A stretch of DNA of 64,000 bases. Source: Desulfovibrio fairfieldensis (GTDB lineage Bacteria > Desulfobacterota > Desulfovibrionia > Desulfovibrionales > Desulfovibrionaceae). This document shows positions 1-64,000 of this stretch, piece by piece; the first letter of the stretch is position 1; each line of letters opens with the position of its first letter. The stretch covers positions 3,376,501 to 3,440,500 of the forward strand of contig NZ_CP014229.1 in assembly GCF_001553605.1 (NCBI RefSeq), read 5' to 3'. Made by a program: the position numbers and the translations under genes. Under the pieces are notes generated by a model. That model worked only from the letters and a program-made list of their open reading frames with translations. It did not search any database and was not told where the DNA came from.

Positions 1-11
1 AGGGAGGCAGC

Positions 12-1067
12 ATGCCGTCCATTTACAGTCGCCGTCATTTTCTGCGGGCCGCGCTGCTGAGCGGCGGGGCTCTCACCGCCGCCACCCTGACGCCCGCCTT
101 GCTGCCGCTGGCCGCCAGGGCCGGTGGACTGTTGCCGGGCGGCGCGCCTGCGGAGCCGCTGCAGCAGACCAGCCTGTTCATGGGCACCATGGTCAGCATC
201 AGCGTGGCCCAGGTCGAGCCGGGCCGGGCCGAAGAAGGCATGGCGCGCGCGTTTGCCCTGGGCCGCCGCATGGCGGACGTATTCACCCGTTTTGACGCCT
301 CGTCGCCGGTGGGCGCGCTCAATGCCGACGGCGCGTTATCCGACACGCCGCCGGAGCTGAACGCGCTGTTGCAACGCGCCATGCGCGTGGGCCGCCTGAC
401 GGGCGGCGCCTTTGACGTGACCGTACTGCCTTTGTTGCGCCTGTTGGACGCCCACCGCAATCCCACAGGCAGCCTGCGCCTGGCCGAAGGCGAGTTGCGC
501 GAAACCCTGGAACTGGTGGGCGCGGAACATCTGGAAGCGAGCGGCAAGGCTTTGCGCTTTATGCGTTCCGGCATGGGTCTGACCCTGGACGGCATTGCCA
601 AGGGCCATATTGCCGAGGCCATGTCGCGTGAACTCGCGGCCGCCGGTTGCCCGGATCACTTGGTCAATGCCGGCGGCGACATGGTGGCGCGCGGCCGCAA
701 AGCTCCGGACGCGCCTTGGCGCGTGGCCGTGGAAGACCCGCAAAAGCGGGGCAAGTATCCCCAGGTGGTGGAACTGCCCGCGGGCGGGGCCATTGCCACG
801 TCCGGCGGCTATGAGGTTTTTTACGACGCCGCGCAAAGCCACAGCCATCTGGTCAGTCCGGCCACCGGCCAAAGCCCGGCCCTGGCCAGCGTGACCGTGA
901 CCGCGCCCGAGGGGCTCATGGCCGATGCCCTGGCCACGGCCCTGTCGGTCATGCCGCCGCGCGAAGCTCTGGCCCTGGCCGACGCCCTGCCCGGCTGCGC
1001 CTGCTGCCTGTTGCGCCGGGACGGGCTGGCGCGGGTATCCGGTCGCTGGCAGGGGCGGCCGGTCTAG
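12..1067 (+). CDS. apbE: FAD:protein FMN transferase, Tat-exported (ApbE family)
   Basis: ApbE proteins transfer FMN from FAD to Thr/Ser residues of exported or membrane flavoproteins such as RnfG, RnfD and NqrC. The 351-residue product starts with a twin-arginine signal (SRRHFLRAALLSGG, residues 6-19) and an alanine-rich hydrophobic stretch ending near residue 37, so it should act in the periplasm. Family motifs visible are LDGIAKGHIAE (about 193-203), NAGGDM (about 218-223), TSGGYEVF in the last third, and MADALATALSVM, whose Asp is the usual Mg ligand. Length is normal for the family. An AGGGAGG ribosome site precedes ATG 12. Its target flavoprotein is not in this window. The stop codon coincides with the left end of a repeat element, so the last residues may have been altered by that insertion. 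Confidence 0.93.
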   Translation: MPSIYSRRHFLRAALLSGGALTAATLTPALLPLAARAGGLLPGGAPAEPLQQTSLFMGTMVSISVAQVEPGRAEEGMARAFALGRRMADVFTRFDASSPVGALNADGALSDTPPELNALLQRAMRVGRLTGGAFDVTVLPLLRLLDAHRNPTGSLRLAEGELRETLELVGAEHLEASGKALRFMRSGMGLTLDGIAKGHIAEAMSRELAAAGCPDHLVNAGGDMVARGRKAPDAPWRVAVEDPQKRGKYPQVVELPAGGAIATSGGYEVFYDAAQSHSHLVSPATGQSPALASVTVTAPEGLMADALATALSVMPPREALALADALPGCACCLLRRDGLARVSGRWQGRPV

Positions 1068-1213
1068 GGCCTGTTGACACTATGCCTTTTTGCCCGCTCG
1101 CTACGTCAGATTTCACCTGCTTTTTCGGTCGAGTACCAAAAGAGTACACTCCCTCAAAACAGGCTTATCTTCCTTGCGGGCGAACAAAAATTCTATAGTG
1201 TCAACAGGCCCTA
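1065..1213. repeat. Long-hairpin repeat, family A, copy 1
   Basis: A 149-base element bounded by TA on each side. Its 17-base ends (GGGCCTGTTGACACTAT and its exact reverse complement) are perfect inverted repeats. The interior also pairs: TTTTTGCCCGC near 1086 with GCGGGCGAACAAAAA near 1180, and GAGTACC/AGAGTAC near 1131-1147 at the tip. The first three bases, TAG, are the stop codon of the preceding gene. Related copies lie at 14787-15035, 60603-60751 and, in divergent form, 29928-30029. Compensatory changes between copies suggest that the folded form matters. Confidence 0.85.
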
Positions 1214-1270
1214 GGCCGCGCTGCGGGGCGCTTGCCCGACCTGTCCTTCCGAGTGTAAGAAAGGCGGGTG

Positions 1271-2257
1271 ATGGACTGCTTTTTCTGCACCGTGCACGCG
1301 GCCTGGCCCTGGCTGCGCCAGACGGAAGACGGATCGGGCCGCATGGGGGACGTACGCTTTGTCCTGGAGGACAAGGACGGCTGTGCTCCCTGGCTGGTGG
1401 TCTTTGACGAGCCGCCCGCGGGCGCGGCGACCCGCGTTCCGCGCGAACGGCGTGTGCTCTTCGTCACCGAGCCGCCGGAAATCAAGCGTTATCCGCGTTC
1501 CTACCTGGGCCAGTTCGGCACGGTCATTTCCCCCTATGCCTTCCGGGGCGTGGAGCCCCGTGCCCTTCTTTTGGAAAATCCCTGCCTGAACTGGCACTAC
1601 GGGGTTGCCACGGGCCACGGCGCGCCCGTATCTCCGGCCTTGCGCCGCCTCGACGACATCCAAAATCTGCCCATGCCGCCCAAGCCCAAAAAATGTTCGG
1701 TCATTTGCTCCACCAAAACGGCCACGGAAGCGCAACGGCGGCGCATCCGTTTCGTCCGGCGCCTGAAAGATATCCTGGGGGACGATCTGGATGTCTTTGG
1801 GCGGGGTTTCCGTCCCGTGTCCGACAAGGCCGAGGCCATTGCCCCGTATGCGTACCATCTGGTGCTGGAAAACAACTACATCGACAATTTTTGGACGGAA
1901 AAGCTGGCGGACGCCTGGATCGGCTGGGCGCTGCCCCTTTATCTGGGCGCTCCCAATCTGGCGGCGGCCTGCGGCCTGCCGGACGGTTTTGTGGCGCTTG
2001 ACCCGGACGACGAGGAAGGCAATCTGGCCCGCATTGCGCAATGCCTGGGGCGCCCGCTTTGGGAAGAGCGGCGGGAGGCCCTTGCCTGCTGCCGAGCTTG
2101 GTGCCTGCAAGGCACCAATGTCTTTGCCAGGACGGCCGCGCTGATCCGCAATGCGCCGCCCGGCATCCAACGTCTGCCCATGCCCATGAGGCCCGAAAAC
2201 CTGTACGGCACGGACCGGCAGGCTGTTGCCGCCTTGTACGGCCGGGCCCGGGCTTGA
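1271..2257 (+). CDS. Glycosyltransferase family 10 (alpha-1,3/4-fucosyltransferase-like)
   Basis: The 328-residue protein carries the C-terminal GT10 donor-binding signature, readable as LVLENNYIDNFWTEKLADAW followed by ALPLYLGAPN (about residues 197-226). Known GT10 enzymes use GDP-fucose or a similar GDP-sugar and fucosylate GlcNAc-containing surface glycans. There is no signal peptide or membrane segment, so it should be cytoplasmic or peripheral. ATG 1271 has AAGG six bases upstream; a GTG at 1268 is too close to that site. It is followed after 52 bases by a GT2 enzyme on the same strand and faces the polysaccharide genes to the right, which suggests a role in a surface glycan. The acceptor and the exact sugar cannot be read from sequence. 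Confidence 0.85.
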   Translation: MDCFFCTVHAAWPWLRQTEDGSGRMGDVRFVLEDKDGCAPWLVVFDEPPAGAATRVPRERRVLFVTEPPEIKRYPRSYLGQFGTVISPYAFRGVEPRALLLENPCLNWHYGVATGHGAPVSPALRRLDDIQNLPMPPKPKKCSVICSTKTATEAQRRRIRFVRRLKDILGDDLDVFGRGFRPVSDKAEAIAPYAYHLVLENNYIDNFWTEKLADAWIGWALPLYLGAPNLAAACGLPDGFVALDPDDEEGNLARIAQCLGRPLWEERREALACCRAWCLQGTNVFARTAALIRNAPPGIQRLPMPMRPENLYGTDRQAVAALYGRARA

Positions 2258-2309
2258 AGCCTTGCCTCAGCCTGAACGTCTCTGACACTATTTCTGGGAG
2301 AATTGCAGC

Positions 2310-3251
2310 GTGCCGCTGATCACTGTCGCCATGCCCGCCCACAACGCCGCCCCGTATATCGGGGAAGCGCTGGATTCCATTCTGGGCCAGACCTGCCGGG
2401 ATTTCGAGCTGCTGGTGGTGGACGACGGTTCCACGGATGAGACCGCGCAACGCGTTGCGGACCGCGCGGACGCGCGCATCCGTCTGATTCGCCTGGGAAC
2501 CAACCGGGGCCGGGCAGCTGCGCGCAATGTGGCCCTGGACAACGCGCGCGGCGTATATCTGGCCTGGATGGACGCCGACGACATTGCCGTGCCCCGGCGT
2601 CTGGAAAAGCAACTGGCCTTTCTGGAAAGCCATTCGGATGTGGCCGTCTGCGGCGGCTGGCTGCAATACTTTCACCAGTCCACGGCCTTGGAGCGTTTTC
2701 CCCGGACGTCGGAGGATATCCGCGCGGCCACGGTTTTCGGCACGTCCGTGGTCAACGGGTGCAGTCTGCTGCGCCTGGATGCGCCGCGCGCCCACGGTCT
2801 GCGCTATGATCCGGCCCTGGACCGCGCCGAGGATTTCGCCTTCTGGGGCGATCTGCTGCTGGGCGCGGGTCAGCGCGCCGCCAATCTGCCGGAAGTGCTG
2901 CTGCACTACCGCTATGTGCGCCGCCCCTTTGTACCGCGCTGGCATGTGCGGGCTCTGCTGGGGCACGTCTTTCCCCATCTGGGCCTGGAGGCCGACGTCG
3001 CTGAGGCCGCCCTGCACGCGGGCCTGGTCTACGCCCCGCTTAAAACGCATTGCGCCCGCGCGGGCGCGCGCCCGCTGCTGGCCTGGCTGGACAAGCTCTG
3101 GCGCGCCTGGGCCGCCTCCTTTGGGGATGACCCGGCCATGCGGCGTTACATTCTTTTTTTCGCGGCGAAAATCCTTTCCCTGGCTCCGGACAGGGAGGAT
3201 GCGGCCGCTTTTTTCCGCAGCCTGGATATCGCCGGGCTGACAAAAGATTAG
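2310..3251 (+). CDS. Family 2 glycosyltransferase
   Basis: A 313-residue GT-A fold enzyme. The N-terminus has the GT2 pattern ITVAMPAHNAAPYIGEALDS, then VVDDGSTDET (about residues 36-45) and WMDADDIAVPRRLE (about 86-99), which hold the nucleotide-sugar and metal ligands. The C-terminal third is not diagnostic. It has no transmembrane segment. The start is GTG 2310 with GGGAG upstream; no nearer ATG fits. It probably forms a two-gene unit with the GT10 gene before it and converges on the sugar-phosphate transferase gene, whose stop lies 10 bases away. The donor sugar and linkage are unknown; a role in O-antigen, capsule or glycoprotein assembly is inferred from neighbours. Confidence 0.88.
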   Translation: MPLITVAMPAHNAAPYIGEALDSILGQTCRDFELLVVDDGSTDETAQRVADRADARIRLIRLGTNRGRAAARNVALDNARGVYLAWMDADDIAVPRRLEKQLAFLESHSDVAVCGGWLQYFHQSTALERFPRTSEDIRAATVFGTSVVNGCSLLRLDAPRAHGLRYDPALDRAEDFAFWGDLLLGAGQRAANLPEVLLHYRYVRRPFVPRWHVRALLGHVFPHLGLEADVAEAALHAGLVYAPLKTHCARAGARPLLAWLDKLWRAWAASFGDDPAMRRYILFFAAKILSLAPDREDAAAFFRSLDIAGLTKD

Positions 3252-3260
3252 AGACAGCTC

Positions 3261-4610
3261 CTAGCGCGCCCCCTTGGGAAAGAGCACCACGCCGATGGTT
3301 TTGAAGATAATGTGGATGTCCAGCAGAATGGACATATTCTTGATGTAGTAGAGATCGTATTCCAGCTTGCGGCGGGCGTCCTCCTCGGACGCGCCGTAGG
3401 GATAGCAGACCTGGGCCCAGCCCGTCAGGCCCGGCTTCACCGTATGGCGCAGGCTGTAGTAGGGAATGTCCTTCTTGAGCTGTTTGACGAAGGCCATGCG
3501 CTCGGGCCGGGGGCCGATGAAGCTCATGTCGCCCTTGAGGATGTTCCAGATCTGGGGCAGCTCGTCGATGCGCACCTTGCGGATGAACTTGCCGAAGCGG
3601 GTCACCCGGTTGTCGTGGGCGCTGGCCCAGACCGCGCCGTTTTTTTCCGCGTCCGCGCGCATGGAGCGGAATTTGTAGACCGTGAATTCCTTTTCGTACA
3701 GGCCCACGCGGTCCTGGCGGTAGATCACCGGGCCCGGCGATTCCAGGCGCACGATCAGGGCCGTGAGCAGCATGACGGGCGTGGCCGGAATCAGCAGCAC
3801 CAGCGAGATCAGCACGTCCAGAGCCCGTTTCAGCCGCCGCAGCGAGCCGCGCGTGTTCAGGGAAAAGCCCTCGGTCTGCAGCAGCCATTCGTCGTTGATC
3901 TGCGAAAGGGGCAGGCGCTGCACCACGTGCTCGTAAAAAGTGCGGATGTCCACCACCATGCTGCCGCGCAGCTTGGCTTCCAGCAGATCGTGGGCGATGT
4001 CGTCGTCAATGGGCGCGTCGGGCAGCAGCAGGATCATGGTGGCCCGCTTTTCCCTGGCCACGTCCAGGGCCTTGAAGGGCGGCCCCAGGCAGGGGCCCGC
4101 GTCCGGGCCCTGATCCCGTTCGCCCACATAACCGATGATGGTCGCCTGGGGCAGGCCTTCGGCCAGCAGCTGGCGCACCTTGCCCGCGCGGTCCACGCCC
4201 ACCAGCAGGATGCGCAGGGGGTGGGTCAGCTTGTCCGCATTGCGGTAGTAAAGCCAGCGCCAGCCCAGGCTGAAGGCCAGGGACAGGGTAAAGAGCATCA
4301 GCAGGGTTTCGCGGTCGAAACGCCAGTGGTCAAAGGAATAGGACGCCGTGGCCGAGGAGATGATGCCCAGCACGCAGGCCACCAGCACCCGGCCCGAGGT
4401 TTCCCTGAAATCTTCCCGCCCCACGCTGTAGGCGTCCAGAATGTAGAAAAAGAGCATGTAAAAAAAGACCGTGAACAGCGAAGCGCCGGTGTAGTCGTGA
4501 AACACGCTCAGATCCGGCGCGATGGTGGTCACGCCGGTGATGGTCAGCGCCAGCAGCAGGCAGAAGATGTCCAGAACCTGCAGGAGCGCCATGCGGTACG
4601 TACTGATCAT
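3261..4610 (-). CDS. Polyprenyl-phosphate sugar-1-phosphate transferase (WbaP/WcaJ-like)
   Basis: Initiates surface polysaccharide synthesis by moving a sugar-1-phosphate from a nucleotide sugar to undecaprenyl phosphate at the inner membrane. The 449-residue protein has several hydrophobic N-terminal segments (about residues 8-115), a Rossmann-like middle containing LLVGVDRAGKVRQLL, one further membrane segment (LDVLISLVLLIPATPVMLLT), and a complete C-terminal bacterial sugar transferase domain. That domain shows RQDRVGLYEKEFTVYKFRSM, VRIDELPQIWNIL and GDMSFIGPRPER. ATG 4610 was chosen because AAGGAAGGG lies just upstream; an in-frame ATG at 4640 has no such site. It is downstream of the GT4 gene at 4621-5757 with a 10-base gap, so the two are probably co-transcribed. 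Confidence 0.92.
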   Translation of the reverse strand: MISTYRMALLQVLDIFCLLLALTITGVTTIAPDLSVFHDYTGASLFTVFFYMLFFYILDAYSVGREDFRETSGRVLVACVLGIISSATASYSFDHWRFDRETLLMLFTLSLAFSLGWRWLYYRNADKLTHPLRILLVGVDRAGKVRQLLAEGLPQATIIGYVGERDQGPDAGPCLGPPFKALDVAREKRATMILLLPDAPIDDDIAHDLLEAKLRGSMVVDIRTFYEHVVQRLPLSQINDEWLLQTEGFSLNTRGSLRRLKRALDVLISLVLLIPATPVMLLTALIVRLESPGPVIYRQDRVGLYEKEFTVYKFRSMRADAEKNGAVWASAHDNRVTRFGKFIRKVRIDELPQIWNILKGDMSFIGPRPERMAFVKQLKKDIPYYSLRHTVKPGLTGWAQVCYPYGASEEDARRKLEYDLYYIKNMSILLDIHIIFKTIGVVLFPKGAR

Positions 4611-4620
4611 TGCCCTTCCT

Positions 4621-5757
4621 TTATGCCCCGGCGGGCACATGCATGTCCCGCAGAATGCGGGCCGCCACTTTTTCGGCGTCGAATTCCCTGACGGCCAGCT
4701 CGCGCCCGGCCTCGCCCATGCGCGCGATAGTCCCCGGCGCGAGGATAAAACTTTCCATGGCCCCGGCCAGGGCCTCGGGATCGCGCACGGGCGTCATGCG
4801 TCCGTTGACGCCGTCGCGCACCACTTCCCGGCAGCCGGGCACATCCGTGACCACAGCGGCGCGGCCCATGCTCATGCCTTCCATGATGGACGTGGGCGTG
4901 CCTTCCCGCCAGGAGGGCAGCACCAGCACGTGGGCCGCGGCCAGATAGGGGCGCACGTCCCTGGTTTCGCCCAGATATTCGATGCCGTTCTCGCGCTCCC
5001 AGGTTCTGACCTGGTCAAGGCTGACGCTGCCCAGGCCCTGCTCCGGCGGGCCCAACAGCTGAAAGCGGGCTTCGGGGTAGCGGGCCCTGAGCAGACGCGC
5101 CGCTGCGGCGTATTCCGGCAGGCCCTTTGCTTCCAGCAAACGACCCACCAGCAGAAAGATGACCGGTCCGTCAGGCGGCAGCGGGGGCAGGGGAGCCTGC
5201 GCGAAACGCCGGATGTCCACGCCCGTGCCGCGCGCCGTGAGCACGCGCGCGCCGGGACCCAGAATGCCCGACTCGCGGAAGATGCGGATATCGTCCTGAT
5301 TCTGAAAAAAGACGCCTTCCGCGTTTTTGAGCGCCTGCCGGTAAAGAAAGACGCTCAGACGGTTGACGCATTTCTTGAACAGGCTGTCGGCCTCAAAGGC
5401 GTAGCCCAGACCGGTGATGGTGGCGTAGACGTGCGGCACGCGCGCGCGGCGCGCGGCCAGGCCGCCGTAGATGACCGGTTTGATGGTTGAGGCGAAGAGC
5501 AGGTCCGGCTTCTCCGCATCGAATATTCGCCTGAGTCGGGCGAAAGAGCGCGCGTCATGCAGGGGATTGAGGCCTTTGCGGTCCAGCTCGTAGTGGAGTA
5601 CGCGCGCGCCCAGGGTTTCCAGCGCCGCGTCGGCCTCCGGGTCGCCGGGCGGCACGCAGCAGAGCGCCTCATGCCCGCCCTGACGCATTTGGCGGATCAA
5701 CACGCTCCAGAAATTGGACAAAGCCCTGGCCTGGTTGCCCAGGACAATGATTTTCAT
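4621..5757 (-). CDS. Family 4 glycosyltransferase
   Basis: A 378-residue GT-B enzyme. The N-terminal half begins MKIIVLGNQARALSNF with an acceptor-side Rossmann fold. The C-terminal half holds the GT4 signature FLLVGRLLEAKGLPEYAAAA (about residues 184-203) and the donor-binding region EGTPTSIMEGMSMGRAAVVT, with the EX7E-type glutamates. It most resembles GT4 enzymes acting just after a WbaP/PglC-type initiating transferase, and that partner gene lies directly downstream. AAGGGAG precedes the ATG. No membrane segment is obvious. The sugar is unknown; the adjacent 4-epimerase suggests a GalNAc- or Gal-type sugar, but this is inference. Confidence 0.9.
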   Translation of the reverse strand: MKIIVLGNQARALSNFWSVLIRQMRQGGHEALCCVPPGDPEADAALETLGARVLHYELDRKGLNPLHDARSFARLRRIFDAEKPDLLFASTIKPVIYGGLAARRARVPHVYATITGLGYAFEADSLFKKCVNRLSVFLYRQALKNAEGVFFQNQDDIRIFRESGILGPGARVLTARGTGVDIRRFAQAPLPPLPPDGPVIFLLVGRLLEAKGLPEYAAAARLLRARYPEARFQLLGPPEQGLGSVSLDQVRTWERENGIEYLGETRDVRPYLAAAHVLVLPSWREGTPTSIMEGMSMGRAAVVTDVPGCREVVRDGVNGRMTPVRDPEALAGAMESFILAPGTIARMGEAGRELAVREFDAEKVAARILRDMHVPAGA

Positions 5758-6007
5758 GCCAGTTTTTCTCCCTTCCGTCGCGGCGGCGCGGGGCCGCCGT
5801 ACCGGGGCGGCCCCGGTATGGTCTTGCCTATAGCACCTGTGCCCGGCCCTGAAAAGAGGGTGGAGCGTGCGGGGCCGCCCGCGTCTTTACAGGCCGCGCC
5901 GCGCGGAGTACAAGGAGAGCGGCCCGCCGAGGCCGACCGGCGCGGGTCCGGAGGCGCGGGGCGCCGTTATAATCAACCCTCAGGAAACAATAAAACAGGA
6001 CGCAACC

Positions 6008-7030
6008 ATGAGCGCGTATGCCGCCTTGTGCGAAACAATGACCGCCGCCCCCTCCCGTTGGCTGGTGACCGGCGTGGCGGGTTTCATCGGCTCCAATCTG
6101 CTGGAGCATCTTTTGAAAATGGGCCAGACCGTGGTGGGACTGGACAACTTTCTCACCGGCTATCAGAAAAACCTGGATATGGTCCGCGACCTGGTGGGGC
6201 CGGAGGCCTGGAAGCGTTTTACCTTCATTGAAGGCGACATCCGCGACCTGGATACCTGCCGCAAGGCCTGCGAGGGAGCGCGGCACGTGCTGCACGAGGC
6301 CGCCCTGGGTTCGGTGCCGCGTTCCATCGACGATCCCCTGCTCTCCAACAGCTGCAATATCGACGGCTTTCTGAACATGCTGGTGGCCGCGCGCGACGCC
6401 AAGGTGGAAAGTTTCGTCTACGCCGCGTCTTCCTCCACCTACGGCGATTCGCCGGAGCTGCCCAAAGTGGAAGACAAGATCGGCCGTCCGCTCTCGCCCT
6501 ACGCCGTGACCAAGTATGTGGACGAGCTGTATGCCGATGTCTTTGCCCGCTGCTACGGTTTCACCAGCATCGGCCTGCGCTATTTCAACGTCTTCGGCCA
6601 GCGTCAGGACCCCTACGGCGCGTATGCGGCGGTAATTCCGCAGTGGTTCGCCAGCCTGATCAAGGGCGAAACCGTGTACATCAACGGCGACGGCGAAACC
6701 AGCCGCGACTTCTGCTACATCGACAATGTGGTGCAGGCCAATCTGCTGGCGAGCCGCGCCCGCGCGGAAGCCCGCGACAAGATTTACAATGTGGCCTTCG
6801 GCCAGCGCACGACACTGAACGAACTGTTTCTGCTGATCCGGGAGGAAGTGGCCCGGCATCTGCCCGCCGCCGCCACGGCTGAAGCCGTGCACCGCGATTT
6901 CCGCGCGGGCGACGTGCGCCATTCGCTGGCGGACATCAGCCGGGCCGAAAAGCTGCTGGGCTATGAGCCGCGCTACGACGTGCGCGAGGGCCTGCGCCTG
7001 GCCGGGGACTGGTACGCGGCCAACCTGTAG
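6008..7030 (+). CDS. UDP-sugar 4-epimerase (WbpP/TviC-type, extended SDR family)
   Basis: Interconverts UDP-GlcNAc/UDP-GalNAc or the corresponding uronic acids using bound NAD, feeding the neighbouring polysaccharide genes. The 340-residue protein has the Rossmann motif [16 protein letters not shown] (about residues 21-36), the active-site serine-threonine region [13 protein letters not shown] (about 144-156) and YAVTK holding the catalytic Tyr and Lys (about 168-172). [20 protein letters not shown] is typical of the WbpP/TviC subgroup that accepts N-acetylated sugars. ATG 6008 has CAGGA upstream; an upstream in-frame start at 5867 would add 47 residues in a region full of GC-rich palindromes and is unlikely. 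It is divergent from the GT4 gene. Confidence 0.9.
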
Positions 7031-7325
7031 GGCGGACTTTGTTTGAAATCGCATATAATTTCAAACAGGGCCCCTTTCCTCAAACTCTCATTGTTCCCGT
7101 CGGTCGCGGCGGCGTTGTCCTGATTCCCGGTCGTGCTGTTCTTGCCTGTATGTTGCGTTGCAGCCACAGTCAGAGCAATTTCACTTTTGAAATTGCTCTG
7201 ACGACGCACACGGTGCGGCACGCCGCGAAGCGGCGTGGATTCTGGCGAAAAACGTGGTTTTCGCCAGAATGTCAACTTTGAAATTTGTAAAATTTCAAAG
7301 TTAATCTGCTCTAAGGCGCACGGCT
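7031..7325. repeat. Hairpin-rich intergenic repeat (family B-like)
   Basis: No gene is seen here. The stretch holds separate inverted repeats: GTTTGAAAT/ATTTCAAAC near 7039-7063, CAGAGCAATTT/AAATTGCTCTG at 7171-7200, CTGGCGAAAA/TTTTCGCCAG near 7242-7267 and AACTTTGAAATTT/AAATTTCAAAGTT at 7274-7302. The order of an A+T 'GAGCAATT..' head hairpin, a GC-rich middle and a 'TTTGAAAT' tail hairpin is shared with 17170-17335, 61363-61690 and 62865-63052. Confidence 0.6.
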
Positions 7326-7448
7326 TTGCCGTGCCCGGCTCGGGCAATCAGGGCTGCGGCGACGGCTGACGCGCGGCACAACGCTGTTTCGTCCCGCGTT
7401 CAGGCGCGCCCGTCAGCTCCGGCCGGAAGGAAGATAAAGAAGGTTGGC

Positions 7449-7832
7449 ATGCGGCAGACTCTGACCCTGCTCTGGCAAATGGGCATCCTGGCTGCTTTCG
7501 CCTGGGCGGCGGACTGGCTGGCGCGGACGTGCGACCTGCCTATCCCCGGCAATGTGCTGGGCATCATCGTGCTTTTCCTTCTGCTCTGCACGGGCGTGGT
7601 CAAGGAAAGCCACATCAGCGAGGCCGCCAATTTTCTGCTCAAGCACCTGGTGTTCTTTTTTGTCCCCATCGCGGTGGGGCTCATGAACTGGGGCGGCGTC
7701 TTTTACGATTACGGCTGGGTTCTGCTGGCGGCCATTGTGATCAGCACGGCCCTGCCCCTGCTCGTGGTGGGCTGGCTGGCCGGGGCCCTGCGCCGCCGCC
7801 CTGAGAAAGGAGCGGAGTCATGTGGTCAGTGA
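7449..7832 (+). CDS. lrgA: CidA/LrgA family holin-like membrane protein
   Basis: A 127-residue membrane protein with four predicted helices and the family pattern LPIPGNVLGIIVLFLLLCTG (about residues 30-49), followed by ANFLLKHLVFFFVPIAVGLM (about 60-79). LrgA/CidA proteins act with an LrgB/CidB partner; they have been linked to control of murein hydrolase export and, in several bacteria, to transport of small carboxylates such as pyruvate. ATG 7449 follows AAGAAGG. An upstream in-frame start would add about 41 charged, non-membrane residues and lacks support. The gene overlaps lrgB by 13 bases, which implies coupled translation. Confidence 0.9.
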   Translation: MRQTLTLLWQMGILAAFAWAADWLARTCDLPIPGNVLGIIVLFLLLCTGVVKESHISEAANFLLKHLVFFFVPIAVGLMNWGGVFYDYGWVLLAAIVISTALPLLVVGWLAGALRRRPEKGAESCGQ

Positions 7833-8515
7833 CGACCCTGCTCTGCGTGGCGGGCACGGTCTTTGTCTATGCGGTCGTGCGCCGTCTGTACCTGCGTTAC
7901 AAGCATCCGCTGATCAATGTGGTGGGGCTCAGCGCCGCCGTTGTGATCAGCGCGCTGCTGCTTCTCGATGTGCCCTACGCGGCTTATGAACCGGCCAGGA
8001 AGATCATGACCGCGCTCATCGGGGCCGCCACGGTCAGCCTTGCCCTGCCGTTGTACCGCTACAGGAAGTTGCTGCTGCGCCATGCCGTGGCCATCATTGT
8101 CAGCGTGAGCGCCGGGGCTTTTGTCGCCATGTTTTCCGCCGGGCTCATCGCCCAGAGCGGCGGCCTGCCGCGTGAAGTGGTCATGTCCATCCTCTCCAAA
8201 GGGGTTTCCATTCCCTTTGCCGTGGAGGTCGCCAAAATCTACGACGGGATTCCTTCCCTGGCCGCCGCCTTTGTGGTGGCTACCGGCACTCTGGGCTCGC
8301 TGCTGGGCGTCTGGACCCTGAACCTTGTGCGCGTCAACTCCCCCTTTGCCCGTGGGCTGACCCTGGGCACAATCTCCCACGCCCAGGGAACGGCGGCGGC
8401 CCTGCAGGAAGGCGAGGAGGCGGGCGCCATGGCCGGTCTGGCCATGATTCTGGCGGGCATCCTCACCGCCGCCTTCGCGCCGCCGGTGGTCTGGCTGCTG
8501 CGCGTCGCCGCCTGA
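7820..8515 (+). CDS. lrgB: LrgB/CidB family membrane protein
   Basis: A 231-residue integral membrane protein with about six to seven hydrophobic segments. The LrgB signature is clear: ATVSLALPLYRYRKLL, LPREVVMSILSKGVSIPFAV and, near the C-terminus, RGLTLGTISHAQGTAAAL. It pairs with LrgA encoded immediately upstream in an overlapping frame. AAAGGAG precedes the ATG within the end of lrgA. Whether the pair works in autolysis control or in pyruvate/carboxylate uptake cannot be decided; no LytSR-type regulator is adjacent. Confidence 0.92.
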   Translation: MWSVTTLLCVAGTVFVYAVVRRLYLRYKHPLINVVGLSAAVVISALLLLDVPYAAYEPARKIMTALIGAATVSLALPLYRYRKLLLRHAVAIIVSVSAGAFVAMFSAGLIAQSGGLPREVVMSILSKGVSIPFAVEVAKIYDGIPSLAAAFVVATGTLGSLLGVWTLNLVRVNSPFARGLTLGTISHAQGTAAALQEGEEAGAMAGLAMILAGILTAAFAPPVVWLLRVAA

Positions 8516-8534
8516 ACCCGGAACACATTCCTCC

Positions 8535-9203
8535 ATGCTTCGTGAAGAAAAAATATCGCGGCCGCGTTTCTTTCTTTTCTTTCTCACCGGACTGCTTCTG
8601 GCAGTGCTGCTCGCGGCGATGCCGGACCGGCGGCCCGTTGCCGCCGCGATCGCGCCGGAGGTCCGGGAGGGGGACATCATTTTTCACGCCTCCACCTCGT
8701 CCCAGAGCGCGCTCATCCGCCTGCTGACCCGTTCGCCGTATACCCACTGCGGCCTTGTGATGCGCCACAAGGGGCGCTGGCTGGTGCTGGAGGCGGTGCA
8801 GCCGGTGAAGCTTACGCCCCTGGCGGCCTGGACGGCGCGCGGCGCGGGCGGGCATTATGTGCTTAAACGCCTCAAGAATGCGGACGCCGCGCTCACGCCC
8901 GACGTGTTGGAGCGCATGCGGCGTCTTGGCCTGGGCATGCTGGGCCGGGCTTATGACCGGCAGTTTCGCTGGTCCGACGCGAAACTATACTGCTCGGAAC
9001 TGGTCTGGAAACTCTATCGTCGCGGCGCGGGCATCACCCTTTGCAAACCGCAGCATTTCAGAGATTTTAATCCGGCGCGGCCCTCCTTGGCCGGAGAGGC
9101 CGCCCGCCGCTACGGGAAAAACATGCCGCCGCCGGACGAGCCCGTGGTCACGCCAGCGGCCCTGTATGACAGCCCCCTGCTGCGCATAGTGCGGGAGGAA
9201 TAG
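8535..9203 (+). CDS. YiiX/YebB-like permuted papain-fold hydrolase
   Basis: The 222-residue protein has an N-terminal hydrophobic anchor or signal (FFLFFLTGLLLAVLLAAM, about residues 12-29). It then shows the circularly permuted NlpC/P60 pattern: REGDIIFHAST, YTHCGLVMRHKGRW with the catalytic His (about residues 71-84) and LYCSELVWKLY with the catalytic Cys (about 152-162). Relatives (YiiX, YaeF, DUF830) are periplasmic or lipid-linked cysteine hydrolases, probably amidases. It follows lrgB by 19 bases and could be co-transcribed. The substrate is unknown; cell-wall peptide or lipid amides are family-level guesses. Confidence 0.85.
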   Translation: MLREEKISRPRFFLFFLTGLLLAVLLAAMPDRRPVAAAIAPEVREGDIIFHASTSSQSALIRLLTRSPYTHCGLVMRHKGRWLVLEAVQPVKLTPLAAWTARGAGGHYVLKRLKNADAALTPDVLERMRRLGLGMLGRAYDRQFRWSDAKLYCSELVWKLYRRGAGITLCKPQHFRDFNPARPSLAGEAARRYGKNMPPPDEPVVTPAALYDSPLLRIVREE

Positions 9204-9288
9204 GCGAACCTGAAAAAGCAGTTTGCATTGCGGCGTCCGGGCGGGAAGGCGCTTATGCTCCAACGCTTTTGTTCCTCCGGCGTTACCG

Positions 9289-9999
9289 TCAGTTTCCCCC
9301 CACCACAAAGGCGTGGGGGTAGAGAGCTCTGAACAGGTCCAGCATCTGCTGCGCGCCGTTGGAATCCTGCCAGGGGCCCACCTGCACGTTCCACATGTTG
9401 TTGCTGCCGAACTCCAGGCGGCCCTTGTGGCCGGACCGGGTCAGGATATTGATCAGTTTGTAGGCGTTGTTCTTGTCGGCAAAGGCTCCCACCTGCACAT
9501 AGAAGGGGCCGCTCATGTCGCCGTTCTCCCGCAGTTGGGGAATGCCGCCCAGGCTCTGGACGCGCACTCTGGCCGTGCCCGTGCCCATCATGTTCAGGCG
9601 CGTGGCCGCGCTGCGCGAGAGATCGATGACGCGGTCGTCCACAAAGGGGCCCCGGTCGTTGACCCGCACAATGATGGAACGGCCGTTGCCCAGATGGGTG
9701 ACGCGCACCTTGGTGCCTAATGGCAGGATCTTGTGGGCCGCTGTCATGGCGTATTGATTGTAGCGCTCGCCGTTAGCGGTTTTTTTGCCGTGAAAGCCCG
9801 GTCCGTACCAGGAGGCTGTGCCCACTTCCACAAAGCCGTGGGCGGATTTGAGGGGATAATAGGTCTTGCCGCGCACGGTGTAGGGCTTGCTGCCCGGTAC
9901 GCCGCCCTTGCGCCAGGAACGCGAGCCGCAGCCGGACAACAGGGCCGCGCAGAGCAGGAGTGCCAGGCAGACCCGCAGCGCGCGAAAGGCCTTGTTCAT
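9289..9999 (-). CDS. rlpA: RlpA-like septal lytic transglycosylase with SPOR domain
   Basis: The 236-residue lipoprotein starts with a signal peptide ending in a lipobox (LLSGC, about residues 19-23). The double-psi beta-barrel RlpA domain follows: VEVGTASWYGPGFHGKKTAN, the region ITDLSR-like VIDLSRSAATRLNM, and RVNDRGPFVDDRVIDLS. The last 75 residues form a SPOR domain (FYVQVGAFADKNNAYKLIN) that binds denuded glycan at division sites. RlpA cleaves peptide-free peptidoglycan. The start at 9999 overlaps the stop of the upstream gene as ATGA, so it is the last gene of a three-gene operon running left from 11188. An upstream in-frame start at 10059 would destroy the signal peptide. Confidence 0.92.
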   Translation of the reverse strand: MNKAFRALRVCLALLLCAALLSGCGSRSWRKGGVPGSKPYTVRGKTYYPLKSAHGFVEVGTASWYGPGFHGKKTANGERYNQYAMTAAHKILPLGTKVRVTHLGNGRSIIVRVNDRGPFVDDRVIDLSRSAATRLNMMGTGTARVRVQSLGGIPQLRENGDMSGPFYVQVGAFADKNNAYKLINILTRSGHKGRLEFGSNNMWNVQVGPWQDSNGAQQMLDLFRALYPHAFVVGGN

Positions 10000-10922
10000 G
10001 CGGCGGGCTCCGATTCGGCCAGACAGCGCGGCAGGCCGTTCTGAGCGCAGGCCGCGCACAGCGCCGTGTCGGCCTCCCCGGCGGAGCCGCTTTCCAGACC
10101 GCGCAGGAGCTCCCGGCTTTCGTCATTGAGCAGGTTCCGCTCCCGCGCCCGCCGGAGCAGGGCCATGGCGGGTTCGTGCCGCCCCGATTCCAGAAAATCC
10201 CGGGCGGCCAGCAAATAAAGGCGTTCGGGTTCGCCGTCGTACAGGGCCGTGAGCAGATCCGGATAGAGCGGGCCGAAAACCTCGCGGGCCAGAGGCTCCT
10301 CGCAGGCCAGCCAGCGGGCCAGGCGGCAGTTCCGGCCCTCGGCCGTCAGATAGCGGGTGAGCAGGAAAAGCCCGTGCGACAGGACGTGGATGATGCGCTC
10401 CAGCTCGCGCACCGAGCTTTCGGCGGTCTGCGCGGCCAGGGCGCTCAAGGGGCCGTAGAATTCGCCGGTCACTGCCGGGTGACGGCCCAGCTGGGCCAGG
10501 CGGTTGGCGTAATGCTGGCCCTGGAAGGCGTCTTCCTTGAGCTTGGCGCATTCGTGAAAAGCGTAACCCACGCACCAGTCGATGAGGGCCTCCACCGGGC
10601 TCTGCACGGCGGTGCCGTCGGGATGGGGGCTGGCCGCGTACTGCCAGAGCATGATGCCCGGGCTTTCCGCCGGAGCCTCTGTAGCTGCCGCCGCCGTGCG
10701 GACCGTATTGCGGAACAGGTGGTGGGCCGTATCCTTGAGCCGCCAGAACACGCCCTTGCGCATGGCCTCGCCCAGCAGGTCGCGCAGGGCGGAATAGGAA
10801 ACCGTGCCGTCGCGCTCAAAACGTCGCCGCTGGTCGGACAACAGGCGGAAGACCATGCAGTAGTCGCGCACCAGGTCGCGCACGAAAAAGGCCCTGTTGG
10901 CCAGCAGCCAACGCTCGCTCAC
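9996..10922 (-). CDS. Uncharacterised 308-residue helical protein
   Basis: I do not recognise a family. The sequence is almost wholly alpha-helical in character, with no signal peptide and no transmembrane segment. It has a short Cys-containing tail (LCAACAQNGLPRCLAES) that might bind a metal. The middle shows PVEALIDWCVGYAFHECAKLKEDAF, and the C-terminal half reads like a repeat of helical hairpins (PERLYLLAARDFLESGRHEP, AMALLRRARERNLL), which suggests TPR-like scaffolding. It overlaps both neighbours by four bases (ATGA and GTGA), so translation of the three-gene set is coupled with RlpA. A role in envelope growth or division is inferred only from that linkage. Confidence 0.75.
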   Translation of the reverse strand: MSERWLLANRAFFVRDLVRDYCMVFRLLSDQRRRFERDGTVSYSALRDLLGEAMRKGVFWRLKDTAHHLFRNTVRTAAAATEAPAESPGIMLWQYAASPHPDGTAVQSPVEALIDWCVGYAFHECAKLKEDAFQGQHYANRLAQLGRHPAVTGEFYGPLSALAAQTAESSVRELERIIHVLSHGLFLLTRYLTAEGRNCRLARWLACEEPLAREVFGPLYPDLLTALYDGEPERLYLLAARDFLESGRHEPAMALLRRARERNLLNDESRELLRGLESGSAGEADTALCAACAQNGLPRCLAESEPAA

Positions 10923-11188
10923 GCCTCGTCCTCCCGCAGGAGCGTCCTGGCCACGGCCAGGTCGTAGAGCTTGAGCGGGTCGGCTTCCTGGTTGCGTTCC
11001 TCTTTGTACAAGCGGGCCGCGTTTTGCACCACGCTCAAGCTGAGCCAGGGATGGCGCTCCCAGACTTCGGGATGGTCCGCCTGCCAGAGCCGGAATTCCA
11101 CTTCGCCGTCCCGGCCGCGCCGCACGTAAACCCGGGCGCGGCTGTTGCCCGCCTGGGGATGATAATACAAGCCGCGTTCGTCTTTCAT
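10919..11188 (-). CDS. Uncharacterised 89-residue protein
   Basis: First gene of the leftward operon that ends with rlpA. The product is 89 residues, charged and Trp-rich (FRLWQADHPEVWERHPWLSL), with an N-terminal basic beta-like part (GLYYHPQAGNSRARVYVRRG) and a helical C-terminus. There is no signal peptide or membrane segment. It overlaps the next gene by four bases (GTGA). Base composition matches the surroundings. I know no family for it; the compact N-terminal part could be a small nucleic-acid or protein-binding domain, but nothing proves this. Confidence 0.75.
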   Translation of the reverse strand: MKDERGLYYHPQAGNSRARVYVRRGRDGEVEFRLWQADHPEVWERHPWLSLSVVQNAARLYKEERNQEADPLKLYDLAVARTLLREDEA

Positions 11189-11618
11189 GGCTGTCGTTAT
11201 CCTTTACGGTGGAAAGTAAAACGCCCGTATCTTACGCTTAAAGCGCCGCCTTGGCAAAGGCGGCGCGTGCCCCCCCCGCCGGGACCGGAGGCGACGCTGT
11301 GAAAATGTGGTCAATGTTCGACCCTGCCGGTTGTCATCAGGGGAAAAATGAGATATGCAACGAAAAGACCGCGTTGCGGCCCGAGGGGCCGAGGCTTTGG
11401 CTCGCCCGCTCGTTCGTGATCCCTTGGGGCGTTCCGCTTTTGCGGAGCGGGCGCTGCGGCGGCTTTGCGGGAAGTTGCCGGGGCACCGAGGCGGGATGCG
11501 TTCCCGCCGCGCATCGGCACACGCGCAGAAGTCCGTTTTGCGATGCTCCGGGATCGGCGCACCTGAACGGCATGTCACGCGATGGCGTGATACAACCAAA
11601 CCATGTGGAGGTATGGCA
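11189..11618. other. dsrA upstream region
   Basis: 430 bases between the divergent small-gene operon and dsrA. It contains a perfect GC hairpin (GCGCCGCCTT/AAGGCGGCGC, about 11239-11262) near the leftward operon. It also holds hairpins closer to dsrA, including GGCGGGA/TTCCCGCC around 11489-11508. The dsrAB promoter should lie here, but I see no convincing -35/-10 or sigma54 site. No gene is supported, although an open frame runs through from 11355. Confidence 0.5.
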
Positions 11619-12932
11619 ATGGCGAAATATGCAACCCCCAAGTTGGACGAGCTTGAAAGCGGCCCTTGGCCGAGCTTTGTGTCCGACATTAAACAGGAAG
11701 CGGCCGCGCGGGCCAAAAATCCCAAGGGTCTTGACTATCAGATCCCGGCGGACTGCCCCGAAGACCTGCTGGGCGTGTTGGAGCTTTCCTACAACGACAA
11801 GGAAACCCACTGGAAACACGGCGGCATCGTGGGCGTGTTCGGTTACGGCGGCGGCGTTATCGGCCGTTACTGCGACCAGCCCGAACAGTTCCCCGGCGTG
11901 GCCCACTTCCACACCATGCGTGTGGCCCAGCCCGCCGGCAAATACTATGACACCAAGTTCCTGCGCGACCTGTGCGACATCTGGGATCTGCGCGGTTCCG
12001 GCCTGACCAACATGCACGGTTCCACGGGCGACATCGTGCTGCTGGGCACCCAGACCGTCCAGCTGGAAGAAGTCTTCCACGAGCTGACCCACAAGATGAA
12101 CGTGGACCTCGGCGGTTCCGGTTCCAACCTGCGCACGCCCGAAGCCTGCCTCGGACAGTCCCGCTGTGAGTACGCCTGCTACAATACGCAGGATATGTGC
12201 TATCAGCTGACCATGGACTACCAGGACGAGCTGCACCGCCCGGCTTTCCCCTACAAGTTCAAATTCAAATTCGACGGCTGCCCCAACGGCTGCGTCTGCG
12301 CCATGGCCCGTTCCGACTTCGCCGTGGTGGGCACCTGGAAGGACGACATCAAGATCGACCAGGAAAAGGTCAAAGCCTACCTGGCCGGCGAAATCAAACC
12401 CAACGCGGGTGCGCATGCCGGGCGCGACTGGGGCAAGTTCGACATCCAGAAGGAAGTCATTGACCGTTGCCCCAGCCAGTGCATGAAGTGGGACGGTTCC
12501 AAGCTCTCCATCAAGACTGCCGACTGCGTGCGCTGCATGCACTGCATCAACACCATGCCCCAGGCCCTGCACATCGGCGACGAGCGCGGCGCCAGCATTC
12601 TGGTGGGCGCCAAGGCCCCGGTGGTGGACGGCGCGCAGATGGGTTCGCTGCTTGTTCCCTTCATCTCCTGTGAAGCCCCCTATGACGATGTCAAAGAAGT
12701 CATCGAAAAGATCTGGGATTGGTGGATGGAAGAAGGCAAAAACCGCGAGCGCGTGGGCGAAACCATGAAGCGCCTCTCCTTCCAGAAGCTGCTGGAAGTC
12801 ACCGACACGCCGGCCATGCCCTGCCAGGTGAAAGCGCCTCGTGCCAATCCCTTCATCTTCTTTAAGGAAGAGGAAGTGCCCGGCGGCTGGAATCGCGATC
12901 TCGCCGAATTCCGTAAACGCCATCAACGCTAG
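11619..12932 (+). CDS. dsrA: Dissimilatory sulfite reductase, alpha subunit
   Basis: With DsrB, forms the siroheme enzyme that reduces sulfite in the last stage of sulfate respiration, passing sulfur to DsrC as a trisulfide. The 437-residue length matches DsrA of Desulfovibrio vulgaris as I remember it. Visible features are ESGPWPSFVSDIKQEA at the N-terminus, GIVGVFGYGGGVIGRYCDQP, LTNMHGSTGD, the C-x5-C pair in EACLGQSRCEYAC, the C-x3-C pair in FDGCPNGC, and an inserted ferredoxin domain with CPSQC and CVRCMHCINTMPQ. GGAGG at 11607-11611 selects ATG 11619; the ATG six bases earlier is too close. dsrB follows after 18 bases. Confidence 0.98.
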   Translation: MAKYATPKLDELESGPWPSFVSDIKQEAAARAKNPKGLDYQIPADCPEDLLGVLELSYNDKETHWKHGGIVGVFGYGGGVIGRYCDQPEQFPGVAHFHTMRVAQPAGKYYDTKFLRDLCDIWDLRGSGLTNMHGSTGDIVLLGTQTVQLEEVFHELTHKMNVDLGGSGSNLRTPEACLGQSRCEYACYNTQDMCYQLTMDYQDELHRPAFPYKFKFKFDGCPNGCVCAMARSDFAVVGTWKDDIKIDQEKVKAYLAGEIKPNAGAHAGRDWGKFDIQKEVIDRCPSQCMKWDGSKLSIKTADCVRCMHCINTMPQALHIGDERGASILVGAKAPVVDGAQMGSLLVPFISCEAPYDDVKEVIEKIWDWWMEEGKNRERVGETMKRLSFQKLLEVTDTPAMPCQVKAPRANPFIFFKEEEVPGGWNRDLAEFRKRHQR

Positions 12933-12950
12933 TATAAGGGGGAAACGAAC

Positions 12951-14096
12951 ATGGCTTTTATTTCTACCGGGTACAATCCCCAGAAACCCATGGAAGGCCG
13001 TATCTCCGACATCGGCCCTCATAAGTACGACGACTATTTCCCGCCGATGATCAAAAAGAACTTCGGCAAGTGGCTCTATCATGAAATTCTGGAGCCCGGC
13101 GTACTGATGCATGTGGCCGAAAGCGGCGACAAGGTCTACACCGTGCGCGTCGGCGGCGCCCGTACCATGTCCATCACCCACATCCGTGAGTTGTGCGACA
13201 TCGCCGACAAGTACTGCGGCGGCTATCTGCGTTGGACCACCCGTAACAACATTGAATTCATGGTGGACGACGAAGCCACCATGAAGGCCCTGCGCGACGA
13301 CCTGAACTCCCGCAAGTTCCCCGGCGGTTCCTTCAAGTTCCCCGTGGGCGGCACGGGCGCCTGCGTCTGCAACATGATCCACACCCAGGGCTGGGTGCAC
13401 TGCCACACGCCCGCCACCGACGCTTCCGGCCCGGTGAAATGCGTGATGGACGCCCTGTTCGACGAGTTCGATCACATGCGCATGCCCGCACCCGTGCGCG
13501 TGTCCCTGGCCTGCTGCATCAACATGTGCGGCGCCGTGCACTGCTCGGACATCGGCCTGGTGGGCATCCACCGCAAACCGCCCATGATCGACCACGAATG
13601 GGCCGACCAGCTCTGTGAAATTCCGCTGGCCGTGGCCGCCTGCCCGACGGCCGCCGTGCGTCCCACCAAGGTGGAGCACAACGGCGAGAAGGTGAATTCC
13701 ATCGCCATCAAGGAAGACCGTTGCATGTACTGCGGCAACTGCTACACCATGTGCCCGGCCCTGCCCATCGCTGACAGCGAGGGCGACGGCATCGCCATCA
13801 TGGTGGGCGGCAAGGTTTCCAACCGCATCTCCATGCCCAAGTTCTCCAAGGTGGTCGTGGGCTACATCCCCAACGAACCGCCGCGCTGGCCCAGCCTGAC
13901 CAAGACCGTGAAGCACATTGTCGAGGTCTACGCGGCCAACGCCGAAAAATACGAACGTCTGGGCGAATGGGCCGAGCGCATCGGCTGGGAAAGCTTCTTC
14001 AAGCTGACCGGCCTTGAGTTCACCCACCACCTCATCGACGACTTCCGCGATTCCGCCTATTACACCTGGCGTCAAAGCACCCAGTTCAAGTTCTAG
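12951..14096 (+). CDS. dsrB: Dissimilatory sulfite reductase, beta subunit
   Basis: The catalytic partner of DsrA; in Desulfovibrio enzymes this subunit provides the Cys set that holds the functional siroheme-[4Fe-4S] centre. The 381-residue protein shows [20 protein letters not shown] (about 140-159), [16 protein letters not shown] with the adjacent Cys pair, and a ferredoxin insert [15 protein letters not shown] (about 260-274). The sequence ends WRQSTQFKF. Length is normal for the family. It lies 18 bases after dsrA in the same operon, with AAGGGGG upstream of ATG 12951. All cluster-binding cysteines are present, so the enzyme should be active. Confidence 0.98.
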
Positions 14097-14110
14097 GCAG
14101 TTTGCTTAAC

Positions 14111-14138
14111 CCCGGCGGCGCGGCAACGCGCCGCCGGG
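14111..14138 (+). promoter_or_regulatory. dsrB-dsrD intercistronic hairpin
   Basis: A perfect 12-base-pair stem (CCCGGCGGCGCG with its complement) closed by a GCAA tetraloop of the stable GNRA type, lying between dsrB and the dsrD ribosome site. No U-run follows, so it is not a classical terminator. It could protect the dsrAB 3' end after processing or reduce dsrD expression relative to dsrAB. Function is inferred. Confidence 0.65.
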
Positions 14139-14152
14139 CCAGGAGAACGCTC

Positions 14153-14389
14153 ATGGCTGACGATAAAGAGATTGTTGTTGAATTTCTGAAAAGCAAATCC
14201 GCGGCCAAGTCCAAGTTCTACTTCAAGGACTTTCTGGAACTCTTTCCGGACAGGGGCCCCCGCGACGTGAAAAAAGTCCTCACCAAGCTGATCAATGAGG
14301 AAGTGCTGGAATTCTGGTCCTCCGGCTCCACCAGCATGTACGGCCTGAAGGGTGCGGGCAAGCAGTCGCACGCCGAGGGCGAAGACTAG
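14153..14389 (+). CDS. dsrD: DsrD winged-helix protein
   Basis: A 78-residue protein always found after dsrAB in sulfate reducers. It has a winged-helix fold and is reported to raise the turnover of DsrAB as an allosteric activator rather than to bind DNA. The sequence starts MADDKEIVVEFLKSKSAAKS and contains FYFKDFLELFPDRGPRDVKK and LINEEVLEFWSSGSTSMYGL, which cover the helices and wing. AGGAGA precedes ATG 14153. It is the last gene of dsrABD and is separated from dsrB by a strong hairpin. Confidence 0.96.
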   Translation: MADDKEIVVEFLKSKSAAKSKFYFKDFLELFPDRGPRDVKKVLTKLINEEVLEFWSSGSTSMYGLKGAGKQSHAEGED

Positions 14390-14786
14390 CCTATTTGGCC
14401 TTTTTTGTCGCTGGCAGCGTCAAATTTCACGGCGCGGCTCGGTTATACGGGCGGCTTTTTGGCCGTTACAAGGCAGGACGTTGCGGCCAAAGGCAGCAAT
14501 GCCGCAGTCGGTGATTCGTCCGGGTAAAGGCTGTCGCTATCTGTATGCCGTTCACGGCAACAGCTTATAGCGCCGTCAGCGTGCCGCTTATTTTTCTTGC
14601 CAGCGGCAAAAAACTCAAATGTCGCAACCCCTTTTGCGCAAGATCTGCCGCAACGTCTGTTGTGGCATTTCTTGTTTCGGGCTTGGTTCACCTGCCGCCC
14701 TTTGCTTCAGCGGCGGATGAACGCGCAAATTGGGATGCTTCGATGCGTCTTGCCATAGGCACGTTATTTTGAGCAGGGCATGACTT
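14390..14786. other. Gene-free stretch downstream of dsrD
   Basis: About 400 bases with no convincing gene. A short T-run (CCTTTTTTG, around 14399) may help end the dsr transcript, but its hairpin is weak. The rest has many short GC palindromes (for instance GCCGTTCACGGC around 14547). Phrases such as GGCTGTCGCTATCTGTATG resemble the middle of the family B repeat at 61481-61540, so it may be a decayed copy. Confidence 0.4.
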
Positions 14787-15035
14787 TAGGGCCTGTTGAC
14801 ACTATGTTCTTTTGCCCGCTGGCTTTGTTGAACTTCGCCTTTTATTCCAGTCGAGTACCATAGCTCTGCTGTCCTCATCCGTAAGCAGCTTCGCCGCAAC
14901 GGCTGAGGCAAGAGTACACTCCTTTCATGCTTTAGCCGTTATGCGAGGAACGAGCATTACGGATAAAGACAGCAGCGATAAAAGGATCGTTCTCCTCGCC
15001 AGCGAACAAAATCCCAGCAGTGTCAACAGGCCCCA
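14787..15035. repeat. Long-hairpin repeat, family A, copy 2 (extended)
   Basis: Starts TAGGGCCTGTTGACACTAT and ends with GTGTCAACAGGCCC, as in copy 1, but is about 100 bases longer. The extra middle is itself a long imperfect hairpin: GCTGTCCTCATCCGTAA near 14870 pairs with TTACGGATAAAGACAGC near 14958, and CGCAACGGCTGAGGCA pairs with TGCTTTAGCCGTTATGCG. Mismatches are mainly G-T type. The right flank reads CA instead of TA. Confidence 0.8.
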
Positions 15036-15071
15036 GGGCAATCGGCCCGGTCAGGAATCCAGGAGGTGATC

Positions 15072-15656
15072 ATGGCGCTTTCCTTTTCCTTGAATGCCGA
15101 GGAGCGAGCCTTTCTGGCCCGGCTGGCCCGTTTGGCCATTGAAAGCGCTCTGGCGGACAAGGGTACGGCCCGGCCGCCGGAACCGCCGGAGAAAGGCGAC
15201 GCGGTGAGGGAGAGCGTCGGCACATTGCGCCGCCCGCTGGGCTCTTTTGCAACCATCACTCTAAACGGGCGGCTGCGCGGCTGCATCGGCACCATTGTGG
15301 GCCGCGAGCCTCTTTACCTCAATCTCTGGCGCATGGCCCGCGCCGCCGCCTTTGAAGATCCGCGTTTTCCGTCGCTGACCCTCCGGGAATGGGCTGGAGC
15401 GGCCCTGCACATTTCCGTACTGGACGAACTCACGCCTTGTCCGGACCCGGAAGCCATTGAAGTCGGGCGGCACGGTCTGGCCCTGCAATATCTGGGGCAC
15501 AGCGGCGTTTTTCTGCCTCAGGTGCCGGTGGAGCAGGGCTGGGATCGTCTGTCCTACCTGGAAAATCTCTGCGCCAAGGCGGGCTTGCCGGGCGGCAGTT
15601 GGCGCGCGCCCGGCGCGCGTTTGTTCTGGTATGAAGCTCTGGTTTTCGATGCCTGA
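15072..15656 (+). CDS. AMMECR1 domain protein
   Basis: The 194-residue product has the AMMECR1 core motif GRLRGCIGTIVGREPL (about residues 70-85), then RMARAAAFEDPRFPSLTLRE and a C-terminal PGARLFWYEAL. In bacteria and archaea such proteins often belong to the 'AmmeMemoRadiSam' set with a Memo-type dioxygenase and a radical SAM enzyme. Neither partner is adjacent here. The biochemical role is not established. AGGAGG at 15061-15066 selects ATG 15072 over a GTG at 15066 that lies inside the ribosome site. It sits directly downstream of a family A repeat. Confidence 0.88.
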   Translation: MALSFSLNAEERAFLARLARLAIESALADKGTARPPEPPEKGDAVRESVGTLRRPLGSFATITLNGRLRGCIGTIVGREPLYLNLWRMARAAAFEDPRFPSLTLREWAGAALHISVLDELTPCPDPEAIEVGRHGLALQYLGHSGVFLPQVPVEQGWDRLSYLENLCAKAGLPGGSWRAPGARLFWYEALVFDA

Positions 15657-15728
15657 GCCGGACTGCGCCTGCCTCGCTTTGCCCCTGCCGCCGTCTTGCC
15701 ATGCGCCCAGGCCGGGCGTATGTTGGCA

Positions 15729-15878
15729 CTATTCTCAGGGCGGGGTGCAAGTCCCCACCGGCGGTGATGCGGTCGCGCCATGTGCGCGCCGCCAGCCCGC
15801 GAGCGCCTTCCGTGAAGGGTCAGCAGATCCGGTGTGATTCCGGAGCCGACGGTAACAGTCCGGATGGAAGAGAATGGT
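15729..15878 (+). ncRNA. FMN riboswitch (RFN element)
   Basis: The conserved RFN parts are readable in order: TTCTCAGGGCGGGGTG, AAGTCCCCACCGGCGGTGAT, GCCCGCGAGCGCC, AGGGTCAGCAGATCCGGTG, and CCGGATGGAAGAGAA, which closes the basal stem. It lies about 235 bases upstream of ribB on the same strand. FMN binding should lower expression of ribB by early termination or by blocking translation; I could not identify a clear terminator in the remaining leader. Confidence 0.95.
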
Positions 15879-16113
15879 CAAGTATGTCGCGTGCGTGAGT
15901 GAACAAGCCGCCCCGGAATCGGAAAGCAGATTCTTTCCCTTTCCTTCAGCGTGGGTGTCAGCTTGAGCTGCCGCCTGGCGGGGCCGTATGGTTTTGTACG
16001 GAATTGCTTTGGTATTTTCCTGCGGGAGAACACCACATTCTTCACGCGCGCGATATCCAGCCACGCCCTGATGCACCATCTCCCGGCCATTGTGGCCGGA
16101 CAAGGAGCATGTC

Positions 16114-16794
16114 ATGCATCAGTCCCAATCCCCCCTTGTGTTGTTCGGTTCTTCCACGGAGCGGATGCGCCGCGCCCTGGATGCGGTGCGCGCCGGTCAG
16201 GGCGTCTGCATCGTGGATGACGAGGACCGCGAAAACGAAGGCGATCTGATTTTTCCGGCCCAATTCCTCACCGTGCCGCAGATGGCCCTGCTGATCCGGC
16301 ATTGCAGCGGCATTGTTTGCCTCTGCCTGACTGACGAGCGCATCCGTCGCCTGCGTCTGCCCATGATGACGGAGGTCAATACCAATTCGCAGGGCACGGC
16401 CTTTACCGTGTCCATTGAGGCGGCCGAGGGGGTGACCACCGGCGTTTCCGCCGCTGATCGTGTGGCCACGGTACAGGCCGCCGTCAGCCCGGAGGCCCGG
16501 CCGGAAGATCTGCGCCGCCCCGGCCATGTCTTTCCGTTGCGGGCGCGTCCCGGCGGCGTTCTGGAGCGTCGCGGCCATACCGAAGCCACGGTGGACCTCA
16601 TGGCCCTGGCCGGTCTTGAGCCCTGCGGGGTACTTTGCGAACTGACCAATGAGGACGGCAGCATGGCCCGTTTGCCGCAGGTGGCGGCCTTTGCCAGCGC
16701 CCACGCCATGCCCCTGCTCAGCGTGGAGGATATCGCCTCCTGGCGGCAGGCCCCGGCCGGGGGAAAAGCGCGTCCTGCGGGCCGGGTGGCTTAA
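16114..16794 (+). CDS. ribB: 3,4-dihydroxy-2-butanone 4-phosphate synthase
   Basis: Converts ribulose 5-phosphate to 3,4-dihydroxy-2-butanone 4-phosphate and formate, the source of the xylene-ring carbons of riboflavin. The 226-residue protein is a stand-alone RibB, not fused to RibA. It contains the acidic loop [16 protein letters not shown] (about residues 31-46), [19 protein letters not shown], and [20 protein letters not shown] with the catalytic His and Glu region. CAAGGAG gives ATG 16114. A small hairpin (CCGGCCA/TGGCCGG) lies just before the ribosome site. Control by the upstream FMN riboswitch is expected. Confidence 0.95.
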
Positions 16795-16824
16795 GCGTCG
16801 CTGGACAATAGTGAATGAACGTCG

Positions 16825-16848
16825 GAAGGCGGCCGTAAGGCCGCCTTC
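16825..16848 (+). terminator. Hairpin after ribB
   Basis: A perfect 10-base-pair stem (GAAGGCGGCC and its complement) with a GTAA tetraloop, about 30 bases after the ribB stop. No T-run follows, so it is a weak intrinsic terminator candidate or an mRNA-end stabilising hairpin. Confidence 0.5.
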
Positions 16849-16911
16849 TGTCCGCGTACAGACGCGGAAATGATTTCTTCGAACGCGCGGACGGAACCGC
16901 CCGCCGAAGCG

Positions 16912-17103
16912 TCATTTTATTTTGGTAAAGCCCTGGCTTTCCAACCAAGCATACAGTTTTTTATGCGTCCAATGGCTGATAACGCCGTCGGCGCATTTTT
17001 CCTTGAGAAGTTCACGGACTTTCTGTTGTTCCAGATATAAGGACGCAACATAATTGATCTCGTGGTCCTGGTCGCAATTAAAAAGGGCGTTGTCGCTGGG
17101 CAT
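16912..17103 (-). CDS. Small uncharacterised protein, 63 residues
   Basis: A 63-residue soluble, helical protein (MPSDNALFNCDQDHEINYVA, then helices ending WLESQGFTKIK). GGGAGG lies six bases upstream of the ATG, which is the best support for the gene. The sequence looks like a small helix-rich binding module; I do not recognise a family. It is less GC-rich than nearby genes. It converges on ribB and is flanked on its upstream side by a family B repeat, so it may have arrived with mobile DNA. Confidence 0.6.
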   Translation of the reverse strand: MPSDNALFNCDQDHEINYVASLYLEQQKVRELLKEKCADGVISHWTHKKLYAWLESQGFTKIK

Positions 17104-17164
17104 GGCGCACCTCCCATTTTTTTTTACGATTGACCTAAAAATGTATTTTGTCAATATAGAGTGA

Positions 17165-17335
17165 GCTAATTGGTTCTACAACATTTCGCGTTTGAAATGT
17201 TATACATTTCAAACTCTACGCCATCAGCGTGCTGCGGAAAAAATGCAGCTTCTCCTTGCACTTGGACGCTGGTGCCCGCTCACGCGGTCACCAGCGTAAT
17301 TCACATTTAAGATGAGTGAATTATTCTGGCGACAT
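17165..17335 (-). repeat. Hairpin-rich repeat family B, inverted copy
   Basis: Read on the minus strand, this stretch matches the element at 61363-61690. A head hairpin AATTCAC..GTGAATT is followed by CGCGTGAGCGGGCACC and CCAAGTGCAAG (shared with 61406-61435) and then a tail hairpin GTTTGAAATG/CATTTCAAAC near 17190-17215. The central hairpin is CGCTGGTG/CACCAGCG here but GGGCGCG/CGCGCCC in the other copy, so the pairing is kept while the bases differ. Confidence 0.7.
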
Positions 17336-17350
17336 TGATCCGGTATAAAA

Positions 17351-17470
17351 AAGGAACCCCCCGCTAGTGGTCTGCCCCCATCAGGGTTCCAAAGTTTGAG
17401 CCTAGAGGGGCTTTTTTACTTTGTCTACCTTGATGGGGGCAGACCACTAGCGGGGGGTTTTCTCCATACA
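17351..17470 (-). mobile_element. IS200/IS605-type end remnant with nested mini-element
   Basis: Outer arms AACCCCCCGCTAG (17355-17367) and CTAGCGGGGGGTT (17447-17459), followed by TTCTCCATACAAAAA, match the left-end hairpin of the insertion sequence at 59718-60415 in reverse orientation. The other flank, AAAAAAGGAACCCCCC, matches the right end of that element, so this is an internally deleted derivative. Within the loop sits a 79-base insert with perfect 16-base terminal inverted repeats (TGGTCTGCCCCCATCA at 17368-17383 and its complement at 17431-17446), flanked by a CTAG duplication. No transposase is encoded. Confidence 0.7.
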
Positions 17471-17495
17471 AAAAGAAAAGGCCGCTTCAGCGGCC
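17469..17495 (-). terminator. Terminator of the GtrII-like gene
   Basis: On the minus strand GGCCGCTGAAGCGGCC (17480-17495) forms a 6-base-pair stem with a short loop, followed by TTTTCTTTTT. It lies 30 bases after the stop of the minus-strand gene at 17526. The IS200-type remnant begins directly at the end of its T-run. Confidence 0.85.
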
Positions 17496-17525
17496 TCCGG
17501 TATAGTGTTCGCAGCAGCTTTGAGA

Positions 17526-19142
17526 TTATTGTTTCAGTGTTTTTAAACGAGCCTCTGCCGTCGGAATGGCGTCGCGATCAAAAATTAGAATAATTGTATC
17601 ATCCACAATGCCGATAGACCCCTGATGTGGAAAAGCTTGCTTGTCGCGCGCAAAATGTAGAGCTTTTTCCATAAGATCCGGCCGCTTCTGGATTTCTTCA
17701 TTAAGCCTGTCTCCCAGTTTGAGATATTTGGAGAGCAGCCAAAGCTCAAAGCCGGGATTCCAGGCTTGAGATATTGTTCGAGAAGACAGGGGCGTCAAAG
17801 GGCCAACCCGAGGGGTATCTTGGAGGTAAGACTTGGTACGGCCCAGTTGAACAAGATTGTATGTTTTGTCAGGGTCGAAATTCGGCAGGCTTTCTATGCG
17901 CCCAATGACACGATTGAGCACCGCCAGATCATGCTCTGTGGAGCGCACATGACGGATTTGTTGGTCCAGACAGTTGACGGCCATGCATGGCAGTAACAAA
18001 ATAAAAAGCAAAAGACCGGCATTGCGTATGGGCGTTTTGCTGTCGGCAAGCAATGTCAGAAGGAAAAAACTGTATACATAGCTGAGACCCATCGCCAGAA
18101 AACGGTAAAGGTACCAATTGCTGTTGTTGCTGACCAGAAATTGCGACTTGGCGGCTACCGGGAAGAGCGCAATGGCCACTATGAAAATGGAAACTTTCAG
18201 GAGCTGGCGTTGCGTCACATGCACCGCCCTGCTCAGCATGGCTGCCGCGCCTCCCGCCAGAGCACAAAGTAGAAGGATTTTAAGCCATAGAGACATAAAA
18301 CCCTGCGGCACGACAAGATGTAGCCAGGATTGGCGCACCAGCTCCCAAAGGCGCTGCGGCAGATCGGTGAACACGACGGTCTGAAACTGGTATAAATCCA
18401 GAGAGAAGCCTACCAGGGGATAAAGGCGCAGGCTTACTGCATAGAGCAGGCAAGCCGCCATAAGGCAGAGCAATGCCGGACAGAGCGCTTTGCACAAAAC
18501 ATATAGCGCGCTCAACCTGCCGTCCCATTCCAGAAGTTTGATCAGAACTAAGCCCCAGAAGCAGGTGGTCCAGGTCATGATGGAAGATTGATAGCTGGCC
18601 AATGCACATGTCGTCAGAACGACGGCCAAAGCATAGCTCAGCAGGCGATGCCTTCCCGGTTTCAGGCTGGCGTGTAGGGCGAGGACCATAAAAAGTTGTG
18701 AAGCTGTAAAGGCCAGCGCCATGTAGTGATAATAGTAAAAATCCGTCACCGCTGGCATGCAGGAAACCATAATACCGCCAGCGAACAGAAGCCACGCCCC
18801 GGCCTTGGGGCGCCAGAGCAGAACCGCGCCCATACCTGCGGCAATCTGTGTGGCAAAAGCCAGAAGCTGGGTGTAGACAGGAATTTGCACATGGCCGCTC
18901 AGCAGATGTAGAAAGGGGGTAAACCAACGGCCCGTTCGACCTCCGCTCAAGAGAGGAATGCCGTCTTCATAACCTACGTCGTGATCGCCAAGAGGAAATT
19001 GTGCCAGATCAAAGAAATAGACGATGATATTGATCAGCATTGCCGCGATAAAAGCCTTTTTCCAATCTACGGGAATGCGCTGCCACAATTTCAGCAGGTC
19101 TTCGCGCCAATCGGATCTTATCAGCAATGCTCTTTCATTCAT
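17526..19142 (-). CDS. GtrII-like glucosyltransferase domain membrane protein
   Basis: The 538-residue protein has about ten to eleven transmembrane helices. A periplasmic-type loop near the N-terminus, LGDHDVGYEDGIPLLSGGRT followed by GRWFTPFLH (about residues 51-79), resembles the GtrII (Glucos_trans_II) domain that adds a side-chain sugar to O-antigen from a lipid-linked donor. The C-terminal 130 residues are soluble. ATG 19142 is preceded by AAGGAAAGAAGAG. GtrII normally works with GtrA and GtrB; the only such pair in the window is the fused gene at 49640-50728, some 30 kb away. GC content is visibly lower than in the flanking genes, which suggests transfer. Substrate is unknown. Confidence 0.75.
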   Translation of the reverse strand: MNERALLIRSDWREDLLKLWQRIPVDWKKAFIAAMLINIIVYFFDLAQFPLGDHDVGYEDGIPLLSGGRTGRWFTPFLHLLSGHVQIPVYTQLLAFATQIAAGMGAVLLWRPKAGAWLLFAGGIMVSCMPAVTDFYYYHYMALAFTASQLFMVLALHASLKPGRHRLLSYALAVVLTTCALASYQSSIMTWTTCFWGLVLIKLLEWDGRLSALYVLCKALCPALLCLMAACLLYAVSLRLYPLVGFSLDLYQFQTVVFTDLPQRLWELVRQSWLHLVVPQGFMSLWLKILLLCALAGGAAAMLSRAVHVTQRQLLKVSIFIVAIALFPVAAKSQFLVSNNSNWYLYRFLAMGLSYVYSFFLLTLLADSKTPIRNAGLLLFILLLPCMAVNCLDQQIRHVRSTEHDLAVLNRVIGRIESLPNFDPDKTYNLVQLGRTKSYLQDTPRVGPLTPLSSRTISQAWNPGFELWLLSKYLKLGDRLNEEIQKRPDLMEKALHFARDKQAFPHQGSIGIVDDTIILIFDRDAIPTAEARLKTLKQ

Positions 19143-19190
19143 GTCTCTTCTTTCCTTAATAAGTAGCAACGAAAACGTTCGACCTTGCTC

Positions 19191-21485
19191 CTAGCCCTGC
19201 GGCGCCAGCCGCCAAGCCAGGCGCGTATAGCGCTTGCGCGTCTTGTTGTTTTTGACGGCCATATGCAGGGCGCGGGATTCGCCCACCAGCACCACCAGTT
19301 TTTTGCCGCGCGTCACTCCGGTATAGACCAGGTTGCGCTGGAGCAGCACGTAATGCTGCATCATGATGGGAATAACCACGGCCGGGTATTCCGAGCCCTG
19401 GGACTTATGGATGGAAATGGCGTAGGCCGGGGCCAGCTCGTCCAGTTCCTCAAAGTCGTAGGGCACCACGCGTTCGTCAAAACTGACGCTCAGGGTGCGC
19501 TCTTTGGAGTCCAGAAAGACAATGCGGCCCATGTCGCCGTTAAAGACATCTTTCTCGTAATTGTTGCGCACCTGCATGACCTTGTCGTGCAGGCGGAAGG
19601 CCCGGTCGCCGCGCCGCACCTCCAGGCCGTTGGGATTGAGCGCTTCCTGCAGGCGGGTGTTCATCTGGCCCGCGCCCACGGCGCCCTTGTGCATGGGCGT
19701 GAGCACCTGGATGTCGTCCACCGGGTCCAGGCCGAAACGGCGCGGGATATGATTTTTGACCAGATCCACCATCAGGTCGGCCGCCTTTTCCGGGTCGTTC
19801 TGATGGATGAAGTAAAAGTCCGACAGCCGTTCCTTGCTGGATTCCAGGCAGGGAATCTCGCCGTGGTTGATGAGGTGCGCGTTGCAGATGATTTCGCTCT
19901 CGGCGGACTGGCGGAAAATTTCGGTCAGCTCCACCACCGGCAACACGCCCGAGGAAATGATGTCCGACAGCACATTGCCCGGCCCCACCGAGGGCAACTG
20001 GTAGACGTCGCCCACCAGCACCAGGGTCGCGCCCAGGGGCACGGCTTTGAGCAGATGGTAGAAGAGCAGGGTGTCCATCATGGAGGCTTCATCCACCACC
20101 AGCAGGCCGCAGGCCAGAGGATTGTCCTCGTTGCGGGCGAAGCCGTCCTCCTTGGGGCTGTACTCCAGCAGGCGGTGGATGGTGCGCGCCTCGCGGCCCG
20201 AGGTTTCGGCCATGCGTTTGGCGGCCCGGCCCGTGGGCGCGGCCAGCAGGATGCGCGCCCGCACTTCACCGAACAATTTGATGATCGCGTTGATGATGGT
20301 GGTCTTGCCCGTACCGGGGCCGCCGGTGAGCACCATGACCTTGCTGCGCGCCGCCGTGCGCACGGCTTCCAGCTGTTCCGGGGCCAGGGCGATGGGCAGC
20401 TCGGCCGTGACCTTGTCCACCAGCGCGTCCGGATTTTCAAAGCGCACGGCCTTGGGCGAGTGCAACAGGCGTTGGAGATAAAAAGCGGTTTTGGATTCGC
20501 AATGATGATAGCGACGCAGATAGACGCCCACTTCCACGCCGTCCCCGGCATCAAAGTCGTCCGCGCCGTCCTGACCCTCGGAATCTTCGGGCGCGTCCAT
20601 GGCCTCGCGTACCAGGCGTTCGTCCTGTTCCAGGGCGGCAATGGCGTCCCGGGCCTGTTCCGGCTCCACGCTCAGCTGTGCGCAGACGTCCCGCACCAAC
20701 TTGTGCTCGGGCAGATAGACGTTGCCGTCATCCGTGGCCTTTTGCAGAATGTAGAGCGTGCCCGCCTGGATGCGCAGCGGATTGTCCGCTTCAAAGCCCA
20801 GCTTGGCGGCGGCCGCGTCGGCGGTCACAAAACCGATGCCGTGAATGTCCATGGCCAGGCGGTAGGGATTTTCGCGCACCACGTTGAGGGCCTGGCTGCC
20901 GTAGGCCCGGTAGATGCGCACGGCATAGGCCGGGGTGATGCCGTGGGGCTGCAAAAAAAGCAGCAGATCGCGCATGCCCCGGTGTTCGGCCCAGGAGTCG
21001 CGGATGCGGCCCAGGCTTTTGCGGCCCAGACCGCGCACTTTGAGCAGGCGCTCGGGCTCCTCGTCCAGCACGCGGATGGTGTCCGTGCCGAAGGCTTCCA
21101 CAATGCGCCCGGCCAGTTCTTCGCCCACGCCCTTGATCAGGCCCGAGGCCAGATAGAGACGGATGCCCTCGCTGGTGGCGGGCAGCACTTCCTCGGCGGT
21201 GTTGAATTCCACCTGACGGCCGAAACGGACGTTGTTCACCCAGCGCCCGGCCACCTTGAGCTGGACCCCGGCCTGCGGGTCCACCATGTGTCCCACGCAG
21301 GACACGGGATCGCGGCTGACGGTACGCGGCGGCGCGCCCGTTACCTTGGCCTCGCCGGTCAGGCCCTTGTCGGGCAACAGACGAAGGACAGTGTAGCCGT
21401 TTTCTTCATTGTGGAAGATCACGCGCTCCACCGTGCCGGTGAGTTCCACGGCGTCGGGATCGCGCAGCAGGGGCAGATCGGCCAT
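19191..21485 (-). CDS. recD2: RecD2-type ATP-dependent 5'-3' DNA helicase
   Basis: A 764-residue SF1B helicase of the RecD2/TraA type that acts without RecBC in DNA repair and replication-fork maintenance. The N-terminal 330 residues contain the OB-like start (ELTGTVERVIFHNEENGYTV) and tandem helix-hairpin-helix parts (VRGLGRKSLGRIRDSW). The motor has Walker A LTGGPGTGKTTIINAI (about residues 386-401), motif II LLVVDEASMMD, motif III LVGDVYQLPSVGPG, and the C-terminal YAISIHKSQGSEYP and YTGVTRGKKLVVLVG. Length is normal for RecD2. Its start overlaps the stop of the Cdd1-like gene by one base, so the two are translated together. Confidence 0.95.
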   Translation of the reverse strand: MADLPLLRDPDAVELTGTVERVIFHNEENGYTVLRLLPDKGLTGEAKVTGAPPRTVSRDPVSCVGHMVDPQAGVQLKVAGRWVNNVRFGRQVEFNTAEEVLPATSEGIRLYLASGLIKGVGEELAGRIVEAFGTDTIRVLDEEPERLLKVRGLGRKSLGRIRDSWAEHRGMRDLLLFLQPHGITPAYAVRIYRAYGSQALNVVRENPYRLAMDIHGIGFVTADAAAAKLGFEADNPLRIQAGTLYILQKATDDGNVYLPEHKLVRDVCAQLSVEPEQARDAIAALEQDERLVREAMDAPEDSEGQDGADDFDAGDGVEVGVYLRRYHHCESKTAFYLQRLLHSPKAVRFENPDALVDKVTAELPIALAPEQLEAVRTAARSKVMVLTGGPGTGKTTIINAIIKLFGEVRARILLAAPTGRAAKRMAETSGREARTIHRLLEYSPKEDGFARNEDNPLACGLLVVDEASMMDTLLFYHLLKAVPLGATLVLVGDVYQLPSVGPGNVLSDIISSGVLPVVELTEIFRQSAESEIICNAHLINHGEIPCLESSKERLSDFYFIHQNDPEKAADLMVDLVKNHIPRRFGLDPVDDIQVLTPMHKGAVGAGQMNTRLQEALNPNGLEVRRGDRAFRLHDKVMQVRNNYEKDVFNGDMGRIVFLDSKERTLSVSFDERVVPYDFEELDELAPAYAISIHKSQGSEYPAVVIPIMMQHYVLLQRNLVYTGVTRGKKLVVLVGESRALHMAVKNNKTRKRYTRLAWRLAPQG

Positions 21486-21790
21486 CAGTCCTCCGCCTTA
21501 TCCGGCTTGGCCGCCTTGCGTCGGCGCGACCACCAGAACCAGTCGCACTGCTCCGGCGGCAGATACGGATCAAGGGCCTGCGCCGCGGCGCAACAAAAAA
21601 GATCGTACTGGCAGATGTCCACGCTGACGCCCTTTAGGCGGCAAAGGCGCTCGTAGAGTTCACGCGGGTCGCGGGCGGCCAGAGCCGCCACGCTGCTCAC
21701 GCCCAGCAGGCGGAAGTCCGCCAGCGTGGCCTTGCCCACGGATTTCAGATCCGCCAGAGCGCGTCCATCCGTTGCGGGGCACGGGCTCAC
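21485..21790 (-). CDS. Helix-hairpin-helix protein of the Cdd1 (pathogenicity locus) family
   Basis: A 101-residue protein with the pattern LKSVGKATLADFRLLGVSSV (a helix-hairpin-helix, about residues 14-33), RDPRELYERLCRLKGVSVDI and the C-terminal WFWWSRRRK. This is the Cdd1/'pathogenicity locus' family, small DNA-binding-like proteins of unknown function. The start is GTG 21790, overlapping the aroC stop; no other start leaves the HhH intact with a better ribosome site. It lies between aroC and recD2 with overlaps on both sides. Linkage to a RecD2 helicase hints at DNA repair, which is inference. Confidence 0.8.
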   Translation of the reverse strand: MSPCPATDGRALADLKSVGKATLADFRLLGVSSVAALAARDPRELYERLCRLKGVSVDICQYDLFCCAAAQALDPYLPPEQCDWFWWSRRRKAAKPDKAED

Positions 21791-22881
21791 AGGCCGTGCC
21801 CCATGCGACTTTGCAGCAACAGGGCGTCGGCCAGGGCCAGGGCGGTCATGGCCGAAAGCACGGGCACAATGCGCGGGATGGCGCAGAGGTCGTGGCGGCC
21901 CCCGATACGCACTGTGGCGGCGCGGCCTGTCGTGTCCACGGTATGCTGGTCGTGCGCGATGGAGGCGATGGGCTTGACGGCCGCGCGCAGTATGATGTCC
22001 TGGCCGCTGGAAATGCCGCCCAAGATGCCGCCGGCGTGATTGGAGGCGAAGCGCACGGCTTCAATGGCGCCGTCTGCGCCGGGCAGCAGGGGATCATTAT
22101 TCTGTGAGCCGCGCAGGCGGGCCGCCGCGAAGCCATCGCCCACTTCCACGCCCTTGACCGCGCCCACGCTCATGACGGCATGGGCCAGCACCGCCTCCAG
22201 CTTGTCGAAGACCGGTTCGCCCAGTCCGGCGGGCACGTCGCGGGCCACAATCTGCACAATGCCGCCCAGGGTGTCCCCGGCCTTGCGGGCTTCGGCCACA
22301 GCCGCGTCCCAGAGGGCCGGGCCGGCGTCCGAAGCCGCGAAATACGGGCGGCGTAAAGCGCCGTCCATATCCACGCCCGTGGCGGGCACGGCAATGCCGC
22401 CCAGCTCCACGCAGGCCGCCAGAACGGTCACGCCCCGACGGGCCAGAATTTTTCTGGCGATCACGCCCCCGGCCACGCGCGCGGCTGTTTCCCGGCCCGA
22501 GGAGCGGCCGCCGCCGCGATGGTCGCGGATGCCGTTGTATTTCTGAAAATAGCTCCAGTCCGCATGGCCGGGCCGGAAGATTTCGGCCAGATTGCCGTAG
22601 TCGCGCGAGCGCTGGTCTTCATTGGCGATATAAAAGGCAATGGGCGTGCCTGTTGTGCGGCCTTCGAACACGCCGGAAAGCAGGCGCACCCGGTCCGCCT
22701 CTCTGCGTTTGGTGGCTGTGGGGCCCTGGCCGGGCTTGCGCAGGTCCAGGTCGGCCTGAATGTCCGCCTCGCACAGCTCCAGGCCCGCCGGACAGCCGTC
22801 CAGCATGCCGCCCAGGCCGGGCCCGTGGGATTCGCCGAACGTGGTCAGGCGCAGAACGCGCCCGAAAGTGTTGCCCGCCAT
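21787..22881 (-). CDS. aroC: Chorismate synthase
   Basis: Makes chorismate from 5-enolpyruvylshikimate 3-phosphate, the last shared step of aromatic amino acid and folate synthesis; needs reduced FMN. The 364-residue protein begins MAGNTFGRVLRLTTFGESHG and shows GPTATKRREADRVRLLSGVF, RDHRGGGRSSGRETAARVAGG and SNHAGGILGGISSGQDI, which are the three chorismate synthase signatures. An in-frame start 62 codons upstream adds a non-conserved basic tail and is rejected. First gene of the aroC/Cdd1-like/recD2 overlapping set. Confidence 0.96.
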   Translation of the reverse strand: MAGNTFGRVLRLTTFGESHGPGLGGMLDGCPAGLELCEADIQADLDLRKPGQGPTATKRREADRVRLLSGVFEGRTTGTPIAFYIANEDQRSRDYGNLAEIFRPGHADWSYFQKYNGIRDHRGGGRSSGRETAARVAGGVIARKILARRGVTVLAACVELGGIAVPATGVDMDGALRRPYFAASDAGPALWDAAVAEARKAGDTLGGIVQIVARDVPAGLGEPVFDKLEAVLAHAVMSVGAVKGVEVGDGFAAARLRGSQNNDPLLPGADGAIEAVRFASNHAGGILGGISSGQDIILRAAVKPIASIAHDQHTVDTTGRAATVRIGGRHDLCAIPRIVPVLSAMTALALADALLLQSRMGHGL

Positions 22882-23947
22882 GGTTACGCCCTGTCCGCGG
22901 CCGTGCCGGTGAAGATGTCCGGAAAGAGAACGGGAAGAGAACGAAACGCGAAAAGGCTCGGGAAATTGTTCTGGCTCATGGGGCTCCTTGGGCTGGCGTT
23001 GCGGTGGAAAGGCCCGCCCGCAACTGGTCCGGCTTCCCAGTATATGAAAGGCTCCGGCCACTGGCAAGGCTCAGGTATTTCACGCGCCGGATGCGTTGCG
23101 CGTCATGTATAAACGAGCGCCTGTGACATTGCATGGCCGCGCGGGTCGGCACAGGACTTTGCCGACTTACGTGCCGCCGGTCTTATTCAGCTCTCTTTGA
23201 GGCGACCGTAAACGGAAGAAGAGAGATGATGTGGAAAGGCCGAGGCGGGTAAAGGCGGTCTCCGGGGGATTCCGGCGCGCGGAATGCTCGCGCGCAAAAA
23301 TTTGATATGGCCCGTAATCGAGGAAGGAATCCGCATTATCCTGAAATTACGAGATAATCTCGTTTGTTGATTTGCCAAAATTTGATATGCGATATATATT
23401 ATGTTCTCAATCCTGAGAGGATGCTTCTGTGTTTACAGAAGAACGGAAACATGTTGGCGAACAAAAGGCGTAACAACAGGATTACAAAGAAAGTATGCGG
23501 CGTATTCCGTGTTATTCCAGAGCGGATTGCCTTTGAAATTACACAGTTCAAAGGGGTCATTCCGGCAAAAAGCACGGTTATCGCCGCTGTCGATCTCCGT
23601 ATGGTTCCGTTGTCGCCAACGGGGACAGCCCTTCGGGCTGCCTTCGGTCGCTTTGCCGGAATCCACGTCGTTGCTCTCGATGCCTGTATGCCCTTTGGGC
23701 TACAGGCACGGCCCGACGGGCGGCCCGTAGGGTCGGTCTTCGCGGCGCTACACCATTTCAAGTGTGAAATGCTGTAAGGCCGGAAAATGAGATTATGAAA
23801 ACAGAGTGAAATTGATCCGCAAAAAGAAGAGTAAAAAGTATTTTTCAATGGGAACGGCAAGCCGGAACGCCGGACAAAGACGACTTTGGCATAATTGTCA
23901 ATGCACGACGGCGAAGCGGTCTTTCGCCGAAAGACATTGAGGCCCGC
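22882..23947. other. 1-kb gene-free region before the osmoprotectant transporter
   Basis: No convincing gene. Seen here are a direct repeat AAAATTTGATATG at about 23297 and 23378, and a hairpin ACGAGAT/ATCTCGT at about 23349. From about 23505 to 23780 there is a loosely family-B-like segment with TTTGAAATTACACAGTTCAAAG at its left and CATTTCAAGTGTGAAATG at its right. The segment between has GC-rich repeats such as CCCTTCGGGCTG and CCCTTTGGGCTA. The last 150 bases are A+T-rich and should contain the transporter promoter. Confidence 0.45.
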
Positions 23948-24586
23948 ATGCGTCAGGCGATAATCGCATACTTCATGGCCAACAGCGCGGCTTTCTGGGC
24001 CGCCGTGCGGGAGCATGTGCTGATCAGCGCGGCGTCTCTCGCCGTGGCGCTGCTCATTGCCGTCCCCGGAGGATACTTGTGCGTGCGGTATGGCGGTCTG
24101 AAAAAAGCGCTGCTCGCCGTGTTCCAGACGCTTCGCATCGTTCCGAGCCTGGCGGTGCTTTTTCTGCTTATTCCTGTCATGGGCACGGGATTCATGCCCG
24201 CGACCGCCGCGCTTGTGCTGCTGGCCGTACCGCCCATCCTGCTGAACACCGTTGCCGGTCTGGACGGGGTGCCGCAAGATATGCTGGAAACAGCGGCGGG
24301 GCTGGGCATGACCCGGCGGCAGGTCTGGCGGAAAGTGCGTTTTCCCCTGGCTATGCCCATGATTTTGACAGGCGTGAAAATCGCTGTCATTGAAATAATA
24401 GCGAGTGCGACCCTTGCGGCGAAAATCGGCGCCGGAGGGCTGGGCGAAATTATTTTTACCGGTCTTGGTTTGAACAGAATCGATCTGCTTCTCATCGGCG
24501 GTTTCTCCGTCGCGCTTCTCTCGCTGGCCGGCGGATTGACGTTCGCCGTCCTGGGCAAAGCGCTGTTCCGGTACAGAGAGGCATGA
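23948..24586 (+). CDS. Osmoprotectant ABC transporter permease (OpuCB/YehY-like)
   Basis: A 212-residue BPD-type permease with about five to six transmembrane helices. It carries the EAA-like cytoplasmic loop LETAAGLGMTRRQVWRKVRF (about residues 116-135), preceded by GTGFMPATAALVLLAVPPIL. Proteins of this subgroup form quaternary-amine importers for glycine betaine, choline or carnitine. It is the first gene of a four-gene set (permease, binding lipoprotein, ATPase, permease). The stop overlaps an in-frame ATG at 24583 of the next gene. Substrate cannot be set from sequence alone. Confidence 0.88.
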   Translation: MRQAIIAYFMANSAAFWAAVREHVLISAASLAVALLIAVPGGYLCVRYGGLKKALLAVFQTLRIVPSLAVLFLLIPVMGTGFMPATAALVLLAVPPILLNTVAGLDGVPQDMLETAAGLGMTRRQVWRKVRFPLAMPMILTGVKIAVIEIIASATLAAKIGAGGLGEIIFTGLGLNRIDLLLIGGFSVALLSLAGGLTFAVLGKALFRYREA

Positions 24587-24600
24587 GAGCGGGAGAAAGC

Positions 24601-25518
24601 ATGAAAACCTGGAAAAAGGCCGTCATGGCGGCAATGGGAATTTTGGCGGCGGGGATGCTGCTGTTCTCGTGCGGCGGCGAGACAAAAGGGACGGCCATCA
24701 GGGTCGGAACCAAGGATTTTACGGAAAACCTGGTCGTCGGCGAATTGTATGCCCTCGCCCTTGAAGACGCCGGATATACGGTAAAGCGCGTTTTTACTAT
24801 TGCGGGATCGGTGGTGCATGCCTCCATTGTGAACGGCGAGATTGACCTCTATCCGGAATACACCGGGACGGGCCTGCTGACGGTGCTGAAAATGGAAGCC
24901 ATGGCGGACCCCGCGCAGGTATATGCAACGGTCAAACGGGAGTATGCCCGGCGCTTCAACCTTGTCTGGCTTGAGCCGTCCCGCGCCAACGACAGCCAGG
25001 GCCTGGCCCTGAAAACATCCGTGGCCCGCGAGTTCGGCATAGCCACCATCTCCGATCTGCAACGGAATGCCCACAAGATCCGCTTCGCATCCCAGGGAGA
25101 GTTCGACCAGCGCGCCGACGGCCTGCCCGGCCTGGAGCAGGTGTACGGGCCGTTCCGCTGGAAGTCTTCGCGGGTTTTCGACAACGGCCTGAAGTATCAG
25201 GTTCTGCTGGATGATGAGGCTGATCTTGTTCCCGCCTATACCACCGAGGGCCGTTTGGCGGACACCGAAAAATTCACGCTTCTGCGGGACGACAAGCACA
25301 TGTGGTCGCCGTATTACCTGGCCCCGGTCATTCGTGCCGACGTACTGGCGGCGCATCCCGACATTGCGGGTATCCTGAACCGGGTAAGCGCCTCTCTTGA
25401 CACCGGCACTATGACCGCGCTCAACGCCAAAGTGGATGTGGACAAAAGGGAGGTTGCGGATGTGGCGAAGGAGTTCTACCTCGGGATACGGCCGCAACCC
25501 GGCGGAGAAGGGCGGTGA
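24601..25518 (+). CDS. Osmoprotectant-binding lipoprotein (OpuCC/YehZ-like)
   Basis: Binds the quaternary amine outside the membrane and delivers it to the two permeases. The 305-residue precursor has a lipoprotein signal (MKTWKKAVMAAMGILAAGML then LFSCGGE). The mature part starts with the OpuAC-type motif IRVGTKDFTENLVVGELYA and contains DLYPEYTGTGLLTVLK, where a Tyr contributes to the aromatic cage in this family. ATG 24601 has GGGAG upstream and gives the typical lipoprotein start; an ATG at 24583 would add six residues. The C-terminus overlaps the ATPase gene by four bases. Confidence 0.88.
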   Translation: MKTWKKAVMAAMGILAAGMLLFSCGGETKGTAIRVGTKDFTENLVVGELYALALEDAGYTVKRVFTIAGSVVHASIVNGEIDLYPEYTGTGLLTVLKMEAMADPAQVYATVKREYARRFNLVWLEPSRANDSQGLALKTSVAREFGIATISDLQRNAHKIRFASQGEFDQRADGLPGLEQVYGPFRWKSSRVFDNGLKYQVLLDDEADLVPAYTTEGRLADTEKFTLLRDDKHMWSPYYLAPVIRADVLAAHPDIAGILNRVSASLDTGTMTALNAKVDVDKREVADVAKEFYLGIRPQPGGEGR

Positions 25519-26291
25519 GCCGATGCGCCATTTTATTTGACGGCGTCAGCAAGCGTTTCGGCCGCTCCGGGCCGTTTGCCGTCGATCATGTGCATCTTTC
25601 CATTAACGAGGGGGAGTTCATCACCATTCTCGGGTCGTCAGGCTCCGGCAAAACCACCCTGTTGAAAATGGTGAACCGGCTGTATGAACCGGACACCGGG
25701 TCCATTTATCTTTTCGGCGAGAACGCGCGGGATGTCGATGTGATCAAGCTGCGGCGGCGCATCGGTTACGTCATCCAGCAGGCGGGCCTGTTTCCTCACA
25801 TGACCGTGGCCGGGAATATCGCGACGGTCCCCGAGCTGCTCGGGTGGGACCGGCGGCGCATCGCGGCGCGGGTGGAGGAACTGCTGCGCCTGGTTGGCCT
25901 CGAACCGGACCTCTTCCATGCCCGCTACCCAGGGCAACTTTCCGGCGGCCAGCAGCAGCGGGTCGGACTTGCCCGCGCGCTGGCGGTGGATCCTAAAATC
26001 ATGCTTCTGGATGAGCCGTTCGGCGCCATTGACGCCATAACCCGGAACAATCTTCAGGATGAATTGCTCCGATTGCACGGCGGCCTGAAGAAAACATTTC
26101 TTTTCGTCACCCATGATATTGCCGAGGCCGTCAAGCTGGGAGACAGGGTGGTTGTGATGAACCAGGGCAAGGTCTGCCAGTTCGACACGCCGATGAACAT
26201 CATCCGGGAACCGGCTGATGACTTTGTGGCCTCCCTTGTCGGCTCCGCGCGGCAGCAGCAACGGCTCTGGGTAGGTTTTGCCGATGTTTGA
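25515..26291 (+). CDS. Osmoprotectant ABC transporter ATP-binding protein (OpuCA-like)
   Basis: The 258-residue ATPase has Walker A LGSSGSGKTTLLKMVN (about residues 39-54), the Q-loop YVIQQAGLFPHMTV, the signature LSGGQQQRVGLARAL (about 141-155), Walker B IMLLDEPFGAID and the His switch FVTHDIAEAV. The IQQ rather than MQ/FQ loop and the 'NRLYEPDTGSIYLFGENARD' region fit the OpuCA/ProV subgroup. It lacks the C-terminal CBS domains that sense ionic strength in OpuA/OpuCA, so it is a short version. The start is GTG 25515 inside the end of the binding-protein gene. It overlaps the next permease. Confidence 0.92.
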   Translation: MSRCAILFDGVSKRFGRSGPFAVDHVHLSINEGEFITILGSSGSGKTTLLKMVNRLYEPDTGSIYLFGENARDVDVIKLRRRIGYVIQQAGLFPHMTVAGNIATVPELLGWDRRRIAARVEELLRLVGLEPDLFHARYPGQLSGGQQQRVGLARALAVDPKIMLLDEPFGAIDAITRNNLQDELLRLHGGLKKTFLFVTHDIAEAVKLGDRVVVMNQGKVCQFDTPMNIIREPADDFVASLVGSARQQQRLWVGFADV

Positions 26292-26925
26292 CTATCTGTT
26301 CAGCCAGTACGCCACGCTTGGCCGGGCATTTCTCGAGCATCTGTGGATGGTTGCCGTTGTTCTCGGGCTCTCGCTGGCTGCTGCGGCGGTTTTGACCGTG
26401 ACGGCCATGTATTCAAGAGTCTGGTCCGCCTTTCTGGTGAACCTCTTTTCCGTGATTTACGCCATTCCCAGCCTGGCGCTGTTCGCCATCCTCATTCCCG
26501 CCACCGGCCTGGGGAAGACCACGGCGATCATTGTTCTTATCCTCTACAATCAATATGTGCTGCTGCGCAATTTTCTTGCCGGTCTGCGCGGGGTGGACCC
26601 GGCAATGCTTGAGGCCGCCGCCGGAATGGGCATGACCACGTTGCAGATGCTGTATAAAATCCGCCTGCCCCTGTCGCTCAATCCCCTGTTCGCCGGACTT
26701 CGCCTTGCCGCCGTTTCGACCATCGGCATAGCGACCATCGCCGCGACCATCAATGCGGGCGGCCTGGGCAGCATTTTGTTTGACGGCTTGCGCTCCATGA
26801 ACATGTATAAAATCATGTGGGGAGCGCTGCTTTCCGCCTGTCTGGCTATTGGGGCGAACCACCTGCTGCTGTGGCTGGAAAACAAAGTGGCCGTAACCAT
26901 TCCCGGAACGAAAGACGGCGTATGA
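26284..26925 (+). CDS. Osmoprotectant ABC transporter permease (OpuCD/YehW-like)
   Basis: The second permease of the transporter: 213 residues and about six transmembrane helices. The coupling loop is LEAAAGMGMTTLQMLYKIRL, and VSTIGIATIAATINAGGLGS is typical of OpuCD/YehW. ATG 26284 overlaps the ATPase stop by eight bases; a TTG at 26278 is possible but less likely. It is paralogous to the first permease of the operon, so the channel is a heterodimer. The gene ends about 80 bases before a strong terminator. Confidence 0.9.
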   Translation: MFDYLFSQYATLGRAFLEHLWMVAVVLGLSLAAAAVLTVTAMYSRVWSAFLVNLFSVIYAIPSLALFAILIPATGLGKTTAIIVLILYNQYVLLRNFLAGLRGVDPAMLEAAAGMGMTTLQMLYKIRLPLSLNPLFAGLRLAAVSTIGIATIAATINAGGLGSILFDGLRSMNMYKIMWGALLSACLAIGANHLLLWLENKVAVTIPGTKDGV

Positions 26926-27002
26926 AGCGGGCGCGTTGAGGAACCGGCCGACGTGGGGCCGGAGACGCCTGCGGGAAAAGCGTTTTGTTATTTTCCGATA
27001 TG

Positions 27003-27059
27003 AAAAGGTCCACGGGCCAAGGCGGCGAAGGATGCCGTCTCTGGCCTGTGGACCTTTTT
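27003..27059. terminator. Bidirectional terminator between the osmoprotectant operon and metK
   Basis: AAAAGGTCCACGGGCCA (27003-27019) pairs with TGGCCTGTGGACCTTTTT (27042-27059), with one G-T pair. A T-run follows on the plus strand, and an A-run precedes it, giving a T-run on the minus strand. It can end both the transporter mRNA and the leftward metK mRNA. Confidence 0.88.
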
Positions 27060-27132
27060 CAATTTTTCAATCCGGCCGGAAGCTGAAAGGCGTAGCCCCG
27101 GCGAGCCTTCAAAACAGACGTACGCCGTCGCG

Positions 27133-28305
27133 CTAGACTTTGGCGGCGGTGCGCAGGTCGGCCGCCGCGTCCGTGGCTTCCCAGGTGAATTCCGGCAGCT
27201 CGCGGCCGAAATGCCCGTAGCAGGAGGTCTTGGCGTAAATGGGGCGCTTGAGATTCAGGCGCTTGCTGATGAAATAGGGGCGCAGGTCAAAGACTTCGCG
27301 CACGGCCTTGGTCAGGATTTCGTCCGGGATGTCGCCCGTGCCCTGAGAGGACACCAGCACGCTCACCGGCTGGGCCACGCCGATGCAATAGGCGATCTGC
27401 ACTTCGCAGACCGGCGCGAGACCGGCGGCCACCACATTCTTGGCAATGTAGCGGCCCATATACGCGCCGGAGCGGTCCACCTTGGAGGGGTCCTTGCCGG
27501 AAAATGCGCCGCCGCCGTGATGGCCGCTGCCGCCGTAGGTATCCTGAATGATTTTACGGCCGGTAAGCCCGCAGTCGCCCATGGGGCCGCCCACCACGAA
27601 GCGGCCCGTGGTGTTGATGAAGATTTCGCAGTCCTTTTCGTCAAAATAGCCCGAGGGTCCCAGAATGGGGCGGATGACCTCGTTTTTCACGGCTTCGGCC
27701 ACTTCGCCCTGGCTGGCGCTGGCCGCGTGCTGGGTGGAGACCACCACGTTGTTGATGCGCACGGGCTTGCCGTCCTGATACTCGAAGGAGACCTGGGTTT
27801 TGCCGTCCGGGCGGAAGAAATCCACGATGCCGTCCTTGCGCACGCGGGCCAGCTGCTGCGAAAGCTGGTGGGCCCAGTAGATGGGCGCGGGCATCAGGGT
27901 GGCGGTTTCATTGCAGGCGTAGCCGAACATCATGCCCTGGTCGCCGGCGCCCTGATCTTCGGGCTTGGTGCGCAGCACGCCCTGGGCGATGTCCGGCGAC
28001 TGATGGTCGATGGAGGAAATCACCGCGCAGGTCTGCCAGTCAAAGCCCATTTCCGAGCTGTTGTAGCCGATGTTCTTGATGGTATCGCGCACTACCTTGG
28101 GCAGGTCCGCATAGCCGCGCGTGCTGATTTCGCCGGCAATGACGGCCATGCCCGTGGTCACCAGGGTTTCGCAGGCCACGTGAGCTTCCGAGTCCTGGGC
28201 CAGCAGGGTGTCCAGCACGGCGTCGGAAATCTGGTCGGCCACCTTGTCGGGATGTCCCTCGGTCACGGATTCGGAGGTGAAAAAGTATTTGCCCTTGGTT
28301 TGCAT
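27133..28305 (-). CDS. metK: S-adenosylmethionine synthetase
   Basis: Makes SAM from methionine and ATP. The 390-residue protein has the expected length and all main motifs: [20 protein letters not shown] near the N-terminus, [16 protein letters not shown] (about residues 117-132) and [20 protein letters not shown] (about 257-276). No SAM riboswitch was seen upstream; only 30 bases separate it from panC, so it may share that transcript. AAGGAGA precedes the start. With metE nearby it forms part of a methionine/SAM neighbourhood. Confidence 0.97.
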
Positions 28306-28335
28306 TGTCGTCTCCTTGCGAAATGGAATGTCGTC

Positions 28336-29184
28336 TTATGAACGCAGCAGAATATTGTCAATGAGCCGGGCCTTGCCCATGCGCACCGCGCAGGCCATCA
28401 GGGCCGGGCCGTTTACCTCGTTGAGCTGAGCCATGGATTCGGGATGCACAATGGAAAGATAGTCCAGACGGCCCAGGGGCAGGCGCTCGGCCCAGCGCCG
28501 CAGCACTGCCTCGCGCAACAGGGCCGCGCTGGTTTCGCCTTCCTGCGCCAGCTTTTGGGCGTAGAGCAGAGCCGCGCGGATTTCCGGGGCCTGGGCGCGT
28601 TCCGCGGCGGTCATATAGACGTTGCGGGAGGACAGGGCCAGACCGTCGGCCTCGCGCACCGTCGGACGGGCCTCAATGCGCGTGGGCACGTTGAGGTCGC
28701 GGACCATGCGGCGGATGATGGCCTGCTGCTGCCAGTCCTTTTGGCCGAACACGGCGACATCGGCCCTGGTGAGCATAAAAAGTTTGAGCACCACGGTGCA
28801 GACCCCCCGGAAATGGATGGGCCGGCTCTGGCCGCAGAGGCCTTTCGCCAGTTCCGGCACCTCCACCCAGGTGGCGTGGTCCGGCGCGTACATGGAACCC
28901 GGCTCGGGCATAAAGAGCACGTCCGCGCCGCGGCTTTCGGCAATGGCGGCGTCGCGCTCGGCGTTGCGGGGGTAGGCTTCCAGATCCTCGCCGGGGCCGA
29001 ACTGCGCGGGATTCACGAACAGGCTGACCACCAGACGCTTGGCCAGTCCGCGCGCGTGGACCATCAGGTCTTCATGCCCGGCGTGGTAATAACCCATGGT
29101 GGGAACCAGGGCGATGTCCTCGCCCTGGGCGTGCCAGGCCCGGCATTTGGCCGCCAATTCTTGGGGATTGGTTAATATCTGCAT
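28336..29184 (-). CDS. panC: Pantothenate synthetase
   Basis: Joins pantoate and beta-alanine with ATP to form pantothenate for coenzyme A. The 282-residue protein contains LVPTMGYYHAGHEDLMVHAR (about residues 25-44; the HxGH part binds ATP), SLFVNPAQFGPGEDLEAYPR, FGQKDWQQQAIIRRMV and SSRNVYMTAAERAQAP. The usual GALHEGH is GYYHAGH here, a small variation that keeps the histidines. ATG 29184 fits the family start; a longer in-frame start at 29340 would add 52 non-conserved residues. It is upstream of metK on the same strand. Confidence 0.95.
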   Translation of the reverse strand: MQILTNPQELAAKCRAWHAQGEDIALVPTMGYYHAGHEDLMVHARGLAKRLVVSLFVNPAQFGPGEDLEAYPRNAERDAAIAESRGADVLFMPEPGSMYAPDHATWVEVPELAKGLCGQSRPIHFRGVCTVVLKLFMLTRADVAVFGQKDWQQQAIIRRMVRDLNVPTRIEARPTVREADGLALSSRNVYMTAAERAQAPEIRAALLYAQKLAQEGETSAALLREAVLRRWAERLPLGRLDYLSIVHPESMAQLNEVNGPALMACAVRMGKARLIDNILLRS

Positions 29185-29360
29185 ATCAAGGTATTGTGAT
29201 ATAGTTGATGAATGTCCTCTTATACATGCGCGCACCAAGCTTGTAAAGGAAAACAGGCCGGGAAAGCAGGGCCGACGCAACTTACGCCCTGGCCGGGCGC
29301 GCGGCGCGCCCGCCTTGACCCCCCTTGGGCTTGCGGGCATAACAATGCGCGGAGGCTTGC

Positions 29361-29930
29361 ATGGTCAAACCGTTTTATCAGGGCAAACTGGACACCTTCT
29401 GCGCCATTTACGCGGTGCTCAACGCTCTGCGCCTGACCCACGGCATCCGGGTGCTCAAGGCGCGGGACATTCTCAACGAAACCCTGCTGGCCCTGGCAGG
29501 CGCGCCCGAAGCCTTCAGGGCCGTGCTGGATCAGGAAACAGATTATCTCAATCTGGTGGACGGCATGCTGCGGGCGCAGAGCCGCGCCTTTCCCCTGGAG
29601 GTGCGCAGGCCTTTTGCCCCGGAGGAGCGGCCCACAGTGGACGAGCTCTGGCGGGTCTGCCGGGAATGGCTCGCGCCGGAGCGCGGCCGCGCGGTCATTT
29701 TCCGCTTTCTGCGCAGCCTGACCCCGGAGGGCCCGCCGGTGAATCGCCACTGGACCACCGCCGACCGCATGGACGATGAAATCCTGCACCTCTTTGATTG
29801 CAGCCATGAGGCCGAAGCCATTCTGAACATCCGCAAGGACAGTTTCGTCACCCGGCCCGAGGCCGTGAGCCAGGGCCGTCTGCTCTATATCCAGCCCGGC
29901 AGTCTGCGTCTGCTGCGTCTTCCGTTTTAA
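29361..29930 (+). CDS. Putative papain-fold cysteine peptidase-like protein, uncharacterised
   Basis: A 189-residue protein with no signal peptide. The N-terminus, PFYQGKLDTFCAIYAVLNAL (residues 4-23), has the arrangement of papain-like enzymes: an oxyanion Gln, then Cys at the head of a helix. A His follows in VNRHWTTADRM (about residue 128) and an Asp in ILHLFDCSHE (about residue 143), in the correct order for a Gln-Cys-His-Asp/Asn active site. I do not know a named family for it, so enzyme activity is inference. AATGCGCGGAGG-like sequence precedes ATG 29361. The stop codon TAA is the first three bases of a long-hairpin repeat. Divergent from panC. Confidence 0.7.
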   Translation: MVKPFYQGKLDTFCAIYAVLNALRLTHGIRVLKARDILNETLLALAGAPEAFRAVLDQETDYLNLVDGMLRAQSRAFPLEVRRPFAPEERPTVDELWRVCREWLAPERGRAVIFRFLRSLTPEGPPVNRHWTTADRMDDEILHLFDCSHEAEAILNIRKDSFVTRPEAVSQGRLLYIQPGSLRLLRLPF

Positions 29931-30029
29931 GGAAGCGCTGACTACCGGTCTTTTTGCCCTCTGCCCGCGTCAGGCCCGCTCCGTGGCCCTCGGCAAAGAA
30001 CAACATCCTCAGTAATCAGCACTTCCTTA
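29928..30029. repeat. Long-hairpin repeat, family A-related short copy
   Basis: A 102-base element bounded by TA. Ends TAAGGAAGCGCTGACTAC and GTAATCAGCACTTCCTTA pair along their length with two C/A positions, which become G-U pairs in a minus-strand transcript. The inner sequence CTTTTTGCCCTCTGCCCGCG is close to CTTTTTGCCCTCCTGCCGCG in the copy at 60603-60751, and GTCAG follows both. TAA of the preceding gene is its left end. It also lies directly after the minus-strand metE and may serve as its terminator. Confidence 0.7.
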
Positions 30030-30071
30030 CCAGTCTATCGGATAGGCAGGTTTCGACCCGTCCGGTGCGCG

Positions 30072-32336
30072 TCAGCGCAGGCTTTCACGTACCCGCAAAG
30101 CGGCGACGACCATATTCTCAAGAGAAGGATATGCCTCGTCCCACTGGCGGGTTTTCAGGCCGCAATCGGGATTCACCCACAACTGTTCCTTGGGAATGTG
30201 GCGCAAGGCCCTGCGCAGGAGATCCGTCATCTCCTCCACGCCGGGAATGCGCGGGCTGTGGATGTCGTACACGCCCGGCCCCACTTCTCCCTGATAGCGG
30301 AACTCGGTGAAGGCTTCCAGCAGTTCCATGCCGCTGCGGCTGGATTCAATGCTGATGACGTCCGCATCCATTTGGGCGATCCAGGGCAGAATGGCATTGA
30401 ACTCGCTGTAGCACATATGGGTGTGGATCTGTGTGGCGTCCTCCACGCCGGACGCGGCCAGACGGAAGGCGTCCACCGCCCGGCGCAGATAGTCTTCCGC
30501 CGAGGCTTTGGTCAGGGGCATGCCTTCCCGCAGGGCGGCCTCGTCGATCTGGATGATGCGGATGCCCGCCTTTTCCAGATCCAGCACTTCGTCGCGGATA
30601 GCCAGAGCGATCTGTTTGCAGACTTCGCCGCGTTCCAGGTCCTCGCGAACGAAGCTCCAGCAGAGAATCGTCACCGGGCCGGTCAGCATGCCCTTAACCG
30701 GTTTTTGCGTGAGCGACTGCGCGTAGAGAATCCAGTCCACGGTCATGGGCCGCTTGCGGTACACGTCGCCGTAGATGACGGGCGGCTTTACGCAGCGGCT
30801 GCCGTAGCTCTGCACCCAGCCATTCTGCGTAAAGCAGAAGCCGCCGAGCTGCTGGCCGAAATATTCCACCATATCGTTGCGCTCAGCCTCGCCATGCACA
30901 AGGACGTCCAGGCCCAGTTTCTCCTGCTTTGCGATGCAGTTTTTGATTTCCTGTCTGATGGCGGCCAGATAGTCCGCTTCCGGCATGTCGCCCCGCTTGT
31001 AGTCCAGGCGGGTTTTACGGATGGCGGCGGTCTGAGGGAAGGAGCCGATGGTCGTGGTGGGCAGCGGGGGCAGGTTGAGCCAGGCCTGCGCGGCATGCCG
31101 CTGCGGATAGGCCGAGCGGCGGGAAAGCTGGTCCGGCGTGACGGCGGACGCGCGTCGGCGCACGGCGTCAATGCGGCTGTCGGCATGCCCGGCAGCCGCC
31201 CGCAATACGGCGGCATTGGCCGCCAGGGCCGCGTTGTCGCCGTTTTCCGCAATGTTTCGCAGGTCGGTCAGCTCCGCGCACTTCTGCACGGCAAAGGCCA
31301 TGCGGTTCCGGATGTGCTCCGGCAGGGTTGTTTCTTCCTCCAGGTCCACAGGGCAGTGCAGCAGCGAGCAGCTTGATCCCAGCAAAACCCGTTCCGTGCC
31401 GAGCGCGGCGACGGCCCGCGTGACAAGGGGCAGGATTTGGGCGTAATCGCTTTTCCAGATATTGCGTCCGTTCACCACGCCGAGCGAAAGCGCCGTGTCG
31501 GCGGGGAGCTTGTCCAGAACGGCATCCAGTTGTTCCCTGCCGCGCACCATGTCCACATGCAGCGTTGCGCAGCCGGAAGCGAGGGCTAGATCCAGATTCC
31601 GGCAGAGCGGGCCGAAATAGGTCGTCAGCATGAGCTTGCCGTTGCTGGCCGTGTTCAGGGCCGCGTAGGCCTCCCGAAAAGCCCCGCTCGCCTCTTGCGG
31701 CAGAAGTTCCGTGCAGAGCACGGGTTCCTCAACCTGGATGCGGTCGCACAAGGGCGCAAGAAGCGTAAAAAGGTCGGCATAGGCGGCCGTAACCGCGTTC
31801 AGCCGCGCCCACTTGTGCGCGCCGTTGCGGGCTTTTGCCAGGGCCAGCCAGGTGAACGGACCGATCAGGGCCGGTTTCGGCGAAAAGCCGAGTTCCCCGG
31901 CCAGCCTTGTATCCGCGACCAGCGGGTGCTCTTCGCGATGCCAGGGCGTATCGGCATCGATTTCTGGCACAAGATAGTGGTAGTTGGTGTCAAACCACTT
32001 GGTCATTTCCAGGGCCGGAATGTTGCGCCGCGCATCGCCGCGCGCCAAGCTGAAATACAGGTCCGGGTGCGCGTCCTTGAGGCAGGGGGCAAAGCGGGGG
32101 GGCATTGCGCCGAGCATGCGGGTTATGTCCAGCATGCGGTCGTAGAGTGAAAAATCGCCTGTGGTCACATAGTCAAGACCGGCGTCTTGCTGGATGCGCC
32201 AATGGCGCTTCTTCAGCGCCGTGCAGGTTTCGGTAAGCGCTTCAGCGGCAAGATCGCCTTTCCAGAAGGCTTCGAGAACCTGTTTCAGCTCTCGCTGTTT
32301 TCCGATGGACGGGAAACCGAGAATGTGGGTTCGCAT
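30072..32336 (-). CDS. metE: Cobalamin-independent methionine synthase
   Basis: Transfers the methyl group of 5-methyltetrahydropteroyltri-L-glutamate to homocysteine. The 754-residue protein is full length with both barrel halves. The C-terminal domain has TTTIGSFPQT, VHGEAERNDMVEYFGQQL, the zinc-site region IHTHMCYSEFN with His and Cys, and WVNPDCGLKTR with the last zinc Cys. AAGGAGCATCCC precedes the ATG. The long leader carries a cobalamin riboswitch, so the gene should be off when B12 is present, when a B12-dependent MetH elsewhere would work. It is slightly less GC-rich in the third codon position than dsr genes but not strikingly so. Confidence 0.97.
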   Translation of the reverse strand: MRTHILGFPSIGKQRELKQVLEAFWKGDLAAEALTETCTALKKRHWRIQQDAGLDYVTTGDFSLYDRMLDITRMLGAMPPRFAPCLKDAHPDLYFSLARGDARRNIPALEMTKWFDTNYHYLVPEIDADTPWHREEHPLVADTRLAGELGFSPKPALIGPFTWLALAKARNGAHKWARLNAVTAAYADLFTLLAPLCDRIQVEEPVLCTELLPQEASGAFREAYAALNTASNGKLMLTTYFGPLCRNLDLALASGCATLHVDMVRGREQLDAVLDKLPADTALSLGVVNGRNIWKSDYAQILPLVTRAVAALGTERVLLGSSCSLLHCPVDLEEETTLPEHIRNRMAFAVQKCAELTDLRNIAENGDNAALAANAAVLRAAAGHADSRIDAVRRRASAVTPDQLSRRSAYPQRHAAQAWLNLPPLPTTTIGSFPQTAAIRKTRLDYKRGDMPEADYLAAIRQEIKNCIAKQEKLGLDVLVHGEAERNDMVEYFGQQLGGFCFTQNGWVQSYGSRCVKPPVIYGDVYRKRPMTVDWILYAQSLTQKPVKGMLTGPVTILCWSFVREDLERGEVCKQIALAIRDEVLDLEKAGIRIIQIDEAALREGMPLTKASAEDYLRRAVDAFRLAASGVEDATQIHTHMCYSEFNAILPWIAQMDADVISIESSRSGMELLEAFTEFRYQGEVGPGVYDIHSPRIPGVEEMTDLLRRALRHIPKEQLWVNPDCGLKTRQWDEAYPSLENMVVAALRVRESLR

Positions 32337-32599
32337 GGGATGCTCCTTTCAAAAGAGTTGAAAGGGCAGTCTATTTCACGTGCGTCCAGAGCCGGAATAC
32401 AGGGATGCATCCGGAGAGGGCGGTCCGTCTTTGTGCAGGATAAACCGCGCCGCTAAATTGCCGCACGGCGCATCCGCCGCTGAGCCGTGGAACGCAAAAC
32501 AGCGGAGATGCCGGGCCGTTGGGCGGCAATTTCAAGCGTAAGCTCCAGTCCGGGCAAATGCCTATACGCGAGACAGTACTGCCGTGCCGCGCCGATCGC

Positions 32600-32755
32600 G
32601 GCCATTGTGACAAGTCGTCTCCTGACTTCCGGCCCGTGCTCGCCTTGCCTTCCCGTTCGTCCGTGTCGAACAGTGGCTTCGGCTGGGTTTGTCCCGGTTA
32701 CAGTGGCGCGTCCGTAGCGGATTTACACCGCTTTCCGTTTCTCATCACAATATCT
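32600..32755 (-). ncRNA. Cobalamin riboswitch upstream of metE
   Basis: On the minus strand the conserved order is clear: GGAAAGCGGTGTAAATCCGC, CGGAC-GCGCCACTGT, AGCCGAAGCCACTGTTCG, GGGAAGGC, and finally GGAAGTCAGGAGACGACTTG. These are the core and B12-box of the adenosyl/methyl-cobalamin riboswitch class. It lies about 265 bases before metE. The leader between contains GC-rich palindromes, but a single obvious terminator with a U-run was not found. Confidence 0.95.
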
Positions 32756-32949
32756 AGATAAATTGATATATACTTTGGCCTGTGCTGTCAAGCATTGCCG
32801 AAGGACAGGCCCACGGGGCGAAGGCGTGGAAAATCGCCGCAAGAGGGCGGTGTTCAATGGGGGGGCATGGATTGGGGACGGCGTTGCCCCCCGGCGGCCT
32901 TTCCGAGAAGCGCATGGATCAGGAAAAGCGTTCCGGCGGTAGCGGCGGT

Positions 32950-35172
32950 TCAGTATTCCCGGTCCGGAGCGTTCAGGCCCAGGGGCAGGTTCAGGCGGAG
33001 GGCTTCCTCCTGGAGACTGGGGTCCACCCAGAAGGCTTTTTCCTGCACAAAGCTGAGCACTTCGAATTCCTCGGGATCCACCGGGCGCGCGTAATAGTAG
33101 CCCTGGGCGTAATTGCAGCCGATGCTGAGCAGGAAGTGCGCCTGCTCCACGGTTTCCACGCCCTCGGCGATGATTTTCATCTTGAGCTGGCGGGCCATGG
33201 TGACGGTGTTGCGGGCCACGATCTGGCCGCGTTCATTGTCCGTGCCGTCGCTGATGAAGGTGCGGTCCAGCTTGACGATGTTGAAAGGCAGGGCGCGCAG
33301 GGTACTCAGGGAGGAATAGCCCGTGCCGAAATCATCCATGGAAAAGACGAAACCCTGTTTCTGGAGGTCGTTCATGACCCGGATCAGGGTTTTTTCGCTT
33401 TCAAAAAAGGCGCTTTCCGTGAGCTCCAGCTCCAGCAGATGCCGGGGCAAATGGTATTTGTCGGTCAGGGCCAGCAGCTTGCCGCAGAAATGGTCGTCGT
33501 TGAAGTGCATGCGCGAGACGTTGATGGACACGGGCGTGGGCCGGTAGCCTTTGTTCAGCCAGAGGCGCAGCATTTTACAGGTCTGTTCCCAGATGTACTC
33601 GTCAAAACGGACGATGAAGCCGTTGCGTTCGAACAGCGGCACAAAGCGGCCCGGCAGGATCAGTCCGTCCGTGGGGTGCCGCCAGCGGGCCAGAGCCTCG
33701 GCCCCCACAATGCGGCCGCTGGAAATCTCCACCTTGGGCTGGAGATAGAGCACGAACTGGCCTTTTTCCAGAGCCTCGTGCATTTGATCCTTGATATTGT
33801 TTTCATCCAGCAGCCGGGCGCGCAGCTCGCCGTCATAAAAGGCATAGTTGGTCAGGTCGCTGCCCTTGACGGTTTTCAGGGCCAGATGGGCCCAGTCGCA
33901 GAGCACGTGCACCGGGGTCCTGCGTTTTTCCACCGGGCAGATGCCGAAAAAGAGCATGACCCGGTAAGACTGGGTATATTCGCGCAACTGGCGCGAGAGC
34001 CAGCCCACAAAACGCCGGACCCGCTCGCGGTCGCCCGCGAGGCAGGCCACAAATACATCGCCGGACAGGCGGGCGAAGGTTTCCCACCGCTTGTCGATCT
34101 GTTCGCGCACGAGATGGGCGATGGCCCGCAGCAGGCGGTCGCCTTCCTCCAGGCCGAACATTTCGTTGATGCCCTTGAAGCCCGCCACGTCGAAACGCAC
34201 GATATGACGCGGCCCGTCGCCCTGGCGGATCAGCAGGTCGGCCTTTTCAAAAAAGGTCTGCATGTTGTACGCGCCGGTCAGGGGGTCGTATTCAGCCCTG
34301 AAGCGCAGGGCCTGCGTGGCCCGTGTGACTTCATCCACGTCGCTGATGGTGCCGATGTAGCGGATGCCGAGGTCCGGGTCGGCCAGGCAGGTATAGGTGA
34401 CCCTGCACCAGATGAGGCGCCCGTCGCGGCGGCGCAGGCGCACGGTCATCTCGCCGGAGGAGGCGCCTTGCTCCAGCGCGTTCAGGCAGTCTTTGAAAAT
34501 TCCTCCGTCCTCCGGGGAAAGCACATTGTCCTCGCGCCAGACGTCAAAAAGCCAGCGGCCGTTGTAATCGCCCGCCAGCAGTTGCGGAATGTGCGGCGAG
34601 GTGTAGGTGGGCTGATTGTCGCGCCATTCGAACACCAGAGTATTGGTGTGGTCCAGCACGGCCTTGTAGCGCAGCTCATCCAGACGCCGGCGCTGGAGCA
34701 GGGCGTTTTCGCGGGCCAGGCCGACGGCGCGTTTCTGCTCGTCCACATCCTGCACGCAGATCATGTGCAGGGGGCGGCCGGAAGCGGCACAAACCAGGGG
34801 AAAGACAGTGAAGCGCGCCCAGCGGTATTGCCCGTCGAGGCATTTTTTGCGCACGTCGCCGGAGGCATAGCCCTGTTTGAGATTTTCTCCCTGGAGCAGG
34901 GCCTTGGGATTGAGCACGCGCAGGAAAATTTCCCGGTCTTCAGGATGGATGAGCGTCTCGGCAATGGCCCGCAGGGTGGCGGCCACGCCCATGCCGGGCG
35001 GCGGCGGGCAGAAGCGCACGTCGCCCATGTGGATCAGACGGTAGCTGTCGCCGCTGAAATCCACTTCAAAGATTTCGCCGAAGATGCTGCGCAGCACGCA
35101 GTTGTAGCGGGCCTGCTCCATCTCGTCCGTTGCCGGTCCCGGCGCGGCCGATGTCTGAACCCGCTGTTCCAT
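32950..35172 (-). CDS. PAS-PAS-GGDEF(degenerate)-EAL c-di-GMP phosphodiesterase
   Basis: A 740-residue cytoplasmic signalling protein without membrane segments. Two PAS-like parts cover about residues 20-300 (DGQYRWARFTVFPL and DGRLIWCRVTYTCL). The GGDEF domain follows (about 300-465), but its active motif reads RLSGDVF instead of GGDEF, so it cannot make c-di-GMP and may act as a GTP sensor. The EAL domain (about 485-735) keeps EALARW, NVSRMHF, ELTESAFF, DDFGTGYSSL, the KLDR lysine and AEGVETVEQ, so phosphodiesterase activity is expected. It is a tandem paralogue of the next gene upstream. A role in motility or attachment is likely for the family. Confidence 0.9.
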   Translation of the reverse strand: MEQRVQTSAAPGPATDEMEQARYNCVLRSIFGEIFEVDFSGDSYRLIHMGDVRFCPPPPGMGVAATLRAIAETLIHPEDREIFLRVLNPKALLQGENLKQGYASGDVRKKCLDGQYRWARFTVFPLVCAASGRPLHMICVQDVDEQKRAVGLARENALLQRRRLDELRYKAVLDHTNTLVFEWRDNQPTYTSPHIPQLLAGDYNGRWLFDVWREDNVLSPEDGGIFKDCLNALEQGASSGEMTVRLRRRDGRLIWCRVTYTCLADPDLGIRYIGTISDVDEVTRATQALRFRAEYDPLTGAYNMQTFFEKADLLIRQGDGPRHIVRFDVAGFKGINEMFGLEEGDRLLRAIAHLVREQIDKRWETFARLSGDVFVACLAGDRERVRRFVGWLSRQLREYTQSYRVMLFFGICPVEKRRTPVHVLCDWAHLALKTVKGSDLTNYAFYDGELRARLLDENNIKDQMHEALEKGQFVLYLQPKVEISSGRIVGAEALARWRHPTDGLILPGRFVPLFERNGFIVRFDEYIWEQTCKMLRLWLNKGYRPTPVSINVSRMHFNDDHFCGKLLALTDKYHLPRHLLELELTESAFFESEKTLIRVMNDLQKQGFVFSMDDFGTGYSSLSTLRALPFNIVKLDRTFISDGTDNERGQIVARNTVTMARQLKMKIIAEGVETVEQAHFLLSIGCNYAQGYYYARPVDPEEFEVLSFVQEKAFWVDPSLQEEALRLNLPLGLNAPDREY

Positions 35173-35281
35173 TACGCATCCTTGACGCGGTCGGCGTTTG
35201 GAAGCTCATGACAGGAGACTTCCTTGTAATTTTTTAGCACTCCCGCCGCCAGTTGGCAATCCGGGCGCGTAGCGGCGTGGT

Positions 35282-37522
<2,241 letters not shown>

Positions 37523-37801
37523 CCGTCCTTCAGCGCATATTCGGGAAACAGCGGCTGGCAGCAGGACAGGGGCCGCCGGAAGGATCGCCGTATCTTTTTG
37601 TCCCAATGACAAAAAAGACTAGCATGTCGGCCACCGGATTAACAAGATGTATGGTGGATTCATTTTAAAACATCCCTTCAAAACCTTTTGCCGGAGCAAG
37701 CCCTTCTGTGCCGTTTTCCTTTTTCCCGATGGGGTGTGCCCGCTCCGTGCGCCGGGCGCGGACCGGATGACAAGCGGGCGCGGGCGCTGTATCATGCGGC
37801 G

Positions 37802-39121
37802 ATGAGCATCCATACCCCAACGAAAGCCCTGCCGGTCTGGTCCCTGAGCCTGGGCTGTCCCAAAAACCGGGTGGACAGCGAACGTCTGCTGGGTTCCTTG
37901 GGCTTGCCCGTCAAAAGCGTGAGCCAGATGGGCCGGGCGCGCCTGGTCTTCATCAATACCTGCGGCTTCATCGCTCCGGCGGTGCGCGAGTCCGTGCGGG
38001 CCGTGCTGGACGCCGTGAACCGGCTGGCCCGGTGCAAGAACAAACCCCTGCTGGCCGTGGCCGGTTGCATGGTGGGGCGTTACGGCGCGGAGGAACTGGC
38101 CCGGGAGCTGCCCGAGGTGGACCTCTGGCTGCCCACCGGAGACCTGGCGGACTGGCCGGTCATGCTGGCACGGGCCCTGAATCTGCCGGAAGGGGCCGGG
38201 AGCGGAGGCCGCCTGCTTTCCACCGGGCCGTCCTATGCCTGGCTCAAGATCGGCGAGGGCTGCCGCCATAACTGCGCTTTCTGCACCATCCCGTCCATCC
38301 GGGGCGGCCTGCGCTCCGAACCCGTGCCCGGCTTGCTGGCCGAGGCTCGCGGCCTGCTGGAGCAGGGAGTGCGCGAACTGGTGCTGGTGGCGCAGGACGT
38401 CACGGCCTGGGGCGGGGATCTGGCCGGGAAGAAAAGCCTTTTGCATCTGTTGGAAGGATTGCTGGGCCTGGACGGCCTGGCCTGGCTGCGCCTGCTCTAT
38501 CTCTACCCCAGCGGGGTCACGCCGGAACTGCTGCGTTTTATGAAGGAATCCGGCGGCCCGCTGTTGCCTTATCTGGATATTCCTCTCCAGCACGCCCACC
38601 CGGAGGTACTGGCCCGCATGGGGCGGCCCTTTGCCGGTGATCCCCGGCGCGTGCTGGACCGGGTGCGCGACGCGTTGCCGGAAGCCGCCGTGCGCACCAC
38701 CTTCATCGTGGGCTATCCCGGCGAAAGCGAAGCGCATTTCGACAGCCTCTGCCGTTTTGTGGAGGAAAGCCGTTTCCAGAATCTGGGCGTATTCGCCTAT
38801 CAGGCCGAAGAAGGCACCAAAGCCGCTGAACTGCCGGATCAGGTGCCGGAAGAGAGCAGGGAGCGCCGCCGCGCCACGCTGATGGAGATCCAGGCGGGCA
38901 TCAGCGAAAGCCTGCTGGCGGAGCGTGTGGGGCAACGCCTGCCCGTGCTGGTGGACGCGCCGCATCCGGAATGGCCCGGTCTGCACAGCGGCCGGGTCTG
39001 GTTCCAGGCCCCGGAAGTGGACGGCATGACCTATGTCAGCGGCCCCGGCGTGGCTCCCGGCGCGCTGGTGGAGTGCGACATCGTGGAGAATACGGAGTAC
39101 GATCTGACGGCGCTGGCCTGA
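37802..39121 (+). CDS. rimO: Ribosomal protein S12 methylthiotransferase
   Basis: A radical SAM enzyme that adds a methylthio group to Asp of ribosomal protein S12. The 439-residue protein has the UPF0004 cysteines in SLGCPKNRVDSERLLGSL, FINTCGFIAPAV and VAGCMVGRYG. The radical SAM CX3CX2C motif is CRHNCAFCTIPSIRGGLRSE (about residues 157-176), and a TRAM-like C-terminal domain ends the protein. RimO-type 'GCPKNxVDSE' separates it from MiaB. ATG 37802 starts directly at the conserved region; the ribosome site is weak (no clear AGGAGG). The GT4 gene follows after 37 bases on the same strand. Confidence 0.95.
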   Translation: MSIHTPTKALPVWSLSLGCPKNRVDSERLLGSLGLPVKSVSQMGRARLVFINTCGFIAPAVRESVRAVLDAVNRLARCKNKPLLAVAGCMVGRYGAEELARELPEVDLWLPTGDLADWPVMLARALNLPEGAGSGGRLLSTGPSYAWLKIGEGCRHNCAFCTIPSIRGGLRSEPVPGLLAEARGLLEQGVRELVLVAQDVTAWGGDLAGKKSLLHLLEGLLGLDGLAWLRLLYLYPSGVTPELLRFMKESGGPLLPYLDIPLQHAHPEVLARMGRPFAGDPRRVLDRVRDALPEAAVRTTFIVGYPGESEAHFDSLCRFVEESRFQNLGVFAYQAEEGTKAAELPDQVPEESRERRRATLMEIQAGISESLLAERVGQRLPVLVDAPHPEWPGLHSGRVWFQAPEVDGMTYVSGPGVAPGALVECDIVENTEYDLTALA

Positions 39122-39158
39122 GCGCGGGGCGATACTCACCGACGCGGCGGGAGAGATT

Positions 39159-40829
39159 ATGGGCGGAGGCATTTTCGGCACGCTGCACCCTTTTCTGGAA
39201 GGCGGCGCGGTGTATGGCCGCAAGGTGGCCAATACAGGCTTTATGGAAGCCCTGCTGCGGCTTGATCCCTTTGACGAATATCATTTTTTTGTGACCGCTC
39301 CGGATGCGTTGCGTACGGCCTTTGCCGCGCGCAACGATCTGCCCGGCGCGGCGCGCGGTGCCGTGAAAATCTTCAGCCGCCAGGATCTGGCGGACGCGTT
39401 GCGGGCCACGCCCTACCACTGTTTTCACCTTTCCGATCCTGTTTCCGGACAGCCGGAACTCGCCGCCCTGCGCAACGCCCTGGCTCCCCGAATCTTTCCC
39501 ATTACCAGCGTCAATCACAGCATCAGCTACCTTGACTATGCCCAGCGCTTTCTGACCCATATCTGGCCCGGCGTCACAGCGCGCGACGCCATCGGAGCCA
39601 CATCGCGCGCCGCGTCCAGGGTCTTGGCGGGCTATTTCGCACAGTTGCGGGAAGGCTATGCCCTGAATCCGGCCTGGCTCCAGCCCCGGCTTGAGATCAT
39701 TCCCCTGGGCGTGGACCCGGAAGCCTTTCCGGAGCCGACGCCGGAGGCGCGCCGCGCGGCCCGTGCGCGTTTCGGCCTGACCGACGGGGAGGCCGTCTGC
39801 CTGCTGCACGGGAGAATAAGCCTGGACGACAAGCTGGACGCCATGCCGCTGCTTTATGCTCTGCGCCGGGCCATGGAGGCCGACCCCGCGGCCCGGCCGC
39901 GTCTGCTCATGTCCGGCGGAGCCCGCCCCGGCGACCATTACCCGGAAGCCCTGGAAGCCGCCGCGCGGGCTCTGAAGGTGCCGTTCAGCCTGTTGCCCGA
40001 TCCCGGGCCCGAGGCCGTGCGCGCGCTGTTCGCCGCCGCTGACATCTTTGTGTCGCCGTCGGACAATATCCAGGAAAGTTTCGGTCTGACCCTGCTGGAG
40101 GCGGGCGCGGCGGGCCTGCCCGCTGTGGTTTCGGACTGGGACGGCTATCGGGACTTGGTGGAGCATAATGTCACCGGTTTTCTGACGCCCTGCCTGGCTC
40201 CGGCGGACACGCCTCTTCTGGACCGCCTGGCCCACACCCTGCCCGACAACATCCACCAGTTGTTCCGGGCCCAGCAGACGGCGGTGGATGTTCCGGCCCT
40301 GGCCGAAGCCCTGCGCCGCCTGATCTCTGACGCGCCTCTGCGGGCCCGCATGGGAATTGCGGCCCGGCGGCGCGTGCTGGAAAACTTCACCTGGGAGGGC
40401 GTGATCCGGCGCTGGCTGGATTTCTGGGACGCGCTCTGGCGGGAGCCTCTGGATGCGGAGGAGGAAAAACGCATCCGCGCGGCCAGGCATCCGGCTTTTT
40501 TACGTCTCGGAGAATTGTTTTCCGGCCATTCTTCCGCAGGGCTTTCCGCAGATGCGGATCTGCCCGGCGACCCGCTCTGGCTGCATGTCACGGCCCGGGG
40601 CGAGCGCGTGCGGGCCGGGCGCGAATTCTGCGTCATCTGGCCCGGCCTGGAACTGTGCATGGACGGCGTGGAATTCCGCCGGTTGCTGGTACAGGCCCGG
40701 CACCCCGTGCGGGCGGATGAACTGATCCGCCGGGCTTGTCCGCCGGGCCGCGACCCTGAAGGGGCGCGTTTTGCCCTGCTCTGGGCCCTGAAAAACGATC
40801 TGCTGGAACGGGTGGAAGAACCCCGCTGA
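39159..40829 (+). CDS. Family 4 glycosyltransferase with extra C-terminal region
   Basis: A 556-residue GT-B protein. The GT4 catalytic half shows IIPLGVDPEAFPEPTPEARR (about residues 178-197), LLHGRISLDDKLDAMPLL and the donor site SPSDNIQESFGLTLLEAGAA followed by GLPAVVSDWDGYRDLVEH. About 130 further residues after the GT4 core are of unknown type. ATG 39159 has GGGAGAGA upstream. It lies between rimO and the two flagellin genes, converging on them. Because bacterial flagellins are often glycosylated by enzymes encoded next to them, flagellin glycosylation is a reasonable but unproven role. Confidence 0.85.
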   Translation: MGGGIFGTLHPFLEGGAVYGRKVANTGFMEALLRLDPFDEYHFFVTAPDALRTAFAARNDLPGAARGAVKIFSRQDLADALRATPYHCFHLSDPVSGQPELAALRNALAPRIFPITSVNHSISYLDYAQRFLTHIWPGVTARDAIGATSRAASRVLAGYFAQLREGYALNPAWLQPRLEIIPLGVDPEAFPEPTPEARRAARARFGLTDGEAVCLLHGRISLDDKLDAMPLLYALRRAMEADPAARPRLLMSGGARPGDHYPEALEAAARALKVPFSLLPDPGPEAVRALFAAADIFVSPSDNIQESFGLTLLEAGAAGLPAVVSDWDGYRDLVEHNVTGFLTPCLAPADTPLLDRLAHTLPDNIHQLFRAQQTAVDVPALAEALRRLISDAPLRARMGIAARRRVLENFTWEGVIRRWLDFWDALWREPLDAEEEKRIRAARHPAFLRLGELFSGHSSAGLSADADLPGDPLWLHVTARGERVRAGREFCVIWPGLELCMDGVEFRRLLVQARHPVRADELIRRACPPGRDPEGARFALLWALKNDLLERVEEPR

Positions 40830-40938
40830 CGCCGTCTTTTCCGGATTGCGCCAGTTGGGGCCGGACGAAAATATCCCCGGAGGGCGCAGCCCCCCGGGGA
40901 TATGTGGTCTGCGCGTGCGGTGCACGCCCTCAACCAGG

Positions 40939-41832
40939 CTAGCCGATGAGCTGCATGGCCATCTGCGGCATGCTGTTGGCCTGCGAAAGCATGGCCACAG
41001 CCGACTGGGTGAGGATCTGGTTGCGGACGAATGACGTCATTTCCGTGGCCACGTCCACGTCGGAAATGCGCGATTCAGCCGCCTGCAGGTTTTCGGACTG
41101 AGTGGTAAGGTTGGAAATGGTGTTTTCCAGACGGTTCTGCAAGGCGCCCAGATGCGCCCGGATCTTGTCCTTGGAGACCACGGCGTTGGTCAGGCCCACC
41201 AGAGCCTTCTGGGCCTGTTCCTGGGTGGAGACCGTACGGGCGTCGGCCGTGGTGCTGCTCGCGGTGGCCTGATTGCCCACACCCAGAGCCGAGGCGGTGC
41301 TCGTACCGATCTGGATGTAGTAATAGTCTTCCGCCGAGTCGTTGGCCGTGCCGAAGTGGATCTTCATCTTGCCGGTGGAGGTCATTCCCGCGCCGTCGTG
41401 CGAGCTACTGGACAGATTGCCGTTCAGCAGATGGATGCCGTTGAAGTCCGTGGAGTTGGCGATTCGGGTAATTTCCGAAGCCATGGCCTGATATTCGGAC
41501 TCAATCATCAAACGCTGGGTGGAATCGTAGGTGCCGGTAGCCGCCTGTTCGGCCAGTTCCTTCATGCGGGTCAGCTTTTCGTCGATGACGCCCAGGGCGC
41601 CGTCGGCGGTCTGGATGAGGGAAATGGCGTCGTTGGCGTTGCGCACGCCCTGTTGCAGAGCCGTGATGTCGGTACGCATCAGCTCGCGGATGGCCAGGCC
41701 GGCTGCGTCGTCAGCCGCGGAATTGACGCGCAGGCCCGTGGACAAGCGCTTGGTCGAGGTCTGCAAGTCGCTGTAGTGGCCGGTCAGGGTGTTGGCGACG
41801 TTGGTGGCCATTTGGTTGTGATTGATATACAT
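40939..41832 (-). CDS. Flagellin (copy 1)
   Basis: The 297-residue flagellin has the conserved D0/D1 ends: YINHNQMATNVANTLTGHYS at the N-terminus and RISDVDVATEMTSFVRNQIL then TQSAVAMLSQANSMPQMAMQ at the C-terminus. It has only a short variable middle (about residues 130-200). It is exported by the flagellar type III system and forms the filament. It differs from the second flagellin at only about two dozen of 297 positions, mostly in the middle. A GGAGG ribosome site precedes ATG 41832. A sigma28-like site and a sigma54-like site lie upstream. Confidence 0.97.
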   Translation of the reverse strand: MYINHNQMATNVANTLTGHYSDLQTSTKRLSTGLRVNSAADDAAGLAIRELMRTDITALQQGVRNANDAISLIQTADGALGVIDEKLTRMKELAEQAATGTYDSTQRLMIESEYQAMASEITRIANSTDFNGIHLLNGNLSSSSHDGAGMTSTGKMKIHFGTANDSAEDYYYIQIGTSTASALGVGNQATASSTTADARTVSTQEQAQKALVGLTNAVVSKDKIRAHLGALQNRLENTISNLTTQSENLQAAESRISDVDVATEMTSFVRNQILTQSAVAMLSQANSMPQMAMQLIG

Positions 41833-41960
41833 GACATTCCTCCATGAATGTGCTGTCTGCCCGGCGGTGCACTACGCACGCCCGCTTCCTTGCGGACTGC
41901 CGCCGCACAATGCCTGCGCATGCAGGGTTTATGATGTTGTCCCCAGTACGCCTGCCTGTT

Positions 41961-41988
41961 CTTTCGGCGCAACAGCCGAAAGCATTAG
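41961..41988 (-). promoter_or_regulatory. Sigma28-like promoter of flagellin copy 1
   Basis: On the minus strand CTAAT is followed after 15 bases by GCCGAAAG, close to the FliA consensus TAAA-N15-GCCGATAA. It lies about 130 bases upstream of the flagellin start. The same arrangement occurs before flagellin copy 2. Confidence 0.5.
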
Positions 41989-42085
41989 GGGCGCTGCCTC
42001 AACCTACAAGGGAAAACCCTTGTCTTCCCTGACTCGTGGCGTCAGGGGAGGCAAAAAATGCCTGAAAAACCTGCATCCAGCATCC

Positions 42086-42101
42086 AGCATGATCCGTGCC
42101 A
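42086..42101 (-). promoter_or_regulatory. Sigma54-like site upstream of flagellin copy 1
   Basis: Minus-strand TGGCAC-N5-ATGCT differs by one base from the -24/-12 consensus TGGCAC-N5-TTGCW. It lies about 250 bases upstream of the flagellin start. The match is good but isolated; no enhancer-binding protein site can be named. Confidence 0.4.
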
Positions 42102-42535
42102 AAAAGAGCGTCGGAAGCATGGCGCGCAAAGGGGCTGCGCTGCGTTGAGGACCGCAAGCGGAAACCTCATCATCCCCGCCTATGGCCGCCTGGCGGGAAG
42201 GGCGAACACGCCGTCCGGTTTGAAACTTTTCCACAACCTCTTGACGCAATAAACAGGATGATTACCCATAAGATAGGACGATTTTCACAGGAGTTCAGTT
42301 ATGAACGGCATGTGTTGTTTCCCCGCCGTCGGCTTGCTCCTTGTGAGGTCGCGCCCCGTCGGGACGATCCGGCCGTGACACCCGCGTGCGCGGATGCGGA
42401 GGCCGTCACGGCCACGAACAAGAACGGCGTACTGACCACCATACCGCGCAATACGCCTGCCCAGTCCCCGGCAAAGCCCATTGGGCCAACCAGGGAATAA
42501 GTCCTCCTCCACACGGGCCAGCGCTCCGGCTCGTG
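42102..42535. other. Region between flagellins with possible small plus-strand transcript
   Basis: No gene is firmly supported. A plus-strand ATG at 42301 has AGGAG seven bases upstream but reads only 25 codons (MNGMCCFPAVGLLL...). A minus-strand frame (42299-42514) encodes a short hydrophobic stretch but lacks a good start. A strong plus-strand terminator follows at 42536, so a small RNA or a decayed gene is possible. Confidence 0.35.
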
Positions 42536-42564
42536 AGCCCCCGCCGTTCTGGCGGGGGCTTTTT
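42536..42564 (+). terminator. Strong plus-strand intrinsic terminator between the flagellins
   Basis: AGCCCCCGCC and its exact complement form a 10-base-pair stem around GTTCT, followed by a T-run. The orientation is plus, opposite to both flagellin genes, so it must end some transcript starting left of it. Confidence 0.85.
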
Positions 42565-42604
42565 ATCCCAAGGGATAACCTGTTATGCTCAGGCCTCGGG
42601 ATGC

Positions 42605-42638
42605 AAAAACCCCGGTCCGTTTCACGGGCCGGGTTTTC
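42605..42638 (-). terminator. Terminator of flagellin copy 2
   Basis: On the minus strand CCCGGCCCG pairs with CGGACCGGG (one wobble), followed by GTTTTTG. It lies about 80 bases after the flagellin stop at 42719. Confidence 0.8.
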
Positions 42639-42718
42639 CCTCACATTGTTACGGTCGGGCGGCACTCCCCTGCCGCACGCCCGGTTACGGGTCGTCTCCC
42701 TCCACCACGAAGTTTTTC

Positions 42719-43612
42719 CTAGCCGATGAGCTGCATGGCCATCTGCTGCATGCTGTTGGCTTGCGACAGCATGGCCACCGACGACTGGGTAAGAATCTGG
42801 TTGCGGACGAACGACGTCATTTCCGTGGCCACGTCCACGTCGGAAATGCGCGATTCAGCCGACTGCAGATTCTCGGCTTGGGTGGTAAGGTTGGAAATGG
42901 TGTTTTCCAGGCGGTTCTGCAACGCGCCCAGATGCGCCCGGATCTTGTCCTTGGAGACCACGGCGTTGGTCAGGCCCAGCAGAGCCTTCTGGGCCTGTTC
43001 CTGGGTGGAGACCGTACGGGCGTCGGCTGTGGTGCTGCTGGCGGTCGCCTGATTGCCCACACCCAGGGCCGAGGCGGTGCTCGCGCCGATCTGAATGTAG
43101 TAATAGTCTTCCGCCGAGTCGTTGGCCGTGCCGAAGTGCACCTTCAGCTTGCCGGTGGCGCTGAGAGCCGCGCCGCTGTGCGTGCTGCCGGACAGATTGC
43201 CGTTCAGCAGATGGATGCCGTTGAAGTCCGTGGCATTGGCGATTCGGGTGATTTCCGAAGCCATGGCCTGATATTCGGACTCAATCATCAAACGCTGGGT
43301 GGAATCGTAGGTGCCGGTAGCCGCCTGTTCGGCCAGTTCCTTCATGCGGGTCAGCTTTTCGTCGATGACGCCCAAGGCGCCGTCGGCGGTCTGGATGAGG
43401 GAAATGGCGTCGTTGGCGTTGCGCACGCCCTGTTGCAGAGCCGTGATGTCGGTGCGCATCAGCTCGCGGATGGCCAGGCCGGCGGCGTCGTCAGCCGCGG
43501 AATTGACGCGCAGGCCCGTGGACAGGCGCTTGGTTGAGGTTTGCAGATTTCCGTAATGGGATGTGAGGGTGTTGGCCACGTTGGAGGCCATCTGGTTATG
43601 ATTGATATACAT
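42719..43612 (-). CDS. Flagellin (copy 2)
   Basis: A 297-residue flagellin, nearly identical to copy 1, with the same conserved ends (YINHNQMASNVANTLTSHYG; SRISDVDVATEMTSFVRNQI). Differences concentrate in residues 130-165 (GSTHSGAALSATGKLKVHFG here) and near the C-terminus (SMQQMAM instead of SMPQMAM). ATG 43612 has GGAGG five bases upstream; an in-frame ATG 12 bases earlier overlaps that site. It has its own terminator and a sigma28-like promoter, so each copy can be expressed alone. The near-identity in the DNA makes the pair a substrate for recombination. Confidence 0.97.
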   Translation of the reverse strand: MYINHNQMASNVANTLTSHYGNLQTSTKRLSTGLRVNSAADDAAGLAIRELMRTDITALQQGVRNANDAISLIQTADGALGVIDEKLTRMKELAEQAATGTYDSTQRLMIESEYQAMASEITRIANATDFNGIHLLNGNLSGSTHSGAALSATGKLKVHFGTANDSAEDYYYIQIGASTASALGVGNQATASSTTADARTVSTQEQAQKALLGLTNAVVSKDKIRAHLGALQNRLENTISNLTTQAENLQSAESRISDVDVATEMTSFVRNQILTQSSVAMLSQANSMQQMAMQLIG

Positions 43613-43690
43613 ACATTCCTCCATGAATGCTGTATGCCACGGGCGGTGCCCAATGCCGACGCGTCCATGCGTCCTTCCGCCTCTATAGTC

Positions 43691-43719
43691 CTATCGGCGT
43701 TCTTCCGGATATGGATTAG
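43691..43719 (-). promoter_or_regulatory. Sigma28-like promoter of flagellin copy 2
   Basis: Minus-strand CTAAT, 16 bases, then GCCGATAG, which matches seven of eight -10 positions of the FliA consensus. It lies about 80 bases upstream of the start codon. Confidence 0.6.
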
Positions 43720-43857
43720 AGCTGGTGGGAAAATTTTTCCTACCAGCATCCTACTGTATTTTTTATGTTTTTGATGGAAGAGTGAAAAAGGTTTGATTTT
43801 TTCGGCGCGCGGGCGGCAAATTTTTCCTCCCCGCGCATGCCGCGCGGTCAAGCGACA

Positions 43858-43918
43858 TGACGTCAAAGGCCCCGCCTGCCATGGATTATGTCATGGACAG
43901 GCGGGGCCTTTGACGTCA
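43858..43918. terminator. Perfect 21-bp inverted repeat after gap
   Basis: TGACGTCAAAGGCCCCGCCT (G) at 43858-43878 and its exact complement at 43898-43918 enclose a 19-base loop that itself contains CCATGG/CATGG. It lies 16 bases after the gap stop and about 245 bases before flagellin copy 2. No U-run follows, yet the stem is long enough to end or protect the gap mRNA. The outer TGACGTCA is itself a palindrome that could bind a dimeric regulator. Confidence 0.7.
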
Positions 43919-43933
43919 AAAACACTGTGAAAC

Positions 43934-44935
43934 TCAGCAGTCCTTGCCCACCATGCGCAGCAGGCGCAGCAACTGGTTGGTGAAGCCCGCCTCATTGTCG
44001 TACCAGACCAGCAGCTTGAGCATGGTCTGGTCCAGCACCTGGGTGGACAGGGCGTCCACCACGCCGCCGTAGGTGCTGCCCCTGTAGTCGATGGAAACCA
44101 GGGGCTCCTCGGAAAAGCCCATGTTATCCTTGAGCGCGCCCTGGCTGGCGGCCTTGAGCGCCGCGTTGACGGCGTCGGCGTCACAGGGCTTTTCCACCTC
44201 ACAGGTCAGGTCCACCAGCGAGCAGTCAAAGGTGGGCACGCGCACGGACATGCCGTTGATCCGGCCTTCCAGTTCAGGCATGACCACGCCCACGGCCTTG
44301 GCCGCGCCCGTGCTGGACGGCACCATGGAGACGGCCGCGGCCCGGCCGCGCCGCCAGTCCTTGTGCGAGCCGTCCAGAATGCGCTGGCTCATGGTGTAGG
44401 AATGGATGGTGGTCATCAGGCCGTGGCGGAAGCCGAAGTTCTCATGCACGACCTTGACCGCCGGGGCCAGGCAGTTGGTGGTGCAGGACGCGGCGGAGAT
44501 GATGGCCTGCTTGGCCGGATCATAGATCTCCTGGTTCACGCCCATGACGATCATGGCGTCCACGCCCTTGCCCGGCGCGGAAATGACCACCTTTTCGGCC
44601 CCGCAGTCCAGATGCCGGGCCAGACCCTCGCGGTCCTTGATGGTGCCCGTGGTTTCCACGGCAAGGGTCACGCCCAGGCGTTTCCACTCCCATTCCCCGG
44701 CCTTGCGGCGGGTCACCGCGACGTGGCGTCCGTTGACGATGATGCCGTCGTCATCATGATCCACTTCACCGGCAAACGTGCCGTAGGTGGAGTCGTATTT
44801 GAACAGGTAGGCCAGGGCGGCGTTGTCCGCGCGGGCGTTGATGGCCGCGATCTGAAGATCCTGATCGTCGGCCAGCAGGCGCAGCAGATAACGGCCGATG
44901 CGGCCGAAGCCGTTCATTCCCAATTTTACGGGCAT
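43934..44935 (-). CDS. gap: Glyceraldehyde-3-phosphate dehydrogenase
   Basis: Oxidises and phosphorylates glyceraldehyde 3-phosphate in glycolysis or runs in reverse in gluconeogenesis. The 333-residue protein has the NAD fold start KLGMNGFGRIGRYLLRLLAD, the active-site Cys in SAASCTTNCLAPAVKV (about residue 154) and the final WYDNEAGFTNQLLRLL. AAGGAG lies eight bases before ATG 44935. It is the last gene of a set with fba and a 43-residue small protein, whose stop lies 19 bases upstream. Confidence 0.97.
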   Translation of the reverse strand: MPVKLGMNGFGRIGRYLLRLLADDQDLQIAAINARADNAALAYLFKYDSTYGTFAGEVDHDDDGIIVNGRHVAVTRRKAGEWEWKRLGVTLAVETTGTIKDREGLARHLDCGAEKVVISAPGKGVDAMIVMGVNQEIYDPAKQAIISAASCTTNCLAPAVKVVHENFGFRHGLMTTIHSYTMSQRILDGSHKDWRRGRAAAVSMVPSSTGAAKAVGVVMPELEGRINGMSVRVPTFDCSLVDLTCEVEKPCDADAVNAALKAASQGALKDNMGFSEEPLVSIDYRGSTYGGVVDALSTQVLDQTMLKLLVWYDNEAGFTNQLLRLLRMVGKDC

Positions 44936-44954
44936 GGTTGCGCTCCTTAGTAGA

Positions 44955-45086
44955 TTAGAAGAACAGTCCCGAGAAGAAAGACACCAGCAGATTGATCAGA
45001 TTTGACAGGTGTTCTAGCGCAGTGTCGCCAATCCAGTTTGCCAGGATATTAATCATGATCGCCATAATAAACTCCCATCCGGACAT
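44955..45086 (-). CDS. Small hydrophobic protein, 43 residues, between fba and gap
   Basis: Reading the minus strand from ATG 45086 gives a 43-residue protein: MSGWEFIMAIMINILANWIG, then an acidic/polar turn (DTALEHLSN), then LINLLVSFFSGLFF. An AGAGGG ribosome site lies four bases upstream, and the stop is 19 bases before gap. There is no Lys or Arg; Asp and two Glu give a net negative charge. The profile suggests one or two short membrane-associated helices. I recognise no family. Options are a membrane-bound regulator of its operon, a toxin-like peptide, or a structural small protein. It is shorter than usual gene-finder limits. Confidence 0.6.
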   Translation of the reverse strand: MSGWEFIMAIMINILANWIGDTALEHLSNLINLLVSFFSGLFF

Positions 45087-45149
45087 ATTGCCCTCTCATA
45101 TGACCTAATGGTTGATGAAATCATCTTGGCAGTATCACTGGTATTCTGA

Positions 45150-46076
45150 TCAAGCTTTCCCCGAAGAACCCATCACATTGCGGATCTTGTGCGCCACCAT
45201 GTTCTTGACGGCCTCGCGGGCCGGGGCAAGGTAGGAGCGCGGGTCGAACTGTTCCGGATGTTCGGCCAGGAACTGGCGGATGGAGGCGGTGAGCGCCAGG
45301 CGGATGTCCGTGTCCACATTGATCTTGCACACGCCCATGCCCGCGGCCTTGCGCAACATGTCTTCGGGCACGCCTCTGGCCCCGCCCACCTGGCCGCCGT
45401 ACTTGTTGCACAGTTCCACAAACTCCTGGGGCACGCTGGAGGCCCCGTGCAGAACCAGAGGGTAGCCGGGCAGCTTGGCGCTGATGGCTTCCAGGCGCGG
45501 GAAGTCCAGTTTGGCCTCGCCCTTGAATTTGTAGGCCCCGTGGCTGGTGCCGATGGCCACGGCCAGGGAGTCGCAGCCCGTGCGTTGCACGAAATCCACC
45601 GCCTGGTCCGGATCGGTGTAAACATGCTCGGCGGAACTGACGTGTTCCTCGACGCCGGCCAACTTGCCCAGCTCGGCTTCCACCCAGACCCCCCTGGGGT
45701 GGGCATAGTCCACCACCTGTCTGGTCAGGGCGATATTTTCCTCATAGGGCAGGTGCGAACCGTCGATCATCACCGAAGTGAAGCCGCCGTCAATGCAGTC
45801 CTTGCACATCTCGAAGCTGGGGCCGTGGTCCAGATGCACCACCACGGGCACGGCGGGGTCTTCGATCAGGGCGGCCTCCACCAGTTTCATGATGTAGGTC
45901 TGACCGGCGTATTTGCGGGCTCCGGCGGAAACCTGGAGGATCACCGGGGATTTTTCCTCGGCGGCGGCCCGCATGATGCCCTGGACGATTTCCATATTGT
46001 TGACGTTGAACGCGCCTACGGCGTAGCGCCCGGCGTAGGCGGCGGCGAACATTTCTCTGGGACCCATAAGAGGCAT
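45150..46076 (-). CDS. fba: Class II fructose-bisphosphate aldolase
   Basis: Zinc-dependent aldolase that interconverts fructose 1,6-bisphosphate and two triose phosphates. The 308-residue protein has GAFNVNNMEIVQGIMRAAAE (about residues 18-37), VVHLDHGPSFEMCKDCIDGG with metal-binding His, AIGTSHGAYKFKGEAKLDFP and VLHGASSVPQEFVELC. It ends in GSSGKA. A GGAGGAAGCC ribosome site precedes ATG 46076. It starts a minus-strand group with the small protein and gap, giving two consecutive glycolytic steps. Confidence 0.96.
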   Translation of the reverse strand: MPLMGPREMFAAAYAGRYAVGAFNVNNMEIVQGIMRAAAEEKSPVILQVSAGARKYAGQTYIMKLVEAALIEDPAVPVVVHLDHGPSFEMCKDCIDGGFTSVMIDGSHLPYEENIALTRQVVDYAHPRGVWVEAELGKLAGVEEHVSSAEHVYTDPDQAVDFVQRTGCDSLAVAIGTSHGAYKFKGEAKLDFPRLEAISAKLPGYPLVLHGASSVPQEFVELCNKYGGQVGGARGVPEDMLRKAAGMGVCKINVDTDIRLALTASIRQFLAEHPEQFDPRSYLAPAREAVKNMVAHKIRNVMGSSGKA

Positions 46077-46254
46077 GGCTTCCTCCTGTTCTGCTTGCGG
46101 TATGGGCCGGGGAAAACATGGTCCCCGGCCGGATAATTGAGGTCTGACATATATCCCATATGCCGGAAAAGCGCAAAGGGAGAGAAGCTTTCCGGCAGGG
46201 CGACGGCCGCCGGCCCGGCCGGAAGGGACGCGGGCCGGATCAGTGCCGTCCGGA

Positions 46255-46386
46255 GAAAGTGATTAACCACCTATAATTAAAATTATACTTTTAAAATAAA
46301 AAGATTTCTTGCAATATTATAAAAATAAATATATTTATCCTGAACAAAATTTAATTTTTATAGTAAACCTATAAAATGGAGGCTGT
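46255..46386. other. A+T-rich leader of the RHS gene
   Basis: About 120 bases made almost only of A and T (46260-46380), in sharp contrast to the GC-rich surroundings. It must hold the RHS promoter; several TATAAT-like words (CTATAATTAAAA, TATTATAAAAA, CTATAAAATGG) prevent choosing one. Such islands are usual targets of H-NS-like silencers and a mark of transferred DNA. Confidence 0.55.
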
Positions 46387-47564
46387 ATGTATCGGGATTT
46401 GTGGACAAAAAAATCCGTGCCCGAATGCTTTTCCGTCGCGGTGGACCGTGATGCCGGGGGCAAAATCCTCCGCCGGGAGGAGTATTGGCCCGAGGGCGTG
46501 CGCTGCTTCCGCTACGCCTATGATGCGTCCGGTCATCTGCTCCGTGTGCAGTGCGACGGCCGGGAGCAGGAGGCCTATGCCTATAATGGGGCCGGGCAAC
46601 GGGTGGAGGACATGGCGCGGGGCATCCGCTATATCTATGACGCCGACGGGCGTCTTACGCATGCGGGCGCGCTGCGCATGGCCTATGACAAGGGCGGGCG
46701 GCTGGTCAGCCGGGCGCGTCAGGGCGCTGCCGCCGCGCGGGCTTCAGTCCCCCCGCTCTTGCGGGAAGCCCGGTCCGGCCGTCGCGAGGAGCGTAGCGGG
46801 GAAAGCGGGGCCATGGAATTCAGGTATGACGGCAACCGCCTCGCTGAAGTGCGCTTGCCGGACGGCGCGCTTCGATCCTATCATTATGAAGGAAACGCTC
46901 GTATGCCTTCGCGGGTTCTGGATGACGGCGAGCTGTGCCTGGCCTGGGAATGGAAGGGGCGGCAGACGCCGGTGCGTTGCGTGGACGCCCGAAGCGGGCT
47001 CGGCTATGACTGGGGCTACGAGGGGGGCGGGGAGCCTTTGCCCACGTATGTGGGCATTCAGGGCGAGGCCGTGCGGCGTCTGGGCATTGCGGGCGGCCCT
47101 GGGGCACGGATAAGGACTATTTTTTACTGGGGCTGGACCAGGTGGGCTCGTTCCGCGCCCTGATCAACGGCGCGGGCAGCATCGTCAAGCACGTGGACTA
47201 TGACAGCTTCGGCAATGTGCTCTTCGACAGCCTGCCGGAATTGTACATTCCGCTGGGTTTCGGCGGAGGGATTGTGGACAGGGCTACGGGCCTGGTGCAG
47301 TTCGGTTGCCGGCACTATGATCCGGAGGTGGGCCGCTTCATCAGCCCTGACCCGGCCAAAGACCGGCGCGGCGACGGCGACCTCTACGACTATTGCGTGG
47401 ACGATCCCGTGGGCAGGGTGGATCGGAACGGCCGTTTTTTCTTCCTGCCCCTGTTGGCGGGCATCGGCGGCGGCGCTGTCATGGGCCTGCTCGGTTCCTG
47501 GTTCGCCGCCAAGTCGGCGGACAACATGAAGGAAGAGCGGACGGGCAAAGCCTTATGTATATAG
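46387..47564 (+). pseudogene. RHS-repeat protein, frameshifted
   Basis: From ATG 46387 (GGAGG six bases upstream) a frame encodes YD-type repeats (YAYDASGHLLRVQCDG, YAYNGAGQRVEDMARG, YIYDADGRLTHAG) up to about 47100. The RHS core then continues in another frame: WGTDKDYFLLGLDQVGSFRA, DYDSFGNVLFDS and the conserved end LVQFGCRHYDPEVGRFISPD. The tail has a hydrophobic stretch (FFFLPLLAGIGGGAVMGLLG). The shift lies between about 47040 and 47110, in a G/C-rich run. The complete form would be about 390 residues, a short orphan RHS without a recognisable toxin domain. A sequencing error, decay or phase-variable slip are all possible. Confidence 0.75.
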
Positions 47565-47777
47565 GGGTTGCCGCCCTGCCGCTTATTATGAAGAGCGACA
47601 GCGTGTTAACGTCATTGTGTTGAGTCACCAAGTTCTGTCTTCATTCGTACAACGGCTGAAGCAGCAAACTGAGGTTCCGGCGGAGGTGTGAAACTTACCG
47701 GTCAGAACATCGCGTCCCGACCTATAACAGCGAATAATTTTACCTCGACGGATGATGCGGGGAGCCAATACAGCGCG

Positions 47778-49481
47778 TCATTTCTTGTGTGGAGCGGTAC
47801 AGGGACGGAATCCATTCTTCATGCTGCCGGGTTGGCGGAGGCAAAGGTTCGGGCGTTGGGTATTCGCGCACGGCAAGGGCGCATTGCCGCAACGGTCATC
47901 ATCTTGTGGATAGTACAGGCGGAAGGCATTCTCTGTCCCGGGATGCAGTTCTTGCCAGCTCACACTGGGATGTTGGGGAAGGATCGCAGGGGCCAGCAAG
48001 GTATTGATCGCTGTGAAAGGCAGCTGTTTACTCATACTATATGCTGAACCAAATATCAACAGCGGTATTGCCGTAATCATCAACAATTGCGGCTTCAACA
48101 GATTCATCTGCTCATTGTCCAGACCAAATACCACGCCCAAAGCCAGCCATCCCCAGAAAAATTCCAAACCAAATCGGGGATCCGGCGCGCTACAGAACCA
48201 ATAAACGAGATTGAGCAGCGACCAAGCAAAAAAGAACCATTTAGCCGCCTTCCGGCCAGGCTTGCGAAAGGCGGAAAGCCAGAATACTCCCCCAAGGATA
48301 AGCGGGCACAGCGTGGTGAGCCAAAAAAACTTATCAGCAAGATGTCTTTCCAGCCAGGGACCGAGCCAGAAGGAAAGACCTTTTTCAAGCGCAAGCGGAT
48401 AATCAGGGCCGGGCAGTCGCGCCCACCCCCAAACGGCACGGCTGACCCCATGCACAGCGTCAACGGGTATAGCCCAGTCAACGGGCAATTGAAAAAAGGC
48501 TACCGGAAAAAAGGGCCAACCCGCCACGAGGGAATTGCGAACAAGCCAGAGTATGGCGGCTGAAGTTGGCAGAAACAGAATGATCAGGCTGTCGCGCAGA
48601 TGAAGTTTGTGTGCGCCCCACAGGAACCAGGTAAGTAACAGTATGGCCGCGAAGAGTGCCGGGATGGCCAGCGGCTTGGTCAGAAAAGAGGCCGCTGCGA
48701 GAACAAAAAAAACAGTCAGTCGCTTTGTTGGATTTTCCCGGACGGTTGCGGAAAGAAAAATCGGCAGTATTTCCGCAGAAGCGATAAGATAGAGCAATAA
48801 GGCCGGGCGATCAAAATAAAGGCCGGGGGCAAGACTGCACATCTGCCAGCACAAAATCGGCAGAATGCAAAGCGCGTAAAGGCGCACAGGCCTATACGGA
48901 GATCTGCAGACGCTATAAAAAAAGTAGAGCAAACCGCCCATTAACCAGAGGCCAGGCAGCAGAAAGGCGCTTCGGCCGTTTAAGAGCCCGATTTCCATCT
49001 GGGCTGCCAGAATCAGCCAGGCGGATGTCTGAGCCAGTCTTTCATGCACATTGCCCAGCCCTGGGGGGCTGCCGTACTCTTTTAACCAGCGTACGATTTG
49101 AGCGTGGTAGAGGTCGGTATCATAGGCTTGTCCTTGCCATTCATGTGCCAGATTAAGAGTTATGGCTAGCAATGCCAGAAACAACGGTAAGGAAAAGAGG
49201 ACAAGCTGGACGGGACGCGTATCTTTCAGAAAAGTGCAAAAATTGTGTATTGTGGACGGAATACCCATAAACGTCACAAGCAAAACAAGGCAAATGTTAA
49301 AAGGATGTCCGATGGGCAGGAAGAGCGATGTGGCAAGGCCCATGAGTGTGATGCAAAATATACCAAGCCAAAGGGAAAGAAAGGGGTTGTTGGAGCGCAC
49401 ATGCAGTATTAAAAATAGTGTGTTTCCGGAACAAGTAAGGATAATAATAGATATTATAAGAAATAAAAAAATGAGTAACAT
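47778..49481 (-). CDS. LIC_10190-type integral membrane protein
   Basis: A 567-residue protein with about 12-14 transmembrane helices. The first periplasmic loop reads AYDTDLYHAQIVRWLKEYGS, then PPGLGNVHERLAQTSAW (about residues 120-156), which is the hallmark of the LIC_10190 family, related in layout to GT-C glycosyltransferases and O-antigen polymerases. The soluble end has the family-like RLYYPQDDDRCGNAPLPC. Function is unproven; a lipid-linked sugar enzyme is the best guess given the GtrB-GtrA fusion next upstream. Lower GC than the rest of the window, with an A+T-rich gap before it, points to acquired DNA. Start ATG 49481 has no strong ribosome site. Confidence 0.75.
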   Translation of the reverse strand: MLLIFLFLIISIIILTCSGNTLFLILHVRSNNPFLSLWLGIFCITLMGLATSLFLPIGHPFNICLVLLVTFMGIPSTIHNFCTFLKDTRPVQLVLFSLPLFLALLAITLNLAHEWQGQAYDTDLYHAQIVRWLKEYGSPPGLGNVHERLAQTSAWLILAAQMEIGLLNGRSAFLLPGLWLMGGLLYFFYSVCRSPYRPVRLYALCILPILCWQMCSLAPGLYFDRPALLLYLIASAEILPIFLSATVRENPTKRLTVFFVLAAASFLTKPLAIPALFAAILLLTWFLWGAHKLHLRDSLIILFLPTSAAILWLVRNSLVAGWPFFPVAFFQLPVDWAIPVDAVHGVSRAVWGWARLPGPDYPLALEKGLSFWLGPWLERHLADKFFWLTTLCPLILGGVFWLSAFRKPGRKAAKWFFFAWSLLNLVYWFCSAPDPRFGLEFFWGWLALGVVFGLDNEQMNLLKPQLLMITAIPLLIFGSAYSMSKQLPFTAINTLLAPAILPQHPSVSWQELHPGTENAFRLYYPQDDDRCGNAPLPCANTQRPNLCLRQPGSMKNGFRPCTAPHKK

Positions 49482-49639
49482 TTATTATCTCGATTTATTT
49501 ATAGTTATAATATATTTTTTGCCTGTAAATAGTTGTGAGATGGCTGCATACGAAAATGGCAATATTTGCAGAGTGTTTTTCTTCCACAACGCTGGTGCGA
49601 AAGGTTGTTCCTTCATGGGGCTTCGATAATCCTTTACCA

Positions 49640-50728
49640 TTAAAAGACAAGCTGTTTCCGTAGCAAGAAATTACCCACAAAGCCGACCAGCGTTGACCAT
49701 GCCTTGCTCCAGACCGGCGAGAGACCCAAGCCCGTCAGGCCGGCGGTAACTCCGTAATCCAGAGCGCCCATGATGCAAAGGGTGACGAGATAGGCCAGCA
49801 CTTCTCCTGGTGCCGACCAGCGGGCCTTGTGGCGGAAAAGAACAGCGAGGCATAACAGGTAATTGAGGGCCGCCGCCAGCAAAAAGGCGCATGCTGTGGC
49901 TGTGAAAAGGCTCAGGCTGGCGGCCATAAAAGCGGCGAACAGGGCGATATTGGCCAGGGCGCAGACAGCGCCGATGAAGAAATAGAGCAGTACCTGCATG
50001 GGTAGGGGCGCAGTAGGCGCCCCGTAATGCAAAATGCAGTACAGCGCCCACACTCCGTCACGCCAGCCGGTTTTTTTCCCCTCCTCATAGCTGCGTGGTT
50101 CATAGTGAACAGCGCACTCATAAACTCGGCATTTCAGACGAGCCACCAAGGCAGTGACTTCCGGCTCAAATCCGAAACGGTCTTCACGTAAAAGTGGCAC
50201 GACGTCCTGGATAGTCTCCCGGCTAAAGAGCTTATAGCAGGTTTCCATGTCGCTGATGTCCAGATTGGTGAACATATTGGACACGAATGTCAGAGATCGG
50301 TTCATCCAGGTATGCCAGAAGTAGAGCACTCGCCGGCTGTCCTGGCGCAGATAGCGGGAGCCGTAAACAACATCCGCCTTGCCGCTCAGCAGCGGTTTGA
50401 GAAGTTCCAGATAGTCCAGGGGGGAGTATTCGGCATCGGCGTCCTGAACGCCCACATAGTCGCCATTGGCGCGAGTGAAACCAGTTCGAAGGGCAGCGCC
50501 CTTGCCACGATTTTTTTCATGGCAGAGCAGCGTCACTTCAGGGTGCTTGCGGGCGAGATTGTCTGCAAGAGCAACGCTATTATCCGTTGAGCAGTCATCG
50601 ACAATGATCAACTCAAGCCTGACGCCATGCTCTTTTAAAACAAGACAGCGCTCAACACAGGAAAGAAGCGTTTTTTCTTCGTTATAGCAGGGAATTATAA
50701 GGGATAAAAATATCTCTCTAGTGCACAT
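49640..50728 (-). CDS. Polyprenyl-phosphate sugar synthase fused to a GtrA domain
   Basis: The N-terminal 230 residues are a GT2 enzyme of the DPM1/GtrB type: LSLIIPCYNEEKTLLSCVER, LIIVDDCSTDNS, KGAALRTGFTRANGDYVGVQ, DADAEYSPLDYLEL and VYGSRYL. The last 120 residues contain four transmembrane helices of the GtrA flippase-like family (LLYFFIGAVCALANIALFAA; FVGNFLLRKQLVF). Together they would make a polyprenyl-phosphate sugar and help move it across the membrane. The third Gtr component (GtrII) may be the membrane protein at 17526-19142 or the LIC_10190-type protein next door. TCCTCC on the plus strand marks a GGAGGA ribosome site. Confidence 0.88.
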   Translation of the reverse strand: MCTREIFLSLIIPCYNEEKTLLSCVERCLVLKEHGVRLELIIVDDCSTDNSVALADNLARKHPEVTLLCHEKNRGKGAALRTGFTRANGDYVGVQDADAEYSPLDYLELLKPLLSGKADVVYGSRYLRQDSRRVLYFWHTWMNRSLTFVSNMFTNLDISDMETCYKLFSRETIQDVVPLLREDRFGFEPEVTALVARLKCRVYECAVHYEPRSYEEGKKTGWRDGVWALYCILHYGAPTAPLPMQVLLYFFIGAVCALANIALFAAFMAASLSLFTATACAFLLAAALNYLLCLAVLFRHKARWSAPGEVLAYLVTLCIMGALDYGVTAGLTGLGLSPVWSKAWSTLVGFVGNFLLRKQLVF

Positions 50729-50790
50729 GTCTTCCTCCTGTAAGAAACAGTACGTTCAATATCTCTCAGAAGCCGCCGCGGAGGCGGGCC

Positions 50791-51549
50791 CTATCCCAGC
50801 TCCATGCCTTCCAGTTCTTTCAGGCCCGCGTGATCCGTGAATTCAAAACAAAGCGGCGTCACAGTGATATAGCCCCGGTTGAGCAGGTCCTTGTCCGACC
50901 CGGCGTTGATGGTATGAGCCGGGATTTCGCCTTCCAGCCACCAGTAGGGCGCGCCGCGCGGATCAAAACGCTCCAGATAGACGTTTTTCCAGACCGCGCT
51001 GGTCTGCGGGCAGGCGCGCAGGCCCTTGGCCTCATCCAGGGTTCCCGCCGGGTAATTGAGGTTGATCACCCGGCGAGGGGCCAGGCGGGACCAGTCGATG
51101 CGTCCGGCCAGAGCCACGGCGTGACGGGCCTGGGGCAGCAGATCCCCGTTGCCCAGATGGTCGTCATGGGAGACGGCCAGGCTGGGCAGATCCTCATGGG
51201 CCGCTTCCGTGGCCGCGCCCACCGTGCCGGAATAAAGGATGTCCGGCCCCACATTGGGCCCGGCGTTGATGCCGGAAATCACCATGTCCGGCTTGCGCGG
51301 CAGCAGGCGGCCCAGGGCCAGCTTGACGCAGTCCGTGGGCGTGCCGTATATGCCCGTGCCCCTGAAGCCGGGCTCCTCGAATTCCATGGCCCGCAGGGGG
51401 TCGAAGACCGTGAGGGAATGCCCCACCCCGGATTGCTGGCGCATGGGGGCCACCACATGCACGCTATGCCCGGCTTCCAGCAGGGCCGCGTACATGGCCC
51501 TGAGGCCCGGAGCCCGGATGCCGTCGTCGTTGGTCAGCAGAACGTCCAT
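50791..51549 (-). CDS. surE: 5'/3'-nucleotidase SurE
   Basis: Metal-dependent nucleoside monophosphate phosphatase with a role in stationary-phase survival. The 252-residue protein starts MDVLLTNDDGIRAPGLRAMY, with the DD metal ligands at residues 8-9, and contains VISGINAGPNVGPDILYSGT followed by VGAATEAAHEDLPSLAVS. ATG 51549 follows GAGG; a longer in-frame start adds a non-conserved stretch. It stands alone, divergent from the YhaM-like gene. Confidence 0.96.
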   Translation of the reverse strand: MDVLLTNDDGIRAPGLRAMYAALLEAGHSVHVVAPMRQQSGVGHSLTVFDPLRAMEFEEPGFRGTGIYGTPTDCVKLALGRLLPRKPDMVISGINAGPNVGPDILYSGTVGAATEAAHEDLPSLAVSHDDHLGNGDLLPQARHAVALAGRIDWSRLAPRRVINLNYPAGTLDEAKGLRACPQTSAVWKNVYLERFDPRGAPYWWLEGEIPAHTINAGSDKDLLNRGYITVTPLCFEFTDHAGLKELEGMELG

Positions 51550-51694
51550 TTGACAATACCTCGGAAAGAAGGGAATCTGCAAAGACAGGGATTCCCGCGC
51601 CGCCGTGGCCCGCGCGGGAGAAAAGAGTCATTCAAAGCACGGGCGCGGCGGGCCGGAGCCCGGCCCCGGTCGCGCGCCGTAACGCGGACAATAT

Positions 51695-52756
51695 ATGGAA
51701 AAAGGTTCTTACGTCAAAGACATCGGTCCGGCCTCCGAGGCGCGCGGCCTGTTCGTGGTCAGTCAGGCGGCCCAGGGGCAGTCGCGCAACGGGCCCTACT
51801 GGCGGCTGACCCTGGCCGACGCCAGCGGCAGCCTGGAGGCCAAGATCTGGCATCCGCTCAGCGCGGAGTTCAGCGACATTCCCGTGGGTTCCGTGGTCTG
51901 GGCCGAAGGCCGCGCCGGTCTCTACCGGGACCAGGTCCAGCTCACGGTGGAACAGTTGCGCCCGCTCTCCGAAGAGGAGGGCGCGGCTGTGGACCAGGCC
52001 GCGTTGCTGCCCGCCAGCCCATTTTCCCTGGACGAAATGCTGGACGAGCTGCTGGCCCTCTGCAAAGAGGAATTCAGCCACGCGCCCTGGCGCAAGCTGG
52101 TGCTTGGCGTGTTCAACAATCAGGAATTGCGCGCGTCCTTCCGGGTTTGCCCGGCGGCCAAGGGCGTGCACCACGCCTATGTGGGCGGCCTGCTGGAACA
52201 TACCTTGAGCGTGTTCAGGCTCTGTCGGCGCATTGCCGACCAGTATCCCGAACTGGACCGCCAGGCCCTGCTGGCCGGGGCCCTGTTCCACGATTTCGGC
52301 AAGATCCGCGAATTTTCCGGCGGCCTGGCCAACGACTACACGGATGAAGGCCGCCTGCTGGGCCATCTCATGCTGGGCGTGGAAATGCTGGCCCCGTACC
52401 TGGCTAAATCCGGTCTGGACGAGGGGCTGCAACGCCATCTCAAGCATCTCATTCTGAGTCATCACGGCGAGTTGCAGTTCGGCGCGGTGCGCCAGCCGCA
52501 CACCGCTGAGGCTCTGGCCCTGCACTATGCCGACAACCTGGACGCCAAAATGGCCCAGTGCCGGGGCCTGTTTGACCAGTTGGGCGGGGAAGGCCAGGAC
52601 TGGACGCCCTGGCAGGCCACTCTGGGGCGGCCCCTGTACCGGGCCCCGCGCACCCCGGAAGCCTCGAAACCGGAGACCGCGGCTTCCGCCTCGTCCGCGG
52701 CAAAAGGCCGTAAAAAAGCGGTGAGGGAAGAATGTTTATCTCTTTTGAAGGTATAG
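51695..52756 (+). CDS. YhaM-like 3'-5' exoribonuclease (OB fold plus HD domain)
   Basis: The 353-residue protein has an N-terminal OB-fold ([40 protein letters not shown]). An HD-type phosphohydrolase domain follows: [35 protein letters not shown] with the His-Asp pair (about residues 206-220) and [16 protein letters not shown]. This combination is that of YhaM/CBF1 nucleases, which trim RNA or single-stranded DNA from the 3' end. The C-terminus is a Lys/Ala-rich tail. It overlaps tmk by 25 bases, which implies a shared mRNA. Confidence 0.88.
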
Positions 52757-53385
52757 AAGGCTCGGGCAAGTCCACGGCCCAGCGCCTGCTGGCCGAACAT
52801 CTGCAAGGGCTCGGATACGACCCCCTGCTCACCCGCGAGCCGGGCGGCTGCGCTCTGGGCCGCAGCCTGCGTCCCATTCTGCTGGACGCCCGCACGCGCG
52901 GCCTGTCCAGCCGAGCCGAGCTCTATCTCTTCCTGGCGGATCGCGCCCAGCATGTGGCCGAGGTCATCCGCCCGGCCCTGGAAGCCGGGCAGACCGTGCT
53001 CTGCGACCGCTACGCGGATTCCACCCTGGCTTACCAGGGCTATGGCCGCGGCCTGGACCCGGAACATCTGCGCCGCATCAACGACATGGCGACCGGCGGC
53101 CTCATGCCGGACCTGACCCTGCTGCTGGACCTGCCCGTGCATTGCGGCCTGGAGCGGGCCGGTCTGCGCAACCGGGAAGAGGGCACCGTGCTCTCCGAAG
53201 GCCGTTTCGACGCCGAAAGCCTGGAGTTTCATGAGCGCGTGCGCCAGGGGTACCGGAGCCTGGCCGCCGAGGAACCCGAGCGCTTTGCCATCATCGACGC
53301 GGCCCAGCCGCCCGAGGATGTGGTGCTGCAATGCATTTCGGCGGTGGAGGCCTCGTTGCGACAGCGGGGCCGAGGACTGGACTGA
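52732..53385 (+). CDS. tmk: Thymidylate kinase
   Basis: Phosphorylates dTMP to dTDP. The 217-residue protein shows the P-loop [20 protein letters not shown] (residues 2-21), the DRY-type motif [18 protein letters not shown] (about 89-106) and the LID region [20 protein letters not shown]. Length is typical. It starts within the end of the YhaM-like gene, with GAGGGAAG upstream, and is followed after 39 bases by an uncharacterised gene on the same strand. Confidence 0.96.
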
Positions 53386-53424
53386 ATTTCTGTTCAGCGG
53401 AACCGGAAGCATAAGGAGCACGGC

Positions 53425-53766
53425 ATGAGCGAAATATACACCCTCCTCGCGGAAGGAAGCCGCCTGCGTTTTGAGCCGCGCCAGGACGACGTCCTGGACG
53501 ATATTCTGGCTCTGGGCAAGCAGTCCGGCGACTATGAGATCGTCAGCCGTCTGGGCGATCCCGGCCTGTTGCACTGCGCGGTCTTCCGTCGCAGCGAGGG
53601 CAGCGGCGGCTGTTTCGCCTTGTACGACGGCAACGGCCCATTGTTCGCCGCCGTGGCGGAAAGCAATCTGGCCTTCGGCCTGGGCCAGGGCTTTTTCGGC
53701 AGAATGGTTTCCGATGCCCGTTACGGGGCCGATATTTTCGAAAATATGGACGAGTCCGATGACTGA
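53425..53766 (+). CDS. Uncharacterised 113-residue protein
   Basis: A soluble alpha/beta protein with no signal peptide. It starts MSEIYTLLAEGSRLRFEPRQ, has an acidic middle (DDVLDDILALGKQSGDYEIV) and ends in SDARYGADIFENMDESDD. I recognise no family. AAGGAG lies upstream of ATG 53425. Its stop overlaps the start of the deacetylase-family gene by eight bases, so the two are probably translated together and may act together; this is inference. Confidence 0.75.
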   Translation: MSEIYTLLAEGSRLRFEPRQDDVLDDILALGKQSGDYEIVSRLGDPGLLHCAVFRRSEGSGGCFALYDGNGPLFAAVAESNLAFGLGQGFFGRMVSDARYGADIFENMDESDD

Positions 53767-55093
53767 GCCCCTTGTGGCCGCCCGCCGTCTGGGGGTGGTC
53801 TTTTTTCCGGCTTTCGACTGGGCCATTTCCGCCACCCATCCGGAACGCGAGGAGCGCCTGCTCTACACCCGCGACCAGTTGCAGGAAGAGGGCCTTTTCG
53901 ACATTCCGGGCATCACCGAATACCGGCCTTCTTTTGCCTCCCACGCCCAACTGGCGCGCGCCCACTTCTGCCTGCCCTCGGTGGGCGCGGTGAGCACGGA
54001 TTCCCATCTGGCGTCCGCCGGGGGCGCCATCGCCGCCGCGCGCCTGGTGCTGGAAAAAAAAGAGGACAAGGCCTTCGCCCTGGTGCGCCCGCCCGGACAC
54101 CACGCCATGCGCGTGGTCCACGGCAATCGCGGCTTCTGCAACATCAACAACGAAGCCGTGATGGTGGAGTACATCCGCGATCATTATCCCCATCCCGATG
54201 GTCGGCCCCTGCGCATCGCCATCGTGGACACGGACGTGCACCACGGCGACGGCACCCAGGATGTGTTCTGGAATGATCCGCACACCCTGTTCATCTCCCT
54301 GCACCAGGACGGCCGCACGCTCTATCCCGGCACCGGTTTTCCGCAGGAATGCGGCGGCCCGGCGGCCCTGGGCAGGACCATCAATATCCCCCTGCCGCCG
54401 GAAACCTCGGACGAGGGCTACCTTTACGCCGTCGAGCATGCCGTGTTGCCCATTCTGGCCGAATTCAAGCCGGATCTGGTCATCAATTCCGCCGGACAGG
54501 ACAATCACTTCACCGACCCGCTGGCAAATATGCGCCTGTCGGCCCAGGGTTACGCGGCCCTGAACAAGGCCCTGAATCCGGACATCGCCGTGCTGGAAGG
54601 CGGTTACGCCATCCGGGGCGCGCTGCCCTATGTCAATATGGGCATCTGTCTGGCTCTGGCCGGACTTTCGGCGGAAGACATCCGCGAGCCGGGCTGGACC
54701 CCGTCCTCCACCCGCCAGCGGCCCGAAGTGGGCCAGTATATCGCCAAGCTCTGCGACCAGATTGTGGAACTCTACCGGCGGCCTCCGGCACAACCCGCCG
54801 AAGGCCGGGAGGAAGACGGCTGGTGGGTGCGGAGCAAGCATATTTTTTACGACACGGACATGCTGCGCGAAAGCCAGCGCGAAGCCTGGCGGCTCTGCGC
54901 GGACTGTTCCGGCCTGGGCCGCATTGAAACCAGCTCGGAACGGGTGGACCGTTCCCTTTGCCTGCTGATTCCGCGCCACGCCTGCCCGCGCTGCCGGGGC
55001 GAGGGCGCGGCCCTGGCGGAGCAGGCCCGCAAAAGCGGCCGTTACGCGCATGTGCTGGTGCTGGACGGAGACAAGAGCGACGTTGCGGCTTGA
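53759..55093 (+). CDS. Histone-deacetylase-family (AcuC/APAH-like) protein with Cys-rich C-terminus
   Basis: The 444-residue protein is a zinc amidohydrolase of the arginase/HDAC fold. Motifs include LVRPPGHHAMRVVHGNRGFC (about residues 103-122; the HH pair), VDTDVHHGDGTQDVFWNDPH (about 156-175; Asp and His zinc ligands) and NSAGQDNHFTDPLANMRLS. Bacterial members deacetylate acetyl-lysine proteins or acetylpolyamines. About 120 residues follow the catalytic core and end in a likely zinc ribbon: CADCSGLGRIE ... CPRCRGEG. The two genes after it make carboxynorspermidine-route polyamines, so an acetylpolyamine substrate is attractive but unproven. ATG 53759 overlaps the preceding gene. Confidence 0.88.
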   Translation: MTEPLVAARRLGVVFFPAFDWAISATHPEREERLLYTRDQLQEEGLFDIPGITEYRPSFASHAQLARAHFCLPSVGAVSTDSHLASAGGAIAAARLVLEKKEDKAFALVRPPGHHAMRVVHGNRGFCNINNEAVMVEYIRDHYPHPDGRPLRIAIVDTDVHHGDGTQDVFWNDPHTLFISLHQDGRTLYPGTGFPQECGGPAALGRTINIPLPPETSDEGYLYAVEHAVLPILAEFKPDLVINSAGQDNHFTDPLANMRLSAQGYAALNKALNPDIAVLEGGYAIRGALPYVNMGICLALAGLSAEDIREPGWTPSSTRQRPEVGQYIAKLCDQIVELYRRPPAQPAEGREEDGWWVRSKHIFYDTDMLRESQREAWRLCADCSGLGRIETSSERVDRSLCLLIPRHACPRCRGEGAALAEQARKSGRYAHVLVLDGDKSDVAA

Positions 55094-55308
55094 CGATGCG
55101 GTCTGTTCCGGACCATAGAGAATTTAACGCTTGGAACACTGGTTTACGGCGAGCAAAGCCCGCCAGCATGTCGTGGCAAGGATTTGCAGAGAAGTTTTTA
55201 CAGAGCAATGCAGTCATTTCAAACGTGAATCGCTCCGGAAGAGGCTTCCGGAACTGGGGAATCTCGGGTCTCCGACGGCGTTATCATTTGGAGAAAGAAG
55301 GAGCAGAT

Positions 55309-56511
55309 ATGGCGAAGATCCTGATCATCGGCGCGGGCGGCGTGGGCAGCGTGGTAGCCCACAAGTGCGCCCAGGCGGCCAAGGAAACTGGCGTGTTCGA
55401 GTGGATCACCCTGGCCAGCCGCACGCTGTCCCGCTGCACGGACGTGGCGCGCAGCGTCAAGGCCCGCACGGGCGTGGACATCGACACCGCCCAGGTGGAC
55501 GCGGACAACGTGCCGGAACTCTGCCGGCTGATCCGGCAGGTCAAGCCGGATCTGGTCTGCAATCTCGCCCTGCCGTATCAGGATCTGCACATTATGGACG
55601 CCTGCCTGGAATGCGGCGTGCACTATCTGGATACGGCCAATTACGAGCCCCTGGACACGGCCAAGTTTGAATACAAGTGGCAGTGGGCCTATGCCGACCG
55701 CTTCCGCGAAGCCGGGCTCACGGCCCTGTTGGGTTCGGGCTTTGACCCGGGCGTGACCAATGTTTTCGCGGCCTGGGCCCTGAAGCACGAACTGGACGAA
55801 GTGCGCGTGCTGGATATTATCGACTGCAACGCCGGGGATCACGGCCAGCCCTTTGCCACCAATTTCAATCCGGAAATCAACATTCGGGAAGTCACGGCGC
55901 CGGGCCGCTACTGGGAGCGCGGCGAATGGGTGGAAACCGACCCCCTGGCCTGGTCCATGAACTACGACTTTCCGGACGGCATCGGCACAAAGAAATGTTA
56001 CCTCATGTACCATGAGGAGCTGGAATCCCTGGTGCGGAACCTCAAGGGCATCCGCCGGGCACGTTTCTGGATGACCTTTTCGGACAACTATCTCAACCAC
56101 CTCAAGGTGCTCGGCAATGTGGGCATGACCCGCATCGACCCGGTGCGCTTCCAGGGTCGGGAGATCGTGCCCATCCAGTTCCTTTCGGCCCTGCTGCCCG
56201 ACCCGTCCTCCCTGGGCCCGCTGACCAGGGGCAAGACCTGCATCGGCGACCTCATGCGCGGCGTCAAGGACGGCAAGGAAAAGACCGTTTACGTCTACAA
56301 TATCTGCGACCACGAAGCCTGCTATGCCGAGGTGGGTTCCCAGGCCATTTCCTATACCACGGGCGTGCCCGCCATGATCGGCGCCAAGATGATCGTGGAA
56401 GGCAAGTGGCGCGAGCCCGGCGTCTGGAATATGGAGCAGTTTGACCCTGATCCCTTCATGGCGGATCTGAACGTCTACGGGCTGCCGTGGCAGTGTGTGG
56501 AAATGGAGTAG
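55309..56511 (+). CDS. Carboxynorspermidine dehydrogenase (saccharopine dehydrogenase family)
   Basis: Condenses aspartate semialdehyde with a diamine and reduces the product, giving carboxy(nor)spermidine, in the SAM-decarboxylase-independent polyamine route. The 400-residue protein starts AKILIIGAGGVGSVVAHKCA (NAD(P) fold). It contains YLDTANYEPLDTAKFEYKWQ, LLGSGFDPGVTNVFAAWALK and the C-terminal SYTTGVPAMIGAKMIVEGKW, all usual in this family. AAGAAGGAG selects ATG 55309. The decarboxylase gene follows at 56970, which strongly supports this assignment over a lysine-pathway role. Confidence 0.92.
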   Translation: MAKILIIGAGGVGSVVAHKCAQAAKETGVFEWITLASRTLSRCTDVARSVKARTGVDIDTAQVDADNVPELCRLIRQVKPDLVCNLALPYQDLHIMDACLECGVHYLDTANYEPLDTAKFEYKWQWAYADRFREAGLTALLGSGFDPGVTNVFAAWALKHELDEVRVLDIIDCNAGDHGQPFATNFNPEINIREVTAPGRYWERGEWVETDPLAWSMNYDFPDGIGTKKCYLMYHEELESLVRNLKGIRRARFWMTFSDNYLNHLKVLGNVGMTRIDPVRFQGREIVPIQFLSALLPDPSSLGPLTRGKTCIGDLMRGVKDGKEKTVYVYNICDHEACYAEVGSQAISYTTGVPAMIGAKMIVEGKWREPGVWNMEQFDPDPFMADLNVYGLPWQCVEME

Positions 56512-56969
56512 AGTTGGATAAGGCCGTCAGGGCGGCGTTTATATCCAGACCTGGAAGAGCGGGGCCTGGCGGTATGGGTGCCCTTTGGGCACGGAGATTT
56601 CCCGCCCGCCGGCGTTTGAGCCGCCTACGCGGCGTGCGGCAAGGGGGCCTGTTAGGGGGCTGCGCCCCCTCCGAGGCCCCCTTTGCATTCCCCCCGGATC
56701 ACCCCCCTAACAACGTAACGCGACAACGCGGCGTATAACGGGTCTTGCTCGCATGGCGAGCTGCGCCCCGGAATCGCCGCGCGTCAACTTCTGGCGAAGT
56801 GGCTCCCCGATTTATCGATGGCCGTCGGTCTGGCGTGCGGCAGGGGGCGGTCTAAGCGTCGGCGCCCGTAGGCCGCGATAGCCAGGGAGCAGGAGACAAG
56901 CCCGCGTTTCTCTTCTCTAAAAAGCCTGACTGCGGCGCGGACGCAAGGTGCCGCTGCAAAGGAACATAC
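56512..56969. other. Intergenic region between the two polyamine genes
   Basis: 458 bases without a supported gene. It holds GC palindromes such as GGGGGCTGCGCCCCC (about 56652-56668), which could act as a terminator-like or REP-like element. I see no promoter clear enough to place. The decarboxylase may therefore have its own transcript. Confidence 0.4.
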
Positions 56970-58193
56970 ATGGACTGCCTGGACTTCCTTTTTTCGGACG
57001 AAACCCCTGTCCCTTCCCCCTGCTTCGTGCTGGACGAGGCGCGCCTGGCGGCCAACGCCGCCATTCTGGACGAGGTGCAGCGCCGCACCGGCGCGAAGAT
57101 TCTGCTGGCCCTCAAGGGTTATGCGGCCTGGGCCACCTTTCCGCTGCTCTCGCGCACGGGAACGGGACCTCTCTGGGGCGTTTGCGCCAGCTCCGTGGAC
57201 GAGGCGCGCCTGGGGCGGGAGGAGTTCGGCGGTGAAGTGCACGCTTTTGCCGCTGCCTGGACTGAGGCGGAAATCGTCGAGCTGCTGGATCTGGCGGACC
57301 ATATTGTCTTCAATTCCCCGGCTCAGTGGCGGCAATTCCGGCCCGTCATCGAAGCGCGCAACCGCGCGCGCCGCGCAGAAAATCCCATAGAGTGCGGCCT
57401 GCGCCTCAACCCCGAGCATTCCGAGGGCGCTGTGCCCATCTATGATCCCTGTTCGCCGGGGTCGCGTCTAGGCATCCGCCAGCGCCATTTCGACCCCGCC
57501 GACCTGGAGGGCATTTCCGGCCTGCATTTTCATACTCTCTGCGAGCAGGGGGCCGACGCCCTGGCCCGTACCCTGGACGCCGTGGAGAAAAAATTCGGGC
57601 CGTATTTACCCGCTTGCCGCTGGATCAACATGGGCGGCGGGCATCACATTACCAAGCCGGGCTATGATCTGGACCTGCTCTGCGCCTGCCTGACGCGCTG
57701 GCGTCAACGCTATGACGCCCGGATCTATCTGGAGCCGGGCGAGGCCGTGGCCCTTAACGCCGGCTGGCTTACGGCCACGGTGCTGGATGTGGTCATGGCC
57801 GACATGCCCGTGGCCGTGCTGGACGTTTCCGCCGCCTGCCACATGCCCGATGTGCTGGAGATGCCCTACAGGCCGGAGGTCTTTTACCGCCATGAGGGCG
57901 CGACCGCGCGCGCCGGGGCCGCCGGTGAACGGGCCTGGACCTGCCGCCTGGCGGGCAAGTCCTGCCTGGCCGGAGACGTGATCGGCGAATACGGCTTTGC
58001 CGCGCCCCTGGAAGCCGGGCAGCGTCTGGTATTCGGGGACATGGCCATTTACAGCATGGTCAAGACCACGACCTTCAACGGCCTGCGCCTGCCGTCCATC
58101 GGCATCTGCAAGGCCGGGAACGCGAGTGGGGAGAACCGCTTCCGCCTGCTGCGCGAGTTCGGCTATGCGGATTTCAGAAACAGATTATCCTGA
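56970..58193 (+). CDS. nspC: Carboxynorspermidine decarboxylase
   Basis: PLP enzyme that decarboxylates carboxy(nor)spermidine to the polyamine. The 407-residue protein has the barrel start PSPCFVLDEARLAANAAILD and the PLP Lys in KILLALKGYAAWATFPLLSR (about residue 48). Further features are GISGLHFHTLCEQGADALAR, WINMGGGHHITKPGYDLDLL, and the second active-site region CRLAGKSCLAGDVIGEYGF. AAAGGAAC precedes ATG 56970. With the dehydrogenase before it, the route from aspartate semialdehyde is complete in this window. A bidirectional terminator follows. Confidence 0.94.
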   Translation: MDCLDFLFSDETPVPSPCFVLDEARLAANAAILDEVQRRTGAKILLALKGYAAWATFPLLSRTGTGPLWGVCASSVDEARLGREEFGGEVHAFAAAWTEAEIVELLDLADHIVFNSPAQWRQFRPVIEARNRARRAENPIECGLRLNPEHSEGAVPIYDPCSPGSRLGIRQRHFDPADLEGISGLHFHTLCEQGADALARTLDAVEKKFGPYLPACRWINMGGGHHITKPGYDLDLLCACLTRWRQRYDARIYLEPGEAVALNAGWLTATVLDVVMADMPVAVLDVSAACHMPDVLEMPYRPEVFYRHEGATARAGAAGERAWTCRLAGKSCLAGDVIGEYGFAAPLEAGQRLVFGDMAIYSMVKTTTFNGLRLPSIGICKAGNASGENRFRLLREFGYADFRNRLS

Positions 58194-58234
58194 AGCGGAG
58201 AGGGGCGTTCATTCCCCGTAGCCTCCGGGTGTGG

Positions 58235-58272
58235 AAAAGGCCGTCCCCGAATAACAGGGACGGCCTTTTATG
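58235..58272. terminator. Bidirectional terminator after nspC
   Basis: AAAAGGCCGTCCC (58235-58247) pairs with GGGACGGCCTTTT (58257-58269), with T-runs on both strands. It lies between convergent nspC and the polysaccharide deacetylase gene. Confidence 0.9.
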
Positions 58273-58291
58273 CGTCAGTCTCGGTCGGCTG

Positions 58292-59311
58292 TTACGAAAG
58301 CGGCGCCGGTGCGCCGGGGCGGGGCGAGGGACGCAAGGACAGCCCTGTGGGCAGGGTCGACTGCGGCGAGGCGCCGCCCCGTTCATGCTGGTCCAGGGCC
58401 TGCCCGCTGAAAGGCGCGGCATTGCTTTCGGGCTGCCAGGGCTTGCTGCTGCGGGCCAGAGGCAGCGGACCCGTTCCCGCCGGCCAGCCGCGGGTCGGCG
58501 GCAGTTCCGCGGATTCTTCCACGCCCTCTACAGTATGACGGGCCGCCAGAGGCATCTGGCCCGGCTCTCCGCCCACGGGCCGCCGGGTCATCAGCAGGCC
58601 GGGTTCCGGGTCCAGCACGCCTTCCAGGTATTCGCTCACGGTCACGAAACGCTGGCAGCCGCCCGCGCGCAAGTCCGCAATGATCCGGGGCAGATCGTCC
58701 ACCGTGCTTTTGTGTGTATCATGAAAGAGAAAGATGCCGCGCAACGAGCCTGTGGGATAGGCATAGCCACGCGTGCTGCGCAGTTTGGCGTAGTCCGGAG
58801 GCAGGCCTTTCCAGTCGCGGCTGTCCAGGGACCAGAGTACCACGGAAAGGCCCAGAGACTCGGCGGTTTCCACGGTGTTGTGGTCAAACGCGCCGTAGGG
58901 CGGCCGCAGGAAAAGCGGCGTGGCCCCCAGGGAACGCAGAATGGCGTCGGTACGGCGGATTTCCTCGTCCTTGCGCTCCGATGACAGCAAGCGGAGGTTG
59001 GGATGGGAATAGGAGTGATTGCCTATTTCATGGCCTTCGGCCACGATGCGCCGGACGATGCCCGGATGAAGTTCAGCCTGCTTGCCCAGCAGAAAAAAAG
59101 TGGCCGGGATGCCGTACTGGTCGAGCATGTCCAGAAGCTGGGGCGTATTGCGCGAGGGGCCGTCATCAAAGGTAATGGCGCAGAGGTTCTCGCTCATGCG
59201 CTGATCCATAATGTTGTTGCCGTCCACCACACGGGCCAAAACGCTTTGGGCCGCCAAAAGCATACAGCCGCATAACGCGGCCGCTCTGAGTTGTTTCCAT
59301 GGGAATTTCAT
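58292..59311 (-). CDS. Exported polysaccharide deacetylase (NodB domain)
   Basis: The 339-residue precursor has a signal peptide (LRAAALCGCMLLAAQSVLA, about residues 8-26). The NodB domain follows: LCAITFDDGPSRNTPQLLDM (about 43-62; the Asp pair), HEIGNHSYSHPNLRLL with two metal-binding His, FLRPPYGAFDHN, WSLDSRDW and FLFHDTHKSTVDDL. These zinc enzymes remove N-acetyl groups from peptidoglycan or exopolysaccharide. The last 90 residues are Pro/Gly-rich, low in structure and not part of the domain. It is convergent with nspC and divergent from the tRNA genes. Confidence 0.92.
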   Translation of the reverse strand: MKFPWKQLRAAALCGCMLLAAQSVLARVVDGNNIMDQRMSENLCAITFDDGPSRNTPQLLDMLDQYGIPATFFLLGKQAELHPGIVRRIVAEGHEIGNHSYSHPNLRLLSSERKDEEIRRTDAILRSLGATPLFLRPPYGAFDHNTVETAESLGLSVVLWSLDSRDWKGLPPDYAKLRSTRGYAYPTGSLRGIFLFHDTHKSTVDDLPRIIADLRAGGCQRFVTVSEYLEGVLDPEPGLLMTRRPVGGEPGQMPLAARHTVEGVEESAELPPTRGWPAGTGPLPLARSSKPWQPESNAAPFSGQALDQHERGGASPQSTLPTGLSLRPSPRPGAPAPLS

Positions 59312-59475
59312 TGTGCTGTCCGTTACCCCTGAGTCATTGATTAAGCTCTATCACTCCGCAAACCGCCCCGCAAGTCGAGGTGCGGCATTCGCGCGAGCTT
59401 TTAAAAAATTATTGTTTAAAATTAATGAGTTAATATTTTGTTTTTGTAAAAATTTTTTTACTCGATGAATTCCGC

Positions 59476-59504
59476 TTGACTCTGGAGCCTGTTTCGCATA
59501 CTTA
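59476..59504 (+). promoter_or_regulatory. Putative tRNA-Val/tRNA-Asp promoter
   Basis: TTGACT, 17 bases, then TACTTA, ending 15 bases before the first tRNA base. The -35 is good and the -10 poor. A very A+T-rich stretch (59400-59460) directly upstream could act as an UP element. Confidence 0.45.
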
Positions 59505-59519
59505 AATGTCTCCCGACGA

Positions 59520-59595
59520 GGGCAGTTAGCTCAGCTGGTAGAGCACCGCCTTCACACGGCGGGGGTCACAGGTTCAAGTCCTGTACTGCCCACCA
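59520..59595 (+). tRNA. tRNA-Val (anticodon CAC)
   Basis: The 76-base cloverleaf folds fully: acceptor GGGCAGT/ACTGCCC, D arm with AGCTCAGCTGGTAGAGC, anticodon stem CCGCC/GGCGG with loop TTCACAC, T arm AGGTTCAAGTCCT, and encoded CCA. The anticodon CAC reads the valine codon GUG. Confidence 0.96.
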
Positions 59596-59596
59596 C

Positions 59597-59673
<77 letters not shown>

Positions 59674-59682
59674 GCTAGTTCA

Positions 59683-59716
59683 AGAGGGTCAGTCCAAAGC
59701 TGACCCTCTTTTTTTG
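59683..59716 (+). terminator. Terminator of the tRNA pair
   Basis: AGAGGGTCAG and CTGACCCTCT form a 10-base-pair stem around TCCAAAG, followed by seven T. The IS200-type element starts directly at the end of the T-run. Confidence 0.92.
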
Positions 59717-59782
59717 TATGGAGAAAACCCCCCGCTAGGCGGGGGGTTCTAAAAAGCTTACAGCTTTGCCCATGTCAGTAAA

Positions 59783-59847
59783 ACTCCTTTTGATTTGTTA
59801 AAAAGTCTCGCGGTCTGGCAACTGCGAGTCAACAAATCAAAAGGAGG
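59783..59847 (+). promoter_or_regulatory. Hairpin covering the tnpA ribosome site
   Basis: CTCCTTTTGATTTGTT (from 59784) is the exact complement of AACAAATCAAAAGGAG (59831-59846), which includes the tnpA ribosome site. The pairing would hide the site. A second small hairpin, CTCGC/GCGAG, lies in the loop. IS200 is known to repress its transposase by such a 5' leader structure. Confidence 0.8.
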
Positions 59848-59852
59848 TCACG

Positions 59853-60311
59853 ATGGGTGACGCCAAAAGTTTAGCCCACACAAGGTGGAACTGCAAATAT
59901 CACATTGTTTTTGCGCCTAAATATCGCCGCCAGGTGTTCTATGGTGAAAAGAAGCGCGCCATTGGCGAAATTCTGCGCAAGTTGTGCGAATGGAAGGATG
60001 TAAAAATAGTGGAGGCAGAATGTTGCCCAGACCACATCCACATGCTGCTTGAGATTCCCCCCAAAATGAGTGTGTCGAGTTTTATGGGCTATCTGAAGGG
60101 TAAGAGTAGTCTCATGATCTATGAACAATTTGGGGATTTGAAGTTCAAATACCGCAATCGAGAATTTTGGTGCCGTGGGTATTACGTCGATACAGTGGGC
60201 AAGAATAAGGCCAAGATTCAGGATTACATCAAGCATCAGCTGGAGTCGGATAAACTTGGCGATCAGTTGAGCCTACCCTACCCAAGGAGCCCGTTTACGG
60301 GCCGCAAGTAA
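59853..60311 (+). CDS. tnpA: IS200-type Y1 transposase TnpA
   Basis: A 152-residue HUH single-strand transposase. It starts with LAHTRWNCKYHIVFAPKYRR, carries the HUH motif in CCPDHIHMLLEIPPKMSV (about residues 60-62 for His-Ile-His), and has the catalytic Tyr in FWCRGYYVDTVGKNK (about residue 107). Length is normal and no stop interrupts it, so it may be active. It cuts and joins the element as single-stranded DNA using the end hairpins. AAGGAGG lies six bases upstream but is sequestered by an inverted repeat. Confidence 0.95.
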   Translation: MGDAKSLAHTRWNCKYHIVFAPKYRRQVFYGEKKRAIGEILRKLCEWKDVKIVEAECCPDHIHMLLEIPPKMSVSSFMGYLKGKSSLMIYEQFGDLKFKYRNREFWCRGYYVDTVGKNKAKIQDYIKHQLESDKLGDQLSLPYPRSPFTGRK

Positions 60312-60602
60312 CAGAAATGCAAATGTCAGATCGCAAGAGCGCCTGCTAGGGCGCAGCTGGTAAGAAAGCCTTACAGGCGCATATGAAGAACCCCCGGCTA
60401 TGCCGGGGGGTTCCTTTTTTGTGCAAACAGCCCTGCGCAGTGCGTGGGGCTGTTTGTCATGGCAGCGTTCAGGCCCAAAAGAGCCGCTTGCCTTGCCACA
60501 CCCGGCCGCAGTCGGGCCGTCCCGGTCAGAGCCGTTCAGGGAAAAGGACCGCGGGCTTTTGGAGCAGCTTAACGTTAAACGCTAAACTGCTCTGGGGCCT
60601 GT

Positions 60603-60751
60603 TAGGGCCTGTTAACGCTATGCCTTTTTGCCCTCCTGCCGCGTCAGATTTCACCTGCTTTTTCGGTCGAGTACCAGAAGAGTACACTCCCTCAAAGCAG
60701 GTTTATCTTCCTTGCAGGCGAACAAAAATTCTATGGCGTTAGCAGGCCCTA
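60603..60751. repeat. Long-hairpin repeat, family A, copy 3
   Basis: 149 bases, the same length as copy 1, bounded by TA. Ends GGGCCTGTTAACGCTAT and ATGGCGTTAGCAGGCCC. Compared with copy 1, two base pairs changed on both sides (G-C to A-T and A-T to G-C) and two became G-T pairs, so pairing is kept. The interior (TCAGATTTCACCTGCTTTTT, GTCGAGTACC, AGAGTACACTCCCTCAAA) is almost identical to copy 1. Confidence 0.87.
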
Positions 60752-60861
60752 AGGCACCGCTGCAATTCCGGATAGCCCGTCGGGCGCGGTGGGCGTATAC
60801 TGTGGCCGGTACGAAAGGGTGCCTGCCGCTATGAAAAAAGCCGGTCTTGCCGGAAAACGGC

Positions 60862-60901
60862 GGGCGGTCCGCATTCGCTGCCGGGCGAATACGGACCGCC
60901 C
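60862..60901 (+). promoter_or_regulatory. Hairpin upstream of the TIGR04076-type gene
   Basis: GGGCGGTCCGCATTCG (60862-60877) pairs with CGAATACGGACCGCCC (60886-60901) with one mismatch around an 8-base loop. It ends 9 bases before the AAGGAGG ribosome site, so it could shield or stabilise the start of the mRNA. Confidence 0.55.
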
Positions 60902-60920
60902 ATATGCCAAGGAGGTCTAT

Positions 60921-61172
60921 ATGGAAGAAAGCAGAATCAAAGCCGTGGTCGTCCGTTCGGGCTGCCCTCTCTACGCCGTGGGCGATGCCGTCTATTTTGA
61001 CGGCCCGCTGCTGGATAAGGGCAAAAGCGGCAATTTGTGCATGATGGCGCTGAACGCCATCTTCCCCTTTGTCTATGCCGCGCGCAAAGGCGTTCTCAAG
61101 GAGACGCCCGTGCAGTGCCCGGACTGTGAGGAGCATGTGGAATTCATGCTCCAGGCGGAACCGCGCGACTGA
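60921..61172 (+). CDS. TIGR04076-type small protein
   Basis: An 83-residue protein of the TIGR04076 type: IKAVVVRSGCPLYAVGDAVY (residues 6-25), DGPLLDKGKSGNLCMMALNA and VQCPDCEEHVEFML, with a CxxC that may bind zinc. The family is common in anaerobes and its function is unknown. AAGGAGG lies before ATG 60921; an in-frame upstream start at 60789 would add residues that fall in the hairpin region. It stands alone between repeats. Confidence 0.8.
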   Translation: MEESRIKAVVVRSGCPLYAVGDAVYFDGPLLDKGKSGNLCMMALNAIFPFVYAARKGVLKETPVQCPDCEEHVEFMLQAEPRD

Positions 61173-61362
61173 CGCGGCCCTCGCCGTTTCTTCCGTTCCC
61201 GGCGCGTTGGCCGCTCCCTCCCTTGCCATTGGGAGCGGCCATGCCGGAAATTTTTAATTGCTTGGGGAAAGGTCTTGTTTGTATATTCAAACAAGACCTG
61301 AAAGTAGTTTTTGTCGTGTCGCCGTTTTTGTCAAGTTATTTTTTTCGCAATGTCGGGTTCTG

Positions 61363-61690
61363 GAGCAACTCACGATTGAAATGAGTGAATTACTCTGGTG
61401 GGCGCGTGAGCGGGCACCCGCGCCCAAGTGCAAGAAAGCGACCGGAGGCGGCGCCGTGCCCGTTAGGCCACGAAGGGCTTACGGGCATCGACAGCCGCGC
61501 TAAACCGCGTTTTAGCATTGCTGTCGGTATCCGTATGACTCGAAGACTCGCCAACGGCTACCGCTTCCGCGGCACGCGGGCGGCGTACCGTTTGAAATGT
61601 GCAATATATCAAACGCAAAATACTCTTGAACCGTCAGCGCGTCTCATGCGCGAATTGCTCCGCAGGGCTTTGCCTGCAACTCCCGTCATG
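61363..61690 (+). repeat. Hairpin-rich repeat family B
   Basis: Head hairpin GAGCAACTCAC/GTGAATTACTC (61363-61395), then GGGCGCG/CGCGCCC. A nested stem covers 61489-61525, where CGACAGC encloses GCTAAA..TTTAGC and is closed by GCTGTCG. Tail hairpin TTTGAAAT..ATATCAAA lies near 61590. Bases 61481-61532 are identical to 62945-62996. No gene is supported in 61173-61972; the rest of this gap appears featureless. Confidence 0.75.
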
Positions 61691-61972
61691 AAATGCGAAT
61701 AAAAGGGCTTTCTCGCCGCAAACGCGTATTTTACGTGTTGCATGCTCCAGAGAGGGGTGAAAGTCCGGTCTCGCCCAGGATGTATAGCGTCCGCCTGGCG
61801 CGCGGGCTGTCAAAATTTCCTTCGCTTTTTCCGATAGAAAACCGGACGGGGCGCTTTGCCGCAAAAGACAAGCATTGGCCGGTTTTTTGCATTACTGCGG
61901 AACAGATATGTACGTTCCGATCACGACGGTACGCGGCTGCATGCCGGGCCGCCACCCTAAAGCGAGGTTCGC

Positions 61973-62569
61973 ATGATGCCTGTTATCTGGTTGCTGGGGC
62001 TCTCCGGCAGCGGCAAAACCACCCTGGGGTCACTGTTGCGCCTGTATCTGGAAACGCGGGGCCATGAGGTCGAATTCATTGACGGCGATTGCTTCCGCCG
62101 CCGCTTCGGCTTCAGCGGTTTTCGTCCCGAGGACCGCCTGCGCAATATCGACGCCATGCGTGAACACGTGCTGCAGAGGCATGCCCAGGGCAAGATCTGC
62201 ATTGTGGCGGCCATCACGCCGTATGAATGCATGCGCCAGAAAAACCGCGACGAGATTCCTCTTTACCGCGAAGTCTGGGTGCGCTGCTCGCTGAACACTC
62301 TGGTGGAACGGGATACCAAGGGCTTTTATGCACGGGCCGCGCGCGGCGAGATGGATTTGCTGACCGGCGTTTCCGACGCTTTTGACGAGCCGTTGCGGGC
62401 CGATCGCGTCGTTGATACGGACCGTTTCAGCCTGGCGGAGAGTTATGTGGCTTTGCGTGACCTGGCCGAAGAGGCCCTGGCGGAAAGCCGGAACTGGCGG
62501 CGGATCAGCGAAGATCTGCCTCTGGAAAGCGTGTCTGGCGGCCCTGCGCGGACAGGATATTTTTTGTAG
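61973..62569 (+). CDS. cysC: Adenylyl-sulfate kinase
   Basis: Phosphorylates APS to PAPS with ATP. The 198-residue protein has the P-loop WLLGLSGSGKTTLGSLLRLY (about residues 5-24), FIDGDCFRRRFGFSGFRPED with the APS-binding Asp-Gly-Asp and Arg, RLRNIDAMREHVLQ, and VWVRCSLNTLVERDTKGFYA. It is a stand-alone enzyme of normal length. Dissimilatory sulfate reduction goes from APS directly, so PAPS here should serve another need, such as sulfation of surface sugars or assimilation; no sulfotransferase is in the window. GAGG precedes ATG 61973. Confidence 0.9.
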   Translation: MMPVIWLLGLSGSGKTTLGSLLRLYLETRGHEVEFIDGDCFRRRFGFSGFRPEDRLRNIDAMREHVLQRHAQGKICIVAAITPYECMRQKNRDEIPLYREVWVRCSLNTLVERDTKGFYARAARGEMDLLTGVSDAFDEPLRADRVVDTDRFSLAESYVALRDLAEEALAESRNWRRISEDLPLESVSGGPARTGYFL

Positions 62570-62621
62570 ACATCCGCGTTTTTCGCGGAGAATCCGCAGG
62601 CCCCGCTTCAGCCCTGAAAGA

Positions 62622-62652
62622 AAGGCGGTCAGCTCTGTAAGCTGACCGCCTT
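62622..62652. terminator. Bidirectional terminator between cysC and tRNA-Arg
   Basis: AAGGCGGTCAGCT (62622-62634) and AGCTGACCGCCTT (62640-62652) form a perfect 13-base-pair stem with loop CTGTA. The minus-strand side continues TCTTTC, so it suits the leftward tRNA; it also follows cysC by about 50 bases. Confidence 0.87.
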
Positions 62653-62658
62653 GAATTT

Positions 62659-62735
<77 letters not shown>

Positions 62736-62864
62736 ACAGGGTATTCTTGATATGCTTTGTATCCGGCTCTGTCAAGGCATGCCCGCCGGTCAGGGCAGCC
62801 CACGCCGGACATCGCGGGCCGCATTTGCCAGTTCGCCGCTTTTGTGGGAAAAATAGGCGGATTA

Positions 62865-63052
62865 GAGCAATTCACGGTTGAAAGGAGTGAATTGCTCCGG
62901 CGGCCGCGTGAGTTGACTCCGCGCCCGTTAGCCCAAAAGCGCTTACGGGCATCGACAGCCGCGCTAAACCGCGTTTTAGCATTGCTGTCGGTATCCCTAC
63001 GGCTCCAAGACCCGCCAACGGCTTCCGCGGCACGCGGGCGGCGTAGAGTTTG
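62865..63052 (+). repeat. Hairpin-rich repeat family B, second copy
   Basis: Head hairpin GAGCAATTCAC/GTGAATTGCTC (62865-62897) is perfect. The middle shares a 52-base identity with 61481-61532, then GCCAACGGC, TTCCGCGGCACGCGGGCGGC and GTAGAGTTTG; the tail hairpin is cut short. It fills the gap upstream of the ubiX-like gene. Confidence 0.75.
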
Positions 63053-63083
63053 CGCTGTAATGAACGGCAAGGAGAACAAAAGC

Positions 63084-63656
63084 ATGCGCGACATTCTGGT
63101 GGGGGTCAGCGGGGCCAGCGGCATGCCTCTGGCTTTGTGCGTGTTGCGCGCTCTGGCCGCCATGCCCGGCGTGCGGACCCATTGCGTTGTCTCAGAAGGC
63201 GCGCATGCGGTTCTGCGGGCCGAGTGCGGGGCAGGGCCGGAACTGCTGACCGCCTGTGCCGACTATGTTTATGAGCCGGACAATCTGGCCGCCGGTCCGG
63301 CCAGCGGTTCCTGGTGGCACGGCGCGGAACCCGCCGCCATGCTCGTCGTGCCCTGTTCCATGAGCACGCTGGGCGCGCTGGCCTCCGGCGCCACCCGCAA
63401 TCTGCTTCAGCGCGCGGGCGACGTGGCCCTCAAGGAAGGCCTGCGCCTGGTGTTGGTGACGCGTGAAAGTCCGCTTTCCAGCGTGCATCTGCGCAATATG
63501 CTGACCCTACGCGAGGCCGGGGCCGTGATCATGCCCTTTTCCCCTGGTTTTTACCTGCGTCCGCAAAGCCTGGAGGATCTGCTTCTTCAGACCAGCGGGC
63601 GGATTTTCGATCAACTGGGCCTGGCGCACTCTCTGGGGCGCTGGGCTGACGCATAA
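63084..63656 (+). CDS. ubiX: Flavin prenyltransferase (UbiX/Pad1 family)
   Basis: Makes prenylated FMN, the cofactor of UbiD-type decarboxylases, from reduced FMN and dimethylallyl phosphate. The 190-residue protein begins MRDILVGVSGASGMPLALCV (FMN site), has VVPCSMSTLGALASGATRNL (about residues 89-108) and RLVLVTRESPLSSVHLRNML (the flavin- and prenyl-phosphate-binding motif), and ends with TSGRIFDQLGL. AAGGAGAAC sits before ATG 63084. UbiD is not in the window. The UPF0173 hydrolase follows after 17 bases on the same strand, so the two may share an mRNA. Confidence 0.93.
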   Translation: MRDILVGVSGASGMPLALCVLRALAAMPGVRTHCVVSEGAHAVLRAECGAGPELLTACADYVYEPDNLAAGPASGSWWHGAEPAAMLVVPCSMSTLGALASGATRNLLQRAGDVALKEGLRLVLVTRESPLSSVHLRNMLTLREAGAVIMPFSPGFYLRPQSLEDLLLQTSGRIFDQLGLAHSLGRWADA

Positions 63657-63673
63657 TATTACGAGGCAAAACT

Positions 63674-64000
63674 ATGAGCGAGATTACCTGGTACGGCCAT
63701 TCGGCCTTCAAGATCAGCGCCCCGCAGGCGCATGTGGTTATTGATCCCTTTTTTACGCCCGCTTCCGGAGTGAACGCGGAAAGTCTGGGCCCTGTGGACA
63801 TGGTGCTGATTACCCACGACCACGGAGACCATGTGGGCGATTCCGTGAACATCTGCCGCAAAACCGGGGCCATGCTCGGGGCCATCGTGGGCACGGCGGA
63901 CAAGCTGATGGAGGCGGGCGTGCCCCAGGCCCAGATCCTCAACGGCATCGGCTTCAACATGGGCGGCACCATGGAATGCAAGGGCATCAGGGCCACCATG
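63674..64000 (+). CDS. UPF0173 metal-dependent hydrolase, partial (window end)
   Basis: The first 109 codons of a metallo-beta-lactamase-fold protein: MSEITWYGHSAFKI at the start and the metal motif LITHDHGDHVGD (about residues 45-56), which is the HxHxDH signature. The order WYGHSAF ... DPFF ... THDHGDH fits UPF0173/YtkL hydrolases of about 225-240 residues. The gene runs off the end of the window. It follows the UbiX-like gene by 17 bases, with ACGAGG as a weak ribosome site. Substrate unknown. Confidence 0.9.
   Translation, partial: MSEITWYGHSAFKISAPQAHVVIDPFFTPASGVNAESLGPVDMVLITHDHGDHVGDSVNICRKTGAMLGAIVGTADKLMEAGVPQAQILNGIGFNMGGTMECKGIRATM

Follow-up and report, generated by a model that had tools for sequence, protein, structure and literature searches.

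The long hairpins bounded by TA that recur along this stretch of the Desulfovibrio fairfieldensis genome raise two questions, namely how they move and whether their folding has been selected. The window, by which is meant the whole stretch of DNA analysed (64,000 nt), comes from a genome consisting of one 3.70-Mb contig. In the reading which we regard as probable, the repeats belong to an unnamed superfamily of IS5-type MITEs, moved in trans by IS5 transposases and possessing a folded core that is selected in a strand-specific manner. The mobility part of this reading is well supported for the window genome; transposition itself would proceed through an IS5 enzyme, and the fold of the core would serve a function.

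Copies in the window and the genome

Five hairpins were located in the window, all of them in a single orientation (+) according to the covariance model (Table 1). Copies 1 and 3, which the original prediction had reported as equal in length, are each 149 nt long and 90% identical; the longer copy with nested arms is likewise real, and has counterparts of 249–269 nt elsewhere in the window genome. The covariance-model match to the remnant spans nucleotides 29945–30017. RNA folding of both 149-nt copies, on either strand, gave z-scores of −8.2 to −12.2 and that of the long copy (14787–15037, + strand) a z-score of −10.3; no shuffle of the 149-nt copies or of the long copy folded as well as the real sequence.

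Table 1. Positions of the hairpin elements and their parts in the window.
Feature	Position	Strand	Basis
Copy 1, complete 149-nt element	1065..1213	− (better-folding CAAGGAAG strand)	
Copy 1, left terminal arm (inverted repeat), target TA first	1065..1084	+	Arm comparison
Copy 1, right terminal arm (inverted repeat), target TA last	1194..1213	+	Arm comparison
Copy 1, internal loop ACGTCAG (relatives commonly TGCGTCAG; other strand CTGACGCA)	1103..1109	+	
Copy 1, hairpin tip GGTCGAGTAC...GAGTACACTCCC, two 2-nt bulges	1127..1153	+	
Copy 1, internal loop CTTCCTTG (folded strand: CAAGGAAG)	1169..1176	+	
Divergent longer copy	14396..14624	+	Covariance-model match coordinates
Long copy, extra insert within hairpin, nested arms	14787..15035	+	Sequence, fold, covariance model
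Remnant with long arms, lacking upper stem and tip (deleted)	29928..30029	+	Outer limits by eye
Copy 3, complete 149-nt element	60603..60751	− (better-folding strand)	

The terminal arms of copy 1 had been described as perfectly paired over 17 bases; taken over 20 positions, the left arm (TAGGGCCTGTTGACACTATG) pairs with the right arm at 19, the innermost being a G.T. Comparison of the arms of copy 3 bore out the changes that had been described, G to A and A to G in the left arm both being compensated in the right, where two further changes give T.G pairs.

BLAST with copy 1 recovered 40 full-length copies from the genome at 89–100% identity (40 scored out of 90 candidates), and covariance model R1, which was used to score 150 of 947 candidates, gave at least 138 matches at E ≤ 0.01; the further copies which such a search was expected to reveal were thus found. 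The 30 copies displayed fall mainly into two subfamilies, a few resembling copy 1 and 24 being of a second kind (L006–L025 and L027–L030), nearly identical among themselves. Copy 3 is of the second kind and departs from its common form, as judged by eye, at four places in the right arm, two of which restore pairing and two of which give T.G. In most copies of the second subfamily the arms (left GGGCCTGTTAACGC, right GTGTTAACAGACCC) contain a C.A mismatch besides a G.T, so that the terminal arms are here not always pairing.

Other features of the sequence were recorded alongside. The TA-G of copy 1 (1065–1067) is the stop codon of an ORF ending at nucleotide 1067. A second repeat pair, 92% identical, lies at 61473–61564 and 62937–63028 of the window; stretches resembling ATCCGTAAG...AACGGCT, tied to this pair by eye, are also present within the long hairpin copies and next to elements at other Desulfovibrio loci. 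A 300-nt duplication (40939–41238 and 42719–43018; 94% identity, 1780 nt apart) sits within neighbouring minus-strand ORFs. At L045/L330 (G014:C1:14628–15362) five elements stand in tandem with a 152-nt period, other copies being dispersed.

The folded core and its strand

The fold was studied in alignment A1, which comprises 39 diverse core sequences, all with the exact tip pattern; as the tip was the search pattern, its invariance is by construction. Twenty locus names were listed for exclusion from 165 tip-bearing sequences, namely chance hits, loci from outside the Desulfovibrionaceae, and L052, L109, L071, L041 and L050, in which one side is truncated or replaced. The remaining 145 yielded 44 representatives, from which L180, L039, L103 and L083 and then one more were removed; the exclusions favour intact structures.

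Covariation was judged by counts against shuffles and slid-arm controls. Changes on both sides were present at 22 of the 23 non-tip pairs, and 86.7% of the cells in the alignment are paired as against 38–53% with one arm slid, a control that retains the kinship among the sequences. The contrasts with shuffles, which kinship inflates, were a covariation score of 0.463 vs 0.156 (reached by 0 of 500 shuffles) and, as a weaker measure, the number of pairs with any double change, which was 24 of 31 vs an average of 18.9 in shuffles (3 of 500 attained 24). The mean frequency of the majority base is 0.90 in loop columns and 0.62 in stem columns; among the ten loop columns eight reach 0.85 or more, the other two being variable (0.72 and 0.62). 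Between element families the stems diverge yet remain paired. A selected fold is supported by this covariation and by the conserved loops. The claim that pairing is kept by double changes stands for the internal stems, but the terminal-arm argument first offered for it is weak, since both ends must fit one transposase and their compensation needs no folding. The case for folding rests on the internal stems and loops, of which the original argument made no use.

The better-folding strand, CAAGGAAG...CTGACGCAG, is the minus strand of the window copies. It was the more stable in all 39 core sequences and in 69 of 80 wider elements, a set found with R1 that includes 37 elements from 19 genomes outside the genus; that all 80 fit R1 follows from their having been chosen by it and is no test. 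With G.U forbidden this strand still folded better in 39/39 and 76/80, hence the difference is owed more to the loops than to wobble pairing. In our reading the loops of the CAAGGAAG strand are purine-rich and can form G.A, where the opposite strand has C.T. The identity of the folded strand is fairly clear. Selection on a folded molecule, as originally proposed, agrees with the paired changes and conserved loops; that molecule may be RNA or single-stranded DNA.

A core that works as RNA, with elements folding where they have inserted in transcribed regions and the CAAGGAAG-strand transcript controlling the processing or stability of neighbouring mRNA, is an alternative to be kept in mind, and on balance an improbable one. 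The minus strand of copy 1 forms a long RNA hairpin (z about −12), the more stable strand is the CAAGGAAG strand in the proportion given above (69/80), and a review (PMC2229807) provides a precedent in the control proposed for ERIC and Neisseria elements. At two stem columns G.U is the commonest pair on this strand (15/39 and 19/39), the rest being mostly Watson-Crick. There is, however, no excess of wobble elsewhere in the core: the other helices of the CAAGGAAG strand contained G.U 15 vs A.C 20 times in A1 and 42 vs 66 times in the wider set, against G.U 8 vs A.C 2 in the tRNA acceptor stems of the same loci, a small sample. The orientation of flanking genes is neutral as well, 117 of 137 loci being distributed without preference (++30, −−33, −+29, +−25). 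The remaining 20 loci lie inside ORFs as delimited by a crude caller; 16 of these have the TGCGTCAG strand as sense strand, which, if real, would put the strand opposite to CAAGGAAG in the transcript. In Rfam no bacterial family came near threshold, and the matches, all far below gathering scores, were to microRNA hairpins, a Streptococcus sRNA and an lncRNA exon. An end-to-end alignment of the arms (60 representatives, model strand) had given A.C 28 vs G.T 7, seemingly a sign of minus-strand RNA; the per-column count in the core helices was A.C 15 vs G.T 20, the former figures having come from other positions, of which the two stem columns above (C.A 15/39 and 19/39) are examples.

Template-switch repair of inverted repeats also yields double changes without selection. 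The elements might on this basis be ordinary IS5 MITEs with no selection on the fold, whose inherited long inverted repeat stays symmetric through template switching during replication and whose core is a family resemblance, an explanation that we consider unlikely. It would account for double changes accompanied by few one-sided ones, as copying of one arm from the other would give, for terminal arms that are transposase sites, and for the 40 copies at 89–100% identity, which amount to recent ordinary spread. Copying of arms, though, would erase asymmetric loops, yet these are the better conserved part of the core in A1. Moreover, elements outside the genus show these loops again, with other stems and tips: none of the 37 elements has the Desulfovibrio tip, GGAATA being found instead in 31, yet CAAGG is kept in 35 and TGACG in 30.

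Ends, target site and orientation

The ends of the element matched the window genome at 98 places with up to two mismatches, the reversed-pattern control giving none, and for 38 of 47 forward ends a partner was present at a span of 147–148 nt (149–150 nt with the outer bases). TA occurs at both ends of 27 of the 30 displayed copies (25 by script and two by eye; three are without), and the flanks of 24 of the 30 define a symmetric target, roughly GCNY-TA-RNGC. A 249-bp and a 149-bp copy abut (2926621 and 2926868) with one TA common to both. An empty site was sought in relatives G018 and G024: on the left, the TAG with which the upstream gene stops is aligned at the point where the element would start and the element is absent, but the right-hand flank has diverged, leaving the site clean on one side only. 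The description as a MITE-like element with TA ends, inserting at TA, is upheld by the end counts, the nested pair and the target consensus. The elements are multiple and dispersed, have no transposase inside (149 nt being too short for one), are accompanied by a TA target duplication, and have terminal inverted repeats in common with an IS5-family element of the window genome.

The latter element (G000:C1:2825669–2826495), found as an end pair spanning 825 nt, measures 827 bp with the outer bases and has the ends TAGGACCTGTTAACACTA/TAGTGTTAACAGGCCATA. It encodes a transposase in two overlapping frames with matches to PF13340, PF01609 and NF033580. Because their ends match this element in the same genome, the repeats are taken for MITEs of the IS5 type and not of the IS630 type. 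G024 has an 826-bp stretch in which IS5_3 matches lie, and its ends (TAGGGCCTGTTCACGCTA/TAGGGCCTGTTAACACTT) are near-identical to those of the window elements. Other IS5 ends of Desulfovibrio, TAGATAGTGTCGTCA and TAGGGTGTGTCGTCA, resemble other arm families only (the survey script, which required TA-ended repeats, found such ends at 10 of 30 loci); an arm family of this type in the window genome is exemplified by TAGAGGGTGTCGTCATGAG. In more distant Desulfobacterota the elements end in GAGACCTTTGCAAAACG or close variants, a wide class. These ends begin with GAGACCTTTGCAAAA, listed in PMC4596501 as the terminus of the IS5 element ISNme1.

Matches to IS5_3 (NF033580) were present in 13 of 29 carrier genomes, the rows for G029 and G089 being identical and possibly one genome. 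The model search over these 29 found no IS5_3 transposase in G001, G005, G058 or G087 (42 exact tips), which calls for other mobilisers, or for loss, in carriers of this sort. L438, a possible insertion sequence with wide-class ends, had no transposase visible in the stretch fetched. Two further loci were recorded beside these: L442 (G165:C3:33790–33912) is a short element with the same IS5-like ends and an interior lacking the core motifs, showing that such ends also occur apart from the folded core, and L439 (G453:C89:3100–4300) has, between two stretches with a common element end, two open frames that resemble a toxin-antitoxin pair of the HigBA type.

Orientation was analysed with the GC-skew-positive strand as reference, and follows replication in two of the three genomes tested. 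In the window genome the TGCGTCAG strand lies on that strand at 78 of 107 thinned loci, with replichore limits (1.5 and 3.25 Mb) that were set after sparse skew samples and which the samples at 0.2 Mb (slightly) and at 3.6 Mb do not fit. In G003, at whose contig start the frames look like dnaA, dnaN, gyrB and gyrA, the count was 15/15 thinned (22 listed of 41 matches). G058 gave 71/121, or 55/94 thinned, which is not significant (121 listed of 135 matches); G416, with 7 listed of 143 matches, was left out. In the window genome the 37 best-scoring copies, mostly recent, gave 27/37 and the rest 69/101. Among 30 of its copies, the co-oriented ones gave ++10, −−7, +−3 and −+3, and flanking-gene direction offers no obvious account of the bias. 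A symmetric target leaves the asymmetric core as its expected source: either insertion at forks may have a polarity, or copies whose stronger hairpin falls on the template of the lagging strand may be lost.

In the IS5 reading, which we prefer, the repeats would be non-autonomous MITEs that IS5-family transposases mobilise in trans, the enzyme acting on the terminal inverted repeats and the element being inserted at TA within a symmetric target. The hairpin core would be retained because the CAAGGAAG strand has a use in its single-stranded state, most probably as the DNA that replication forks expose. It may assist in strand choice, in synapsis of the paired ends or in tolerance by the replication machinery, and an RNA role is also conceivable. 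A search for a core-binding protein, directed at Y1_Tnp and IS5_3, found none.

That the repeats are REP/REPIN-like elements, mobilised as folded single-stranded DNA by a RAYT tyrosine transposase, is very unlikely. REPINs are, as outlined in PMC3116915, hairpin replicative units with compensatory changes, as are the elements here, and the replication polarity would suit them. The elements, however, have a TA target, ends of TAGGG...CCCTA or close variants that match IS5, and no GTAG tag, and Y1_Tnp (PF01797) was not found in 12 of 27 genus carriers, eight of these 12 being at least 90% complete, nor in G079, G086, G087, G088 and G089. RAYT as a general mobiliser was rejected by this search over 66 genomes. 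The window genome does have 13 Y1_Tnp matches, ten of which have an identical score; within the window an IS200-type (Y1_Tnp) gene occupies 59853–60311, with a member of the STnc490 RNA family just upstream (59726–59843). An IS630/Tc1-type MITE, suggested originally by the TA ends and insertion at TA, is more improbable still and is not supported, the same ends being found on an IS5-family element of the same genome.

Distribution and relation to known repeats

Among 395 genomes sampled across the phylum, R1 matched 75, belonging to 47 of 245 genera, at most nine candidates being scored per genome and the E-values being rough. A scan of public genomes for the tip pattern gave, among the matches listed, mostly Desulfovibrionaceae and a few contigs of Lentisphaerae, Verrucomicrobiota, Bacteroidales and Bdellovibrionales; some single hits were taken for chance. 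Copies from other phyla that the tip pattern had picked out reached 31.7–43.6 bits (L166 over the tip region only) vs 13.6–25.5 for presumed chance hits, which is suggestive of common descent and not proof of it. In the matched genomes the core often carries different IS5-like ends and a different tip. Copy 3 had no match among phages and plasmids in distant mode at E ≤ 1e-5. Two IMG/VR hits (L179 and L180) were taken, by eye, for chance matches in coding sequence, and L181 is a real element on a contig labelled viral.

A bolder proposal, tentative and in our estimate doubtful, is that of an ancient folded nucleic-acid module, read on the CAAGGAAG strand with G.A pairs in tandem, which would have persisted across the Desulfobacterota and perhaps the Lentisphaerae, Verrucomicrobiota, Bacteroidales and Bdellovibrionales, exchanging its ends for those of the resident IS5 and spreading or surviving single-stranded at forks. 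If this is true, structure and not the ends would define such a mobile module.

Bacterial MITEs are usually viewed as leftovers and are defined by their ends. Here the ends vary by lineage and the interior fold is kept, which inverts that view. The covariance model moreover brings together a large repeat class without a match in Rfam, counting at least 138 copies in one genome and present in 47 of the 245 genera sampled. Searches of open-licence literature gave nothing relevant on a described family of such elements, an absence that is not proof, and a query with the tip letters returned, by title and start of abstract, only unrelated papers.

Among known systems the nearest in their ends are BrickBuilt and MITEPgRS of Porphyromonas gingivalis and ATR of Neisseria meningitidis, which in the relevant sections of PMC4596501 are likewise non-coding and multi-copy with IS5-like ends; ISNme1 is there proposed as the parent of ATR. 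Unlike the window elements, BrickBuilt has an interior of 23-nt direct repeats, and a phylum-wide covarying core such as that found here is not described for IS5-family MITEs in those sections (PMC4596501). The CGTC-tagged REPs of Di Nocera (2013) have, according to the portion of that paper dealing with their structure, a CGTC motif adjoining a stem, as here; they are of 20–40 bp with stems of 8–9 bp and terminal CGTC, whereas in the present elements CGTC is internal to a 149-nt hairpin (PMC3733652). In architecture, as the summary in a review presents it, the closest parallels are ERIC/IRU, Correia/NEMIS and RUP, which are from other hosts and, like the elements here, measure about 100–155 bp, have TA termini, form an end-to-end stem-loop and reach high copy number (PMC2229807). 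RUP is tied to IS630-Spn1. If the fold is selected, a question familiar from ERIC becomes testable, namely whether the hairpins serve the element, in mobility or replication, or the host, in RNA control.
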